Source: Mytilus galloprovincialis
Lineage: Eukaryota; Mollusca; Bivalvia; Mytilida; Mytilidae
Direction: 5' to 3'
Length of the DNA: 64,000 bases
Assembly: GCF_965363235.1 (NCBI RefSeq)
Contig: NC_134847.1
Coordinates: 59,428,439-59,492,438 of the forward strand
The notes beneath the pieces were generated by a model, which was given only the letters and a program-made list of their open reading frames with translations, made no database searches and had not been told where the DNA came from. Of this stretch, positions 1 to 64,000 are shown piece after piece (within the stretch, counting starts at the first letter, position 1; every line of letters begins with the position of its first letter). The position numbers and the translations under genes are program-made.

Positions 1-928
1 AATGAGATGAAGAACAGCTTTAAAAGCACTGTTCCTTAGCTTTTTGTGTAATTTTTTCTGTGAATATACTGATTTTTTTTCATGGATGAATACCCCATAC
101 TCTTTGTTTAAATTTAATAGGTGTCCATCTATAATTTTGTAACTAATATTATTCACATCTTGCTTATTAAACTGATGGTCATATGTTCTGTGCGAGACCA
201 TAATTTTCAACTGATAAAACTTTTCTAGCTTGTCTCATTGCCACCCTTAACACATCTCTATATTATAGTAATGTGTAGTTCATCTGGCATCTTAGCCCAA
301 TGTCAAGGTTGGTCATTCTCAAACTTAACAATAGTTTTAGATAAGATAATAAAAAGATATATAGATCAGAGTGTTGGTTTTCCTGTTAGATTGGTTTTAC
401 ACTAGTCATTTTAGGGCTCTTTATAGTTTGCTGTTCAGTGTGAGCAAAGGCTCAGTGTTGAAGCAAAGAGGAATGTTTGAGCATACATAATACTTGGTTA
501 ACTTAACCACATTTTACATCTGTATTATTCTGTACAAAGTCAGCCTTTGTGGGCACTATGTTTGTGTCCATTAATGTCGGTAAATCTATTTTCAAAAGAG
601 TTGGTTGGTGGTTGGTGTAGCATATCTTACATAGGTAATTTCAATTATCCATATTAAGTTTTATCTAGAATAACATTAGACAAGTAACTATACAGCAATT
701 TCTAAATCATCAACAGTTGTTCCAACAAGGCTGTCTTGCAATGATTACAGTATTTGATAGATCTCTTTGCTCTTTATAGTGTGTTTTTTGTTAATGCAAT
801 CCTCAGTTTGTATGCTTCATAACACTGATTTAGCATGGTCAAGGTCAACTTAGTATTCCCCTCATACCAGTGCTAGTGATACCATTGAAGTAAGGTGTAA
901 GCTAATTTTTTCATGTTTGCCCCACTTA
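1..928. other. Intergenic, no gene seen
   Basis: AT-rich sequence downstream of UTP14 (which is on the minus strand). No exon with convincing coding character was found on either strand. Positions about 355-480 hold a diverged fragment of the repeat family also seen at 10020-10212 and 15770-15927 (shared 'ggttttacactagtc' and 'gctgttcagtgtgagc' words). About 23 bases near position 20-45 recur near 62475 in the other intergenic/intronic flank. Confidence 0.5.
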
Positions 929-1129
929 CTGTAAATTCAGAAATTATTGCGAGGTTTTTATTAATGCGAATACTGCGACTGAGTGAGAACCACAATAATA
1001 AGAACTCACATTCTCATATTCGATACATATATGCAGATTTACCTGTCATCGCAATAATTAATCTTGCATATTTGTCAATTTTACAAAAATCTCAATAATA
1101 AATGCATGCAATAATTTATGAATTTACAG
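929..1129. mobile_element. TA-flanked MITE (CTGTAAATTCAG family), copy 1
   Basis: The element starts CTGTAAATTCAGAAATTATT and ends in the near inverse, AATAATTTATGAATTTACAG. TA dinucleotides flank it at 927-928 and 1130-1131. A second copy with the same ends lies at 62015-62222 and a half copy at about 63122-63142. The TA target duplication and terminal inverted repeats fit a Tc1/mariner-type non-autonomous element. No protein is encoded. Confidence 0.75.
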
Positions 1130-1253
1130 TAGCCTTAGATACAAAGAACTGCATTACAGTGCTGGGATCTTTTGACATGATTTAGTATGTAACTATGTCA
1201 CTTGCCATGGCATAACCTATGGGAGCAGCCATGATGGTTTAATTTCCATAATT

Positions 1254-1259
1254 TTTATT
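1254..1259 (-). promoter_or_regulatory. Candidate polyadenylation signal of UTP14
   Basis: AATAAA on the minus strand about 120 bases past the UTP14 stop codon. A second AATAAA lies at 1360-1365 but is only about 16 bases from the stop. Which one is used cannot be told from sequence. Confidence 0.35.
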
Positions 1260-1380
1260 TTCATTTTCAATTTAATATTTTGTTAAAACATAAATCTCAA
1301 TACATAAATATGTATTATGTACACAATGTCTCATTAACTCAAAACAATATGTATATAATTTTATTATTTTTGTAAACATT

Positions 1381-1647
1381 TCATTGTTTCTTTCTTTTCT
1401 TTGATTTAAATTTATTAACTTCAATTGGAGGTTTAATAAAGTCAAGGTCAGCTTTCCGTTTATTCTTCTGTTTCTTGAATGTTTCCTCCTTATCTATAGG
1501 TGTTATGATAGTTCCAATTTTCGTTACAATCTTCGGTTTCACTAACTGTTTATACGCTGTTTCTGGATTCCAGGTCTTTCCTATAGGAGCTCTTATACTC
1601 TGTTCAAACTGCTTCACACTAACATATGGAAAAGGAAGATCACTGAC
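1381..1647 (-). CDS. UTP14A: UTP14 terminal exon
   Basis: Starts after the acceptor TTTTTTTAG with VSDLPFPYVSVKQFEQSIRA and ends in a basic tail, KSKKRKKQ, then TGA at 1383-1381. The FEQSIR.PIG.TWN block is the strongest C-terminal signature of the family. 267 bases, 88 codons plus stop. Confidence 0.95.
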   Translation of the reverse strand, partial: VSDLPFPYVSVKQFEQSIRAPIGKTWNPETAYKQLVKPKIVTKIGTIITPIDKEETFKKQKNKRKADLDFIKPPIEVNKFKSKKRKKQ

Positions 1648-4600
1648 CTAAAAAAAGATAACAAAATGCTAAAAATTCATTTAAAAAAAACAGCAGTCAG
1701 TGACCTACATGTACAGTCAAAATTAAAATGTTTTGATACAATTGAAGTTTGAAAAGTTCGTACAAAAATGGCTACAGAAGGGTACATAAACCTTAAAGCC
1801 TGAATATACCCCCTCCCCCCTTATACAAGTACGGTATGCAACAAGAAGATTGTGACCAGGTTTGATCCAGATCAACTCAGTGGTGTTTCACCATTATGTA
1901 AATCTTATCTTGCTGATTATTTAAGCTGTTCAAAGTGTCTCCCCATTAAGGATCCGGAAATTTTTTCACCTAATTTCGGTCATTTTGGGATAACTTAAAA
2001 GTTGGTGCCCTTTTTAAACAAAGATTGTGTGTATGCTCATACAGTCATACTCGTAGCATCAACGAAATTGTTAAACTGTTGCATCGCATTTACTTCAGAA
2101 ATTTCCCTACCATGTTCCTTAAAATCGATCTTGAGCAATAAAAGGAAGGCACCAGTTTAAAAATGAAATGATTTTAATGACTCAAAACGATAAATTTCTC
2201 AAACTTCGCTTACGCTTCTTTCGATATTGAAGACAAAATTATAACCGGATGTTTTACGACAATAGTAAAACGACCAATTCCGGACTCATTTCCGGGATTT
2301 GTTTTGTTTATCAAATTCACAGGAAATCGTCGGCTTTTTAACTGTTCTACCTTTAATAGTGTTTGAATATTAATTATAATAGTTGGACTTGTTTAATTTA
2401 GCACGAAATCATTTTTAATTTACGATTTAGTGTCTAATTTGCGGAAGAGAATTTCAAGCATGCGTATTAGTAAACAAAGCACGTGTGTTTGTAGTGAAAC
2501 AATATTTTGTTCTACGTAAATTAATTTAATTTTAATTTAATTTTAAATCAGAATTGACAATTGTCTAAGCTGAGAAAAGTAATTAAATAATGCAGACAGT
2601 TGTTATGAACTTTTAATTTCTTTAAAATATTAGTTCTGAGCTCGTGATCAATAAAAAATTTAATTAAAAACACAGTTAAAGAGATTAGCGATCATTAGCC
2701 AATATTTCCCGGAGGCATTACTATAGTTATTAGGAGGGCCATCAGGATTATAACACTTTACTGGAGTGGCAGTTTTATTACAGGAAAAGGATAACAACAA
2801 AAAATAAGTTCAAAATGGTGATTTAGACAATGTTAGAAACTCGATCTCAACGAAATGACATTGAATGACCGAAATTATTTCTGTAAAAAAATAAAATTTG
2901 TCCTAAATCCCAATTACTCATTTAGGACAAACTACTTTCAGTTTAGGTCAAGACTGGCATATATGACCGTTTCCGGACCCTTGCTCCCCATCTATTACAG
3001 TTCTCAAGATAATAGCCAAAAGCAACAAAAAAATGGTACAAATGTTCATCAAAGGGAAAATAAAAATATCAGTTTTGTTAGACCTTATCTTTCGGATCCT
3101 TTTTATTATCTACAGCTGGCTTTTATCTTAACTATTTATTTGACAAACAGTTGAAACACAAAAAATAAGTGAGTAATGTTGACTTAGTTGTAGGTCTTAT
3201 TTTGCTGATCCTTTTGCTGCTTACAGTTTCCATCTACTAAACATGCTAATGCTTTAAAAAACACAAAATGTATGAAAATCATCATTGAAAGACAAGAACT
3301 CAAATAAAGTGTCAACTAATGAAATTTGTCATGTTCACTTATCTGATGATAACTCTAGCGAATAATTAGACTATCATGTTATCTGTTATAGTTTTGAATT
3401 GTCATATCTTATATGTCTAGTTAAAATTTAAAAAAATGTAAAATGTAATTTCCTATAAGAGTCAAGCTAATTATTGAATATATGTAACAATAAAGTCAAC
3501 ATCAGACTCGGACTTCTCTTGAACTGAATTTTAATGTGCGTATTGTTATGCGTTTACTTTTCTACATTGGCTAGAGGTATAGGTATGGGTTGAGATCTCA
3601 CAAACATGTTTAACCCCGCCGCATTTTTGCGCCTGTCCCAAGTCAGGAGCCTCTGGCCTTTGTTAGTCGTGTTATTTTAATTTTAGTTTCTTGTGTACAA
3701 TTTGGAAATTAGTATGGTGTTCATTATCACTGAACTAGTATATATTTGTTTAGGGGCCAGCTAAAGGACGCCTCCGGGTGCGGTAATTCCTCGCCACATT
3801 GAAGACCTGTTGGTGACCTTCTGCTGTTGTTTTTTTCTATGGTCGGGTTGTTGTCTCTTTGGCACATTCCCCATTTCCATTCTCAATTTTAATAATAAGA
3901 AAGATGATAAAATACTACTAACCTGGTATTTAGCTATAGATTTGTCTTTCTGTTCACTTATAATAACATTTCCCAAATTTCTGTCTTTTCTAGGGAGTGC
4001 AGATGGAGCCTTTATAATAAACCTACAAAAATTTATAAAGTAGAAAATTAAGAGTATATTAAAATATAACAAGAACAGACATACATACAACTTTATATAA
4101 AAAGTTTTACAGTGTATGATTTGTAAACATTGGGTTTCTACAAGAATTTAAATTGAAAGATAGAGAGATTATATATGAAGAACAGACATACTTATTATTA
4201 TAAAATATGTTTTAAATATGTTTCATAAACATTTGTGTTTCACTTCTGCATTGATTGGTTGATTGTTTCTTCATTCCTCTTGTTCATATCATCCATTGGT
4301 AACTGATGTCTAGTTAGAAAAAAAATGGATTTCTGGAGGAAAACTATCCTCTTTTATATTGCATAACAAATCAATTTTCAACTTTTTCTTTCAAAGTAGA
4401 CTACTTCATCATTTCTTAATTTACAATACAATCAATATGATATTTAACAAATTCAGAAAGGTAAAATTTGAAGTGATCACAAATACAGTACTTGTACTTA
4501 CTACCTACATGTATTTTGTAAACATCAGTTAATATTTTGTTTATCATGGTAATAGAAGAATATAAAAATGCAGTGCATTTAAAAAGTTGATTTTGTCCAA

Positions 4601-7600
4601 AATATAAAGATGTCTGCAAGTTTTTTTAAAACCAAAACTTTCCTTCTTAATGCTACACTGAAAGCATGTAAAGCATATTGGATCGGTCATCCTCTCTGAA
4701 AACAAATCCTGTACTTGTCATGCTTGTACCTAAGTTACTAATGTTTACCTTTAAATCAAGAATGTATAAGATTTGTTTCCATATTTAACAATGTATTATT
4801 TGATATTTACCTTTTCTTATTCTTTTTGGATACTTTGACCCCTGTTCCTCCCCATTCACCCCAGCCAGGAAGAGTCAGATCAATATCTTTTGGCTTATCT
4901 CTGTTTTCTACTTTCTTCTTCTCCTGACTAAATTCTTCAATGACATCATCATCAGCAAAGGCTTGTGCTATTGCCAGTTTTTGTTGTTCCTCATTATCAA
5001 TGTCATTGTCATCAACTATCATGTCTGGCATTTGTGACTTATCAATCTTTGATTCCAAGGTCATTAATTTCTTTGGATCAACATAGACATCTTCCTCAAT
5101 CTTCTTTCGATCAATTTCATCCTCACTTTCATCTTTCTTTTTTCTTCCTTTTCTGGTGTCTTCCCCCATTTCATCATCAGACATATCACCTTCAAAGTCA
5201 TCAAGCTGCGATTTTCTTTCTAATTTTTCAGAAATAAAACTTTCTTCCTCAGATTCATCATTTTCATCTTCTTTTTGTAACTTTGCTTTTACTATATCTA
5301 TCTTCTTTTGTTTTTCTATCTCTCTCTCATTTTGTTTTTCCTTTCTTCTTCTTTTTCTTTTGTCTTTCTTACTTGTTGGTACATCTGTGGAATTTGAACC
5401 AGAAGTTTCTTTTTGACTTTTCATAATTTTTTCATGAATACTTTTTTTAATTGTATTTCCTTTCTGGACTTTTTTGCTTGATTCAAAATCTTTAAATAAG
5501 TCATCAATGTTATCAATTGCATCAATATTTTTACTAGTAATTTTCTCTTTCTTTCTTTTCTTTCCTTTCTTATCTTCAGTTTCTTGTACCTCTTCAACTT
5601 TTTTTACATTTTTTTTCTTTCCTTTCTTATCTTTAGTTACTTGTATCTTTTCATCTGCCGTTACAGTTTTTAAATTGTCATCGCTTTTATCACCTTTTAT
5701 TTCTATGAAGTTTACATCTAAATTTTGACTATTTTCACCCAAATTATTTGTGTCCTCAATAATGACCTTCTGAACAACATTTGATAACATAATCTTATTT
5801 TCACTTTCATCTTCACTTTCCACAGGAAGTGACATTTTGTCCTCATTTTTCACTTCTTCAATCTTTTCATATCCAGATGGTTTAGAGGGTTTTGAGGCTT
5901 TCATCCATGGATTCTCAGATGCTGACACAGCACTTTCTAACATATTCATTTCATCTTCAGAATCCATACTAACAGCATCAGATTCACTATCACTAACAAC
6001 CTCCGCTTTCTGTGTCAATTCTTTGTTTTTCTGAATCATGTCTTGAACTGTTTGGCGAGCCTAAAAGAACAAATGAACTAATTAAAAAAACCAAAAAGAA
6101 CGTTTCACTTGTATAGCAAAAATTAAATGAAAGGCTATAATAAAATTACAGTACATTCAATAATGATTCTTGTAAGATTTACTGATTATTATTTGGTTAA
6201 TGTTCAGTGAGATCAAAAATGACTTGCAGATAACATATTTTAAATATGCCTAAGATATCTCTCCTTTTGCATGTTTGACATAATTTATTCCACTGTGAGT
6301 ATTCTCAATATCTTTGTTAAGTTTCATCATTAAAGCTATTTTAGAGGAGCTGCTTATTCAAGAAACAATTCCTACATACAGCAATATTTTAATAAGTTTG
6401 AATTATCTCCCCTTTGACATGTTGGACTGGAATTTTTCTTTCATGTAGTTTTCTATATCTATCCAGCCTTATAAGCTTAACATGCACATGGACAAATCGA
6501 CAAGTTATTGGGATTATTTTATAAATGCAAATTATGTGACTTGATAAGTATTGAGATAATTGTATTCATATTGTCAATTTATAAAATTAAAGGGAGATAA
6601 TTTTTCTTATTACATTGGTTGCAACGAATTACAGGTTACAAGAGCACAATTATTCCTAATGCATTTTCCATAGGGTACCACTAGTGTTCCGTATTTTTTT
6701 TATCGAAGACTACACAAACTAGGGAAAAACGGGTAGCAGATCCTGTTACAAGAAATGCCAGTGTTGCATTACAACTAAAAAAAATATAAAGGGTCATGCG
6801 GCTCAAATTGACTTAAAATGCAGTCGAAAAAAATCGCCTACTTTTTTCGCTTAAAGAAAAAGGCATATTTTAATGGGTCCGACGTACAGAAATGGAAGAT
6901 ATTTTCTATACTTCATAAAAGGTGAATATGATTTTCGGCAATTTTTAAACCTAATTGGATAAGCTTTCGATTAAATATTATTCCAATCCTGTATCAACCA
7001 ATCAGAAGCCGTATAGGATTCTATTCTGAGTACCATCTTGGGTAAAAAACTTGCCGGTAAAATGTAAACAAATATTTGCGCTCTTGTAACCTATACGGTA
7101 GTGAAAAAAAAATCCGAAAATTAAGCGCCCGAGCCAAAAGTCGTGCTAGTGTCTATCTAAATAATATCATATCTTCAAAACATTATCTGATGACTCTCTG
7201 AATTTGGAGAACGGAGAACTAGTTTTTGTACGCCGATCAGGCCAAAAATTGGAACTGATTTTTTACCAAATACGGTACTTGTCAAAGAGATATGAAGGTA
7301 ATGTTAATTTACTGGCCTAATTTTTCAAAAGTCATCCAGCACTGATCATATTGTCGACAAAACTGTTCTGATATGGAAAAGCTACATCGAATTTTTAAGA
7401 ATGGCTTTATATGAAACCATTTCTTGAAAAAACACGTTTTTGAAACAGACTATAGTTTTTCCAAATTTTGAAAATATGATAATATTACTACTTTGGCAAG
7501 AGAAACTATTCTTGGACTACAATATTCAATGCCAAGATTATTTTTTCTACTTTGCAATTTAACTAATTCGTTGGTATTTGCTTAGGGACCCTTTTGGCCA

Positions 7601-10600
7601 ATTTTCACGAAATTAGCTTTTGGCTAGAACAGCAACTAAGACATGGTCATTATGGTTAAGAGCCAAAATTTACCTTCAAATTCAAGATAAACACATGCTT
7701 TTTCTGATAAAAACAATAGAAATCACAAAAACGTTTTATTCTCTTCATACTTTGTCGACATTCGAGCCCACCCTAGATTTAGATATAGAAATCAATACAA
7801 ATAGGAAACAGACTATAGCATGAATTCACGTTGATGAAAAGTCCATTTGACCCCATTTCTCACTGTTTCACATTTTTTCCGAGCATAATGACAATGTTTG
7901 ATATTTTCAAAGCCTAATTAAAAAAAAGTGTCATTTCTCTAAAGGTTACAAGAGCGCAATTATTCGTAATGCATTTTCCATAGGGTACCACTAGTGTTCC
8001 GTATTTTTTTTTCTTTTCTCGAAGACTACACAAGCTAGGGAAAAACGGGTAGCAGATCCTGTTACAAGAAATGCCAGTGTTGCATTACAACTAAAAAAAT
8101 ATATAGGGTCATGCGGCTCAAATTGACTTAAAATGCAGTCAAAAAAAAATGCCTACTTTTTTCGCTTAAAGAAAATGGCATATTTTTAATGGGTCCGACG
8201 TACAGAAATGGAAGATATTTTCTATACTTCATAAAAGGTGAATATGATTTTCGGCAATTTTTAAACCTAATTGGATAAGCTTTCGATTAAATATTATTCC
8301 AATCCTGTATCAACCAATCAGAAGCCGTATAGGATTCTATTCTGAGTACCATCTTGGGGTAAAAAACTTGCCGGTAAAATGTAAACAAATAATTGCGCTC
8401 TTGTAACCTACATGGTTAAATTAAAACCGATAATTTCACATGTGAAAAAAACGTGGTTATTTCACTCTCTGACGTCATACAACAATAGGCGTTGTCAAGA
8501 CGTCGATAACGGTGGATCAAAACAAATTATGAATGTGTAGTAAAAAGATATAGTTCCTTACATGTTTTACATTAATTTCTTTTAAAAAAGGCATTTTACT
8601 TTTCTACATTAGCTAGAGGCATAGGGGGAGGGTTGAAATCTCACAAACATGTTTAACCCCGCGGCATTTTTGCGCCTGTCCCAAGTCAGGACCTCTGGCC
8701 TTTGTTAGTCTTGTATTATTTTAATTTTAGTTTCTTGTGTACAATTTGGAAATTAGTATGGCGTTCATTATCACAGAACTAGTATATATTTGTTTAGGGG
8801 CCAGCTGAAGGACGCCTCCGAGTGTGGGAATTTTTCGCTACATTGAAGACCTGTTGGTGACCTTCTGCTGTTGTTTTTTTCTATGGTCGGGTTGTTGTCT
8901 CTTTGGCACTTTCCCCATTTCCATTATCAATTTTATTTGCTAATGTAATAAAAAGAATGACTTATTAAAGAATTCAAATATCGAAAAATATTCAACTAGT
9001 GACCAAACAATACTGATAATAAAATCGTGCGCTACTCACATTCGTGAATTGGTCACTCGTTGAATATTTTTCTCTATTTGAATTCTTCGATTAGTTATTC
9101 TATAATTATATCCAAACAAGAATGTGTCCTCAGTACACGAATGCCCCACTCGCACTTTCATTTTCTATGTTCAGTGGACCGTGACATTGGAATAAAAACT
9201 CTAATTTGGCATTTAAATTAGAAAGATCATATCATAGGGAACATGTGTACTAAATTTGAAGTTGATTGGACTTCCAACTTTATCAAAAACTACCTTGACC
9301 AAAAACTTTAACCTGAAGTGGGACAGACGGACGGACGAACGGACGCACAGACCAGAAAACATAATGCCCCTCTACCATCGTAGGTGGGGCATAAAAAATT
9401 AACTCTCTTTTCTATTATTCATGTGAAAAGTACCATTCAACATAATAAAATAGAATTTTTTGATGGAACTGTCATTGGGAGACAACTGCCATGGGGAGAC
9501 AACTGCCATGAGGAGACAACTCACCTGGTCATCATATTTTCCATAAATCATTTTTTTCTTCATATATTTACTTCCTCCTCTGTGTTTTAAACTCATCCTT
9601 TCCTGAAAATGGAACAAAAAATACCATATAAGTTAAATATGTCAACCATAAATTAACATTGAAGGTACCGTTTACTAACAATGTGGTCATATAATAATTT
9701 AACTTCTCAAAATCGAATAATGTCAGAGCATGCATTCAGTCTGTTTTTTTTGTTTCACATGAAATGTTATATATAGAATTTTCTTTTCAAGTCAGAATAT
9801 ATTAGATATACAGTAACAGTTAAAATGTTTTTTCACTTTTCAACATTTTACTTTAATATTTGAAAATGAAAGAATAATGTGTCCACAGAAAAAGATATCT
9901 TATTCCATCATATCACAGGAATATGCAAATCAGGCCACATGCTAAATGGAGAATTTAACCATGAATGGTATGTATGTGATGTGGTTCAAAAGTGTTTCTC
10001 ATTTTTTTTTTTTTATATAGAATAGACCAATTGTTTTCCTGTTTGAATGGTTTTACACTAGTCCTTTTTGGGGTCTCTATATAGCTTGCTGTTTAGTGTG
10101 AGCCAAAGCTACTTGTTGAAGATCGCTCTTTGACCTATAATGGTTTACTTCTATAAATTGTGACTTGAATGGAGAGTTGTCTCTTTGCACTCATACCACA
10201 TCTTCTTATATCTATGTATTATATAAAAGTTTTAAAAAGTGACTGAAACTTTGCAAGGACTTCATTCAACAGTACTTTAGATACTGAAAAGAACTTCCTA
10301 TTTGACTCTGTCCACATAATGAAATATTACAACTGCAAAATACAATAATTTTTGAATTTAGTATGATTTGGTCAAGGCTTCAAAACTTTACTGGTAGAAA
10401 CATCAAAATTACAAATTATTTACACACCAAGGGACATAACTCAAGATTATAATGAAACAAGTCAAAGTTGTCATGTGTTATCATACATAAATTTGCTACA
10501 AACTTCTAATAACTATTATATTGTTCAAATTCTACTCAAATTATCTAAACAAAAGAACAACTATGCCCCTGACTCTGTTTAGGAGATAACTGTATTGTAT

Positions 10601-13600
10601 TTTAAGCTCTAACTAGATGGTCACATATAAAGTTTACTGGTGACATGTTAGCGCTTAAAATTTGTCCTTTGCACTTGCGCATACATTTTCAATTGTGAAT
10701 TGATGCCATGAAAATTAGTGACGTTATCCAATCAAAATGAACGTTACAAATTATGTTGAATTAGAAGTCTTGTCACCTCTACTCTTTGTTTGTCTGCAGT
10801 TGTCACTTTGTCCATGTAAGCATCTGGATCTGTCTTTGCCAATTCATCCAATGATTTCTTCTCATTTTTCATTTTTTCTTTCCTTAATACTCTATGATAT
10901 CTGTAATGATGTGCATGAAAAATAAATTTTTATTGAAATTCTGAAGCCATCTTAAAAATAAATGTCACTCCTGAGTATGATAAAAGAAAACTTGTTTAAA
11001 TAGGCGACTCATATTCCTGCATATTAGCTCAATCCCTATTTTTCCACATTCCAATTTCTAAATACATAATTGTGTAGTTATTTAGTGATTAAATGGATGG
11101 AAAACTTAAGCCCAAGTTGCTAACAAGCTTTAGTTCTCTCAGACATGATGTGCCTTGATCTTTGACATACAGGAACCTTTAAGTTTTCCTCAAAGATGTT
11201 TATTTCTGATGAAGATTGGAGTGAAAATGAATCAATATGATGCCTTCAAGCTTTAATCCTCATAGGAATATTAAATACTGAAATTGGATCTGGTTTTTTT
11301 TGTTCAAAATTTCTAGTAATCTAACAACAACATCTATAAAATATGAGACTGAACTTCTCCAACACATACATGAGGTTACAAACAGATGGATAGTCGCGTT
11401 TATATAACACTAGTGCATAGTTATATTTATGGGTAATAAAAGATTAATGTATAGTTTGGGCCACCCTTAAAAGAATCTTTGTTTAATGTTTCTACCCTTC
11501 AATGCCTTGTAGTGTTGGGTAAGTAGGTAGGAATTTTTTGTTTGCCAACAACACAAGTTACATGTTTAAGCCATGAAAATGGAATCAGAGCAGAAAAAAA
11601 ACATTTATTTGAGTCATTTAACTTAAAGGTTTCAGAAATTCAGATACCATCATTCATTATTTAAAAAAAAAACTTTGAAAAAAAAACCAATGCCTTTTCA
11701 GTGAATATGGAAAGTAGCTTGATCTTCCATATCCATTAAAAAGATACAAATTTGATCATGATATTCAAGGGATCTTCAAAGGTTTCACATACTTACTTTT
11801 TACTTTTAATTTTATTACGCCATCTTGCTTTTGTTTCTCTATATGATAACAAAGCCCTGTGCTTCCTTAATTCAGCAAGTCTTTCTCTTGCCTGAAATAT
11901 TACAGAAATTACATTATAAACAACTCCTAACATTTTATAAAATGCAACCTAAAATATGAAGCTTTGTTGTTTGTTTGCAGATCATCTTAATTGTAGAATA
12001 TTTTTCAACCGAAAAAAATATTTTAAGAGAAAGTTTTTCGGCCATATATAATCCTTTATTCCTTTGAAATGTTATCACTCGAAGCTTAAAGGGTCTTTTC
12101 TTATCTTTTTCATTTAAAGTCTCAAAATAATCAGTACCTTTAATGTGTTAAACCTTACCTCTTCAAGACTCAAAGCTTTCAGTGTTAAAACCTTACCTCT
12201 TCAAGACTCATAGCTTTAAGTGTTAAAACCTACTCATAGATTTTTAAGTGGTAAATCCTTACCTCTTCAAGACCCATAGCTTTTAGTGGAAAAACCTTAC
12301 CTCTTCAAGCCTCGTAGCTTTAAGTGGTAAAACCTTACCTCTTCAAGACTCATAGTTTTAAGTGTTAAAACCTTAACTGTTCAAGACTCATAGCTTTAAG
12401 TGGTAAAACCTTACCTCTTCAAGACTCAAAGCTTTAAGTGGTAAAACCTTACCTCTTCAAGACTCATAGTTTTAAGTGGTAAAACCTTACCTCTTCAAGA
12501 CTCATAGTTTTAAGTGGTAAAATCTTACCCCTTCAAGACTCAAAGCTTTAAGTGTTAAAACCTTACCTCTTCAAGACTCATAGCTTTAAGTGGTAAAACC
12601 TTACCTCTTCAAGACTCAAAGCTTTAAGTGTTAAAACCTTACTTCTTCAAGACTCAAAGCTTTCAGTGTTAAAATCTTACTTCTTCAAGACTCAAAGCTT
12701 TAAGTGTTAAAACCTTACCTCTTCAAGCCTCGTAGCTTTAAGTGGTAAAACCTTACCTCTTCAAGACTCATAGTTTTAAGTGTTAAAACCTTAACTGTTC
12801 AAGACTCATAGCTTTAAGTGGTAAAACCTTACCTCTTCAAGACTCAAAGCTTTAAGAGGTAAAACCTTACCTCTTCAAGACTGATAGCTTTAAGTGGTAA
12901 AATCTTACCTCTTCAAGACTCATAGCTTTAAGTGGTAAAACCTTACCTCTTCAAGACTCATAGCTTGCAGTGCCTTTTCTTCAGCTAGTGTAAGTTCATG
13001 TGTGTTTGATACAACATTTTCACTCCCCTTCAGTAAAGATGCCACTTCTATCTCTAAGGAAGACCTTGGCTGTAAAATATATCATATATCAAATTAATTT
13101 AATCAGTCGTCATAAAATTATAAGTCTTCGTAACTATCTTAAGTCTTCATAACTATCTTAAGTCTTCATAACTATCTTAAGTCTTCATAACTATCTTAAG
13201 TCTTCATAACTATCTTAAGTCTTCATAACTATCTTAAGTCTTCATATCTGTCATAAGTCTTCATAATTGTTTCCAGTCTTCATAACTATATAAATTCTTC
13301 ATAAATTATTTAATAGTGAGGGTTGTCACACAGGTGGAAACCAAAGGCTTTAAAATTGGTATATGCTTGACCCACTTAGCACGCGGAATTAAGGAGTAAG
13401 AGTTAAGACTGGTAGACTGGTGTCAGGAAAATGTATCCAGGTAGGGTGACATGTCTTCCTGCAGACTGTTATCTTAAAAAAATCTTGCTGATCATGTCAA
13501 TCTAGTACAAATAAGGGTATCCTGTTCGTATGTTCTCATCCTGAATATACTTTTAATTTGCCAATTAACATTAAACAGCCATCCATTATAATTTCTGGTA

Positions 13601-16600
13601 CATGAATGAAATACAGAAATGCAAGATTATGGCAGAGGCATAAAAATAGTACAAATAAACATACAATAGAAGCAGATGTTTTACAATGACCCTCATCTTG
13701 TTGAATTTTAACAGCTAACAATACAGATTATATAAGGTTACCTTAATGACTCTGGCTTGCTCTTCTGTTGTGTGAAGTTTTAGTACAGGTCTTTCTAATG
13801 GAAATTTTAACTGTTCTGCCTGTAAATATACATAATAAGTTAAGTTGCTTAAACAATTTGTATTTGGATGAAAGGAAATGACAGGTATATGCATTAAACA
13901 GCAACTCAGTTAGATAAAAAAAAACTTAAAAGAAGTAGACACAAAGTCTGCAACAATAAACATGAAACATTTGAGGCAATGTAATAAATATATTCACACC
14001 TATATTTTTTAAGTTGGTGTTACATTTATTTCTACTAGAAAAAGGATTATGCTGATGATCAAACCTTTAAATTAAAAACAATAAATTGACATAAAAAAAT
14101 TCAACCTGCAGAAATAGAGTGGCCTGAAGCAAAAGATACTGAAAGCTTACCATATAAATATAAATCAAATCGCATAGCAAACCAAATGGGCTTTATCAAC
14201 TGTCCTTTTTTCACGAAGTTAAGTATCATTTCATAGAAGTGAAGAAACATAAATGGAGAGCTGATTCCTATTTTCAATGTTTATTCATGCATTTTTAAGT
14301 AAAAGGTATGTGAGAAAGCATTGCAAATTAAATTTTATCGGTGGTAGACATAATTTTTTACATTTGTCTGAAAATGTACACAGACTTACATGTAGTAAAT
14401 ATACTGTAATGCATGGTGGCATTTAATAGAAAGTGCTCTTGACCCTCCTTATAAAATCATGACAGGTATGAACATGACAACAATAAACATGTATACAAAC
14501 TTTTCTATTCTTCTGTACAATTGAGTCCCATTTATCAACAACTTCTTTCGTTTGACCATATGCTACACTTCTCTCTAGCTGTAAATATACAAATAAGATA
14601 TTTACGAAACTTACACAATACCTAAACTACTGAATAATCCTTATCTCAAGTCAACAACATCACTACATTTCGTAATTTGAAATCATTTTTACTTAACCAT
14701 ACATTAAAGATGTAGGTTTGAAAAGAATATTTTTTTACGATATACAGTTAACTCTCGTTGTCTCGAACTCGGTTGACTCGAAATTTCGGATGAGTCGAAG
14801 TTTTCACGTGGTCCCGAACTTTATTCCATACAAAAGTATGTAATTCGACTCCTGATGAGTCGAAATTGGATGAGTCGAAATTTCGGTTGAGTCGAACTAA
14901 ATTTACGGTCCCAAGGTTAACAAAAGCATTCAAAATTCATTTTTTATCTCGAACTAATACACATATGTCAAAACATGACCTCCGGGGTTTTTAAAAATGG
15001 ATTGAAGAGTTAATCTGACAATACACGTGTAATTAAATTTCCGGTCACTGAACACTGTATTGATTTATGACATGCTATTTCCATGAGTGTTTACCTAAGA
15101 TTATCTTTTATAGAATTTTTATAAATAAATAGGGATACATTGTTAATGTTCATGTAAAAGTATTTAAAATGTTTACAAAACAATTAATTTGTGATTTACA
15201 CTAATGAGCTTGGGTGTGTATAAAGTGAGGATTAGCTCTTCCGTTGATGATCACCTAAAAACTACTCAAACGGCGTCTTTAATCTTGTTATATTTTCTTT
15301 TGAAAAGAAAGAGTGAGATTAAACAAAATGAATAGAATCAAAATTTCCTTAAATCTCTTGTATCCGAGAATAAACTATTTTGTCAGCTATAACCGATCTG
15401 AATAACGAAACTATCGATTGGAAATTACTCTCTTGGAAAAGCCATAGGATTTTTTTTAATTGAATAAGTAAAAAAATGTCATTATAATAATAAAAGACTG
15501 TGACATACAAATACATCGATCTGATACTAGAATATCGATCCCCTTGCCATATTCACCCAGATTTATTTTAGCTTTACCAAGCTAAGCAAGAGTTGTGTCC
15601 CTTAGATTGTCGAACTTCCGGTGTTCGTTTGAGTCGAACTAAGTGTATCTCGAAATATTTCTCTGGTACGGCTGACTTCGACATAACGAGAGTCGACTGT
15701 ATATCATTTTAAGAGAATCGTTAGTCTTAGATACATTTTTTTTTTCATGAGTTGTTATTAGCTTTAAACTAGCTGTCAGTAGCTGTTCTCTCAGATCTGT
15801 ACTTTGCGTCTTTTTTGTTCATGGGCACTTTAGAGCCAACTATACAGTATGGTTTTTTCTCATTGTTGAAGGCTGTTTGGTTGCCTATAATTGTTTACAT
15901 CCACAATCATACCACATCTCCTTAGCTGTATATCATTATTTCATTATCTTTTCTGATAATTCAAATATATAACTGTGAATTTATTAATAATCTTTGGATA
16001 CTAATTTTGGATTTTTGTAGGTACAGAGGAGCCACAAATTTAAATGTTCAACAAATTTCAAATTGTCTAAAGGAATGTATGCAGACTTTGCCCATCCACA
16101 CATATGCAAGTTTTCCTCAATCCACAAAATTTGGTACACACAATAATAAATCAATCTACAGTAATGTAAACATGTTTACCTTCTCTTTTTGGTGTCTAGG
16201 TAATGGAACAGACACAACTTTTTTGCTGCCTTCTACAGACTTTAACTGTTTCTTTATCCTGGATGATGACAGAGTTCCCATCAACTCAGAGATGTTAATT
16301 TTACTAGACACTGAAAAAAAAAACCACAATGATTGATTATATGTATATATTAATCAAAAAATTCATGCAAGTTCAGGAGAAGACTTTTTACAATTTTTCA
16401 AATAATATGGTAAATTTGTTGACTTTTTCACTTAACTACAAAAACATGTGACATTTTCTCTCCTGTTTCATAGTTAAGATAAGTTTTTTATAAAAGAAAA
16501 TAAACAAAAATTGATCTTCTCAATTAACCAGATACATTAAGAATTAAATATTATTATATTTAATGAAATTTTGCTGATTTTAAATGGAACACAGTATGTT

Positions 16601-18678
16601 AAAAAAAATTGGAGTCAGTATTCAACAATAAAGATACCATAATATATATATTTCCATTCATATTAAATTCTGTAATTGGAGATAACTATGCTATTTCAAG
16701 TAAAATTTGTTGTATTTCCCATACCATGAAATCCTTGAATCTTGTTATCCCATTCCCATAGTACTTGTATTATTGTTACTTATATAAACTTACCAGTCTG
16801 TGCCTTAAAATTGAACTCAGATATCTGTGAAGCATGAACTGTTCTCTCATGTAATTTTGTCCTGAAATATATGTACAGGTAATATATGTACTGGTAATAT
16901 ATGTAAACAAAAATTTTTGTGCTGTTGTGCTAAGACATATTACCCCTAGTATTGGAAAACATTACAGCCAATTGAATTGAGTGTGTAGGTAAAGGTAATA
17001 TCTTTGGTTAGCTTGCTTGTTAAATGAAATGTGAAGTCATTATTAGGTAAGGTATACTATCCTCCTTTCAAAGTAGCTTAGTCCTATAGACAGATAGATA
17101 GGTTATCTATTCGACTAGTCTACTCTTAAAGAAGGATAGTTTACCTTATCTGTACAAACTGTACCATGTATAGGTTTGAGGTTTGAATTGTATTTTATTC
17201 ATGTAAAACTAATTAGAACCACTAGGAATTCCTTTCTGAAAACTTTTAGATTGACATCTGCTAGAGGCCATAAAGCATGCAAAACATTTTATATAGAATG
17301 ATCCATTACTTAATGTCACCTATTGTGCTCTTCTTAACATATAAACAAGTCCCTGTTTTATTGATGTAAAAAATAATTACTGGTCGAATATTCTAACAAA
17401 TTACAGACATGATCTGAATGACTCATAGATGAAGATCAGTTGTTCCTTTAATTGAAGTTTTGTCAAATTTTTCGACTTTACATTAACCCTTCAAGTTTTT
17501 AGCATTTTACTATAATTCTAATCAACCTTAACAAAATAAGGGAGATAACTCTTAAGAATATTAATAAACTCCATACTTTTTCTTTCCATCCAAAGAGGAA
17601 ATAGCATCCAACAATTTTAGATGATTTCTGTCATCTCCATCCTGTCAATTAGAAAATAAACTAATAAAATAGTGTACATAAATACAGATTGTTAACAAAT
17701 TGAGTCAATATATAAATTTCTGAGTATAATTCATATCATATGACCTATAATTCTATTTTGTATGAAAATGTACAGAAAAAAATCTTATCCCAATTACATA
17801 CATGTGAGTAATACTTATTTTTAACAAGCTGATGATATCTGTTGATTTCACAATGTTGTATGGCCTACTCAGACCCAGATAAAGAAATTGTGATTCAATT
17901 TCAAACGTTATCATGGTTATTTCATTTAAACAAAGCAAATACAAGGAAAGCAGAAATGTTGCATCAATAATTCATTCACAAACTGAAGTTATAGAAATTT
18001 AAAAACTCTAAATGATTTTTGTATATATATATATGTGATTAAATAGTACTAGTATATATTTTTGACAAAGATTTTCAATTTAATTTTTTCATCTTTGTTT
18101 GTTACACACCTCAGCATCTAGTAATTTTTTAATAGAAGTGACAAGTTTTATTATGTTACTAAAGTCTGTTTTATTACCATGGTGTCACAATGTAAATAAT
18201 TTGTATATTGGTTATTTTATGAAATTATCCTTTAATCTTACTGACTGATAATTTCCATTCTCAGCACAGTAGAGTGATGTGAAAAATTATCGCTAGAAAC
18301 TATATTAAGGGGGACACATGCGGTTGTAAATGAAATTATCAACGTCGCCATAGGTAAAATAGCCATAAACAGATTATCATTGGTCATCATCTCAACTCGA
18401 TTGCTTTTCTCACTTTCACCAACCAGCTCAAGGGAGAAAATCCATCTCCATGAGATGATCCACAATAATCTATATTTATATTATACTTATCAAAATGCTT
18501 TCAATTTTAGTATTACTAGTGTTGAAAATTTCTAAACAATCTTATAATGTTATAAATTTTGTTTTATTGTCCTTGCTGCAAAACGTTATGATTATGTTGT
18601 ACAACTGCCTGTTAAATTCACCTCATCTTCACTAGCACTAATGTCAGCTTGCTCTTGTTGCTCTTCCAACAATTCCAT
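1381..18678 (-). CDS. UTP14A: UTP14 homologue, small-subunit processome protein (13 coding exons)
   Basis: UTP14 is a nucleolar component of the U3 snoRNP/small-subunit processome needed for pre-18S rRNA processing; it contacts and activates the DEAH helicase Dhr1/DHX37. Thirteen exons (listed separately) join with every splice phase matching and no stop, giving about 837 residues; the human protein is about 770. Family hallmarks in order: acidic N-terminus with SEDEDGDD, LLDAISSLDGKKK, KAEQLKFPLERPV, KALQAMSLEEARERLAEL, KARWRNKIKSKKYHRV, ERMSLKHRG, KNKELTQK, a long acidic/lysine-rich low-complexity middle, LPGWGEWGGTGV, and the C-terminal FIIKAP, PRKDRNL and FEQSIRAPIGKTWNPE blocks. The ATG at 18678-18676 is the most upstream one in the recognisable exon. 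It sits 2 bases after an acceptor-like T-tract plus AG, so an upstream non-coding or short coding exon is likely. The introns are filled with repeats. The identity is sure; only the 5' end is open. Confidence 0.95.
1648..3498. other. UTP14 last intron, no gene
   Basis: Intron sequence between the final two exons. A weak short-ORF candidate at 2855-3154 has no family resemblance and no neighbouring splice logic. Words such as 'ccggaaa' and 'tttccgga' with 'ggatcc' recur in both orientations between about 1950 and 3110, suggesting an old, decayed inverted-repeat element that I cannot delimit. Confidence 0.4.
3499..3893 (+). repeat. Dispersed repeat family B, copy 1
   Basis: About 390 bases shared with 8596-8936 (same strand) and with 27995-28425 and 47582-47703 (opposite strand). 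Diagnostic words are 'gcgcctgtcccaagtcagg', 'gaagacctgttggtgacc' and the terminal 'ttccccatttcc'. It contains no usable ORF. Copies end at the same place, as expected of a retroposed 3' tail. It stops only 29 bases from the donor side of a UTP14 exon. Confidence 0.8.
3923..4022 (-). CDS. UTP14A: UTP14 exon 12
   Basis: 100 bases between acceptor TTTTGTAG and donor GTTAGT. Encodes FIIKAPSALPRKDRNLGNV and following residues up to AKYQ. Phase 2 in, phase 0 out; it joins KKNKKR to RFIIKAP and AKYQ to VSDLPF. Confidence 0.93.
4023..4810. other. UTP14 intron, nothing recognised
   Basis: About 790 bases of AT-rich intron. Short open frames here (for example 4416-4619) lack coding character. No repeat family known from elsewhere in the window was found. 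Confidence 0.5.
4811..6060 (-). CDS. UTP14A: UTP14 large central exon
   Basis: 1,250 bases. Begins ARQTVQDMIQKNKELTQK (conserved) and continues through alternating acidic serine/aspartate/glutamate runs and lysine blocks such as KKGKKKNVKK, typical of nucleolar proteins. It ends with LPGWGEWGGTGVKVSKKNKK, the motif just before the family's C-terminal domain. Acceptor TTTTAG at 6061-6066 and donor GTAAAT at 4810-4805 are consensus. Open frames on the opposite strand are shadows of this low-complexity composition. Confidence 0.95.
6633..7092. mobile_element. 460-bp inverted-repeat element, copy 1
   Basis: Starts AGGTTACAAGAGCACAATTA and ends in the inverse, TTTGCGCTCTTGTAACCT. The whole body is almost identical to 7943-8409 in the same orientation (shared 'ggtaccactagtgttccg', 'gggtagcagatcctgttac', 'gaagccgtataggattc'). 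It is non-coding. No clear target duplication could be read, so the superfamily is unassigned. Confidence 0.75.
7093..7942. other. Spacer between twin elements
   Basis: About 850 bases between the two direct copies. No gene or recognised repeat. It may be ordinary intron or the internal part of a larger composite. Confidence 0.4.
7943..8409. mobile_element. 460-bp inverted-repeat element, copy 2
   Basis: Same ends as copy 1, AGGTTACAAGAGCGCAATTA and GCGCTCTTGTAACCT. It differs from copy 1 by a handful of substitutions and small indels, so the two are recent relative to the surrounding intron, or have been homogenised. Confidence 0.75.
8596..8936 (+). repeat. Dispersed repeat family B, copy 2
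   Basis: Same family as 3499-3893, shorter at its 5' end. It carries the same 'gcgcctgtcccaagtcagg' and 'ttccccatttcc' landmarks. Confidence 0.8.
8955..9100. mobile_element. Hairpin MITE, 146 bp
   Basis: About 52-base inverted repeats built on GAATTCAAATA and ATATTCAAC(T/G)AGTGACCAA, separated by about 40 bases. The outer ends are GAATGACTTATT and its near inverse. No coding capacity. Confidence 0.7.
9117..9392 (+). mobile_element. Microsatellite-bearing element with 3' hairpin
   Basis: The body ends with a (gacg/gaac)n microsatellite at about 9328-9350 followed by a hairpin at 9363-9391 (ATGCCCC ... GGGGCAT). A microsatellite followed by a terminal hairpin resembles non-autonomous Helitron/Helentron-derived elements of bivalves; that assignment is inference. 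Confidence 0.5.
9525..9602 (-). CDS. UTP14A: UTP14 exon 10
   Basis: 78 bases. Encodes ERMSLKHRGGSKYMKKKM and following residues up to KYDDQ, the conserved ERM(S/T)LKH block. Acceptor TTTTCAG and donor GTGAGT are consensus; phase 0 at both ends. Confidence 0.95.
10020..10212 (+). repeat. Dispersed repeat family A, copy 1
   Basis: Ends with the landmark 'gttgtctctttgcactcat' plus 'accacatcttc'. Other copies lie at 15770-15927, 31395-31740, 38165-38515 and 61700-61890, with short pieces at about 355-480, 47277-47312 and 60880-60925. The constant 3' end suggests a SINE- or LINE-tail-like family. Confidence 0.7.
10213..10776. other. UTP14 intron, nothing recognised
   Basis: AT-rich intron. No exon or recognised repeat. 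Confidence 0.45.
10777..10900 (-). CDS. UTP14A: UTP14 exon 9
   Basis: 124 bases. Encodes YHRVLRKEKMKNEKKSLDEL and following residues up to DKQRVE, continuing KIKSKK from the previous exon (the split codon AA|A gives K). Acceptor TTACAG and donor GTGACA. Confidence 0.93.
10901..11796. other. UTP14 intron, nothing recognised
   Basis: About 900 bases of AT-rich intron. No exon or named repeat seen. Confidence 0.45.
11797..11891 (-). CDS. UTP14A: UTP14 exon 8
   Basis: 95 bases. Encodes ARERLAELRKHRALLSYRET and then KARWRNKIKSK, the basic block that follows AMSLEE in UTP14 proteins. Acceptor TTTCAG and donor GTAAGT are consensus. Confidence 0.95.
12141..12967 (-). repeat. 38-bp minisatellite made of exon end plus 5' splice site
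   Basis: About 21 tandem 38-bp units, plus the genuine exon end as the last, rightmost unit. Each unit, read on the minus strand, holds GCTATGAGTCTTGAAGAG (codons for AMSLEE) followed by GTAAG and a short A/T-rich linker. At least 16 units keep GAG|GTAAG exactly; two read GAACAG|TTAAG. The third unit is truncated. A four-unit block starting near 12303 recurs 418 bases later (11 units), showing higher-order duplication. Confidence 0.92.
12947..13069 (-). CDS. UTP14A: UTP14 exon 7
   Basis: 123 bases. PRSSLEIEVASLLKG, then LTLAEEKALQAMSLEE, the family's most conserved central block. The donor GAG|GTAAG at 12947/12946 is the parental sequence of the adjacent minisatellite. Phase 0 at both ends. 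Confidence 0.96.
13122..13310. repeat. 19-bp minisatellite in UTP14 intron
   Basis: About nine units of 'cttaagtcttcataactat', decaying toward the right end. It is unrelated in sequence to the 38-bp array but lies just 5' of the same exon, so this exon has tandem arrays on both sides. Confidence 0.85.
13311..13741. other. UTP14 intron remainder
   Basis: No gene or recognised repeat. Open frames here (for example 13536-13721) have no coding support. Confidence 0.4.
13742..13819 (-). CDS. UTP14A: UTP14 exon 6
   Basis: 78 bases, 26 codons: AEQLKFPLERPVLKLHTTEE and then QARVIK. AEQL.FPLE is conserved in the family. Acceptor TTTACAG, donor GTAACC. Confidence 0.94.
13820..14500. other. UTP14 intron, nothing recognised
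   Basis: About 680 bases of AT-rich intron without a recognised repeat or exon. Confidence 0.45.
14501..14578 (-). CDS. UTP14A: UTP14 exon 5
   Basis: 78 bases, 26 codons: LERSVAYGQTKEVVDKWDSI and then VQKNRK. It matches the LER...VAY...V..W...V.KNR pattern preceding AEQL. The donor is the less common GTTTGT. Confidence 0.92.
14745..15699. mobile_element. pogo/Tigger-like non-autonomous element, 955 bp
   Basis: TA at 14743-14744 and 15700-15701 flank termini CAGTTAACTCTCGTTGTCTC and the inverse of CAGTCGACTCTCGTTATGTC. CAG-starting ends with a '(C)TCTCGTT' core and a TA target duplication fit the pogo/Tigger branch of Tc1/mariner. Subterminal 'gagtcgaa' repeats in both orientations add further inverted symmetry. 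No transposase frame survives. Confidence 0.75.
15770..15927 (+). repeat. Dispersed repeat family A, copy 2
   Basis: Shares 'tgggcactttagagccaac', 'attgttgaaggctgt' and the 'cataccacatctcctta' end with the other family A copies. It lies just right of the pogo-like element. Confidence 0.65.
16180..16310 (-). CDS. UTP14A: UTP14 exon 4
   Basis: 131 bases. (V)SSKINISELMGTLSSSRI, then KKQLKSVEGSKKVVSVPLP and RHQKEK. SSS..KKQL is recognisable in the family. Acceptor is a T-tract plus CAG; donor GTAAAC. Confidence 0.9.
16311..16793. other. UTP14 intron, nothing recognised
   Basis: About 480 bases of AT-rich intron. Confidence 0.45.
16794..16861 (-). CDS. UTP14A: UTP14 exon 3
   Basis: 68 bases. 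(K)TKLHERTVHASQISEFNFKA and then QT. SEFN is conserved. The phases (1 base in, 1 base out) match its neighbours. Acceptor TTTCAG, donor GTAAGT. Confidence 0.9.
17045..17151. mobile_element. Hairpin MITE, about 107 bp
   Basis: Inverted arms AGGTAAGGTATACTATCCTC and AGATAAGGTAAACTATCCTT (right arm read in reverse) of about 40 bases with a short loop. Non-coding. Confidence 0.65.
17577..17641 (-). CDS. UTP14A: UTP14 exon 2
   Basis: 65 bases. DGDDRNHLKLLDAISSLDGK and then KK. The (L)L(E/D)AISSLDGK signature is diagnostic of the UTP14 N-terminus. Acceptor GACAG, donor GTATGG. Confidence 0.94.
17642..18621. other. UTP14 first coding intron, nothing recognised
   Basis: About 980 bases of AT-rich intron with a short (TA)n at about 18021-18034. 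Frames such as 18238-18465 lack coding support. Confidence 0.45.
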
Positions 18679-18680
18679 GT
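18622..18680 (-). CDS. UTP14A: UTP14 first recognisable coding exon
   Basis: MELLEEQQEQADISASEDE from the ATG at 18678-18676, running in phase into DGDDRNH. The acidic SEDED motif fits the family N-terminus. Acceptor-like TTTTGTGTAG ends 2 bases before the ATG, so transcription starts in an upstream exon that I could not place. The exon is coding with high confidence; its role as the initiator exon is less sure. Confidence 0.85.
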
Positions 18681-18784
18681 CTACACAAAAAAAAAATCTG
18701 ATTCAGTTATTTACACAAAATGTAAATGCAATATGTCAGTATAATCCTGTATTACAATAGTTAACTCTACATGCTCAACACTAA

Positions 18785-20024
18785 GGCCAAAAATAAAATA
18801 TTGTTTGTTTCCCCTCCCCCACCCGACATGGTAAAATCGCTGCGTCTCGAAAAAATGTTATTGGCCATTCTTGTCCATTTTTTTTTTTTGCTATGTTGGT
18901 TTTTGGCGATATCTTTCCGATGCTGTAGTAAATGTGCGTTGGTTTTTTGTAATACCTTTCCGATGCTGTAGTCAACAAGCGTTTTAAATCAAGGCATTTT
19001 TGCATTGAAGCGTCTATATGATTCGGAATCAAGGAAAACAAACAAAATGCCTTGCCACACGATTTGTTTTGTGTGCAAGGGTGATATCTGAAAATAAAAA
19101 ATCTGAAGCATCTTTCAACCCACTCATGAGTTCACCTTGATTGGCTTTGTCTTTTACCTCTGTTCCTGTTTAAAGGATAAAATATTTGAGTAAAAAAGGT
19201 CTGAATCGTGCTTTGAAACCAATTTACTTTGTCTACGACTTCGAACAGGTTGGGCACAAGTCAGAAAATGTTGGATATGTGAATCTGCTTTCAGGGAACC
19301 TCCCTGATTTCTGGTGTAAACAAGACCAGTTTAAATGTGTTTTTATTTTTCAATTTATGGCATGAAATTTACAAAAGGGCACGTTTAACGTTATAACTTA
19401 CATCAGTTGAATTTGTAAATACTCAAAGTATTCTACGAACAACAAAACATCAATAAGTGAAGCCTTGTTTTTTCTAGAACTCGAAAAAACATAAAAATCT
19501 TTTGTTTAGGAATTAATTGACCAAGGTGCATGATCCAGGTGTAACTGAACATAACTGAATTATGTTCACTTCTATTGAAAAATTTTATTCATTGAAATTT
19601 AATTCCCAAGTCATTAACACATCTTTTTGTTATCTCATAATTGATGATCAAGGTATGAATTGGTGAACACAGGAATTGTTGTGAGTTATGCATCAAATTA
19701 GACTTGAAATAAGCTTGATTTTTGCTTTCATTTAAAAACATTGTTATCTCATGAAGAATGTGTGCTTTTGTAGATTTGATACCATAAAATGAATAGGAAA
19801 AAAGGAGGTCCCTGTATACTGTTTTAACACCAGAAAACTGGGCTGTACACTGAATACAGGGAATACTCCACTTTTCTTGACTTATCTTACCTGTTGAATT
19901 TTGTAAAAATTCAATATAGAAAAATTATATCAAGAAATAAAATAAAATAATTTGCCTACCTACCGACCCATACCCTGATAACCTCAATCTGGGAGGGGAA
20001 ACAAAGATATTTTTAATGTTGGCC
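18785..20024. mobile_element. Harbinger-like element with TAA target duplication, 1,240 bp
   Basis: TAA at 18782-18784 and 20025-20027. Termini GGCCAAAAATAAAATATTG and, inverted, GGCCAACATTAAAAATATC, with a shared 'tttgtttcccctccc' further in. A 3-bp TWA target site and GGC-type ends are the PIF/Harbinger pattern. The frames inside (18771-18971, 18781-19041) are too short and decayed to call a transposase. It lies immediately upstream of UTP14. Confidence 0.65.
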
Positions 20025-20184
20025 TAACAAGAGCACATTTGAACAGAGTCCTATCAGATACACTGTAAATAGTGTATATGTGTTATTGTATTTAACATCT
20101 GATGATGCAATCTGCTTATATAAGGAGCTCCGATGTTCCACTGCCCCAGCTTGTCTTGCAAAACAGCCGTTGAACATCGAATCC

Positions 20185-20923
20185 GGGTCCGTTTGCCCTG
20201 ATTCATGTTCGCCCTAGTACATGTACCTGTTCGCCCAGGGTCCATTCGCCCTGATTTTATTTTTTCTAATTGTTGTCTAGTCGCATTATTTTTAGTATTT
20301 GAACAAAATATGTTAAAGTTTGATGAAAAATTGACAGAATATTTATATTGCTGCAATCAATTTATCATTTTCCCTTTGATTTGCAGAGTAGAATACTGGA
20401 ATACAATGTATTTATCTTTATTGATATTTGTTAACAAAATAATTGTATTTACTCAATCAGGAATGTATGCAGTATGACTAATCTTAGAGTATAAATAAAT
20501 GAACTTGTAAATCCGTTTCATAATTTACAGTTCGTACATGTACATCATTGTTTTTATTAATTTCAAGCTGAATATTTTATTAAAACAAAACGTTTGTTTT
20601 TATTATTAATCCATCAAAAGACAAGTATCTTCTTCTTCTTCTATACGTATTAAATTCCAATTATGGAACAACTTCTCATTGGAATTATTTCCAGATGAGG
20701 AGTTATAAAAGTTTCACAATAATCGGTGATCCGAATTATTTTGTCATTGAACAATTAATGATCGTAAACAAGCCATAAACTTTTAAATATTTCAATGTTT
20801 CCATAAATATCTGAATAAGTTTATTCAATTTCAATGTCCTGAATATTGATATTTTTATAGTAGGGTGAACAAACTCAGAGCGAACGGACCTGGGGCGAAC
20901 ATGTTATTTGGGCGAACGGTCCC
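20185..20923. mobile_element. GTTCGCCC inverted-repeat element, 739 bp
   Basis: Ends GGGTCCGTTTGCCCTGATTC and, inverted, GGGACCGTTCGCCCAAATAA. Both arms contain several spaced copies of GTTCGCCC, so each arm is itself a small array. The middle is AT-rich and non-coding. No confident target duplication. Confidence 0.65.
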
Positions 20924-20939
20924 AATACCTGTGTATTAC

Positions 20940-23400
20940 AGGTTGGGAACAAACCCTCTATACATTCTACTGTGTGAATTCAGTGTTGTTTACACAATTA
21001 ATTTGGAAGTTTCAATTTTGTAAGATTAAGGTTCACCCCATTAGAATTTCATAGTCATGAGGAGTTTTATTACTTGATACTCATTTGGGAATGCCTATAA
21101 ATAAACCTGTTTACTTCATATTTGTTTATGTTTTGCAATATTTTACACCCTGAATTTTACATACGAATATGGTGGTCAGTTATTTGGATCGTATTACTCT
21201 TGAATTATGAAAACGCGTTTAAAATACCCTTTTTATAGCTTTAAACAGGTGGAAATTGCTGTTCAACTCAAAATAATTTCCATGTGGCGGAAATAGTACC
21301 ATGTGTATAATTTATAAACCAATATCGGGGAGGGTCTAAAACGCGGAAGTGAAAAATAGGTATATAGGAGCGACAGGCCCCATTTAATGACAAACTGAGG
21401 TTAGGTCAGACATGTATTTAGCACACACAGCAAAGTATTTCTTAAAACTGTACCTTTAATTGTACACTTTTTAGAAATAGTGTCTGGAAAAAAAATCGGC
21501 TTACTCTATAAAAAGGTCAAGACAGTTTGAACCACAGGTATTAATACATTAAATTTAGACACCAAGTGCTTTATAAATAAATATTTAGTGAAATTATGAA
21601 AATTTGCATGCCGTTGACATGTAAAACATTAATTGACTTGAATTATAGAATACCAAAAAATAAAATACTTTTAGGCTATGTAAAAAAGAAGCAAAATGAA
21701 TGCTAAATATTTTCAACTACATGTACTGGTCTAGTCAGAAAAGTGACATTCTTCAAAACCAAACCGGCAAATCAAAATGAAAGATAAGTCACACAATTGT
21801 AATGTTAAAGCAAACTTATTTCAGATTATACATCAGAAAAAAGATAAGTTAGTGTTGTATATTCGTGAAATATTTGCCGCTGAACTATTTATTACTCAAT
21901 AAGTTGAGACTTATATGATTGTTGAATTATAACAATGCTATATACTGGTATCCCTAATTTTGTGGTGATATGCAAAGATCTGCAAAGTGTTCAGTCGAAC
22001 TCTTCATCGATGGTGCTTAAGAAAAAAACAGACCCGCGCCAAGTATGAAGAAACTGAGAACACTGATCGTTTTTTTTAATCATTCGATGATATCAAATCT
22101 TATATTTGATGATGCTTTATAGAGGGCGTTAAGAGAGGGGGTAGGCTCTTATCATAGAATATAAACATACAATTGATTTTGGTATTTTTAGAACACTGTA
22201 TACACTTAAGTATCGCAAGAAAAAGTTTCACGAAAGTTGTGAGGGGAAAATGCATCAGCTTGAATAGTTCTTATGGTGCGAGTTACACCATATTCCCCTA
22301 ACTACACGAAAGAAGGCGAAATAAAATTGCCATTTAACGATGAACAAACAATTAAAACTTTCTTGCACATTGATCTTTTTACCGATTTCACAAATTACGA
22401 TGAATAACGACAACCTTTTTCACGGCTGCACGTGGAAAAAAAATGTCAAAACATGTTGCACGAAAATAACCCTTTACATGTACCACCCTCTTTATATCAA
22501 AATACATAAATTGAGCTATATTTTCATCAATATATCTTCATTGATAATGATATTCATCATGCTATAAGAATCTTCATTTATTTCCATATTGTCGGGTGTT
22601 TCAAATAGTATTCTAGAAAAGAATAAAAAAAAACTTCGAATTCTAGCCTGAAAATTAAACAAAAATCACTGGAAATACGCATTCGTTACGTGAACTCAAG
22701 TTAATTCAAAGATGGCCGGAGATATGGGAAATTTTCCGAATATATGAGATGTCCAATTAATCGATTACGGAGGATATCGTGCATGTGCTTGTACGGTAAT
22801 GTGTTGACGTTACGTTACGTATCATTTTAGTAACGTCATTGAAATATGTATGGCAACGTAATCATGTGAAAAAACAACGTCTCGGCGCTGAAAGGGTTAA
22901 TTAAGGTGGCACGGTAGTATTTCCTGGCCCATAAGGGATAATGATAGCCTTTTTAGAATTTTCACCACTTTCTAACACTGCAAAAAATTCTACATTCACA
23001 GTTTACTGAAGTACTTTCATTTTACTATTCAAAAACGAATTTGAATATGTATCATGACCGTTTACTTTTTTTACTATTTTTAAAAACCTAAGGCTACTAG
23101 TACTTTTAGGTCTTTTATGGTGCAGTGAATACAAAATTCTCAAAAGTTCTCAAAAATTTATTTTCATCTGTATGTAAAATTATTTCATATTTTTCTACAC
23201 CTGATTCATCCCTCAGTTTGGGAAAGTATGTTCAGTTGATACTGTATTTTTTGTCCAATCACACTGTTAAGATACATTAACCTAAGTGGACCGCTAAAGC
23301 TAAATTAATAAATAAAACTGATTTCGAAAGCTTATATAATAGTCTATAAGATAAAATTAAAAAAATATATATATTTAAATATGCTTTTTTACCGAAAACT
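20940..23400. other. Intergenic, no gene seen
   Basis: About 2.4 kb upstream of UTP14. No exon with splice logic and coding character was found. A UTP14 promoter or untranslated exon could be here but nothing specific is visible. Confidence 0.45.
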
Positions 23401-23408
23401 TGACCGGA

Positions 23409-23870
23409 AGAAACGGACAGAAAGTCACAGGACATAAAGTCACAAATTCGGTAGGACAAAAAGTCACAGGACAAAAAGTCACAAATAATGTGTTGACAAT
23501 TGTTTGAATATGTAAGAGAAATATCTTGAAATATTTACTTTTTAATACATATATTCATAAGTTTAGTAAATGTGTCATGATACTTGAAAAATAAAGATTT
23601 ATTTAGATTTAATCGTGCAAAAGAAAGATTTCTTGGCACCATGAAGCCATTTAAATGCCAAGCCACTTTGACATTTTGTTTTTTTTCAACAATTATGTAT
23701 AAACCATCTTTTATATTTTTTTGATAAATTTTGTTTTCAAAGTTGGTTTATATACAATAGTTCAAGAAAAATACAAAAATCTTTTTGTAGAAATAAGCGT
23801 TTTTTATTCAAAGAAAATAATCAGAAAAAATGAATTGTGTGACCTTTTGTCCGTGACTTTCTGTCCTACA
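23409..23870. repeat. Fold-back element with GTCAC-GGACA subrepeats (outer layer)
   Basis: Left arm at about 23409-23487 has repeats of 'aaagtcacaggacaaa'. The inverse ('gaccttttgtccgtgac', 'tttctgtcc') is at about 23839-23867. The right arm ends where the next element (23876) is inserted, so the outer element may be interrupted there. Middle non-coding. Confidence 0.55.
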
Positions 23871-23875
23871 TACCC

Positions 23876-25917
23876 TATGGCAAGCCGTTCTCGTCAAAAC
23901 TATGTTTAAACCATTTTTCGAAAAATTTACACACTGACAATTACAACAAAGCACACTGAGATTTATAAACTTCAAAAAACACACTGAGAATTGAAAATTA
24001 CACACTGAGAATTGAAAATTACACACTGAGAATTAAAAATTACACACTGAGATTTCATAAAGACGCACTGAGATTACAAAAATGAAAAACGCACACTGAG
24101 AATTGAAAATTACACACTGAGACTTGAAAATTACACACTGAGATTTCAAAAAGACACACTGAGAATAAATAAACTGAAAACACACACTGAGAATTTGAAA
24201 TTACACACTGAGAATTTAAAATTACACACTGAGATTTGTGCGCACCTTTTATGCGCACATATCTAATTAGCATACTTAAATCTGAATCTATTACAAGCTT
24301 AAAACAACAAGGGGACAGAACTCGTTAGTCCTTCGATTTGGTTCCAAATTATTAATAAAAAAAACTTTAGAAATACAAGAACAAGAAAAATACCCACTTA
24401 CTCTTATTACAAAATATAACCAAATGGTGAAAAACTTTATTAAAATTATAAGAAAACATTGGAACAATCTGCAAAAGAATGCAGTGAAATTTTTACTCAA
24501 GTGTCTATTATAGCATATAAACGTAACACAAATATAAAAGATTAACTAGCGAAATCAGGGAAACAGTTGGAAGACTTTTGAAAAGGGACACATGTTTAAT
24601 TACTGGTAGTAATGACCTGAATTATAGGCAACAAACTTATGAATATGAGCAATGTTAAGTCTTGAAATTTATTACGAATGTTGGTTGAAGGAATCGCATT
24701 TCATTATAATGACAAGAGTTCTTCAGATCAAGATATTAATCTGTTGAATTATTCATCTCATGAATATTCATTAGTAATTTGCATATTAATCTCAGTGTGT
24801 ATTTTTGAAATCTCAGTGTGTAATTAACAATTCTCAGTGTGTGTTTTTCAATTTATTTCATCTCAGTGTGTCTTTTTAAAATCTCAGTGTGTAATTTTGA
24901 AATCTCAGTGTGTGTTTTTTATTTTTTTAAATCTCAGTGTGTAATTTCGATTTATCAGTGTCACCGTGTAGAACCCCACATGCGGGGTGTCGGCTATGTT
25001 TGACACGGGGTGGCAATTTCGAAGCGAAGAAAAACTGTCAAAGTAAGTTCAAGTATCAAAATTTATTTATTTAGAATTCATAGTACCATATAATGTACTG
25101 CACGGAAGGAACTGAAACACAATTTATTTCCTGCAAGCAAAACCAGTCGTTTTCAGTGCTCTGTTTTCTCAAACACCTCTCCCTAGTTTTCCGTGTTCCA
25201 GATTTTCAGGCTTCATATGCAAATTTCTGGATAAAAAACTACTTTAGATGACTTCCCTCTGCATCTTTCAGTTTTTTTATTTGTTATCATGATATAGCAG
25301 ATGTGTTTGAATTAAAAAGGATCAGACAAAAGACAGATTTACATGATTCATATGCAAATCTATTCGTTTTTTATTGGAAGCCTCTACCCCTTGAGATGCA
25401 AAATCTGACACCCCGAGCGACACTTTATATTTTGATGAAAAACTAGTTTTAAAACCAATTAATTTTAAGTATGAAGCTGGTATGTTGTTAAATTCCATAA
25501 AAGGAATTCAATTCTATATAAATGATGCAGAGGGAAGTCGTCTAAAGTAGTTTTTTATCCAGAAATTTGCATATGAAGCCTCAAAATCTGCAACACGGAA
25601 AACTAGGGAGAGGTGTTTGAGAAAACAGAGCACTGAAAACGACTGATTTTGCTTGCAGGAAATAGATTGTGTTTCAGTTCTTTCCGTGCAGTACATTATA
25701 TGGTACTAAGAATTCTAAATAAATAAATTTTGATACTTGAACTTACTTTGACAGTTTTTCTTCGCTTCGAAATTGCCACCCCGTGTCAAACATAGCCGAC
25801 ACCCCGCATGTGGCGTTCTACACGGTGAGTGTGTTATTTTTGGTTTTTAAATCTCAGTGTGTATTTTTTTTCGGAAAAAGGGTTTAAACATAGTTTTGAC
25901 GAGAACGGCTTGCCATA
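23876..25917. mobile_element. Fold-back element with inverted CACACTGAG arrays, TSD TACCC
   Basis: TACCC at 23871-23875 and 25918-25922 flank termini TATGGCAAGCCGTTCTCGTC and its exact inverse. Next to the termini both ends carry 'aaaactatgtttaaacc'. The left arm (about 23927-24236) is an array of about 12 units containing ACACACTGAG(A). The right arm has the same unit inverted (about 24786-24957 and 25828-25862), split by the 866-bp insertion at 24962. The centre (24237-24785) is non-coding. Confidence 0.85.
24962..25827. mobile_element. Transib/RAG-like non-autonomous element, TSD AGTGT
   Basis: AGTGT at 24957-24961 and 25828-25832. Removing the element plus one AGTGT restores a normal unit of the surrounding array, which confirms the insertion. 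Termini CACCGTGTAGAAC and its inverse. The arms are about 300 bases long and highly similar; left 'cttcatatgcaaatttctgg' pairs with right 'ccagaaatttgcatatgaag'. The 5-bp target duplication and CAC..TG heptamer-like ends fit the Transib superfamily, whose ends resemble V(D)J recombination signals. The roughly 250-base centre encodes nothing. Confidence 0.8.
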
Positions 25918-25922
25918 TACCC

Positions 25923-26540
25923 CCCAATATCGGACGTCTAATCCAGATCTGTACGTTGAATTATCATTGGAATTTCTAACAAACTTAAACTTAATAAATG
26001 TAAGAATGAGATTACTAGCATATTTATTAAAATAAGGCTCCTGATATATAAAAATATGTCGTTTATAAAAAATACGTGTGGACTAAAGCAAGAAGCAACA
26101 ACAGGGACTCGGTTAGCAGATTAAAATTAAATTATCAATGTTCAGTTTTCAAATCTTTTACTATCCTATCCGTTTCAGTATTCGGATATGAAAAGTAAAC
26201 TGCACATTGCTAGGAAAACAAAGAAATATTAATTCCAACGTATACGTTAATAATGAAATACAAATATATATACAGGAAATACGAAAAAGAATTGAAAAAC
26301 ATTGATAAACAAACTTCTAATCTAATCCCTGTGACCAATACCTGCGTCGCTGCATGCAATTGATTCGTTGAGTTAACGTGTATACCGGAGCATAACTGAC
26401 CATTCCCTGATCAAATATTCAAATCATCTCCTTCATTACCGAGGAGCCAACTAGGAGAAAATTGAACATAAAAAAAATTCAGTCATGAGGAAACTTGCAT
26501 GAACAAAATGGGGTGCAAATTAAAAAGATCTTGAAATCTG
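25923..26540. other. Intergenic, no gene seen
   Basis: No ORF or recognised repeat. It begins right after the fold-back nest. Confidence 0.4.
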
Positions 26541-26559
26541 TCTACCAAGGAAACGTACG

Positions 26560-27620
26560 ACGGATCTAGCTCATGGATGGATCATGCCTGTATCCAAGTC
26601 TCACTATCAGACTTTAGACAAAGTTCAGAATCAGGCACTACATATCATCACAGGTGCTATGAAATCAACACCAATAAAAGAGTACGGAGGATATAACAAA
26701 CATACCACCACTAAGTAAGGGAGCGCAAAGACATGATACAGGCCACACAATATCTGATTCAGTGTTCACAAGACCATCCAATGAATACCAGACTCAGAGA
26801 AACAACTCTCCTCAGGCAGACTCAAAATATCCAGCTTTACATTAGAGACAAGAGCCCTTCAAAGAAAACACCAGGAAGCTCTACCTAAATATCGAACCCA
26901 TAGCTTTCACAATGAATAACAATCCGTGTGAAGATAAACTTGAAAATGTCACCAGCCAGACCTCAGTTTCGCTCAGAGTGCCCTTCAGAAACCTGAGTAA
27001 GAGTATATACAGATGGATCAGACACAAATACCACAACAAACGGAGGGACTGGTATATACATCAAGTACCCCAATGGAGATTAACAATCAGAGGCAATACC
27101 AATTAACAGGCCTACATTGTTCAAACTACAAAGCTGAAGAAGCTCTTACCCATGCTGCAATCTCCATCAAAAACGAAATTGATAACACAACTCAAGTAGT
27201 ATTCCTGACTGATGCCCTCTCTGTGCTTCAAGCTTGGAAGAACGACAAGCTACCTTAACTCCAACAAGCTTCATACAACATCAAAAGTCTGACAACAGTA
27301 CTTCAGTGGATCCATGCACACTGCGGAGTTTGGGGTAATGAACAAGCCGATAAACTAGCAAAGTATGGTGCTGAACAACAACAGGAAGAAAATCCAGTCT
27401 GCTACACAGAGATGAAGACTATCATCAAATCTTTGTTCAACACTCCACAGCAACAAGACAGTTACCATCAGCTAACAAGAAATGAACAAACCACCATCTT
27501 TAGACTGAGGACAACACAACAGACCCAACCAACATCTACAACACGAAGTGGCTACATGGCAAGATGTAAGTATTGCTTACCTACTACAACTCCATTTTCA
27601 AGTCGAGACCAAACATAAAA
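26560..27620 (+). pseudogene. Non-LTR retrotransposon ORF2 remnant (RT end plus RNase H)
   Basis: Reading across frames, the left part (about 26590-26690) resembles the region after the RT palm of non-LTR elements. An RNase H domain follows: YTDGS at about 27006-27020, NYKAEEALTHAAI near 27125, LTDALSVLQAW near 27207, and AHCGVWGNEQADKLAK near 27317. The four catalytic acidic positions (D, E, D, D) are all identifiable. Frameshifts between these blocks and a stop after NDKLP (27256-27258) make it a dead copy. The 5' part of the element is missing. Confidence 0.8.
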
Positions 27621-27719
27621 TCATTCCAAGATTACTTTGACGAAAGCTTTCTTTCGGATAGACGGTCGGCGTCGAATTCTCGAAGACATAAATTCACGTC
27701 AATTGATGTGACAGGAACC

Positions 27720-27850
27720 CATCGACTTCGATGATTAAAAACAGACCTTTACGGTAACCTATAGTTGCTTAAATCCCATGCTATATCATTTGTACCCTGC
27801 TGGCTAGTTGTCTCATTGAAAATCATAGTTACATCTTCTGATTTTATACT
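27720..27850 (+). repeat. Family A-like fragment
   Basis: 'ctggctagttgtctcatt' followed by a diverged 'catagttacatcttc' end resembles the 3' end of repeat family A. Low similarity. Confidence 0.35.
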
Positions 27851-27994
27851 AAAATAAAATCAATGAACACTTAGCTTATCGAACATCTACCACTTCAATC
27901 TAATTAAAAAAAACAAAACTATCTCTTGGACGCGACATATCAGAAAACGACAGCGATGAGAGATTGGGTTTTATTTAGATTGATTACTGACAAC

Positions 27995-28425
27995 GGACAT
28001 AAAATTGAGAATGGAAATGGGGAATGTGTCAAAGAGACAACAACCCAACCATAGAGCAGACACCAGCAGAAGGTCACCAACAGGTCTTCAATGCAACGAG
28101 AAATTCTCGCACCCGGAGGCGTCCTTCAGCTGGCCCCTAAACAAATATATACTGGTTCAGTGATAATGAACACCATACTAAACTCCAAATTGTACACAAG
28201 AAACTAAAAGTTAAAATAATACAAGATTAACAAAGGTTAGAGGCTCCTGACTTGGGACAGGCGCAAAAATGCGGCTGGGTTAAACATGTTTGTGAGATCT
28301 AAACCCTCCCCTATACCTCTAACCAATGCAGAAAAGTAAACGCATAACAATACGCACATTAAAATTCCGTTCAAGAGAAGTCCGAGTCTGATGTCAGAAG
28401 ATGTAACCAAAGAAAATAAACAAAA
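27995..28425 (-). repeat. Dispersed repeat family B, copy 3 (inverted)
   Basis: Reverse orientation of the family seen at 3499-3893. It starts with 'ggaaatggggaatgtgtc' and includes 'cctgacttgggacaggcgc' and the 'gaagtccgagtctgat' end. It is the longest copy in the window. Confidence 0.8.
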
Positions 28426-28639
28426 TGACAATAATACATAAATAACATCAGACTACTATCAGTTAACTGACATGCCAGCTCCGGACCTCAATTAAACTGA
28501 TTGAAAAATTATGTCTTCATCATATGAATATCAGGCACAATCCTCCCCGTGAGGGGTTTAGTATCATACCATCATAACATATATGAGAAGAACATAACCC
28601 GTGTCATGCCAACAACTGGTTTATTAATAATAAATGTGT

Positions 28640-29740
28640 TTAGTTCCGATGCAAAGACCCTATAAGTGAATCAATATTAACCCCAAAATATGCAATCTTT
28701 AATGACCTGACAACAGTATCGTAACTATATCCCTTCTTAATAAGTCTATTTAAAGGTTTTGTTAGCTTTTGAGGTGAATACTGACATTTTTGTGCTTTAT
28801 AAAGAATATTTCCATAAAATATTGGATGTGAAATACCTGAACGTATAAGAAGTCTACATGTTGAGCTATATTTACGAATGATGTCCTTATACCGATGATA
28901 AAATTTAGTAAATGTTTTGACTAGTTTGTGATATCGAAAACCCTGGTGTAATAATTTTTCAGTAATACATAAATTTCTCTCGTTAAAATCTAAAACACTG
29001 TTACATACACGAGCGAATCGTACAAGTTGAGATATATAAACACCGTAAGATGGTGACAAGGGAACGTCACCATCTAAAAATGGATAATTAACGATAGGAA
29101 ATGAGAAATCATCTCTTTTATCATAAATTTTAGTAAGCTTTCCGTTAATGATATATATATATCAAGATCGAGGAAAGGGCAGTGGTCATTGTTAGTATTT
29201 ATTTATTTAAAGTAAGTTCAACAGGATAATTTTTTTTAGTATACATACTGAAGTCGTCATTATTGAGAGCTAAAATATCATCCAAATATCTAAAAGTATT
29301 ATTAAATTTGTGTATCAGATGTTGTTTCGATGAGTCTTTGCTGATTTTTGTCATAAATTGTAACTCATAGCAATACAAAAACAGGTCCGCAATAAGTGGT
29401 GCACAGTTAGTCCCCATTGGAATTCCGATTACCTGACAATATACGGAATCACCAAAGCGAACAAAAATGTTATCTAGTAAAAATTCAAGGGCAGATATAG
29501 TATCAAAGCATGTCCAATTGACATAGTTTTTTTTTGTTTATTGCTACTTAAAATTGACCTAAAAGAGTTTGAACATATATATTCACATTCTGAATTTTTA
29601 AATGCCCATTTAATTAGGTGTGTGAATTTTTTCTTAATGAGAATGTGAGGCAATGTGGTATATAGGGTAGAAAAATCAAAACTTTGAACAGATTTAAAAT
29701 CACCAATATAAGCATGCAATTTATCAAGTACTTCCAACGA
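28640..29740 (-). pseudogene. Decayed reverse transcriptase, Penelope-like or related
   Basis: Three frames in order on the minus strand. 29737-29474 has the motif A region QSFDFSTLYTTLP. 29417-29199 has the motif B region MGTNCAPLIADLFLY and the catalytic motif C box YLDDIL. 29059-28640 has the C-terminal part PSYGVYISQLVRFARVC. Frameshifts separate them, so the copy is inactive. The same family, more diverged, occurs at 41950-42660, 43400-44225 and 51905-52515. I call it Penelope-like from its general RT pattern only; no GIY-YIG nuclease domain is visible here. Confidence 0.75.
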
Positions 29741-30241
29741 GTTTTAGACACTCCAAAAGTAATTAATTCCACTATTTTCGAAGGCCTTTATTTGAACAAT
29801 TTATTATCAAGTTTTTAATTGTGCATTTTATTTACTGTACAATCATTGGTTTAGATGATATTATTTTCTAGTGCAGTACAGTGCCACTGAAAAAAAATAA
29901 CAACAGGAATTATCATTCTATTAGGACGAAACGATATCCATTTATACCCCAACTTTAGTTCGGGGCTGCATGTATACATGTTTTTTAAATACGGATGTTG
30001 TTATTGCATGTTAAGGGCATCGTACTTTTTTCTTCTCTTTTAATCAGTATATTTTTGCGATTTCGTTCTAAACGTTCTCTAACCTTTTAACTAGAAGTTC
30101 AACGGAAATGTTTACTTTATTTTATTTCAAAATCAAATCTATGATATGCTTTTGTTATACAATACATGTAGGATGAACTGATTGCGTGATGTGATAATGT
30201 ATTTTGTAGTATAGATTTCCTCTTGTACTGAGTGTGCCGAA
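29741..30241. other. Spacer left of the fold-back element
   Basis: No gene or recognised repeat. It ends at the target duplication of the large element. Confidence 0.45.
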
Positions 30242-30250
30242 TAAGATATC
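30242..30250. repeat. Target-site duplication, left copy
   Basis: TAAGATATC, identical to 39649-39657. It abuts the first base of the fold-back terminus ATGGGCGTCAAG. Confidence 0.92.
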
Positions 30251-30265
30251 ATGGGCGTCAAGTTG

Positions 30266-30506
30266 GTTACCTATTCCCTATTCCCTATTCGTTACCTATT
30301 CCCTATTCCCTATTCGTTGCCTATTCGTTACCTATTCCCTATTCCCTATTCGTTACCTATTCGTTACCTATTCCCTATTCGTTACCTATTCGTTACCTAT
30401 TCCCTATTCCCTATTCGTTGCCTATTCGTTACCTATTCCCTATTCCCTATTCGTTACCTATTCGTTACCTATTCCCTATTCCCTATTCGTTACCTATTCG
30501 TTACTT
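30266..30506 (+). repeat. Terminal subrepeat array, left arm
   Basis: Irregular mixture of the 11-mer GTTACCTATTC (variant GTTGCCTATTC) and the 7-mer CCTATTC. Open frames of 92-95 codons arise in all three frames because the units lack stops; they are not genes. Confidence 0.9.
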
Positions 30507-30569
30507 ATTTGATTTTTAATATCCTTCCCCCTTTTTAATTATGGCATGGAATAGTTTAATATGGCTGCC

Positions 30570-30993
30570 GTTACCATGGAAACGGCACAATTGTGAAAAA
30601 AATGAGCTTTTGGTTTTTGGTGAACTGTTTGGATATGCTTCAACTCAGAATCATCATATTTTAAAACAATGTAGGTGCCCACTATATACAGGTGTTGGAT
30701 GATTTTGGCGATCATTGGAACTACTATGTTGCCATGGAAACTACACCAAAATTTTCAAAATTCTAAAAATGCTCAAAACTTCATGAAACTTCACAGTAAT
30801 GATGTGCAACATTGGAGTTGGAATTTCCAAAATAGGTCTTGTTACCATGGAAACAATGCAAAAAGGTAAAAAATTTCAAAAATAAGAATTTTCCGCAAAC
30901 TGGATGAAACTTTACAGGAATGGTAACTGGCATAGGCAGAGTTGGATTTTGAAGTTAGAATTTTTTTTAAATGGCCGCCGTAACCATGGAAAC
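30570..30993. promoter_or_regulatory. Four X-box-like (RFX) palindromes, left arm
   Basis: GTTACCATGGAAAC at 30570, GTTGCCATGGAAAC at 30728, GTTACCATGGAAAC at 30841 and GTAACCATGGAAAC at 30980. Each is close to the RFX-family consensus GTTNCCATGGNAAC and each sits in a diverged repeat of about 115-160 bases with 'atgaaact' words. Function as binding sites is inference. Confidence 0.5.
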
Positions 30994-31394
30994 AGCAAAA
31001 ATATCAAAAATTCAAAATGTTCAAACTTAATGAAACTTTGCAAAAATGTTACTAGACATCTGTAGATGCTCTCTTTGACTTTGGAATTGTCAAAATGGCT
31101 GTCGCTCACCTGGTAATAGGGGGAAGGGGTGCCTTCCGTTATTGCTAGCAATTACAAATCTAGTTGTTAATAGTCTTACATATGGTAATAGTTCTGAATT
31201 GGTTGAGGTAAAATGATCTTTTTATGACCTATTTATATGTGTTTGTGCTCAACCGATCCTTTTACTTCATGTTCGATACGCATTTGTTCCTTACTTGTTT
31301 TTTATACGTTCTACCTTTTAACTGCTTTATGTCCGTATGTTTGAAGATGGATCTTGGTTCGACGGGATGAAATCACCGTGTTAGCGCTTGCGTA

Positions 31395-31740
31395 AAAACG
31401 AAGATGTGGTATGATTGCCAATGAGACAACACTCCACATTAGACCAAAATGACACAGAAATTATCAACTATAGTTCACTGTACGGCCTTCAACAATGAGC
31501 ATAGCCCAAACCGTGTAGTCACCTATAAAAGGCCCAGACATGACAACCTCATACAATTCAAACAACAAAACTGACGGCCGTATTTCATATACAAAAAAAT
31601 AAACGGAAATATGTAACACAAAAACAAACGATAACTACTTAATTTCAGGCTCTTGTCTAGGGACAGGCACATACTTACATAATGTGGTAGAGTTAAACAT
31701 GTAAGCAGGGTGTACATCGTTTCGGAGCATGCTATTACCT
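31395..31740 (-). repeat. Family A repeat inside left arm
   Basis: Starts 'gatgtggtatgattgccaat' and ends near 'gtaagcagggtgtacatcg'. It interrupts a diverged tandem monomer. An identical copy sits at the mirror position of the right arm. The 64-codon frame here is part of the repeat, not a gene. Confidence 0.85.
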
Positions 31741-34700
31741 TGTTTAATTCGTTCCATCACTCGCTTATAATTCGCTTATAATACGTGTATCTTACGTTGC
31801 ACCTTTTAAAACATGATTTTCAATTGTTTTGTTGTCTCTGGTGGAAGATTTGGGCTCTTAGAGGTTATATAACTCTATAAGTGCATTTGTATCCGTTCCA
31901 GCGGTCGGATAATACCCTATTAAATATTCGTTACTATTTCGCTTTTAAAAAGTTTGTTGTACGTTGCACCTTTTAGAAAAGGATTTCCAATTGTGTTCAT
32001 ATCTCTGGTGGTAATAATGTGTTCTTATAGATGAAATACCCCTATAAGCGCATATGTACTCGTTCCAGCGATCGGTTAATACCCTGTTACCTATTCGTTA
32101 CCTATTCACTTATAGTACGTTTGTTGTACGTTGCACCTTTTAGAAAAGGATTTTCAATTAAATTCATATCTCTGATGGTAACAATGTGTTCTTAGAGATG
32201 AAATGACCCCATTAGAGCGCATGAACCCGTTCCAGCGCTCGGTAAATAACCTGTTACCTATTCGTTACTTATTCGCTTTTAATGCGCGGGGTATACGGTG
32301 CACCTTGAAATAAATCGTTTTTTAATTGTGTTCAGGTCTCTGGTGGTAAGAATGTGTTCTTAGAGATGAAATTACCCTATTAGCGCGCATGTACCTGTTC
32401 CAGCGCTCGGTTAATACCCTGTTACCTATTCGTTACCTATTCGTTACCTATTCGCTTATAATACATTTTTTTATACGTTGCACCTGTTAGAAAAGGATTT
32501 TCAATTATGTCCAGGTCTCAGACGGTAACAATGTGTTCTTAGAGATGAAATGACCCCATTAGAGCGCATGTACCCGTTCCAGCGCTCGGTAAATAACCTG
32601 TTACCTATTCATTACCTATTCGCTTTTAATGCGCGGGGCATACGCTGCACCTTGAAATAAATCGTTTTTTAATTGTGTTCAGGTCTCTGGTGGTAAGAAT
32701 GTGTTCTTAGAGATGAAATGACCCTATTAGCGCGCATGTACCCGTTCCAGCGCTCGGTTAATACCCTGTTATCCATTCGTTACCTATTCGTTACCTATTC
32801 GCTTATAATACATTTTTTTATACGTTTCACCTGTTAGAAAAGGATTTTCAATTATGTCCATGTCTCAGGTGGTAACAATGTGTTCTTAGAGATGTAATTA
32901 CCATATTAGCGCTCATGTACCCGTTCCAGTGCTCGGTAAATAATCTTGTTACCTATTCGTTACCTATTCGCTTTTAATGCGCGGGGTATACGCTGCAACT
33001 TGAAATAAATCGTGTTTTAATTGTGTTCATGTCTCAGGTGGTAACAATGTGTTCTTAGAGATGAAATGACCCCATTAGAGCGCATGTACCCGTTCCAGCG
33101 CTCGGTAAATAACCTGTTACCCATTCGTTACCTATTCGCTTTTAATGCGCGGGGTATACGGTGCACCTTGAAATAAATCGTTTTTTAATTGTGTTCAGGT
33201 CTCTGGTGGTAAGAATGTGTTCTTAGAGATGAAATGACCCTATTAGCGCGCATGTACCCGTTCCAGCGCTCGGTTAATACCCTGTTACCTATTCGTTACC
33301 TATTCGTTACCTATTCGCTTATAATACATTTTTTTATACGTTTCACCTGTTAGAAAAGAATTTTCAATTATGTCCATGTCTCAGGTGGTAACAATGTGTT
33401 CTTAGAGATGAAATGACCCCATTAGAGCGCATGTACCCGTTCCAGCGCTCGGTAAATAACCTGTTACCTATTCGTTACCTATTCGCTTTTAATGCGCGGG
33501 GTATACGCTTCACCTTGAAATAAATCGTGTTTTAATTGTGTTCATGTCTGGTAGTAACAATGTGTTCTTAGAGATGAAATGACCCCATTAGAGCGCATGT
33601 ACCCGTTCCAGCGCTCGGTAAATAACCTGTTACCTATTCGTTACTTATTCGCTTTTAATGCGCGGGGTATACGGTGCACCTTGAAATAAATCGTTTTTTA
33701 ATTGTGTTCAGGTCTCTGGTGGTAAGAATGTGTTCTTAGAGATGAAATGACCCTATTAGCGCGCATGTACCCGTTCCAGCGCTCGGTTAATACCCTGTTA
33801 CCTATTCGTTACCTATTCGTTACCTATTCGCTTATAAAACATTTTTTTATACGTTTCACCTGTTAGAAAAGGATTTTCAATTATGTCCATGTCTCAGGTG
33901 GTAACAATGTGTTCTTAGAGATGAAATGACCCCATTAGAGCGTATGTACCCGTTCCAGCGCTCGGTAAATAACCTGTTACCTATTCGTTACCTATTCGCT
34001 TTTAATGCGCGGGGTATACGCTGCACCTTGAAATAAATCGTGTTTTAATTGTGTTCATGTCTGGTAGTAACAATGTGTTCTTAGAGATGAAATGACCCCA
34101 TTAGAGCGCATGTACCCGTTCCAGCGCTCGGTAAATAACCTGTTACCTATTCGTTACTTATTCGCTTTTAATGCGCGGGGTATACGGTGCACCTTGAAAT
34201 AAATCGTTTTTTAATTGTGTTCAGGTCTCTGGTGGTAAGAATGTGTTCTTAGAGATGAAATTACCCTATTAGCGCGCATGTACCCGTTCCAGCGCTCGGT
34301 TAATACCCTGTTACCTATTCGTTACCTATTCGTTACCTATTCGCTTATAATACATTTTTTTATACGTTTCACCTGTTAGAAAAGAATTTTCAATTATGTC
34401 CAGGTCTCAGACGGTAACAATGTGTTCTTAGAGATGAAATGACCCCATTAGAGCGCATGTACCCGTTCCAGCGCTCGGTAAATAACCTGTTACCTATTCG
34501 TTACCTATTCGCTTTTAATGCGCGGGGTATACGCTGCAACTTGAAATAAATCGTGTTTTTATTGTGTTCATGTCTGGTGGTAACAATGTGTTCTTAGAGA
34601 TGAAATGACCCCATTAGCGCGCATGTACCCGTTCCAGCGCTCGGTAAATAACCTATTACCTATTCGTTACTTATTCGCTTTTAATGCGCGGGGTATACGG

Positions 34701-35610
34701 TGCACCTTGAAATAAATCGTTTTTTAATTGTGTTCAGGTCTCTGGTGGTAAGAATGTGTTCTTAGAGATGAAATTTCCCTATTAGCGCTCATGTACCCGT
34801 TCTAGCGCTCGGTTAATACCCTGTTACCTATTCGTTACCTATTCGTTACCTATTCGCTTATAATACATTTTTTTATACGTTTCACCTGTTAGAAAAGGAT
34901 TTTCAATTATGTCCAGGTCTCAGACGGTAACAATGTGTTCTTAGAGATAAAAAGACCCCATTAGAGCGCATGTACCCGTTCCAGCGCTCGGTAAATAACC
35001 TGTTACCTATTCGTTACCTATTCGCTTTTAATGCGCGGGGTATACGCTGCACCTTGAAATAAATCGGTTTTTTTAATTGTGTTCAGGTCTCTGGTGGTAA
35101 CAATGTGTTCTTAGAGATGAAATTACCCTATTAGCGCGCATGTACCCGTTCCAGCGCTCGGTGAATACCGTGTTACCTATTCGTTACCTATTCGTTACCT
35201 ATTCACTTATAATACTTTTGTTGTATGTTGCACCTTTTAGAAAAGGATTTTTAATTGTCTCCATGTCTCTGGTGGTAACAATGTGTTCTTAGAGATGAAA
35301 TGACCCTATTAGCGTGCATGTACCCGTTCCAGCGCTCGATAAATACCCTGTTACCTATTCGTTACCTATTCACTTATATTACGTTTGTTGTACGTTGCAT
35401 CTTTTAGAAAAGGATTTTTAATTCAGTTCATATCTCTGGTGGTAATAATGTGTTCTTTAAGATGAAATACCCCTATTAGCGCATATGTACTCGTTCCAGC
35501 GCTCAGTTAATACCCTGCTTCTTATTCGTTCCTTATTTGCTTTGAATGCACGAGGTATACGTTGCACCTTGAAATAAATCGTTTTTTAATTGTGTTCATG
35601 TCTCTGGTGG
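31741..35610 (+). repeat. About 170-bp tandem monomers, left arm (about 22 units)
   Basis: Monomers are marked by 'cgttccagcgctcggt' followed by one to three 'gttacctattc' words. Two types alternate: one with 'aatgcgcggggtatac' and one with 'ataatacatttttttatacg'. This gives a higher-order period of about 345 bases. The outermost monomers (31741-32220) are the most diverged, and the last few at the centre (35200-35610) also differ, as expected for array edges. Confidence 0.9.
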
Positions 35611-35614
35611 AACG
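35608..35614. other. Arm-to-arm junction (palindrome centre)
   Basis: The forward monomer reading 'tctctggtgg' switches directly to an inverted monomer reading 'ggaacgggtacatg'. The two are joined at different monomer positions and share TGG. There is no unique loop. Confidence 0.85.
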
Positions 35615-38164
35615 GGTACATGAGCGCTAATAGGGTAATTTCATCTCTAAGAACACATTGTTACCACCTGAGACATGGACATAATTGAAAATCCTTTTCT
35701 AACAGTTGAAACGTATAAAAAAATGTATTATATGCGAATAGGTAACGAATAGGTAACGAATAGGTAACAGGGTATTAACCGAGCGCTGGAACGGGTACAT
35801 GCGCTCTAATGGGGTCATTTTATCTCTAAGAACACATTGTTACCGTCTGAGACCTGGACATAATTGAAAATCCTTTTCTAACAGGTGAAACGTATAAAAA
35901 AATGTATTATAAGCGAATAGGTAACGAATAGGTAACGAATAGGTAACAGGGTATTAACCAAGCGCTGGAACGGGTACATGCGCGCTAATAGGGTAATTTC
36001 ATCTCTAAGAACACATTCTTACCACCAGAGACCTGAACACAATTAAAAAAAGATTTATTTCAAGGTGCACCGTATACCCCGCGCATTAAAAGCGAATAGG
36101 TAACGAATAGGTAACAGGTTATTTACCGAGCGCTTGAACGGGTACATGCGCTCTAATGGGGTCATTTCATCTCTAAGAACACATTGTTACCACCAGACAT
36201 GAACACAATTAAAACACGATTTATTTCAAGGTGCAGCGTATACCCCGCGCATTAAAAGCGAATAAGTAACGAATAGGTAACAGGTTATATACCGAGCGCT
36301 GGAACGGGTACATGCGCTCTAATGGGGTCATTTCATCTCTAAGAACACATTGTTACCACCAGACATGAACACAATTAAAACACGATTTATTTCAAGGTGC
36401 AGCGTATACCCCGCGCATTAAAAGCGAATAGGTAACGAATAGGTAACAGGTTATTTACCGAGCGCTGGAACGGGTACATGCGCTCTAATGGGGTCATTTT
36501 ATCTCTAAGAACACATTGTTACCACCTGAGACATGGACATAATTGAAAATCCTTTTCTAACAGGTGAAACGTATAAAAAAATGTATTATAAGCGAATAGG
36601 TAACGAATAGGTAACAGGGTATTAACCGAGCGCTGGAACGGGTACATGCGCGCTAATAGGGTCATTTCATCTCTAAGAACACATTCTTACCACCAGAGAC
36701 CTGAACACAATTAAAAAACGATTTATTTCAAGGTGCACCGTATACCCCGCGCATTAAAAGCGAATAGGTAACGAATAGGTAACAGGTTATTTACCGAACG
36801 CTGGAACGGGTACATGCGCTCTAATGGGGTCATTTCATCTCTAAGAACACATTGTTACCACCTGAGACATGAACACAATTAAAACACGATTTATTTCAAG
36901 TTGCAGCGTGTACCCCGCGCATTAAAAGCGAATAGGTAACGAATAGGTAACAAGATTATTTACCGAGCACTGGAACGGGTACATGAACGCTAATATGGTA
37001 ATTACATCTCTAAGAACACATTGTTACCACCTGAGACATGGACATAATTGAAAATCGTTTTCTAACAGGTGAAACGTATAAAAAAATGTATTATAAGCGA
37101 ATAGGTAACGAACAGGTAACGAATGGATAACAGGGTATTAACCGAGCGCTGGAACGGGTACATGCGCGCTAATAGGGTCATGTCATCTCTAAGAACACAT
37201 TCTTACCACCAGAGACCTGAACACAATTAAAAAAAGATTTATTTCAAGGTGCACCGTATACCCCGCGCATTAAAAGCGAATAGGTAACGAATAGGTAACA
37301 GGTTATTTACCGAGCGCTGGAACGGGTACATGCGCTCTAATGGGGTCATTTCATCTCTAAGAACACATTGTTACCGTCTGAGACATGGACATAATTGAAA
37401 ATCCTTTTCTAACAGGTGAAACGTATAAAAAAATGTATTATAAGCGAATAGGTAACGAATAGGTAACGAATAGGTAACAGGGTATTAACCAAGCGCTTGA
37501 ACGGGTACATGCGCGCTAATATGGTAATTTCATCTCTAAGAACACATTCTTACCACCAGAGACCTGAACACAATTAAAAAACGATTTATTTAAAGGTGCA
37601 CCGTATACCCCGCGCATTAAAAGCGAATAAGTAACGAATAGGTAACAGGTTATTTACCGAGCGCTGGAACGGGTACATGCGCTCTAATGGGGTCATTTCA
37701 TCTCTAAGAACACATTGTTACCATCAGAGATATGAATTTAATTGAAAATCCTTTTCTAAAAGGTGCAACGTACAACAAACGTACTATAAGTGAATCGGTA
37801 ACGTATAGGTAACGAATAGGTAACAGGGTATTAACCGATCGCTGGAACGAGTACATATGCGCTTATAGGGGTATTTCATCTATAAGAACACATTATTACC
37901 ACCAGAGATATGAACACAATTGGAAATCCTTTTCTAAAAGGTGCAACGTACAACAAACTTTTTAAAAGCGAAATAGTAACGAATATTTAACAGGGTATTA
38001 TCCGACCGCTGGAACGGATACAAATGCACTTATAGAGTTATATCACCTCTAAGAGCCCAAATCTTCCACCAGAGACAACAAAACAATTGAAAATCATGTT
38101 TTAAAAGGTGCAACGTAAGATACACGTATTATAAGCGAATTATAAGCGAGTGATGGAACGAATT
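35611..38164 (-). repeat. About 170-bp tandem monomers, right arm (about 14 units)
   Basis: Same two monomer types as the left arm, inverted. About eight units fewer, so the right arm is about 1.3 kb shorter than the left. Confidence 0.9.
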
Positions 38165-38515
38165 AAACAAGGTAATAGCATGCTCCGAAACGATGTACAC
38201 CCTGCTTACATGTTTAACTCTACCACATTATGTAAGTATGTGCCTGTCCCTAGACAAGAGCCTGAAATTAAGTAGTTATCGTTTGTTTTTGTGTTACATA
38301 TTTCCGTTTATTTTTTTGTATATGAAATACGGCCGTCAGTTTTGTTGTTTGAATTGTATGAGGTTGTCATGTCTGGGCCTTTTATAGGTGACTACACGGT
38401 TTGGGCTATGCTCATTGTTGAAGGCCGTACAGTGAACTATAGTTGATAATTTCTGTGTCATTTTGGTCTAATGTGGAGTGTTGTCTCATTGGCAATCATA
38501 CCACATCTTCGTTTT
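38165..38515 (+). repeat. Family A repeat inside right arm
   Basis: Mirror copy of 31395-31740, with an identical 64-codon open frame. Confidence 0.85.
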
Positions 38516-38916
38516 TACGCAAGCGCTAACACGGTGATTTCATCCCGTCGAACCAAGATCCATCTTCAAACATACGGACATAAAGCAGTTAAAAGGTAGA
38601 ACGTATAAAAAACAAGTAAGGAACAAATGCGTATCGAACATGAAGTAAAAGGATCGGTTGAGCACAAACACATATAAATAGGTCATAAAAAGATCATTTT
38701 ACCTCAACCAATTCAGAACTATTACCATATGTAAGACTATTAACAACTAGATTTGTAATTGCTAGCAATAACGGAAGGCACCCCTTCCCCCTATTACCAG
38801 GTGAGCGACAGCCATTTTGACAATTCCAAAGTCAAAGAGAGCATCTACAGATGTCTAGTAACATTTTTGCAAAGTTTCATTAAGTTTGAACATTTTGAAT
38901 TTTTGATATTTTTGCT

Positions 38917-39340
38917 GTTTCCATGGTTACGGCGGCCATTTAAAAAAAATTCTAACTTCAAAATCCAACTCTGCCTATGCCAGTTACCATTCCTGTAAAG
39001 TTTCATCCAGTTTGCGGAAAATTCTTATTTTTGAAATTTTTTACCTTTTTGCATTGTTTCCATGGTAACAAGACCTATTTTGGAAATTCCAACTCCAATG
39101 TTGCTCATCATTACTGTGAAGTTTCATGAAGTTTTGAGCATTTTTAGAATTTTGAAAATTTTGGTGTAGTTTCCATGGCAACATAGTAGTTCCAATGATC
39201 GCCAAAATCATCCAACACCTGTATATAGTGGGCACCTACATTGTTTTAAAATATGATGATTCTGAGTTGAAGCATATCCAAACAGTTCACCAAAAACCAA
39301 AAGCTCATTTTTTTCACAATTGTGCCGTTTCCATGGTAAC
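38917..39340. promoter_or_regulatory. Four X-box-like (RFX) palindromes, right arm
   Basis: GTTTCCATGGTTAC at 38917, GTTTCCATGGTAAC at 39056, GTTTCCATGGCAAC at 39169 and GTTTCCATGGTAAC at 39327: the inverted images of the left-arm sites. Confidence 0.5.
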
Positions 39341-39404
39341 GGCAGCCATATTAAACTATTCCATGCCATAATTAAAAAGGGGGAAGGATATTAAAAATCA
39401 AATA

Positions 39405-39633
39405 AGTAACGAATAGGTAACGAATAGGGAATAGGGAATAGGTAACGAATAGGTAACGAATAGGGAATAGGTAACGAATAGGCAACGAATAGGGAATAGG
39501 GAATAGGTAACGAATAGGTAACGAATAGGGAATAGGGAATAGGTAACGAATAGGGAATAGGGAATAGGTAACGAATAGGCAACGAATAGGGAATAGGGAA
39601 TAGGTAACGAATAGGGAATAGGGAATAGGTAAC
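39405..39633 (-). repeat. Terminal subrepeat array, right arm
   Basis: Inverse of 30266-30506 with a different order and number of 11-mer and 7-mer units, so this part has changed since the arms were identical. Confidence 0.88.
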
Positions 39634-39648
39634 CAACTTGACGCCCAT

Positions 39649-39657
39649 TAAGATATC
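39649..39657. repeat. Target-site duplication, right copy
   Basis: TAAGATATC, identical to 30242-30250. Confidence 0.92.
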
Positions 39658-41940
39658 TGCGTTTCAATTCCCAAAAGTATATCAGAATACATGTACGAAA
39701 TTCAATGATGACGAAAAGAAAATGCGAGGTGTGCATTAGAATATAAATAGTGTGAACGCGTTGTCACGATGATAAAACTACTAGTAGCTGAAAATGATAA
39801 GTTCAATAGATGTAGCTATCTGCAATAATTATCAGTGGAACTGAGAATAAATAACACAGATTTATGCAGGTACTAGTATAGTTTAATCTTTTATTAAAGA
39901 ATGATGTAGATTTGCACAATACTATAAAGAAATATAATAGCATATAAGTTTACCAAACACGCATTTCTGGATAACCATTATCAGGTTTGTTTGAAATCAA
40001 AACTACAGGAAGTAAAAATGAGCAAATATCTCGCTGGCAGCATTATTTAAGAGTCAGAAAAAGAAAATAAAAGAAATCCATCATTTACAATATACCTCAA
40101 TTATTAATTTAGTTTTAAGATTCATTGATTATTGGTGTTTGATGTCACTTTTAATACTATTGACTATATATATATCGTGGCGGTCGGTTTGTTTTTTCAT
40201 TGGTGAAGAGAGCCGGAAAGCCAGGAGAAAAACCATCCGAACTTCGCTAGAGATATATGATAATACTGTAGATGAACTCATTAGACCAGTCGGCCACCGA
40301 TAACCCGAAAATGACAAACTATTTGAAGTGAAAACAAAATTAATATAAATTTTAAGGAAGTCAAAATGTCATAAATATTTGGAATTTGGGGATATTTAAT
40401 TCAAAACCCATGAAATATCTATATTCTTGGATATATTTTTCTACTATAAATTCAAATAAGGTTAAGAATGGCAGCACTACTATATCTTTTATACTACCCA
40501 TTCACTTCGTTTTGTTGCAAATCACTGATTACATTGTTGTAGACCTTCAGGGTGATTGGGGAAATAAATGATGTCACTGTTGGTCTTCTTTCGATCGACA
40601 GGAAAACTAATGGGGATCGGTTTGCGGGTTGTGAGAGAAGTATGAGTACGTTAAATCCTAATCCTCGGATGAAGGGAGTGCCAAGCATTCTGCATGTCTA
40701 GAACCCTTGCGCCAACTCTTTGAGAAATTTGAAATACCTGCCCTACTCAATATATTCTCATTCTCCGGTTGTATGCCAAATTTTCCTTCCGTTATCCAGA
40801 CCGACCCTCTATTGCAGAAAATACCTTATTTATTTTTGGTAACGCCTTGTCCCCTGAACATCATCAGAAATTTGTTTGCCACTGGAGGCTTATTGATTCG
40901 ATAATGACTTTAGAGGAGTGACATACCTCGTGAAATTATTGCTTTTTATTGGTGGTGAAATCGTGGAATTTTATTGCAGACAATGTTATATAAACGTTTT
41001 TCTTAGGCATGTAATGAAAATGAATACCGCTACATATTTTTCGCGAATTTTTTGGTCAATTAAACCTTATTATAGTGTAGTTGCTGCTTGGTTAATATGA
41101 ATTATGCGAGTTATAAATGCATTTAAGGTGATGTTGTAACACAACACTTTTCAAGACATACAGATCATAAACAATATATTCAGTATGATTACATACAGTG
41201 TCATTTAATTTATCCTTCTACACTTTAAAAAGACAATTGAAAGAGTATATAAATGTAATTTGTATTTACTTAACAGAGCGAACCTCTTAGAAGATTAAAG
41301 GTAAATCATCGATACAATGTTTCTAAAACAGATGATCTTGATATGTTACCCCGTAACAATAGCCCCCACCAGAGATCCAACATGGCTGTATATGCATTTC
41401 TGTTTCTTATCTTGATAGGATATAAGCTAGCTGTGTAAAAACCTGTCATGTTGACAGTCCAACTGACAAAACAGGATTATTCTTGATAAATATTTAGAAG
41501 AAGCTGTCATTCAAATCTTCTGTGGAAAATGGTAAGTTTATTTTCTCTCATTTTATTTAAATTATCCTGTGAATAAATGAAATAATTATGTTGGAGGGAA
41601 ATGAACGAGCTAGATGCCTTCCCAGCAGCACCAAGTTATCTCTAGAATAAACATAAGTGCGCTAAGAATAAAAACATCTAAAACAAAGATTTTGTAGTCC
41701 GAAAAATTAATAAAACTTGGTAAAGAAAATCCCTATAGTCATTATGTTATTTTGTCTCTAGTGGAAGTTGACCAAAGACAAATTCACATTACATCTTTTA
41801 TGTATCAAGAGATATATTAAAACCTCTTTCTCAATTATTAACATAAATTCTATCATCCTCTGAAACTGACATTATCAAGATGCTTGATTTCTTGATCGAC
41901 AACATATTTGTTTCATTTGGAGGACGTGTTTAAAAAAACA
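39658..41940. other. Intergenic, no gene seen
   Basis: No convincing exon. A segment at about 40165-40310 ('gcggtcggtttgttttttca', then 'ccggctctcttcacc' on the minus strand) looks like part of a dispersed repeat, but it has no second copy in this window. Short frames at 40386-41100 are unsupported. Confidence 0.4.
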
Positions 41941-41949
41941 CACACACTA

Positions 41950-42660
41950 TCGGTAATTCCATGGGAACCAACTGGGCCCCTCTTGTCGACTTGTTCCTTT
42001 ATTCTTTTGAGGCTGACTTCATGCAAGAACTAGAAACAAAAGAATTTAGTATTATCATTTGAATTAACTTTCCGCAATATATATATATAGATGATGTTCT
42101 CCCACAAAATTTAGTGACTATGTTGAACGCATTTATCCCATCGAACTAGAGATAAAGGATACAACATATACAGCTAAGTCTGCCTCATATCTTGACTTAC
42201 ATCTATATAAATTGACAATTAGAGTCGGTCGAAAACAAAACTTTACGACAAAAGAGATGATTTGAGCTTCCCAAGTGTGAACTTTTCATTTCTATGTAGC
42301 AACATTCCAGCAGCGCCTGCAAACGGAATACATATCTCACAATTGAAACGATATTCCCGGGCTTGTATTCCTATCATTATTTCCTTGATAGAGGGTTGCT
42401 GCTCGCAAGAAAACTATTAAACCAAGAGTTCCAAATTGTGCAGTTGAAATCATCCCTTTGTAAGTTTTACGGACGTCTTTACGGGTTAGTTGACCGTTAT
42501 AAAATATCCGTTTCACAGATGATATAGGATATGTTTCTGGTGTGGTAACTACAATCCCGTTCCCTTTTCACGAATGTGAACTACCAAATAAGACTATTTA
42601 CCGGATTTGTAATACCATGAACAACACGAAGGGTGCCACATGTGGATCAGGATCTGCCAC
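41950..42660 (+). pseudogene. Decayed reverse transcriptase fragment, family 2 copy 1
   Basis: Plus-strand remains of MGTNWAPLVDLFLYSFEADF (about 41961-42020), then a YPIELEIKDTT-like block (about 42132-42165) and DKRDDLSFPS..NFSFLCSN (about 42248-42305), interrupted by frameshifts. Same family as 43400-44225 and 51905-52515, in the opposite orientation to both. Confidence 0.75.
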
Positions 42661-42850
42661 CCTTCCGGAACACCCCCAGACTTTGGTGGGGTTCGTGTTG
42701 CTTAGTCTTTAGTTTTCTATGTTGTGTTTTGTGTACTTTTGTTTGTCTTTTTGTCTTTACTTTTGTGGCCATGGCTTTGTCAGTTTATTTTTGATCTATG
42801 AGTTTGGATGTCCCTTTGGGATCTTTCGCCAATCTTTTTGAAGGCAGCAA
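42640..42850 (+). repeat. 3' tail of RT family 2, copy 1
   Basis: 'ccacatgtggatcaggatct', 'ggtggggttcgtgttg' and 'tgagtttggatgtcc' recur inverted at 43480-43725 and 51910-52140. Presumed 3' untranslated tail. Confidence 0.7.
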
Positions 42851-42959
42851 GTCCCAGCATGTATGATTTATTTAGTTTGATCCAATCTTGTTTTATAATA
42901 TTGTTTTTCAAACATACATTCTTTTCTTTAAAAATCCTGCACTAAGTCAAGGATATGGC

Positions 42960-43180
42960 AATTGTTATCAAATAGTCTGTTTCTATGTATGCTGGCGTTT
43001 GTATTTGTTTCGGTTCAGTGTTTCTGGTGTTCCATTGTTTTTCTCTTAAAGTTTATGTCAGGTTCCTATCGGTTTTAATTTGTAACCCGGGTTTGTTTTC
43101 ACTTTATCGATTTATGATTATTGAACAGCGGTATACTACTGTTTTACTGCCTTTATTTTCACCAACAAAAATAGAGTGAT
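42960..43180 (+). repeat. Dispersed repeat family C, copy 1
   Basis: Ends '(a)acagcggtatactactgtt'. The same family is present inverted, three times in a row, at 53328-53860. Confidence 0.65.
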
Positions 43181-43399
43181 ACACAATCAAATTAACGATG
43201 CTATCACAAACAAATATATGTTCAATGATTCAAATCATTGTTAGAAAATTAGAAACTTAAATCGGTTCTTCATTCCTTAAATAATGTATGACGAATTTTG
43301 TCTATGTTTTTTTTTTTTGTTATTTGAATTTGTGCTTAGTACCGATTTGATGAGTGAAATCCTCTCCTACTGGTTTTAACAGTTTGTTCTATAGTTATG

Positions 43400-44225
43400 T
43401 TTTAAACAACTTCATATGCTAGCCGTAGAGTGGCGGTCACAAACATGTTTAACATCGCCATATTCTGAATATGGGTTCTGATCTGTCCAAAGTCCACAAG
43501 AGGGACGATAGATACCAGAGGGACAGTCAAACTCATAAATCGAAAATAAACTGACAACGCCATGACTAAAAATGAAAAAGACAAACAGACAAACAATAAT
43601 ACACATGACACAACATAGAAAACTAAAAAATAAACAACACGAACCCCACTATAAACTAGGGGTGATTTCAGGTGATCCGAAAGGGTAAGCAGATCCTGCT
43701 CCACATGTGGCACTCGTCGTGTTGCTTATGTGATAAAAAATCCGGTAAATAGTATAATTCGGTAGGTCACATTCATGAAAGGGAAGGGGATTGTAGTTAC
43801 AACGTCAGGAACATATCCGATATCATTTGTGAAACGGTAATAACGGTCAAGCGATTTGTGATGGCGTCCGTAAAATTTACGAAGTGATGATTTCAACTTC
43901 CCCATTTGAAACTCTTGGTTTAAAAGCTTCCTTGTGAGCAGCAACCCTCTATCAAGAAAATCATGATATGAAATGCAAGCACGGGAATATCGTATCAATT
44001 GGGAGATATATACACCGTATGCAGGTGCTGCTGGAATGTTGCAAATAGAAATGGAAAGTTCACAATTGGAAAGCTGAAATCATCTCTTTTGTCGTAAAGT
44101 TTTGTTTTCAACCGACCCTCATTGTCAATTTCTAAATGTAAGTCATGATATGAGGCCGACTTAACTGTATCTGTTGTATCCTTTATCTCTAGTTCGATGG
44201 GATAGATGCATTAAACATAGTCACT
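43400..44225 (-). pseudogene. Decayed reverse transcriptase fragment, family 2 copy 2
   Basis: Minus strand. From 44225 leftward: a YPIELEIKDTTDTVKSASYH-like block, DKRDDFSFPIVNFPF, VYISQLIRYSRACISYHDFL (43998-43726 frame), then the family's 3' tail. Stops and frameshifts present. Confidence 0.75.
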
Positions 44226-44229
44226 AAAT

Positions 44230-45275
44230 TTTGCATTATTTAGTGAAAGAACATCATCTTTTTAGCGGAGAGTTAAAGGCTATTGCTAACTGTCAGTTTC
44301 AGAGAATTTTTCGTTTGAATCAGATCCTTTACAAAGTATCCCTCCCTAAGACAAGATACTTGTATCTACGTTGGCCATTCTTTTTTATGAAACAAAGCAA
44401 TATCAACTCTTTCAATTTTTCTTTTAGTTTGGAATGTGGAATACTATACATTTATTTCCCGTGTCTGAGGGAGATATGAAGATTTGTTCACCCAAGAATA
44501 TTCATATTTCACGAGGACTCTGCCCGAAGGAAATATGATTTTTCGCATAGAGGTTAAACAAATCTCCATATCTCCCGAGACCAAGGGAAATGAATGTTTT
44601 ATTCCACTGCCTATGCTTTGTTTACTTTCTGAATATCAAATATTAGTTTGAATACAATCTTTTTCTTATCCGCTAGTTTTTATTACTAAACACGACATAC
44701 ATTGATAAACAGTACGGATAACAAGTTAATTATTAGCCTTTTTTTGTATAAACGTCTGAATAAATTTGTACAAGAAAATGATATTTGCTATGTCTATTTA
44801 GAAAATAGAAAATTTAGATAATAAGACGTTTAAATTAACCGCACGCCGTCGCATGATTTAGTCCCGACATTTCAGAGGGGAATATTATGATACTGAGAGG
44901 GAAATATGAAGATTTGTTCAATGACACGTGGGACAGTCTCAACCAATCAAATATTGTTTAAACCATCAATATGTATAAACAGTGGAATAAAATGGAATGT
45001 GTAACTCAATAGTATTCGTTGGCCGTTTGAGTTTTGTCATATTGTTTAGGCCGTTGATTTTTGTCATAATTAATTATCCCACATATTGTCATACTAATTT
45101 CTTATGAATTCTGTTTTTTTTTAAATGCAGTTCGTTGTCATCTTTAATCTTTTACCGTCCTTTGGTCTGTGTAGATAGTCATCTCAATGACAATCAAATC
45201 ATGTATAATTTTGAAATATATTTGTCCAACCTTGTCATATCGAAAACCTCTTTCGTTCCTTATACAGGTTTTTTT

Positions 45276-45316
<41 letters not shown>

Positions 45317-47270
45317 CATTTAAAAAAAAAAATGTTCATAAAGATCAGAGGGGCAAATATTATAAATTGAGATGTCATATATATATATATATATTACTAA
45401 GCGTCCAGTGGTGCATATGTTATTCATATCCAGAACAGTAATTTTAATATTTGAAAATATTGCTCACAAACACTTTTAACCGATTTCCTTTAACCATTTC
45501 AAATAAATTTAAAGTTGTTAAGCATTTGTTTATATTAATACTAGTTTTAGTTTATTTAAATCATTGTTTATATCTTTTCTATTTTATCATTAAGTATTTT
45601 AAGAATTAAAGGTACATTGAAACTAACGATATCTTGAAAAAGTAAGATTTCCCGAAAAAAAAATATTACGATACCATACATTTTTATCTAAACCAATTGT
45701 TTAAAACAGAGAGATTTACAATGTCTGAGAAGATTATAATAACTTATTTTCAAATTTAATGTTCTTTAAAAGGTAAAAATATCTTCAAAACTTTACTCGA
45801 CATTTACAAATAAATTTATTATTCCGAAGCAATTGTATTATCGAGGACTGATACTCCACCAGCAGCGATACCGATTTAGTGGTGGTAAAAACATATAAAA
45901 TGATATTCGCGTAGGTTATACATACAGTCCTATATATGAACCACGTACTATACGCTAGTCGTATGTTTCGTCTACATAAGAACCTTAGGTGACACTATAA
46001 ATAAAACAGACAAACTCAATATAACGAAATTAAAGAAAATGAAAAGTTTCTTTTTAAAAAAATGTGCTTAATTTTGCTTAGACTATATCTATGTCCAGTG
46101 TGTGTGTAATACTGATAAAATATGTTTCTGGAAAAACCTACCATTAATACACTGGTAATCAAAACATTTGAAAGCAAACATAAAATGTTTTGCCTTATAC
46201 AAAAATAATTTCAAATATAAGAACACAAATGGGTGTTTCGAGCAACCGAGAGGACATTTAAATTTAAATGTTTTCGCTCATGTAACATTAGTAACAGTAT
46301 TTGCACATCATTTTTAACAGAATTGTTTTATCAAGATATTCAAACGAAAAACTATATAATTGATATGACCTTCATACAATAGAATTATAACCAGCCCTCG
46401 GATATCTCGAATCAAATTCAATATTAAGTAAACTTTTGGAGTATCTTGTTCCTTTAAAGCCGTGCTTTATAGTAAAACTATATTTTTTTATGAGTCTTCT
46501 TCTCGACATAGCGATGTTGGCTCAAGAAAACGACCCTTTTTTTGGTTAAAACATAAAAAAATGTGCAAGTTTTTCGCGGGGCGTTGCATGAGATTGCACG
46601 CGACCAACATTTGGTTAGATATGGGTATAAATTTTGATTTATAAATGATATGCATTTAGTAACGCTTCAACAGTGTGATTATTTTTCTAAATATTGACCT
46701 TTGTATTTTACAAGAAACGTATCAGCTATCTATTTAATTATAATTAATACAAATCCGTACCAAGGAATTAAAATTTGATATCATCGCTGAATACGAAACA
46801 ATGTAAAGGTTATTACAATGGGTCTATCGAATTGTTTCGATCAAACCTCAGCGTGCTTCAACGCGATATCAAAATCCTGTAATTTGATTCTCTACTGTTT
46901 AACTACTTGTAACTTGTCAAATATATTCTTAAGTTCCCAGTAGGGTATGTTATTCATGTAAAATTAAAACAAACTTAAACAGTGGACATATATAACTACA
47001 CTGGTTGCATGCATACAGGAATGTCTATAGAGCTTAAGGTACGATGTCTTTTTATTTTAATTTTCGATCATTTTCACTTAATATTTATTTTTTAGGGGGT
47101 TGATGTTCATTCTGCATTTTAGTTGCACTGTGTTTAGCTTGCAAGATGCACAGGAATATCAAATTGAATTTTGAAAATTCCTTCGTTGTCGTCAAAAAAG
47201 CAACGACACAAAAAATAATACTTTCTCTGTGTAGCCTAATTTTAAAGTATCGTCAACTTCAATTGATTTA
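44230..47270. other. Intergenic, simple repeats only
   Basis: No gene seen. A T homopolymer tract of about 35 bases lies at about 45280-45314 and a (TA)n run at about 45379-45396. 'gaagatttgttca' and 'gagggaaatatgaagattt' words recur at about 44470 and 44900 with an inverted form near 44570, hinting at a small degenerate repeat. Confidence 0.45.
45280..45314. repeat. Poly-T tract
   Basis: About 35 uninterrupted T residues. The 62- and 84-codon frames that cross it are composition artefacts. Confidence 0.9.
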
Positions 47271-47581
47271 GATACAAGAAGATGTGGTATGAGTGCCAAT
47301 GAGACATCTCCCCATCTATTTGTTTAGAATCATGATCAATCATAGATCACAACAAGTTGAATAATACACGAATGACAAAGACTCTGGTTTGTGAATCGCA
47401 AAATCATTAAAAGCGCAAATGACGTTATTATTTATGGAGGAAGCCGGAATGGTAAAAGAGAACCTCCGTCCATCGGCAGGAAAACTGGCAATCATAGTCC
47501 ATTAAGATTGGATCAGAACGCAGGGCTCGAACTGGTAAAATCAGTCACTGTTGACAGGCTAGTGGTACAGTAGTTGAATTT

Positions 47582-47703
47582 TAAAATTGGGAATAGAAAT
47601 GGGGAATGTGTCAAAGAGACAACCACCCAACCAAAGAGAAGAAAACAGCAGAAGGCCACCAATGGGTCTTCAATGACATCGAGAAAATCACGCACCCGGA
47701 GTT
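47582..47703 (-). repeat. Dispersed repeat family B, fragment
   Basis: 'gggaatgtgtcaaagagac', 'cagcagaaggccaccaa' and 'cgcacccgga' match the 3' end of family B in inverted orientation. Truncated at an A/T-rich tract. Confidence 0.75.
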
Positions 47704-48029
47704 TTTTTTTTTTTTACTTTGCTATTATATTTCCTTCCATCATCACGAAAGGACTTTAGGTCACAGTTCTTTTATAGAGAATTCTACTCTATGAAGCATC
47801 AACTTATTTTAGACTTATGTTATAACCATGCTTAGACAGAACATAAGGTACCCGATTCGTTCCACGGCAAATTTTAACGAGTTTCTTTTGTTTTTAATTG
47901 GTTGACAAATGTTTTATTGCGCTCTATTTAATGTGTGTTTCTGGCAGTCAAAAACGGTCAAATCAAAAACAGCTTGTAGAAACTCGTTCAATATTATAGT
48001 ACAAATGCATTATTTTTTTATTGTCAAAT

Positions 48030-48125
48030 CACAGGTACTTGTCTCAGAAAAAAATTTCCTATATACCTTTATATAATATGTTATATTAAGGTAAATAGGA
48101 TTTTTTTCTGAGACTAGTGCCTGTG
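48030..48125. mobile_element. Hairpin MITE, 96 bp
   Basis: Arms CACAGGTACTTGTCTCAG and, inverted, CACAGGCACTAGTCTCAG, both followed by a run of A and 'tcctat(a)tacc'. Loop about 20 bases. Confidence 0.7.
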
Positions 48126-49994
48126 TATCAAATGATAAATTTAGAACCAATGATGTCAATTCTGGTTTGAATATGATTTCAATCAGCATTCTAAATTTTG
48201 GCACCTCGATAAATCAGCGTGCGACCGCTGGTTGCAATTTGGCCGCTCCGGTTCCAGGGTAGAATCCTTGAACAAGTCAAAATATGAAAAAAACAAGAGG
48301 CTGTCAAATAGACAGCAAATGATTTTCCTGCAAGAAAATGATATTTGGAAATCTGAACCCCCCAAACAGGATCAAGTAATGAAAATAAATTAACTTTTGT
48401 CGTTTACGGAAATGAAAAGGTAAAACTGATCTATTTATTACAAGTGATATAATATTGGAATTTGAGAAGGTATATAAGTGCAACAAACACATTTGTTCAG
48501 CTGGGATGGGTAAGAATAAGAAGTCATGAAGTAAAAATGATTAAAGAAATATGTTAATGAGATTATAACCTTATTTGATATAAAACCAGAGAATTTTGTG
48601 GTAACTCCGATAAATTTCCAGAAACAAACTTCCAAACAGCAACTCTACAACGATAAAAGCAAAATTTGAATTTGAAAAGATTTCGTCAAAGCGTTATATC
48701 TAGTGATTGCACGGACAACACTATAAATAAGTATCGCTTTTGAAAGGTCTACAATTCAACAACGATAAAAACTTAAAATCGTGAAAAATCGAGCATGCCC
48801 TTCATGTATTCACATGAAACAACATATCTTAATTTGAACAGATTTCGTCAAAGCGATTTTATGTATAACTGGACGGACACTGTTTGGCAGTCGCCCGCCT
48901 CAGCCGTTCGCCCACCGTACATCCCCAAATCAATAACCGATTTTACCTTTGAAAATTAAATGCAAAGACGTTTTGGAAATCACATCTTAAACATGACACT
49001 AATCATGTACTATATATAATGCCAATGTAAGGACATTTTTACAAGAGCGATTTAAATACTTTGTGGTAGATGCTATCGGCATTCATCAAGTTGTGTTTAA
49101 ACCAATGACAATATATCACCATTATCTATATAATAAGTATAGATTTATATTCCCAGGGTGGAATCCGAGGATTGTGATTTGTTTCTTCATGTGTTTTGTT
49201 TAAGTATAGATTGCATGATAAGATAGGAGAGATAACAAGATCTTACATCTATCAAATCTCATTGTCCAGATCATTAAAAAAATATCTACCCCAATAACAG
49301 TCCGGTTTATATAAACCTAACGATGTATAAATAATAAATGTATTTGAAAATCCATTTGGACATTTTTTTTAAAGAAATAAACTTGAGAATTTAAGATTAC
49401 TTAGTTTGTAATTTGGATAAGTTCGTTAGAGGTCAGTATTTTTGACACGTTTTCTTCCTCATTCTGAGTTCGTATAGCCTTTAGTTTATTGATATGTTTT
49501 ACGTAAACAATCTTCCCTTAGTACAGCATACAAAAAAATAAAAACAACGCAAACGGCTTCAGGCTAATGCTGACTGGTCAAGATCAATGACTGGTACAGT
49601 CAAAACCAAAATGGATCGTTCGACTGTAACAAAACATTAATTTAAACTAAAGTTATCGAGATAAAAACATTTCGATGTCATTTTTCGAGAAAGTTATGAC
49701 CATGACAATCATTTTATCATTTACTGTAATTCAAGGTATCACAAACATCATTTTGAAATTTTTAATATTCAACCAAGTTGTTAATTTTTACAAAACTTTT
49801 ATACAACATATCTTCAGCGTTGTGTCCTACTCCTTAGGCGCGCTAAACTTCATATCTTCAGACATTGAATGCGCCACTAACCCAAATGTAAAATAGAACT
49901 TTGTTTGTTCTAGTCCAACTTGTAAAACCTGTAAAATCAGGAGAATATAATATTTTGAAAAATTACTATTTAAAAAACATATTGATTCAATTAA
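48126..49994. other. Upstream region of the 49995 gene, no exon placed
   Basis: No confident upstream exon. The frame at 49675-49896 lies just upstream but has no donor in a suitable phase that I could defend. Confidence 0.4.
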
Positions 49995-51143
49995 ATGTTT
50001 TCCTCTTGCAGGCTTTCAACGAAGATAATTCTCGGAGAAGACATCGAGATGAACAGTGAGCTTGTCAAACTGAACAAAACCGCTAAAAAGAGAAGTCAAA
50101 TAGAGCAGCTTCTTATGGTAGATCATAGTGATATCTATTTTGAAAATGAAAAACTTGGAGATAGACTAAATCGTTATTTGCACGCACTTCGCAAAGATCA
50201 TCTCAAAAATGTTATTCTAAGAGACACTGAAATAAAACAATTAAATAGGGAACTCGAGACTTTATCAGCTATTTTAAGGACTTCGGAAATAGGTAGAAAA
50301 ATACGGGAGAGAGCTGAGGCTGATGAAGAGGAGGAAGCTAAACTAAACAAATATCAAGCTGAACCGACTGAATCTGAGAGAGTCAGTATTTTAAAACGAC
50401 GTTTAAGGGCACTGACGCCTGATCTCTCTGACTTCAAATCTTATGAAGAGCGACATAACAAAGTAAGAATCAAAAGTAGTTTAGAAATTTTTCAAGAAGA
50501 ACCACGTATTCCGAAGACGAGAACTCCGTCTCCAGATAGCGAAAAGGAAAACGAAAAAAGAACAACTATCCAACCTCATCCTCCGCACACAGTCCGATCT
50601 CACTCAGACTTATCAGGATTAAACCGACATCGAAAATTAAAGGAACGAATTGATACATCAGACTTCCCAGAAGAGTGGTTCACTACAGTTGTTCCTGCGT
50701 CTGACGCAGTGATTGCACGTGTCCGACGTCATAAATCAGCTCCGCTTCACCAACAGTTGAAAATGTTAAGAGCGAAAAAGAAACCGGAGGAAACGAACGA
50801 GGAAGAAGAGTCTGAAATTAAAGAAGACGAAGACACAAATGAAGAAGTTCAAGGACTTAAAGTCATATGTGATACACCGGTTAGGCCGGTTGTCATGTCG
50901 TTAAGGCAACTGAAGGAAATTGCTAATATAGACAACCTTGCTGAAAAAGTGCCAAATAAGTTTGAAGATTTAAAGATAAAGCGTCTAGAGAGAGCAAAAG
51001 TTCATTTTGACAAATTGGAATCACGGTGTAGGAGATTTGTTCAAGATATAATGAGACAAAATGAAAAAGATATGGAGGATCTTAAAAAGCCGGTTCCTCC
51101 AAAATCTCCTAAAAGGAAGCCATCAATATTGCCACCATCTTGA
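49995..51143 (+). CDS. Coiled-coil protein of unknown function
   Basis: Open frame of 382 residues with clearly protein-like, non-repetitive sequence and no transposon motifs. Residues about 50-115 (ENEKLGDRLNRYLHALRKDH and on) and about 320-360 are charged heptad-like helices. Residues about 165-215 are proline/serine/threonine rich with repeated basic and SP/TP sites (KTRTPSPDSEKENEK). Residues about 266-288 are strongly acidic. The tail is PVPPKSPKRKPSILPPS. There is no signal peptide or membrane segment. The first codons cover TTTTCCTCTTGCAG, a good splice acceptor ending at 50011. The real exon therefore probably starts at 50012 with two bases of a split codon from an upstream exon, or translation begins at Met19 (50049). 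I do not recognise the family. Confidence 0.8.
   Translation: MFSSCRLSTKIILGEDIEMNSELVKLNKTAKKRSQIEQLLMVDHSDIYFENEKLGDRLNRYLHALRKDHLKNVILRDTEIKQLNRELETLSAILRTSEIGRKIRERAEADEEEEAKLNKYQAEPTESERVSILKRRLRALTPDLSDFKSYEERHNKVRIKSSLEIFQEEPRIPKTRTPSPDSEKENEKRTTIQPHPPHTVRSHSDLSGLNRHRKLKERIDTSDFPEEWFTTVVPASDAVIARVRRHKSAPLHQQLKMLRAKKKPEETNEEEESEIKEDEDTNEEVQGLKVICDTPVRPVVMSLRQLKEIANIDNLAEKVPNKFEDLKIKRLERAKVHFDKLESRCRRFVQDIMRQNEKDMEDLKKPVPPKSPKRKPSILPPS
50010..50011 (+). other. Likely splice acceptor of the 49995 gene
   Basis: TTTTCCTCTTGCAG|G is a consensus polypyrimidine tract plus AG. The frame stays open across it, which explains the apparent upstream ATG. Confidence 0.6.
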
Positions 51144-51798
51144 TTATTACAGTATAAACTGTTTCATGTGTTCGAATTTTTGGTGGTGGGATTTAAGATA
51201 TATGGTCTGTTAAGTACCGTAGATATGGTAGCTAATGGACTGATTCATTTAAAAAATACCCATAATATTTCATTTTGATCAGAATGTTGTTTTTATACTT
51301 CTCATACAAAATAATCGAATAATCTTCAATCAGTCACTTCTTTTTGAGAATGTTGAAACGGCCTTTTGTCAAGTTTCAAAACGACAATCTCGCGTTTAAT
51401 AACCCTTGCAACAACTCTCTGATGGCTATGAAAGTAATGAGTTTTTGATCCTCTCCAACATGTCCTGTCTTTTCTGTGGCATCACGAACATCCCGAGATT
51501 CATCCCGTTGAACATTCCATTTGTAGGAACGATTTTGTAGTCCCAGGAATATACATGACATATTTTCCTACGGACGTTTAGCATTGTCACTTGCCTACTA
51601 TTCGTCTCGTTATTCCAAAATATTTAGCCTGCACTAAACAGCTGTCACATCATAGAGGTATGAAGAATTTTTTCGAGCTGTTCGTACTTTTAAAAAATGC
51701 TTTTTTTCCCCGGTTTCATTGCTTTGTACTTACGATCAACGTTTACGGAACACAAGTCCGCCACATTCACTTTTGTGGCAAAAGTATCTCATTGATTA
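51144..51798. other. 3' flank of the 49995 gene
   Basis: Probable 3' untranslated and intergenic sequence. No AATAAA close to the stop and no gene. Confidence 0.4.
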
Positions 51799-52701
51799 CT
51801 TATGCTGAGTTCACACGTAATTCGAATTCGATTCGCATTAACTAATTCGAATTAGTTTAATACGCATTCGTCCTAACGTCAATTCTAATTCGAATTGCAA
51901 TTCGCTTTACTGTCCAAAAGAGGGACGAAAGATACCAAAGGGACAGTCAAACTCATAAATCTAAAACAAACTGACAACGCCATGGCTAAAAATGAAAAAG
52001 ACAAACAGAAAAACAATAGTACACATGACACAACATAGAAAACTAAAGAATAAACAACACGAACCCCATCAAAAACTAGGGGTGATCTCAGGTGCTCCGG
52101 AAGGGTAAGCAGATCCTGCTCCACATGCGGCACCCGTCGTGTTGCTTATGTGATTACAAATCCGGTAAATAGTCTAATTCGGTAGGTCAAATTCATGAAA
52201 GGGAAGGGGATTGTAGTTACGACGTGAGGAACATATCCGATATCATTTGTGAAATGGTTATTCCATAACGGTCAACCAACTCGTGATGGCGTCCGTAAAA
52301 TTTACGAAGAGATGATTTCAACTTCACCATTTGGAACTCTTGATTTAATAGCTTCCTTGTGAGCAGTAACCCTCTATCAAGAAAATCATGATAGGAAATG
52401 CAAGCACGGGAATATCGTATCAATTGAGAGATATATACCCCGTATGCAGGTGCTGCTGGAATGTTGCTACTTAGAAATGGAAAGTTCACAATTGGAAAGC
52501 TGAAATCATCCAAACGACGTTTGAAACTTTTAATTCGATTTAACAAAAGCGTATTTCTTATGCGAACTGGATAATTTGAATTAGCCAATTCGAATCAATT
52601 CGAATTAAAAAAAATAGAGTGTGTGAACGCAATAAGCGAATTCGATTCGCATTCGATTCGAATTCAATTCGAATTGAATGCTCGTGTGAACGAGGCATAA
52701 G
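51799..52701. mobile_element. AATTCGAATT-rich inverted-repeat element carrying an RT fragment
   Basis: Termini CTTATGCTGAGTTCACACG and, inverted, CTTATGCCTCGTTCACACG, each followed by strings of 'attcgaattcg'. The interior (about 51905-52515) is a piece of RT family 2 with its 3' tail. No clear target duplication. Either the retroelement piece inserted into a MITE, or the MITE carries it as cargo. Confidence 0.75.
51905..52515 (-). pseudogene. Reverse transcriptase fragment, family 2 copy 3
   Basis: Minus-strand DDFSFPIVNFPFLSSN, AYGVYISQLIRYSRACISYH and then DRGLLLTRKLLNQEFQ, followed by the family 3' tail. Only the C-terminal part of the RT is present. Confidence 0.8.
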
Positions 52702-53327
52702 GCTAAATATTTTCTTTTGTTCAGTACTTTCTGTGGTGCAAAGTAAACTAATCCTCTGGATGAAAATTGCCAGATTTACTTCATACACACAGTGTTTTTT
52801 CAGGGGTATGAGTAAATATCACATGATTCACATCAACGACTCAAGGTCGAATCTACTTCACATTCATGATTGGTTCAGTCTTTTAAGGTGTGTAACAAAA
52901 TATCAAACGATTTTCGGCCAAAATCACTTATTTAGTTCAGTATTTAGATGTGTTATGTAAACCCTAAATGAATGAATAAGGCCAAATGTGATATGCAAAT
53001 ATCCCATAAAAGACCATGGCCAAAACTACTTTGTTTGCACCTGTCTCTTTAGAGGTGTAACGTAATTTTCCCATGAATGACATCTTTTGGTTCTATCTTT
53101 TCAAAGATAAAAGATAAATATCAAATGAATGACCTATGCCAAATCTACTTCATTAAGTCGAGTCTTGTCAGAGGTAAAACATAAATATCCAATGAACTAC
53201 CAAAAGGTAGAATTTACTTCATTTTGTTCAGTCTTTTCAGATATTTAATGTAATCATCCTATGATAGCTTAAGGAAGAATCTACTTCATTTGGTTCAGTC
53301 TCTTCGGGGATCACGGTAATTTATATA

Positions 53328-53860
53328 TATATAAAGGCAACAGTAGTATACCGCTGTTCGAAATTCATATATCGATAGAGAAAAAAAATCCGAGTTGCAA
53401 ACGAAAACTGAGGGAAACGCATCAAATATAAGAGAACTACGACACAACAGAAACACAACATTAAAATGTAACTAACGTATTCATCAAATGAAAGCCTTAT
53501 GTAAATAAAGGCAACAGTAGTATACCGCTGTTCAAAAATTATAAATCGATCAAGAGAAAACTAATCTAGGCTAGAAACTAAAAGGGAAACACACCAACTA
53601 TAAGAGGAAAACAACGGACCAATAAAATCAAACGCCAACATGCATAGAAATGGACTATTTGATAAATAAAGAACAGTAGTATACCGGTGTTCAAAAGTCG
53701 AGGAAACAAATCCGGGTTCCAATCCTAAAACAGACGGGAAAATATCAACTATAAGAGGAAAACATTGAAGAGCAACAAAAACAAACGCCAACAGCCATAT
53801 CCCTGACTTGGTATAGGTCATTTTAAGACAAGAGTGCAAATGCTTAAATGTCGTTCCTGC
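53328..53860 (-). repeat. Dispersed repeat family C, three partial copies
   Basis: 'aacagtagtataccg(c/g)tgt' begins at about 53339, 53512 and 53666, each followed by 'cgat.gag' and 'tataagaggaaaac'-like words. Inverted relative to 42960-43180. Confidence 0.75.
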
Positions 53861-54510
53861 TTTACTAACCATTGGTTTTATGTTGAAAGTATATAAGAAA
53901 AAGGGTAAACTAAAATTGTGATAGAAACTCAGGTCAGATAATTGCTGTCAGACAGACAAATACACCATACAATTTTTTAGACACAAAATATAATTGACAT
54001 ATTACCTATGATAATTGAAAAACACACCAAAACAAAAACTTATCATTGGTCAATGAAAATGAGGTCAAGGTCAGATGATACCTGCTGGCCAGAAATATTC
54101 ACCTTTAAACCATTCCATTCACCGAATATAGTTGAACTATTGCATAAAGTACTTGCAAAACTGACCAAAACACAAAACAATTACATTAATTAATGAACCA
54201 TGAAAATGAGATCAAGGTCAGATGAAACATGCAAGACTGACATGTACCAATGACAATCATTCCATACACAACATATAGTTGACTAGCTGCTTAAAAAAAG
54301 CAGTCGCTGGACCATACAAAATAAAGTCAAGGACACTGGGCATATGACAGACGAAAACTTCGTAACACAAGGTATCAGTATACAAGATAAAGGCATTCAG
54401 ATCTTCTGCCTTCTGAAGTATAAAGCTTTAAACAAATAGTTTACGCTGTCGGATAGTAAAATCTATATCTCGTCTTCTGCAAATTTCGTCGCAGGTGAGA
54501 CAAAAATAGT
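53829..54510 (+). mobile_element. Tandem-core element, copy 1 (pearl/Helentron-like)
   Basis: Begins 'taagacaagagtgcaaatg', contains two to three core units with 'catgaaaatgaggtcaagg' (near 54052 and 54195), and ends in a degenerate hairpin at about 54468-54505 (TCTCGTCTTCTGC ... GCAGGTGAGA). Same family as 57660-58796. Confidence 0.6.
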
Positions 54511-55032
54511 GAGTTGATGGCCAACCAAACCTCCCGCTTATATGGTAATATTAAGAGATACCGTTTAAGTGATAGGAATACAATACAATCAAACGCAAGA
54601 ATACTCAGCATAGAGAAAAACACAAAATTAATAAGTAATATAACAGTACTTAACAAACATGTACACCGCAAAATAACAACGGACAATTTCCAATGAATTA
54701 ACGACAGGACAGGACACCACAAACTACGCGTCACAGCAATGAATCAACATCACCCAAATGTGACGTATAATTTATAAAATCTTGGAGATTTGGTAATCTC
54801 TTCAGAGGTGAAACGTAAATATCCAATGAAAGCCTAAGATCATATCTACTTCATTTGGTTCAATCTCGTCATGGATATACAGTTATCATTCAATGAAAGC
54901 ATAAGATAAAATTTGGTTCAGTCTCTTCCGAGTTGCAATTTAAATTCCCCATGAATGACCAAGGAAAAATCTACCGCATTGGTTGAATATTTTCAACCAT
55001 GTAACGTAAATATCACATGGAATGACATAACT

Positions 55033-55190
55033 TTTTGGAATTTTGGATCCTCAATGCTCTTCAACTTTGTACTAGTTTGGGTTTATAAATATTTTTGATT
55101 TGAGCGTCACTGATGAGTCTTAAGTAGACGAAACGCGCGTCTGGCGTACTAAATTATAATCCTGGTACCTTTGATATTAACTATATAGAA
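55033..55190 (+). mobile_element. Hammerhead-bearing short interspersed element
   Basis: 'tttggaattttggatcctca', 'atgctcttcaactttgtact' and then the ribozyme motif and 'aattataatcctggtacctt'. It interrupts the 80-bp satellite. The first part recurs at 63907-63985 without the ribozyme. Confidence 0.65.
55104..55147 (+). ncRNA. Type I hammerhead self-cleaving ribozyme motif
   Basis: All conserved core parts occur in order: stem I strand GCGTCA (55104-55109), CTGATGA (55110-55116), stem II GTC/GAC (55117-55119 with 55127-55129) closed by a 7-base loop, GAAA (55130-55133), a very short palindromic stem III ACGCGCGT (55133-55140), cleavage triplet GTC ending at 55141, and stem I' TGGCGT (55142-55147), which pairs with GCGTCA using two G-U pairs. 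Cleavage is expected after 55141. A short stem III is typical of animal retrozyme-type hammerheads, which may act best as dimers. Confidence 0.85.
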
Positions 55191-56110
55191 CGTAAATATC
55201 CAAAGAATCGTCATGGCCAAAACTACTTCAGTAGGCTGAGTCTTTTAGAGATGTAACATATATCAAATGAAAGCTCAAGGCACAATCTACTTCATTTGGT
55301 CAGTCTCTTAACATGTGCAACATCAATTTCCAATGATTAACCAAGACAAAATCTACCTTTTTGGTTGAATATTTCAGAGATGTAAATGTAAATATCACGT
55401 GAACAACTTAGGTAAAATCTTCTTCATCTTTCGGGAGATAAAACGTAACTATCCAACGAAAGCCTAATGTAATATCTCCTCCATTTGGTTCAATCTCTTC
55501 AGAGATGCAACTTAATTATCCAATAAATGAGGTTACTTCATTAGGTTAAGATTTTTCAGACGTGACGTCAATACATGGTATACGATTACAGTAGGAAATT
55601 CCACATTTGGTCCAGAATTGTCAGGGGCATTACCTTTTCAGAGTTATTACCTTTTTAATGTGTAAGTTAACTTCCATGGATGGCTATGTCTAAAGTTACC
55701 TTACAGATTCAGAGGTGCAAAAGTCCTGAATGACTGACCAAACTTACTTCATTGGTTCAACATTTTCAGGCGTGTGACCTATCCCCTGGATGACTATAAA
55801 TGCCAAATCTACTTCATTCACATTGGTTCAATATTTTCAGAGAAGTCATGTAAATATCCCATGAATGACCAGGGAAATATCTACTACACAGATTTAGTAT
55901 TTTCAGAGGTGAAATATAAATATCTCATGAGTGACACTCGCCAAAATTTCACTGATTCGGTTTTTTCATGGATGTAACATAAATATTCCATGGAAGTAAT
56001 GGGTGATTAAAGTCTAATTTACTTCAACAGTTCAGTATTTATAGGATTGCAAAGTAAAAGTCCACTGGACTACTGGGGCCTAAATTAACTAATTTGTTTC
56101 ATTTTTTTTC

Positions 56111-57659
56111 AGGGTTTAATAAAACATCTAATCTCATGATCTCCACTCTTCTGAAACTAGATGTTTTAGGAGTAGATTCACCAAATAATAGTATGTCACA
56201 TCCGGTTGCATACAAAAAAGGGTTGAAATAAATCATTCCCTTGGAGTTCTGGGTCATAAACACATGTCTTTGGTGTTTCGAAGCACCATTATATTTTTTA
56301 TTTGGTGTTTCCAAAAATATTTTTGGAAACTTGAGGTTGCATGGTTACTAAAGCGTGTACATAGGAAAAAAAGATGACATTTGATTGGTTAACTTCCAGT
56401 AATGGTTATTTTTTTTATATATGCAATGAAATGGTATATGATATTTGGTCTATGGTACTGGATAGGATAAAAGTTTACTCATGCCAAGTATTTTTGAAAA
56501 GTGCGACTAATAGGAGGACATCAATGGTGGCATTACACCTAGAACCAAGTCGTAATAAAGTAGAGTATGGAGACATTTGTTGCAGGGTTTACAACCTTTA
56601 ACTAGAACTACTGTTGTGCACCAATCCATCCTCGTCTTCAAAGGTTGTGAACAGATTACCAATATCTGCCACGACACCAAAAGGACAAAAATTAGGACAT
56701 CCACTGATGATTTTTTTTTTAATAGTACATTACCAGTAGCTGTAGTTTTAACAATATTTCTCAAACGGCAATCCACATTTTCATACAACAGAAGACATCA
56801 GAATTGAACAATGGCTTTTGTACTTTACAGTATAATACATGTATATCTTTTTTAGACATATCAGATTGAAATGACAAAACAAAACATTGTTCTTTTGATT
56901 TCTGTTTTATAATTTACATCAGTGAGATTTATACCTTGCTTCTAGAAAATTATGTCTCATTACTCTTATAAACTATCATGAAAAAGATTTCATTATGTTT
57001 TACAATATAAAACAAAAGTTTACTTTTCTCACATCGATTCAATCGCTATTATTGACTTCCTTTTATTGCACATTAAAATTGCTTTGCCTAATAATCAATT
57101 TAAACAATTCCAACTAAACTATGTCAAAAAGGCACCGAGGGCGTCTTATTTCAAAATTGTATTTAATAGCACAGATTTGCTCCTGCTCAACCTCACCCCT
57201 CTATCGATTTCCATAGGGGTGGTCAGTGAATGTATAATGAAATCAGTACAGGTCTCTTTCTGTCAAGTTTGTTTTGTATAAAAATAAACAAGACAATACA
57301 ATAACATTAACAAATGAAGTCACTATTAATAGTTGAATTGACATCATGAACCCAATATAAAATCTACTGACCTCATACAGATCCATATAGGAACTCACCA
57401 TTTGACTATGTTAAACCAATCATAACGACATTAATTTACCCCAGGTCTGATAATATTATTGATAACTAGGGTATTCAATATAAGGTTAAGGTTTACAAGC
57501 CAGGAAGGTAACTAAACTTAGTATACTTCCCTTAAATTTTATTGAGTCTCTTTTGGTTACCAACTTTAAGTTTTTTCTGATAATTGAGTTCTTCCGAGGT
57601 GTTGATGAGTAGACATTTTTAGACAAAGGACAAGGTCCATTTAGGGCTTTAAGAATTGG
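56111..57659. other. Intergenic, two unassigned frames
   Basis: A minus-strand frame at 56314-56099 (71 residues) and overlapping frames at 56507-56807 look somewhat protein-like, but I found no splice partner or family. They may be parts of a decayed element or exons of an unrecognised gene. Otherwise AT-rich non-coding. Confidence 0.3.
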
Positions 57660-58796
57660 CCCTGTTATTAATCCAACAAGAGTGCACACGCTGAAATGTA
57701 CCGCCTTCTATACTAATCATTGATATTATGTTGATAGTCCTAAGTATAAAGCTAAGCTTTATTACAACTGTCACATAAACTTAACATTAACCAAGATAAC
57801 TGAACAAAGACCAATGAACCTTGAAAAAGAGGTCCAGGTCAGATGAACCATGCCAGGCAGACAGGTACAGCTAACAATGCTTCTATACAACATATATAGT
57901 TGACACATTACTTATAGTTTAAGAAAAATAGACCAAAACACAAAAACTTAACACTGTGCATTGAACCGTGAAAATGAGGTCACGGTTAAATAAAACCTGC
58001 TCGACTGACATAAAGATCATAAAATATTTCCATACACCAAATATAGTTGACCTATGGCATATAGCATTAGATAAAAAGACCAAAACTCAAAAACTTAACT
58101 TTGACCACTGAACCATGAAAATGAGGTCAAGGTCACATGACATCTGCCCGCTAGACATGTACACTTAACAATCATTCCATACAACAAATATAGTAGACCT
58201 ATTGCATATGGTATGAGAAAAATAGACCAAAACACAAAAATTTAACTATAACCACTGAACCATGAAAATGAGGTCAAGGTCAGATGACACCTGCCAGTTG
58301 GACATGTACACCTTACAATCCTTCCATACACCGAATATACTAGCCCTATTGCTTATAGTATCTGAGATATGGACTTGACAACCAAAACTTAACCTTGTTC
58401 ACTGATCCATGAAATGAGGTCGAGGTCAAGTGAAAACTGTCTGACAGACACGAGGACCTTGCAAGGTACGCACATATCAAATATAGTTATCCTATTACTT
58501 ATAATAAGAGAGAATTCAACATTACAAAAAATTTGAACTTTTTTTTTAAGTGGTCACTGAACCATGAAAATGAGGTCAAGGACATTGGACATGTAACTGA
58601 CGGAAACTTCGTAACATGAAGCATCTATATACAAAGTATGAAGCATCCAGGTCTTCCACCTTCTAAAATATAAAGCTTTTAAGAAGTGAGCTAACGCCGC
58701 CGCCGTAGCCGCCGCAGCCGCCGATGCCGCCGCCGGATCACTATCCCTATGTCGAGCTTTCTGCAACAAAAGTTGCAGGCTCGACAAAAATGAAAC
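57660..58796 (+). mobile_element. Tandem-core element, copy 2 (pearl/Helentron-like)
   Basis: About six units of roughly 150 bases marked by 'ccatgaaaatgaggtcaagg' (near 57815, 57965, 58108, 58261, 58408, 58561). A (GCC)n-type microsatellite follows at 58694-58735, then a near-perfect hairpin at 58751-58785 (GTCGAGC, CTGCAAC, loop, GTTGCAG, GCTCGAC). A tandem core, a microsatellite and a terminal hairpin match the described bivalve pearl/HINE layout; this assignment is by structure only. Confidence 0.65.
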
Positions 58797-59235
58797 ATTT
58801 CTTGATGTCCTTTTTAATCACATTTTGAAGGATCAAGAGAACCATTTAGCAATAAAAAATGGTTCCATATTTAGGATTTGTCTGATTATCGTACTTATCT
58901 GTGGTTTTGATGTATGAAAAAAAATAAGTCACTAGCAATAATAAATTAATGATGGAAAGAAGGTCTAATAGACTGAAGGACAGAACAAAAAACATTATAC
59001 TCTCTGCGACTTGATTGCACGGAATATAATAATGCCTCTTAACACATTGAATAAAGATGAAAACTATATATGAATCATTAACTAAAAACATGAGTATTTT
59101 TATTAATATCATTCATTGCATCATTTATAACAATTCTAATAAAAAATGTCTATTTCACTATAATATTTTCACTGCTAAATTTCAAATATCGCCACAAAAT
59201 TACAATAGCTTCTATTACTAATTTTCCCTGAGTAA

Positions 59236-59241
59236 TTTATT
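59236..59241 (-). promoter_or_regulatory. Candidate polyadenylation signal of the P450 gene
   Basis: AATAAA on the minus strand, 33 bases past the stop codon. Confidence 0.5.
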
Positions 59242-59273
59242 TTAATCTAATAATGACTAGCTCCTATTTCCTT

Positions 59274-59335
59274 AATCTATATTCCACAGGACAGGGCTCT
59301 GCTGGTTGTTGTGTTCCAACTAAATGTTTCTTGCT
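59274..59335 (-). CDS. CYP39-like terminal exon
   Basis: SKKHLVGTQQPAEPCPVEYR and then LRK plus TAG (59276-59274). Acceptor TTTCAG. Confidence 0.88.
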
Positions 59336-62300
59336 CTGAAATGATATATAAAAAAATTATTAACAGAGTTAGATGAGATTTATAATACACTGCTTTGATA
59401 TTGATCAAGGAAATACTATTAAATTGAAATATTTTTCAAGTCATTTATTAACAAAATTTTTTTTTTTTGGTGTCAACAGATGCCCACCTTGTAGGTATAC
59501 TGCAGATTCATAATTTTTTCCATTTATAAAGGGCCATAACTCAAGAACAGTCAAAGTGATGCCACCAAAATCAAATTGATCTGTGTTTGGTGGTAATTAG
59601 CATTGCATGTACATTCTATGATGTTTGGTAGTGGCAAACTTAAGTAAGGGAACAATTTCAGGACATACAGATTGACAAGGTTAAAACATAATGCCCCATT
59701 CTCCTAGAATCTTGGGTATAACATAAACCAGATGCTCCGCAGGGCGCAGCTTTATACGACCGCAGAGGTTGAACCCTGAACTCATTTAAATACATCATAA
59801 AATACTAAAATGTAACAAAAGGTGCTTGTTATCACTGAATGGTAAAGATTGTTTTAATTAATCAGTTGGTAGTAAAAGTGAATATACATTGTATATTGTA
59901 TAAAACAATGATTTAAGTTCATTCAACTACTATTCTGGACAAAGAAAGATAACTCCAATCAATTGAAAATTTCTTGCTATTGCACAGTATTGCACAACTA
60001 GATATTTCTTGCTATTGTGCAATACTGTGCAATTGAAAATATTTGCTATTGCACAATACTGTGCAATTGAAAATTTCTTGCTATTGCTAAATACTGTGCA
60101 ATTGAAAATTTCTTGCTATTGCACAATACTTAATATAATAATTTTGGATCCTGATTTGAACCAACTTGAAAACTGGGCCCATAATCAAATATCTAAGTAC
60201 ATGTTTAGATTCAGCATATCAAAGAACCCCAAGGATTCAATTTTTGTGAAAATCAAACTAAGTTTAATTTTGGACCCTTTGGACCTTAATGTAGACCAAT
60301 ATGAAAACGGGACCAAAAATTAAGAATCTACATACACAGTTAGATTCGGCATATCAAAGAACCCCAATTATTCAATTTTTGATGAAATCAAACAAAGTTC
60401 AATTTTGGTACCTTTGGGCCCATTATTCCTAAATTGTTGGGACCAAAACTCTCAAAATCAAACCCAACCTTCCTTTAGTGGTCATAAACCTTGTGTTTAA
60501 ATTTCATAGATTTCTATTTACTTATACTAAAGTTATGGTGCGAAAACCAAGAAAAATGCTTACTTGGGCCCCTTTTTGGCCCCTAATTCCTAAACTGTTC
60601 AGACCTCAGCTCCAAAATTCAATCCCAACCTTCCTTTTGTGGTCATAAACCTTGTGTTTAAATTTCATTGATTTCTATTTACTTATACTAAAGTTATTGT
60701 GCGAAAACCAAGAATAATTCTTATTTGGGCCCTTTTTTGGCCCCTTATTCCTAAACTGTTTGAACTAAAACTCCCAAAATCAATCCCAACCTTCCTTTTG
60801 TGGTCATAAACCTTGTGTCAAAATTTCATAGATTTCTATTTACTTAAACTAAAGTTATATTACGAAACCAAGAAAATGAGAGTTGTCTCATTGGCACTCA
60901 CACCACATCTGCCTTTATCTATTATTTGGGCCTTTTTTGGCCCCTAATTCCTAAAATGTTGGGACCAAAACTCCCAAAATCAATCCCAACTTTTCTTTTG
61001 TGGTCATAAACCTTGTGTTAAAATTTCATAGATTTCTATTCACTTTTACGAAAGTTAGAGTGCGAAAAACTAAAAGTATTCTGACGACGACGACGACGCA
61101 GACGACGACGCCAACGGGATACCAATATACTACCAAAAATTTTTCAATTTTTGCGGTCGTATAAAAATGATTATATATATTTTCTTTACGTTTTTATTTT
61201 TTATAAGGAAGGTACCCCATCTGAATCAGTCCCTGTATTTCTAAACTGTATACTATTAACTCAGGGTAAACTCTTTATCACACAACCATATCTTTCGGAA
61301 GTCCTTAATTTGACTGAAAGAGACTATGTAGATATTACACATAAATCAATCCTTTTTTTCATTAATTAACTTATTTCAAAGTTTCACTACAGCTTAACAT
61401 TGGCAAAAATATAAACAATCAAGAAATTGCTTGAAAAAATATGAAATAAGGCAACTGACTGTTTATATACTATGCACTGTCTCCTTACTACAGGGTGATT
61501 TTATTTATTAATGTATTATTTTACTTAGAACTTACAGGTTCTGGAATTGAATTAATAAGGAGTTTACAATCAAACATCTGTAGAAACATAGCAACATACA
61601 TCTGGATTTCTAAAATAGCGTACCACCTTAAATAAAACAGAAAAACATACATTTAGATAGCACACAACCTAAATCACATTAGATTATGGTTGATACCTGT
61701 TTATTTTTGTTTTGTCATAAATAAGTCTGTGGGTTTTTTTGTTTGAGTTTTGTCATGTCAGAACCTTTTATAGTTGACAGAAGCGTATGGTTTTTGCTCA
61801 TTGTTGAAGGCTGTACAGTGTTCTAAAGTTTGTTAAATGCATGTCACATAAACTCTATTGGGTAGTTGTCTCATTGGTTACCATTCTGGGTTAAGGAGTG
61901 TAAAGAGAAATCTCTTTCATAAAGTTGAGGAGGGTCAAATCTGTATTTTTTGTACTTCTCAACCAAAATTGAAAAACCTATAGTACAATATCATTGCTTT
62001 GAAAATTCCCTATACTGTAAATTCAGAAATTATATCATGGATTTATTATTGCGATTTTGTCATTTTAGATTTAAATGCCATTTTATTTTTGCGATTTTGA
62101 GAAAAAAAAGCCTGTTTCATTCATATAAAATATTTCAAAAAGCGAGTTTAAGTTATTCCGTTTACAACTCTGTTGTATTTTTCACAACAATAAAAACCTC
62201 ATCATAATTTCTGAATTTACAGTATCGAAAGTAACTGATATCTTTTAGCAACATTTTACCTATATAAGTTATAACATGTGTTTTTCAAGTACTATTCATT

Positions 62301-63360
62301 GACATACATTTGGATCTATTTCATTCATGGAAAAAAAAATTGCCTATCCATTTTTCTCTCCTTTGAGGCAATTTTTTCTACCTACACACAAACAAACCAA
62401 AGCTACAGATATCTAGTGACAGATAAACAACACATTTTTGTCACTTGCTGTAACTATGAATTGAAGAACAACAATAAAAGCACTGTTCCTTCGCTTTAAG
62501 ATTTATTTATCGCATACAGGGATTTCTATGAAGAATAAATACACTTAATTTTATTCTACTGCTCATAATATAAATAACAATCATAGTAACAGAAGGTTAC
62601 TAAGGTGTTGTCTATATATTGTTATGTTTTACTTACCTCCCTGGACATTGATATCTGCCTCCACCAAAGGCTACAAATCCATCTAAAAAGACATTCTTAT
62701 CTATGTCTGCTACCTTCCATCTTTCCTAGAAAATGAAAATGAGATTTGTTTTTGTAAAAACATAGACTAAAATAGTAAGTCAGAAGAGATTAAATGATTG
62801 CTTAATGTCAAGCGGCTTTCAGAGGATAGTTATTTTTCACAAACTAATCCTTATCTCTTAATTTTTGCCAAAAACATTTCACTTATTAGCCAAGCATGAC
62901 ATATGACTCATAACAGGATAATTAGACATGTTTAAAGTGGTTTTCATATGTTAAAATGTGTACTGTTATTGTAACTACAAAAAAATTTATCAGAGGTTTT
63001 CAATAATATGGATAATGCAACTTCCCATTCTGATATATGTATGTAGCTTTTCCTTATACACAATAATTAAACTAATATTGTAGTTCATTCTTCAAATATA
63101 TAAAAAAAAATATCTATTTATGATAATTTCTGAATTTACAGTATTTTTTTTTTTATCATATCTTTATATTAACAAAATTTCAAGGGGGTTGATTACACTT
63201 CTCTATAACGCTGAAAGTTTATAGAAATATGAAGATTTCAGTATCACTATGACCTGATACTCACTGGTTTGTACATCAAAGGATCTGGGAAATATTTTTC
63301 ATTTCTATGTGCCCAAAATGGTGATAACATTAACATGTCTCCCTCTGGGATCTCCATATC
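59274..63360 (-). CDS. Cytochrome P450, CYP39A1-like (partial, last four exons)
   Basis: P450 monooxygenase C-terminal part, about 112 residues, joined from four exons with matching phases. It contains the meander/PERW region (PEGDMLMLSPFWAHRNEKYF, KPERW), the haem-binding loop FGGGRYQCPGR with the thiolate cysteine, the following L-helix WYAILEIQMYVAMFL, and the terminal HLVGTQQPAEPCPVEYRLRK. LMLSPFW.HRN..YFP.P and HLVG.PQP-type ends point to CYP39A1, an oxysterol 7-alpha-hydroxylase of the CYP7 clan bound to the ER membrane. In vertebrates it acts on 24-hydroxycholesterol; the substrate in this animal is unknown. The 5' exons with the membrane anchor and I-helix lie beyond the window. One intron (59336-61535) holds a large repeat element. 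Confidence 0.88.
59975..60130 (+). repeat. 35-bp hairpin-forming tandem repeat
   Basis: Units 'aattgaaaatttcttgctat' plus 'tgcacaatactgtgc'. Each unit contains the perfect palindromic arms TTGCACA and TGTGCAA. Confidence 0.85.
60440..61075 (+). repeat. About 165-bp tandem repeat, four units
   Basis: Each unit has 'caatcccaaccttccttttg', 'tggtcataaaccttgtgt', 'ttcatagatttctatt' and 'ggcccctaattcctaaa'. The last unit is interrupted by a family A fragment at about 60880-60925. Confidence 0.85.
61536..61626 (-). CDS. CYP39-like exon (L-helix)
   Basis: 91 bases. (R)WYAILEIQMYVAMFLQMF and then DCKLLINSIPEP. Acceptor TTTAAG, donor GTAAGT. Confidence 0.88.
61700..61890 (+). repeat. Dispersed repeat family A, copy in P450 intron
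   Basis: 'tttgtcatgtcagaacctt', 'attgttgaaggctgtacagt' and 'gtagttgtctcattgg' mark the family. Confidence 0.65.
62015..62222. mobile_element. TA-flanked MITE (CTGTAAATTCAG family), copy 2
   Basis: Ends CTGTAAATTCAGAAATTAT and its exact inverse; TA at 62013-62014 and 62223-62224. Same ends as 929-1129. Confidence 0.8.
62637..62725 (-). CDS. CYP39-like exon with haem-binding loop
   Basis: 89 bases. ERWKVADIDKNVFLDGFVAF and then GGGRYQCPG(R). The invariant cysteine is present. Acceptor TTCTAG, donor GTAAGT. Confidence 0.92.
63122..63142. repeat. Half copy of the CTGTAAATTCAG MITE
   Basis: 'atgataatttctgaatttac' followed by AGTA matches one terminus of 62015-62222. The other end is not found nearby. 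Confidence 0.55.
63265..63360 (-). CDS. CYP39-like exon (meander region)
   Basis: 96 bases, 32 codons: DMEIPEGDMLMLSPFWAHRN and then EKYFPDPLMYKP, in phase with ERW of the next exon. Acceptor TTGTAG, donor GTGAGT. The most upstream exon in the window. Confidence 0.9.
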
Positions 63361-64000
63361 CTACAATGTAAAAGTAAGTGATGGTCATATTTGAAGTGGC
63401 ATATCCATTCATATCGTGCTTTACAAAATAGTAATATTCAAAAGTTTTCAGCTGCATGTAAGGTAATGGCATTTATAATGAACTTAACTTGTAAACATGT
63501 TTTCATTGTTAGCTTAATTATACTGTCATGGTTTCAATGTCAAAATAACAAAATTGCACTATATATATTTAAAGGTACATTTATTATTGTGAATCCATGA
63601 TATACATCCAAAATGTAGGAGTAATAAATCTGATTCAAAACAATAATGTTAACATTGTAATAGATGTTAAGAGCATTACTCATGTAAATAAAAATGTGGG
63701 TTTTCATTAATGTGAATCTTCCTGTTGGATTATTTTGCTTCTATTATTTACAGTAAATTTGTTATAACAAAATATATTCTGATGTTGTATAAAACTCTGC
63801 CTAAAATTATACTTGTGATAAAATATTATTGTAAAAAATCAACCATAAAAAAACAATGATTAAAGAGCATTTAACTATTTTTGTGTTTACTTATGACAAA
63901 TACAAAGAATTTTGGGTCCTCAATGCTCTTAAATTTTTTTACTTTTTGGCCTTTTTAACTTTTTGGATTCAAACATGGAATTTTTGAAGATTTGCATTTA
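63361..64000. other. P450 intron running out of the window
   Basis: No further exon. From about 63907 the sequence matches the 5' part of the ribozyme-bearing element at 55033 ('gaattttgg.tcctcaatgc'), but it diverges near 63985 where the ribozyme would begin. Confidence 0.5.

Follow-up and report, generated by a model that had tools for sequence, protein, structure and literature searches.

What is the 9,398-bp mirror-image structure at positions 30251-39648 of the window, the whole 64,000-nucleotide stretch of Mytilus galloprovincialis DNA that was analysed, and how did it arise? An earlier note, made from the letters alone, had described a fold-back of inverted tandem arrays at this place, and the coordinates proved exact. 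Self-BLAST aligned 30244-34291 with 39658-35608 in inverted orientation (95.1% identity over 4,089 columns), and the inserted element is flanked by a perfect 9-bp target-site duplication (TSD), TAAGATATC, identical on the plus strand at 30242-30250 and 39649-39657. Both element ends read ATGGGCGTCAAGTTGG inward, the left 16-bp terminus (30251-30266) from 30251 on the plus strand and the right one (39633-39648, minus strand) as the complement ending at 39648.

From the terminus inward, each arm consists of 7/11-bp subrepeats, a segment with four X-box-like sites, a dispersed repeat and monomers of ~167/180 bp, a layering that the note had also recognised, with monomers of about 170 bp. On the plus strand of the left arm, the terminal subrepeats (CCTATTC and GTTACCTATTC; TRF) occupy 30266-30510, the X-box segment 30521-31120, a middle segment 31121-31390 (96-100% identity in other copies, among the matches listed), the dispersed repeat 31391-31660 (five diverged matches elsewhere in the window), a pre-array segment 31661-31769 and the array 31770-35610. 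On the minus strand of the right arm follow the array (35608-38140), the pre-array segment (38141-38249), the dispersed-repeat copy (38250-38519), the middle segment (38520-38789) and the X-box segment (38790-39389), the last four placed by arithmetic from the arm alignment, and the terminal subrepeats (39401-39633; TRF). Both arrays were delimited by self-BLAST and TRF; TRF reported terminal subrepeats of 7, 11 and 36 bp and, for the two arrays, a ~168-bp unit in 21.7 and 13.9 copies. The 14-mers that we take to be X-box-like start at 30570, 30728, 30841 and 30980, and the same four are readable in the right arm. They are conserved: among 12 copies, 10 have all four in the left arm, and C4s and C1s have three; that they recruit a host factor is speculation.

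The two arrays head toward each other and adjoin with a 3-bp overlap (TGG) at the junction TCTCTGGTGGAACGGGTACATG (35601-35622, plus strand), so the arms do meet without a spacer, as had been claimed. The element is not a strict palindrome, however, since its arms are unequal. Its halves measure 5.36 and 4.03 kb, with 23 versus 15 anchor sites, because the arrays differ in length (3.84 and 2.53 kb); outside the arrays the arms are 1,519 and 1,508 bp long and differ by one substitution plus 4- and 7-bp indels within the terminal subrepeats. The monomers also contain the terminal 11-mer GTTACCTATTC, a point absent from the earlier note. At the outer edges of the arrays, monomers resemble their mirror counterparts (L1/R1 98.8%, L2/R2 100%, L3/R3 99.4%). 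The inner left-arm monomers L4-L19 mostly match another left-arm monomer at 97-99.4%, with L7 (94.6%) as the exception, and form a repeated three-monomer group with 513-bp spacing. In a satellite array the interior is typically renewed while the margins age, and the monomer pattern of this element has this look.

Other repeats of the window were recorded separately. A second composite inverted element at 23876-25917 has near-identical ends (TATGGCAAGCCGTTCTCG...), inverted arrays of ACACACTGAG units and an internal 308-bp inverted pair (97%). An inverted repeat joins 42105-42836 and 43498-44233 (745 columns, 83%), and 51913-52510 is a related stretch of 600 bp. Neither of the two structures showed an exact duplication of 7-12 bp at its ends. 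The window further holds a tandem repeat at 12138-12966 (38-bp unit, 22 copies, 88%) and a Type I hammerhead ribozyme at 55104-55147 (score 34.1 versus the Rfam gathering threshold of 34).

Whether the structure is a mobile element was assessed by a genome search for other termini, for which the earlier note had asked, taking the lack of any other copy as evidence against its reading. The exact 16-bp terminus was found 227 times (112 forward and 115 reverse); the pattern read backwards, used as a control, gave 0. Of the 100 termini listed first, 92 can be joined into 46 facing pairs on C1-C4, of 6,264-21,153 bp (median 12,331). All 46 pair lengths are distinct, the nearest two being 10,554 and 10,555. 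We estimate the family at roughly a hundred copies and, from ~112 times the mean pair length, at roughly 1.5 Mb or 0.1% of the genome. The first 300 bases of the element matched at 97-100% identity at all 40 places scored of 808 candidates, this copy included. In the pre-array arms of the main copies compared, the median difference is 0.73%, which indicates a young burst. Thirteen copies were read completely (12 and C1n) and 10 more at their ends; C2b, whose right end lies beyond the stretch examined, contributes one arm. Most complete copies were picked among the places most like this one, and the sample leans to near relatives. A perfect 9-bp TSD flanks 18 of the 23 copies with both ends read (11/12, 0/1 and 7/10), and 22 of 23 have a TSD with at most one mismatch; C4s, the exception, has no matching TSD. 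Array sizes and the position of the centre vary from copy to copy among the 12 complete copies; a 22-mer of the array was counted 45.6 times per copy in 13 copies. With long inverted arms built of subrepeats, insertion as a unit with target duplication and dispersed copies of variable arm length, this family of DNA transposons is of the Foldback type, non-autonomous and recently active; the many loci that share these ends but have their own flanks and TSDs bear out the Foldback-like mobile family proposed at the outset.

The junction at the centre of the element gave further evidence. Its 22-mer TCTCTGGTGGAACGGGTACATG has 44 exact places in the genome, 24 in one orientation and 20 in the other (control 0), and since it is asymmetric, it marks orientation. 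Palindromes and long arrays are error-prone in assembly, and array lengths could be wrong; one might thus ask whether we are dealing with an assembly artefact, or with an inverted duplication of an ordinary satellite, and no transposon at all. An identical asymmetric junction recurring in both orientations, together with identical ends at many loci that each have their own flanks and TSDs, already largely refutes this idea, and we give it hardly any credence.

Of the 13 copies examined first (12 complete copies and C2b), 10 carry the main junction. On C1-C4 it occurs at 22 places, 19 inside pairs, one in each, and 3 near an unpaired terminus, and 27 of the 46 pairs lack it. In 17 of 19 copies the left-of-junction arm exceeds the other in length (p = 0.0007); the length asymmetry is therefore partly inherited and not remade at each move. 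C11 and C4s each have a junction of their own, that of C4s with a short non-array spacer, whereas C1s and C1n have a second junction in common, which is also loopless. A tree of arms with a midpoint root places C1s and C1n outside the main group (moderate support, 85/85); given this placement, the main junction is possibly derived, the product of an internal deletion. The missing loop had been thought unusual. This copy is indeed loopless, but so is much of the family: the arrays abut without a loop in 13 of the 15 centres read, C4s and L065 being the exceptions, and a middle domain between the arms, of the kind found in Tetris, was not seen in those 13. The copy at C2:24179960 (L065) has a 1.2-kb interior. 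This interior was considered as a coding loop and set aside, as by eye it resembles a nested hAT-like insertion with mirrored CAGGGCCGTAGCG / CGCTACGGCCTTG ends, plus short non-array remnants.

Within a copy, the two arms are more alike than expected. In the pre-array columns, 43 derived sites (sites departing from the majority) are common to both arms of a copy in 11 copies, compared to 9.8 expected for re-paired arms, and none of 20,000 shuffles reached 43. The excess was also observed in 10 copies (39 versus 9.4) and in the 8 main copies (19 versus 4.6). The right arm of C2a (733 bp, with an internal deletion), the left arm of C1a (4.9-kb insert) and the single arm of C2b were excluded from these tests. 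As a separate observation, a 4.9-kb insertion lies in one arm at L011:1370-6246, with ~13 bp of the arm repeated at both edges. In the arm tree, the two arms are sisters with strong support in W, C2c and C4s and with moderate support in C4a and C11. The arms of C7a, C14, C13, C1b and C1n are not sisters, and for C1s the tree supports neither arrangement. Homogenisation is therefore not universal. No site separated the arms left of the junction from those right of it (8 versus 9 arms, frequency-difference threshold 0.5). It might be argued that the arms are alike merely through the youth of all copies, with no conversion between arms. The small inter-copy difference and the copies with non-sister arms are in line with this, but it accounts neither for the surplus of shared derived sites, main copies included, nor for the three strongly supported sister pairs, and we regard it as improbable. 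Instead, each arm seems occasionally to be converted to the sequence of the other, with the polarity of the junction retained, as suggested by the shared derived sites, the sister arms and the lack of side-specific sites.

If the family has moved so recently, which transposase moved it? No transposase-sized open frame was found in any of the 13 copies read through (an open-frame test with no domain search), in agreement with the earlier note, which had seen none in this element. In 12 copies, the frames of at least 120 aa are limited to two fragments of reverse transcriptase from a nested LINE (C1b) and to low-complexity translations of subrepeats; C1n has no frame over 109 aa. The frames of C14 (152 aa) and C1b (140 aa) were rejected as transposase candidates, being low-complexity readings of the terminal subrepeats. 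The right termini of these two copies (L019, ~2900, and L027, ~7007) start with ATG and open a 140-152-aa low-complexity frame through the subrepeats. Because all 13 copies lack a transposase-sized frame, we conclude that the element was moved in trans; this part of the earlier proposal stands, although no helper was found. The search for relatives returned many other copies, none of the 13 read through having a transposase-sized frame, and a MULE transposase was found neither in the element nor in a same-ended relative (13 copies and 11 MULE stretches). A helper may lie among the roughly 100 other copies, and we assign the family to no superfamily.

The size of the TSD bears on the class of the helper. 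P and hAT transposons leave about 7-8 bp, and for Galileo, the P-superfamily comparison, it is about 7 bp versus 9 bp here. Polinton and Helitron do not fit a 9-bp duplication and such an anatomy. In contrast, 9 bp lies within the range of 8-11 bp given for MULEs in the part of PMC6446971 used here. The genome contains at least 140 matches to the MULE domain PF10551 (150 of 324 candidates scored), many of them in open frames of 400-550 aa. On C1-C4, among the matches listed, the closest of 47 MULE matches and 99 termini are 124 kb apart, and the terminus ATGGGCGTCAAGTTGG with up to 3 mismatches occurs in none of the 11 MULE stretches examined, which fall into 10 kinds when sorted by score or open-frame length, L034 and L036 being counted together. 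Of the 10 MULE places sampled, three (L032, L061 and L062) have the MULE match between inverted repeats that overlap tandem subrepeats of 21-26 bp. In L034, one frame encodes FLYWCH and MULE domains, the pair given for Phantom transposases in the section of PMC3169594 used here. MULEs with Foldback-like ends therefore live in this genome, and among those examined there is no tie to the ends of our family. The 2.7-kb FLYWCH-MULE elements at L034:837-3570 and L036:1870-4607 are 98.7% identical. Their 441-aa FLYWCH-MULE protein was rejected as the partner, since the element at L034:837-3570 has GGT... ends and, by eye, an apparent 8-bp duplication. The 12-mer GGAATAGGTAAC occurs in both elements and also in the Foldback subrepeats, which may be a coincidence.

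The 9-bp duplication and the presence of MULEs in the genome suggest a Mutator-type helper. We think it probable that the family is a non-autonomous Foldback-type transposon whose ends are recognised by a transposase made elsewhere, most likely of the Mutator type. The same design could also be served by another superfamily (P/Galileo-type, hAT, Merlin or other). Fold-back ends accompany different transposase classes, as the parts of PMC3573991 (Galileo, P-type) and PMC3169594 (discussion of Tm1) used here indicate, and a MULE partner with these ends was not found in the stretches and listed matches covered. Such a helper nevertheless appears unlikely to us, as the 9-bp TSD of 18 of 23 copies fits MULEs and is longer than that of P and hAT elements.

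For the reading with a Mutator-type helper, the following course can be proposed from the sequences. A transposase encoded elsewhere would recognise the ends and move the whole 6-21 kb mirror element, presumably by cut-and-paste, leaving a 9-bp target duplication. The 11-mer GTTACCTATTC, which stands in tandem at the ends and again in the monomers, would be a putative multiple (secondary) transposase-binding site; 12 elements carry 45-172 exact copies each, terminal subrepeats counted. After excision or breakage, repair might copy from the sister, from the other arm or from a shifted monomer. Such repair could alter the array length in each copy, replace the sequence of one arm by that of the other and shorten the centre. 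For Galileo, secondary transposase-binding sites are reported within the tandem repeats of the arms, tandem expansion alters arm length, and broken arms may be mended from another arm (PMC3573991, in the part used here). A mechanism of the Galileo type, carried further, would explain our family best; in it, the class of transposase, the role of the 11-mer in binding and the route of repair are presumptive.

Going beyond this, the transposon may have turned into a self-homogenising mirror satellite, a tentative idea that we entertain with some doubt. The palindrome would then have formed once or a few times, the arms would serve as mutual repair templates and the 11-mers as a binding platform. 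If this were true, a loopless palindrome would have spread as a unit with array length shifting between copies, the dozens of internal 11-mers of each element would act as one very large transposase-binding platform, and satellite-like arrays would be scattered across the genome by the family. Long palindromes are generally regarded as unstable, as are long tandem arrays; here they travel together, in units of 6-21 kb with clean target duplications. With about 100 near-identical copies, an orientation-marking junction and paired arms, the family offers a natural test case for gene conversion between arms, for array expansion and for the spread of satellites. It also raises the question of how a transposase pairs ends that are separated by a structure able to extrude as a multi-kilobase hairpin.

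Several known systems can be compared with this family. Sea-urchin TU and Drosophila FB/NOF elements likewise have long inverted arms of subrepeats, but the described copies have a central loop or domain. Among bivalves, oyster Helentrons and clam tandem-repeat MITEs are reportedly mobile carriers of satellite-like arrays; unlike the present family, they are said to be not mirror-image and to belong to another mobility class. No mollusc Foldback family of this kind was found in the titles and abstract openings that our searches of open-licence papers listed, and the word 'foldback' is absent from the main text of PMC10294476, on bivalve transposons, as far as used here. Closer relatives in design come from other animals. 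The 2-TIR copies of Galileo in Drosophila mojavensis are, like ours, nearly all long, internally repetitive inverted arms with no transposase; we also count as alike the independent tandem expansion of each arm, the 98-100% identity between the arms of a copy and the recombination proposed for arm extension (PMC3573991, in part). They differ in that they average 1.7-2.2 kb, compared to 6-21 kb here, and Galileo, of the P superfamily, has relatives with transposase segments, whereas no coding relative was found for our family. Tetris of Drosophila virilis is also a non-coding Foldback with arms of tandem monomers (~220 bp there). Its TSD is 8-10 bp, and its monomers share a 37-bp stretch with the flanking domain, for which its authors suggest a scenario similar to that of Galileo; on the other hand, it has a middle domain between the arms, arms of at most 1,735 bp and only 3 structurally complete copies (PMC4079207, in the part used here). 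The Mutator/Foldback Tm1 of Meloidogyne shares composite inverted ends with tandem motifs, 9-bp TSDs and a mostly non-autonomous state with the present family. It differs in having a known copy with a Phantom-type transposase, in looking inactive and in its tandem motif of ~14 bp, and satellite arrays are not described in the part of PMC3169594 used here. Next to Galileo 2-TIR, Tetris and Tm1, the mussel family is ordinary in kind and extreme in degree, because most of its centres read are loopless (13 of 15), one junction recurs at 44 places, the arms are homogenised within copies, and 46 pairs have 46 different lengths.
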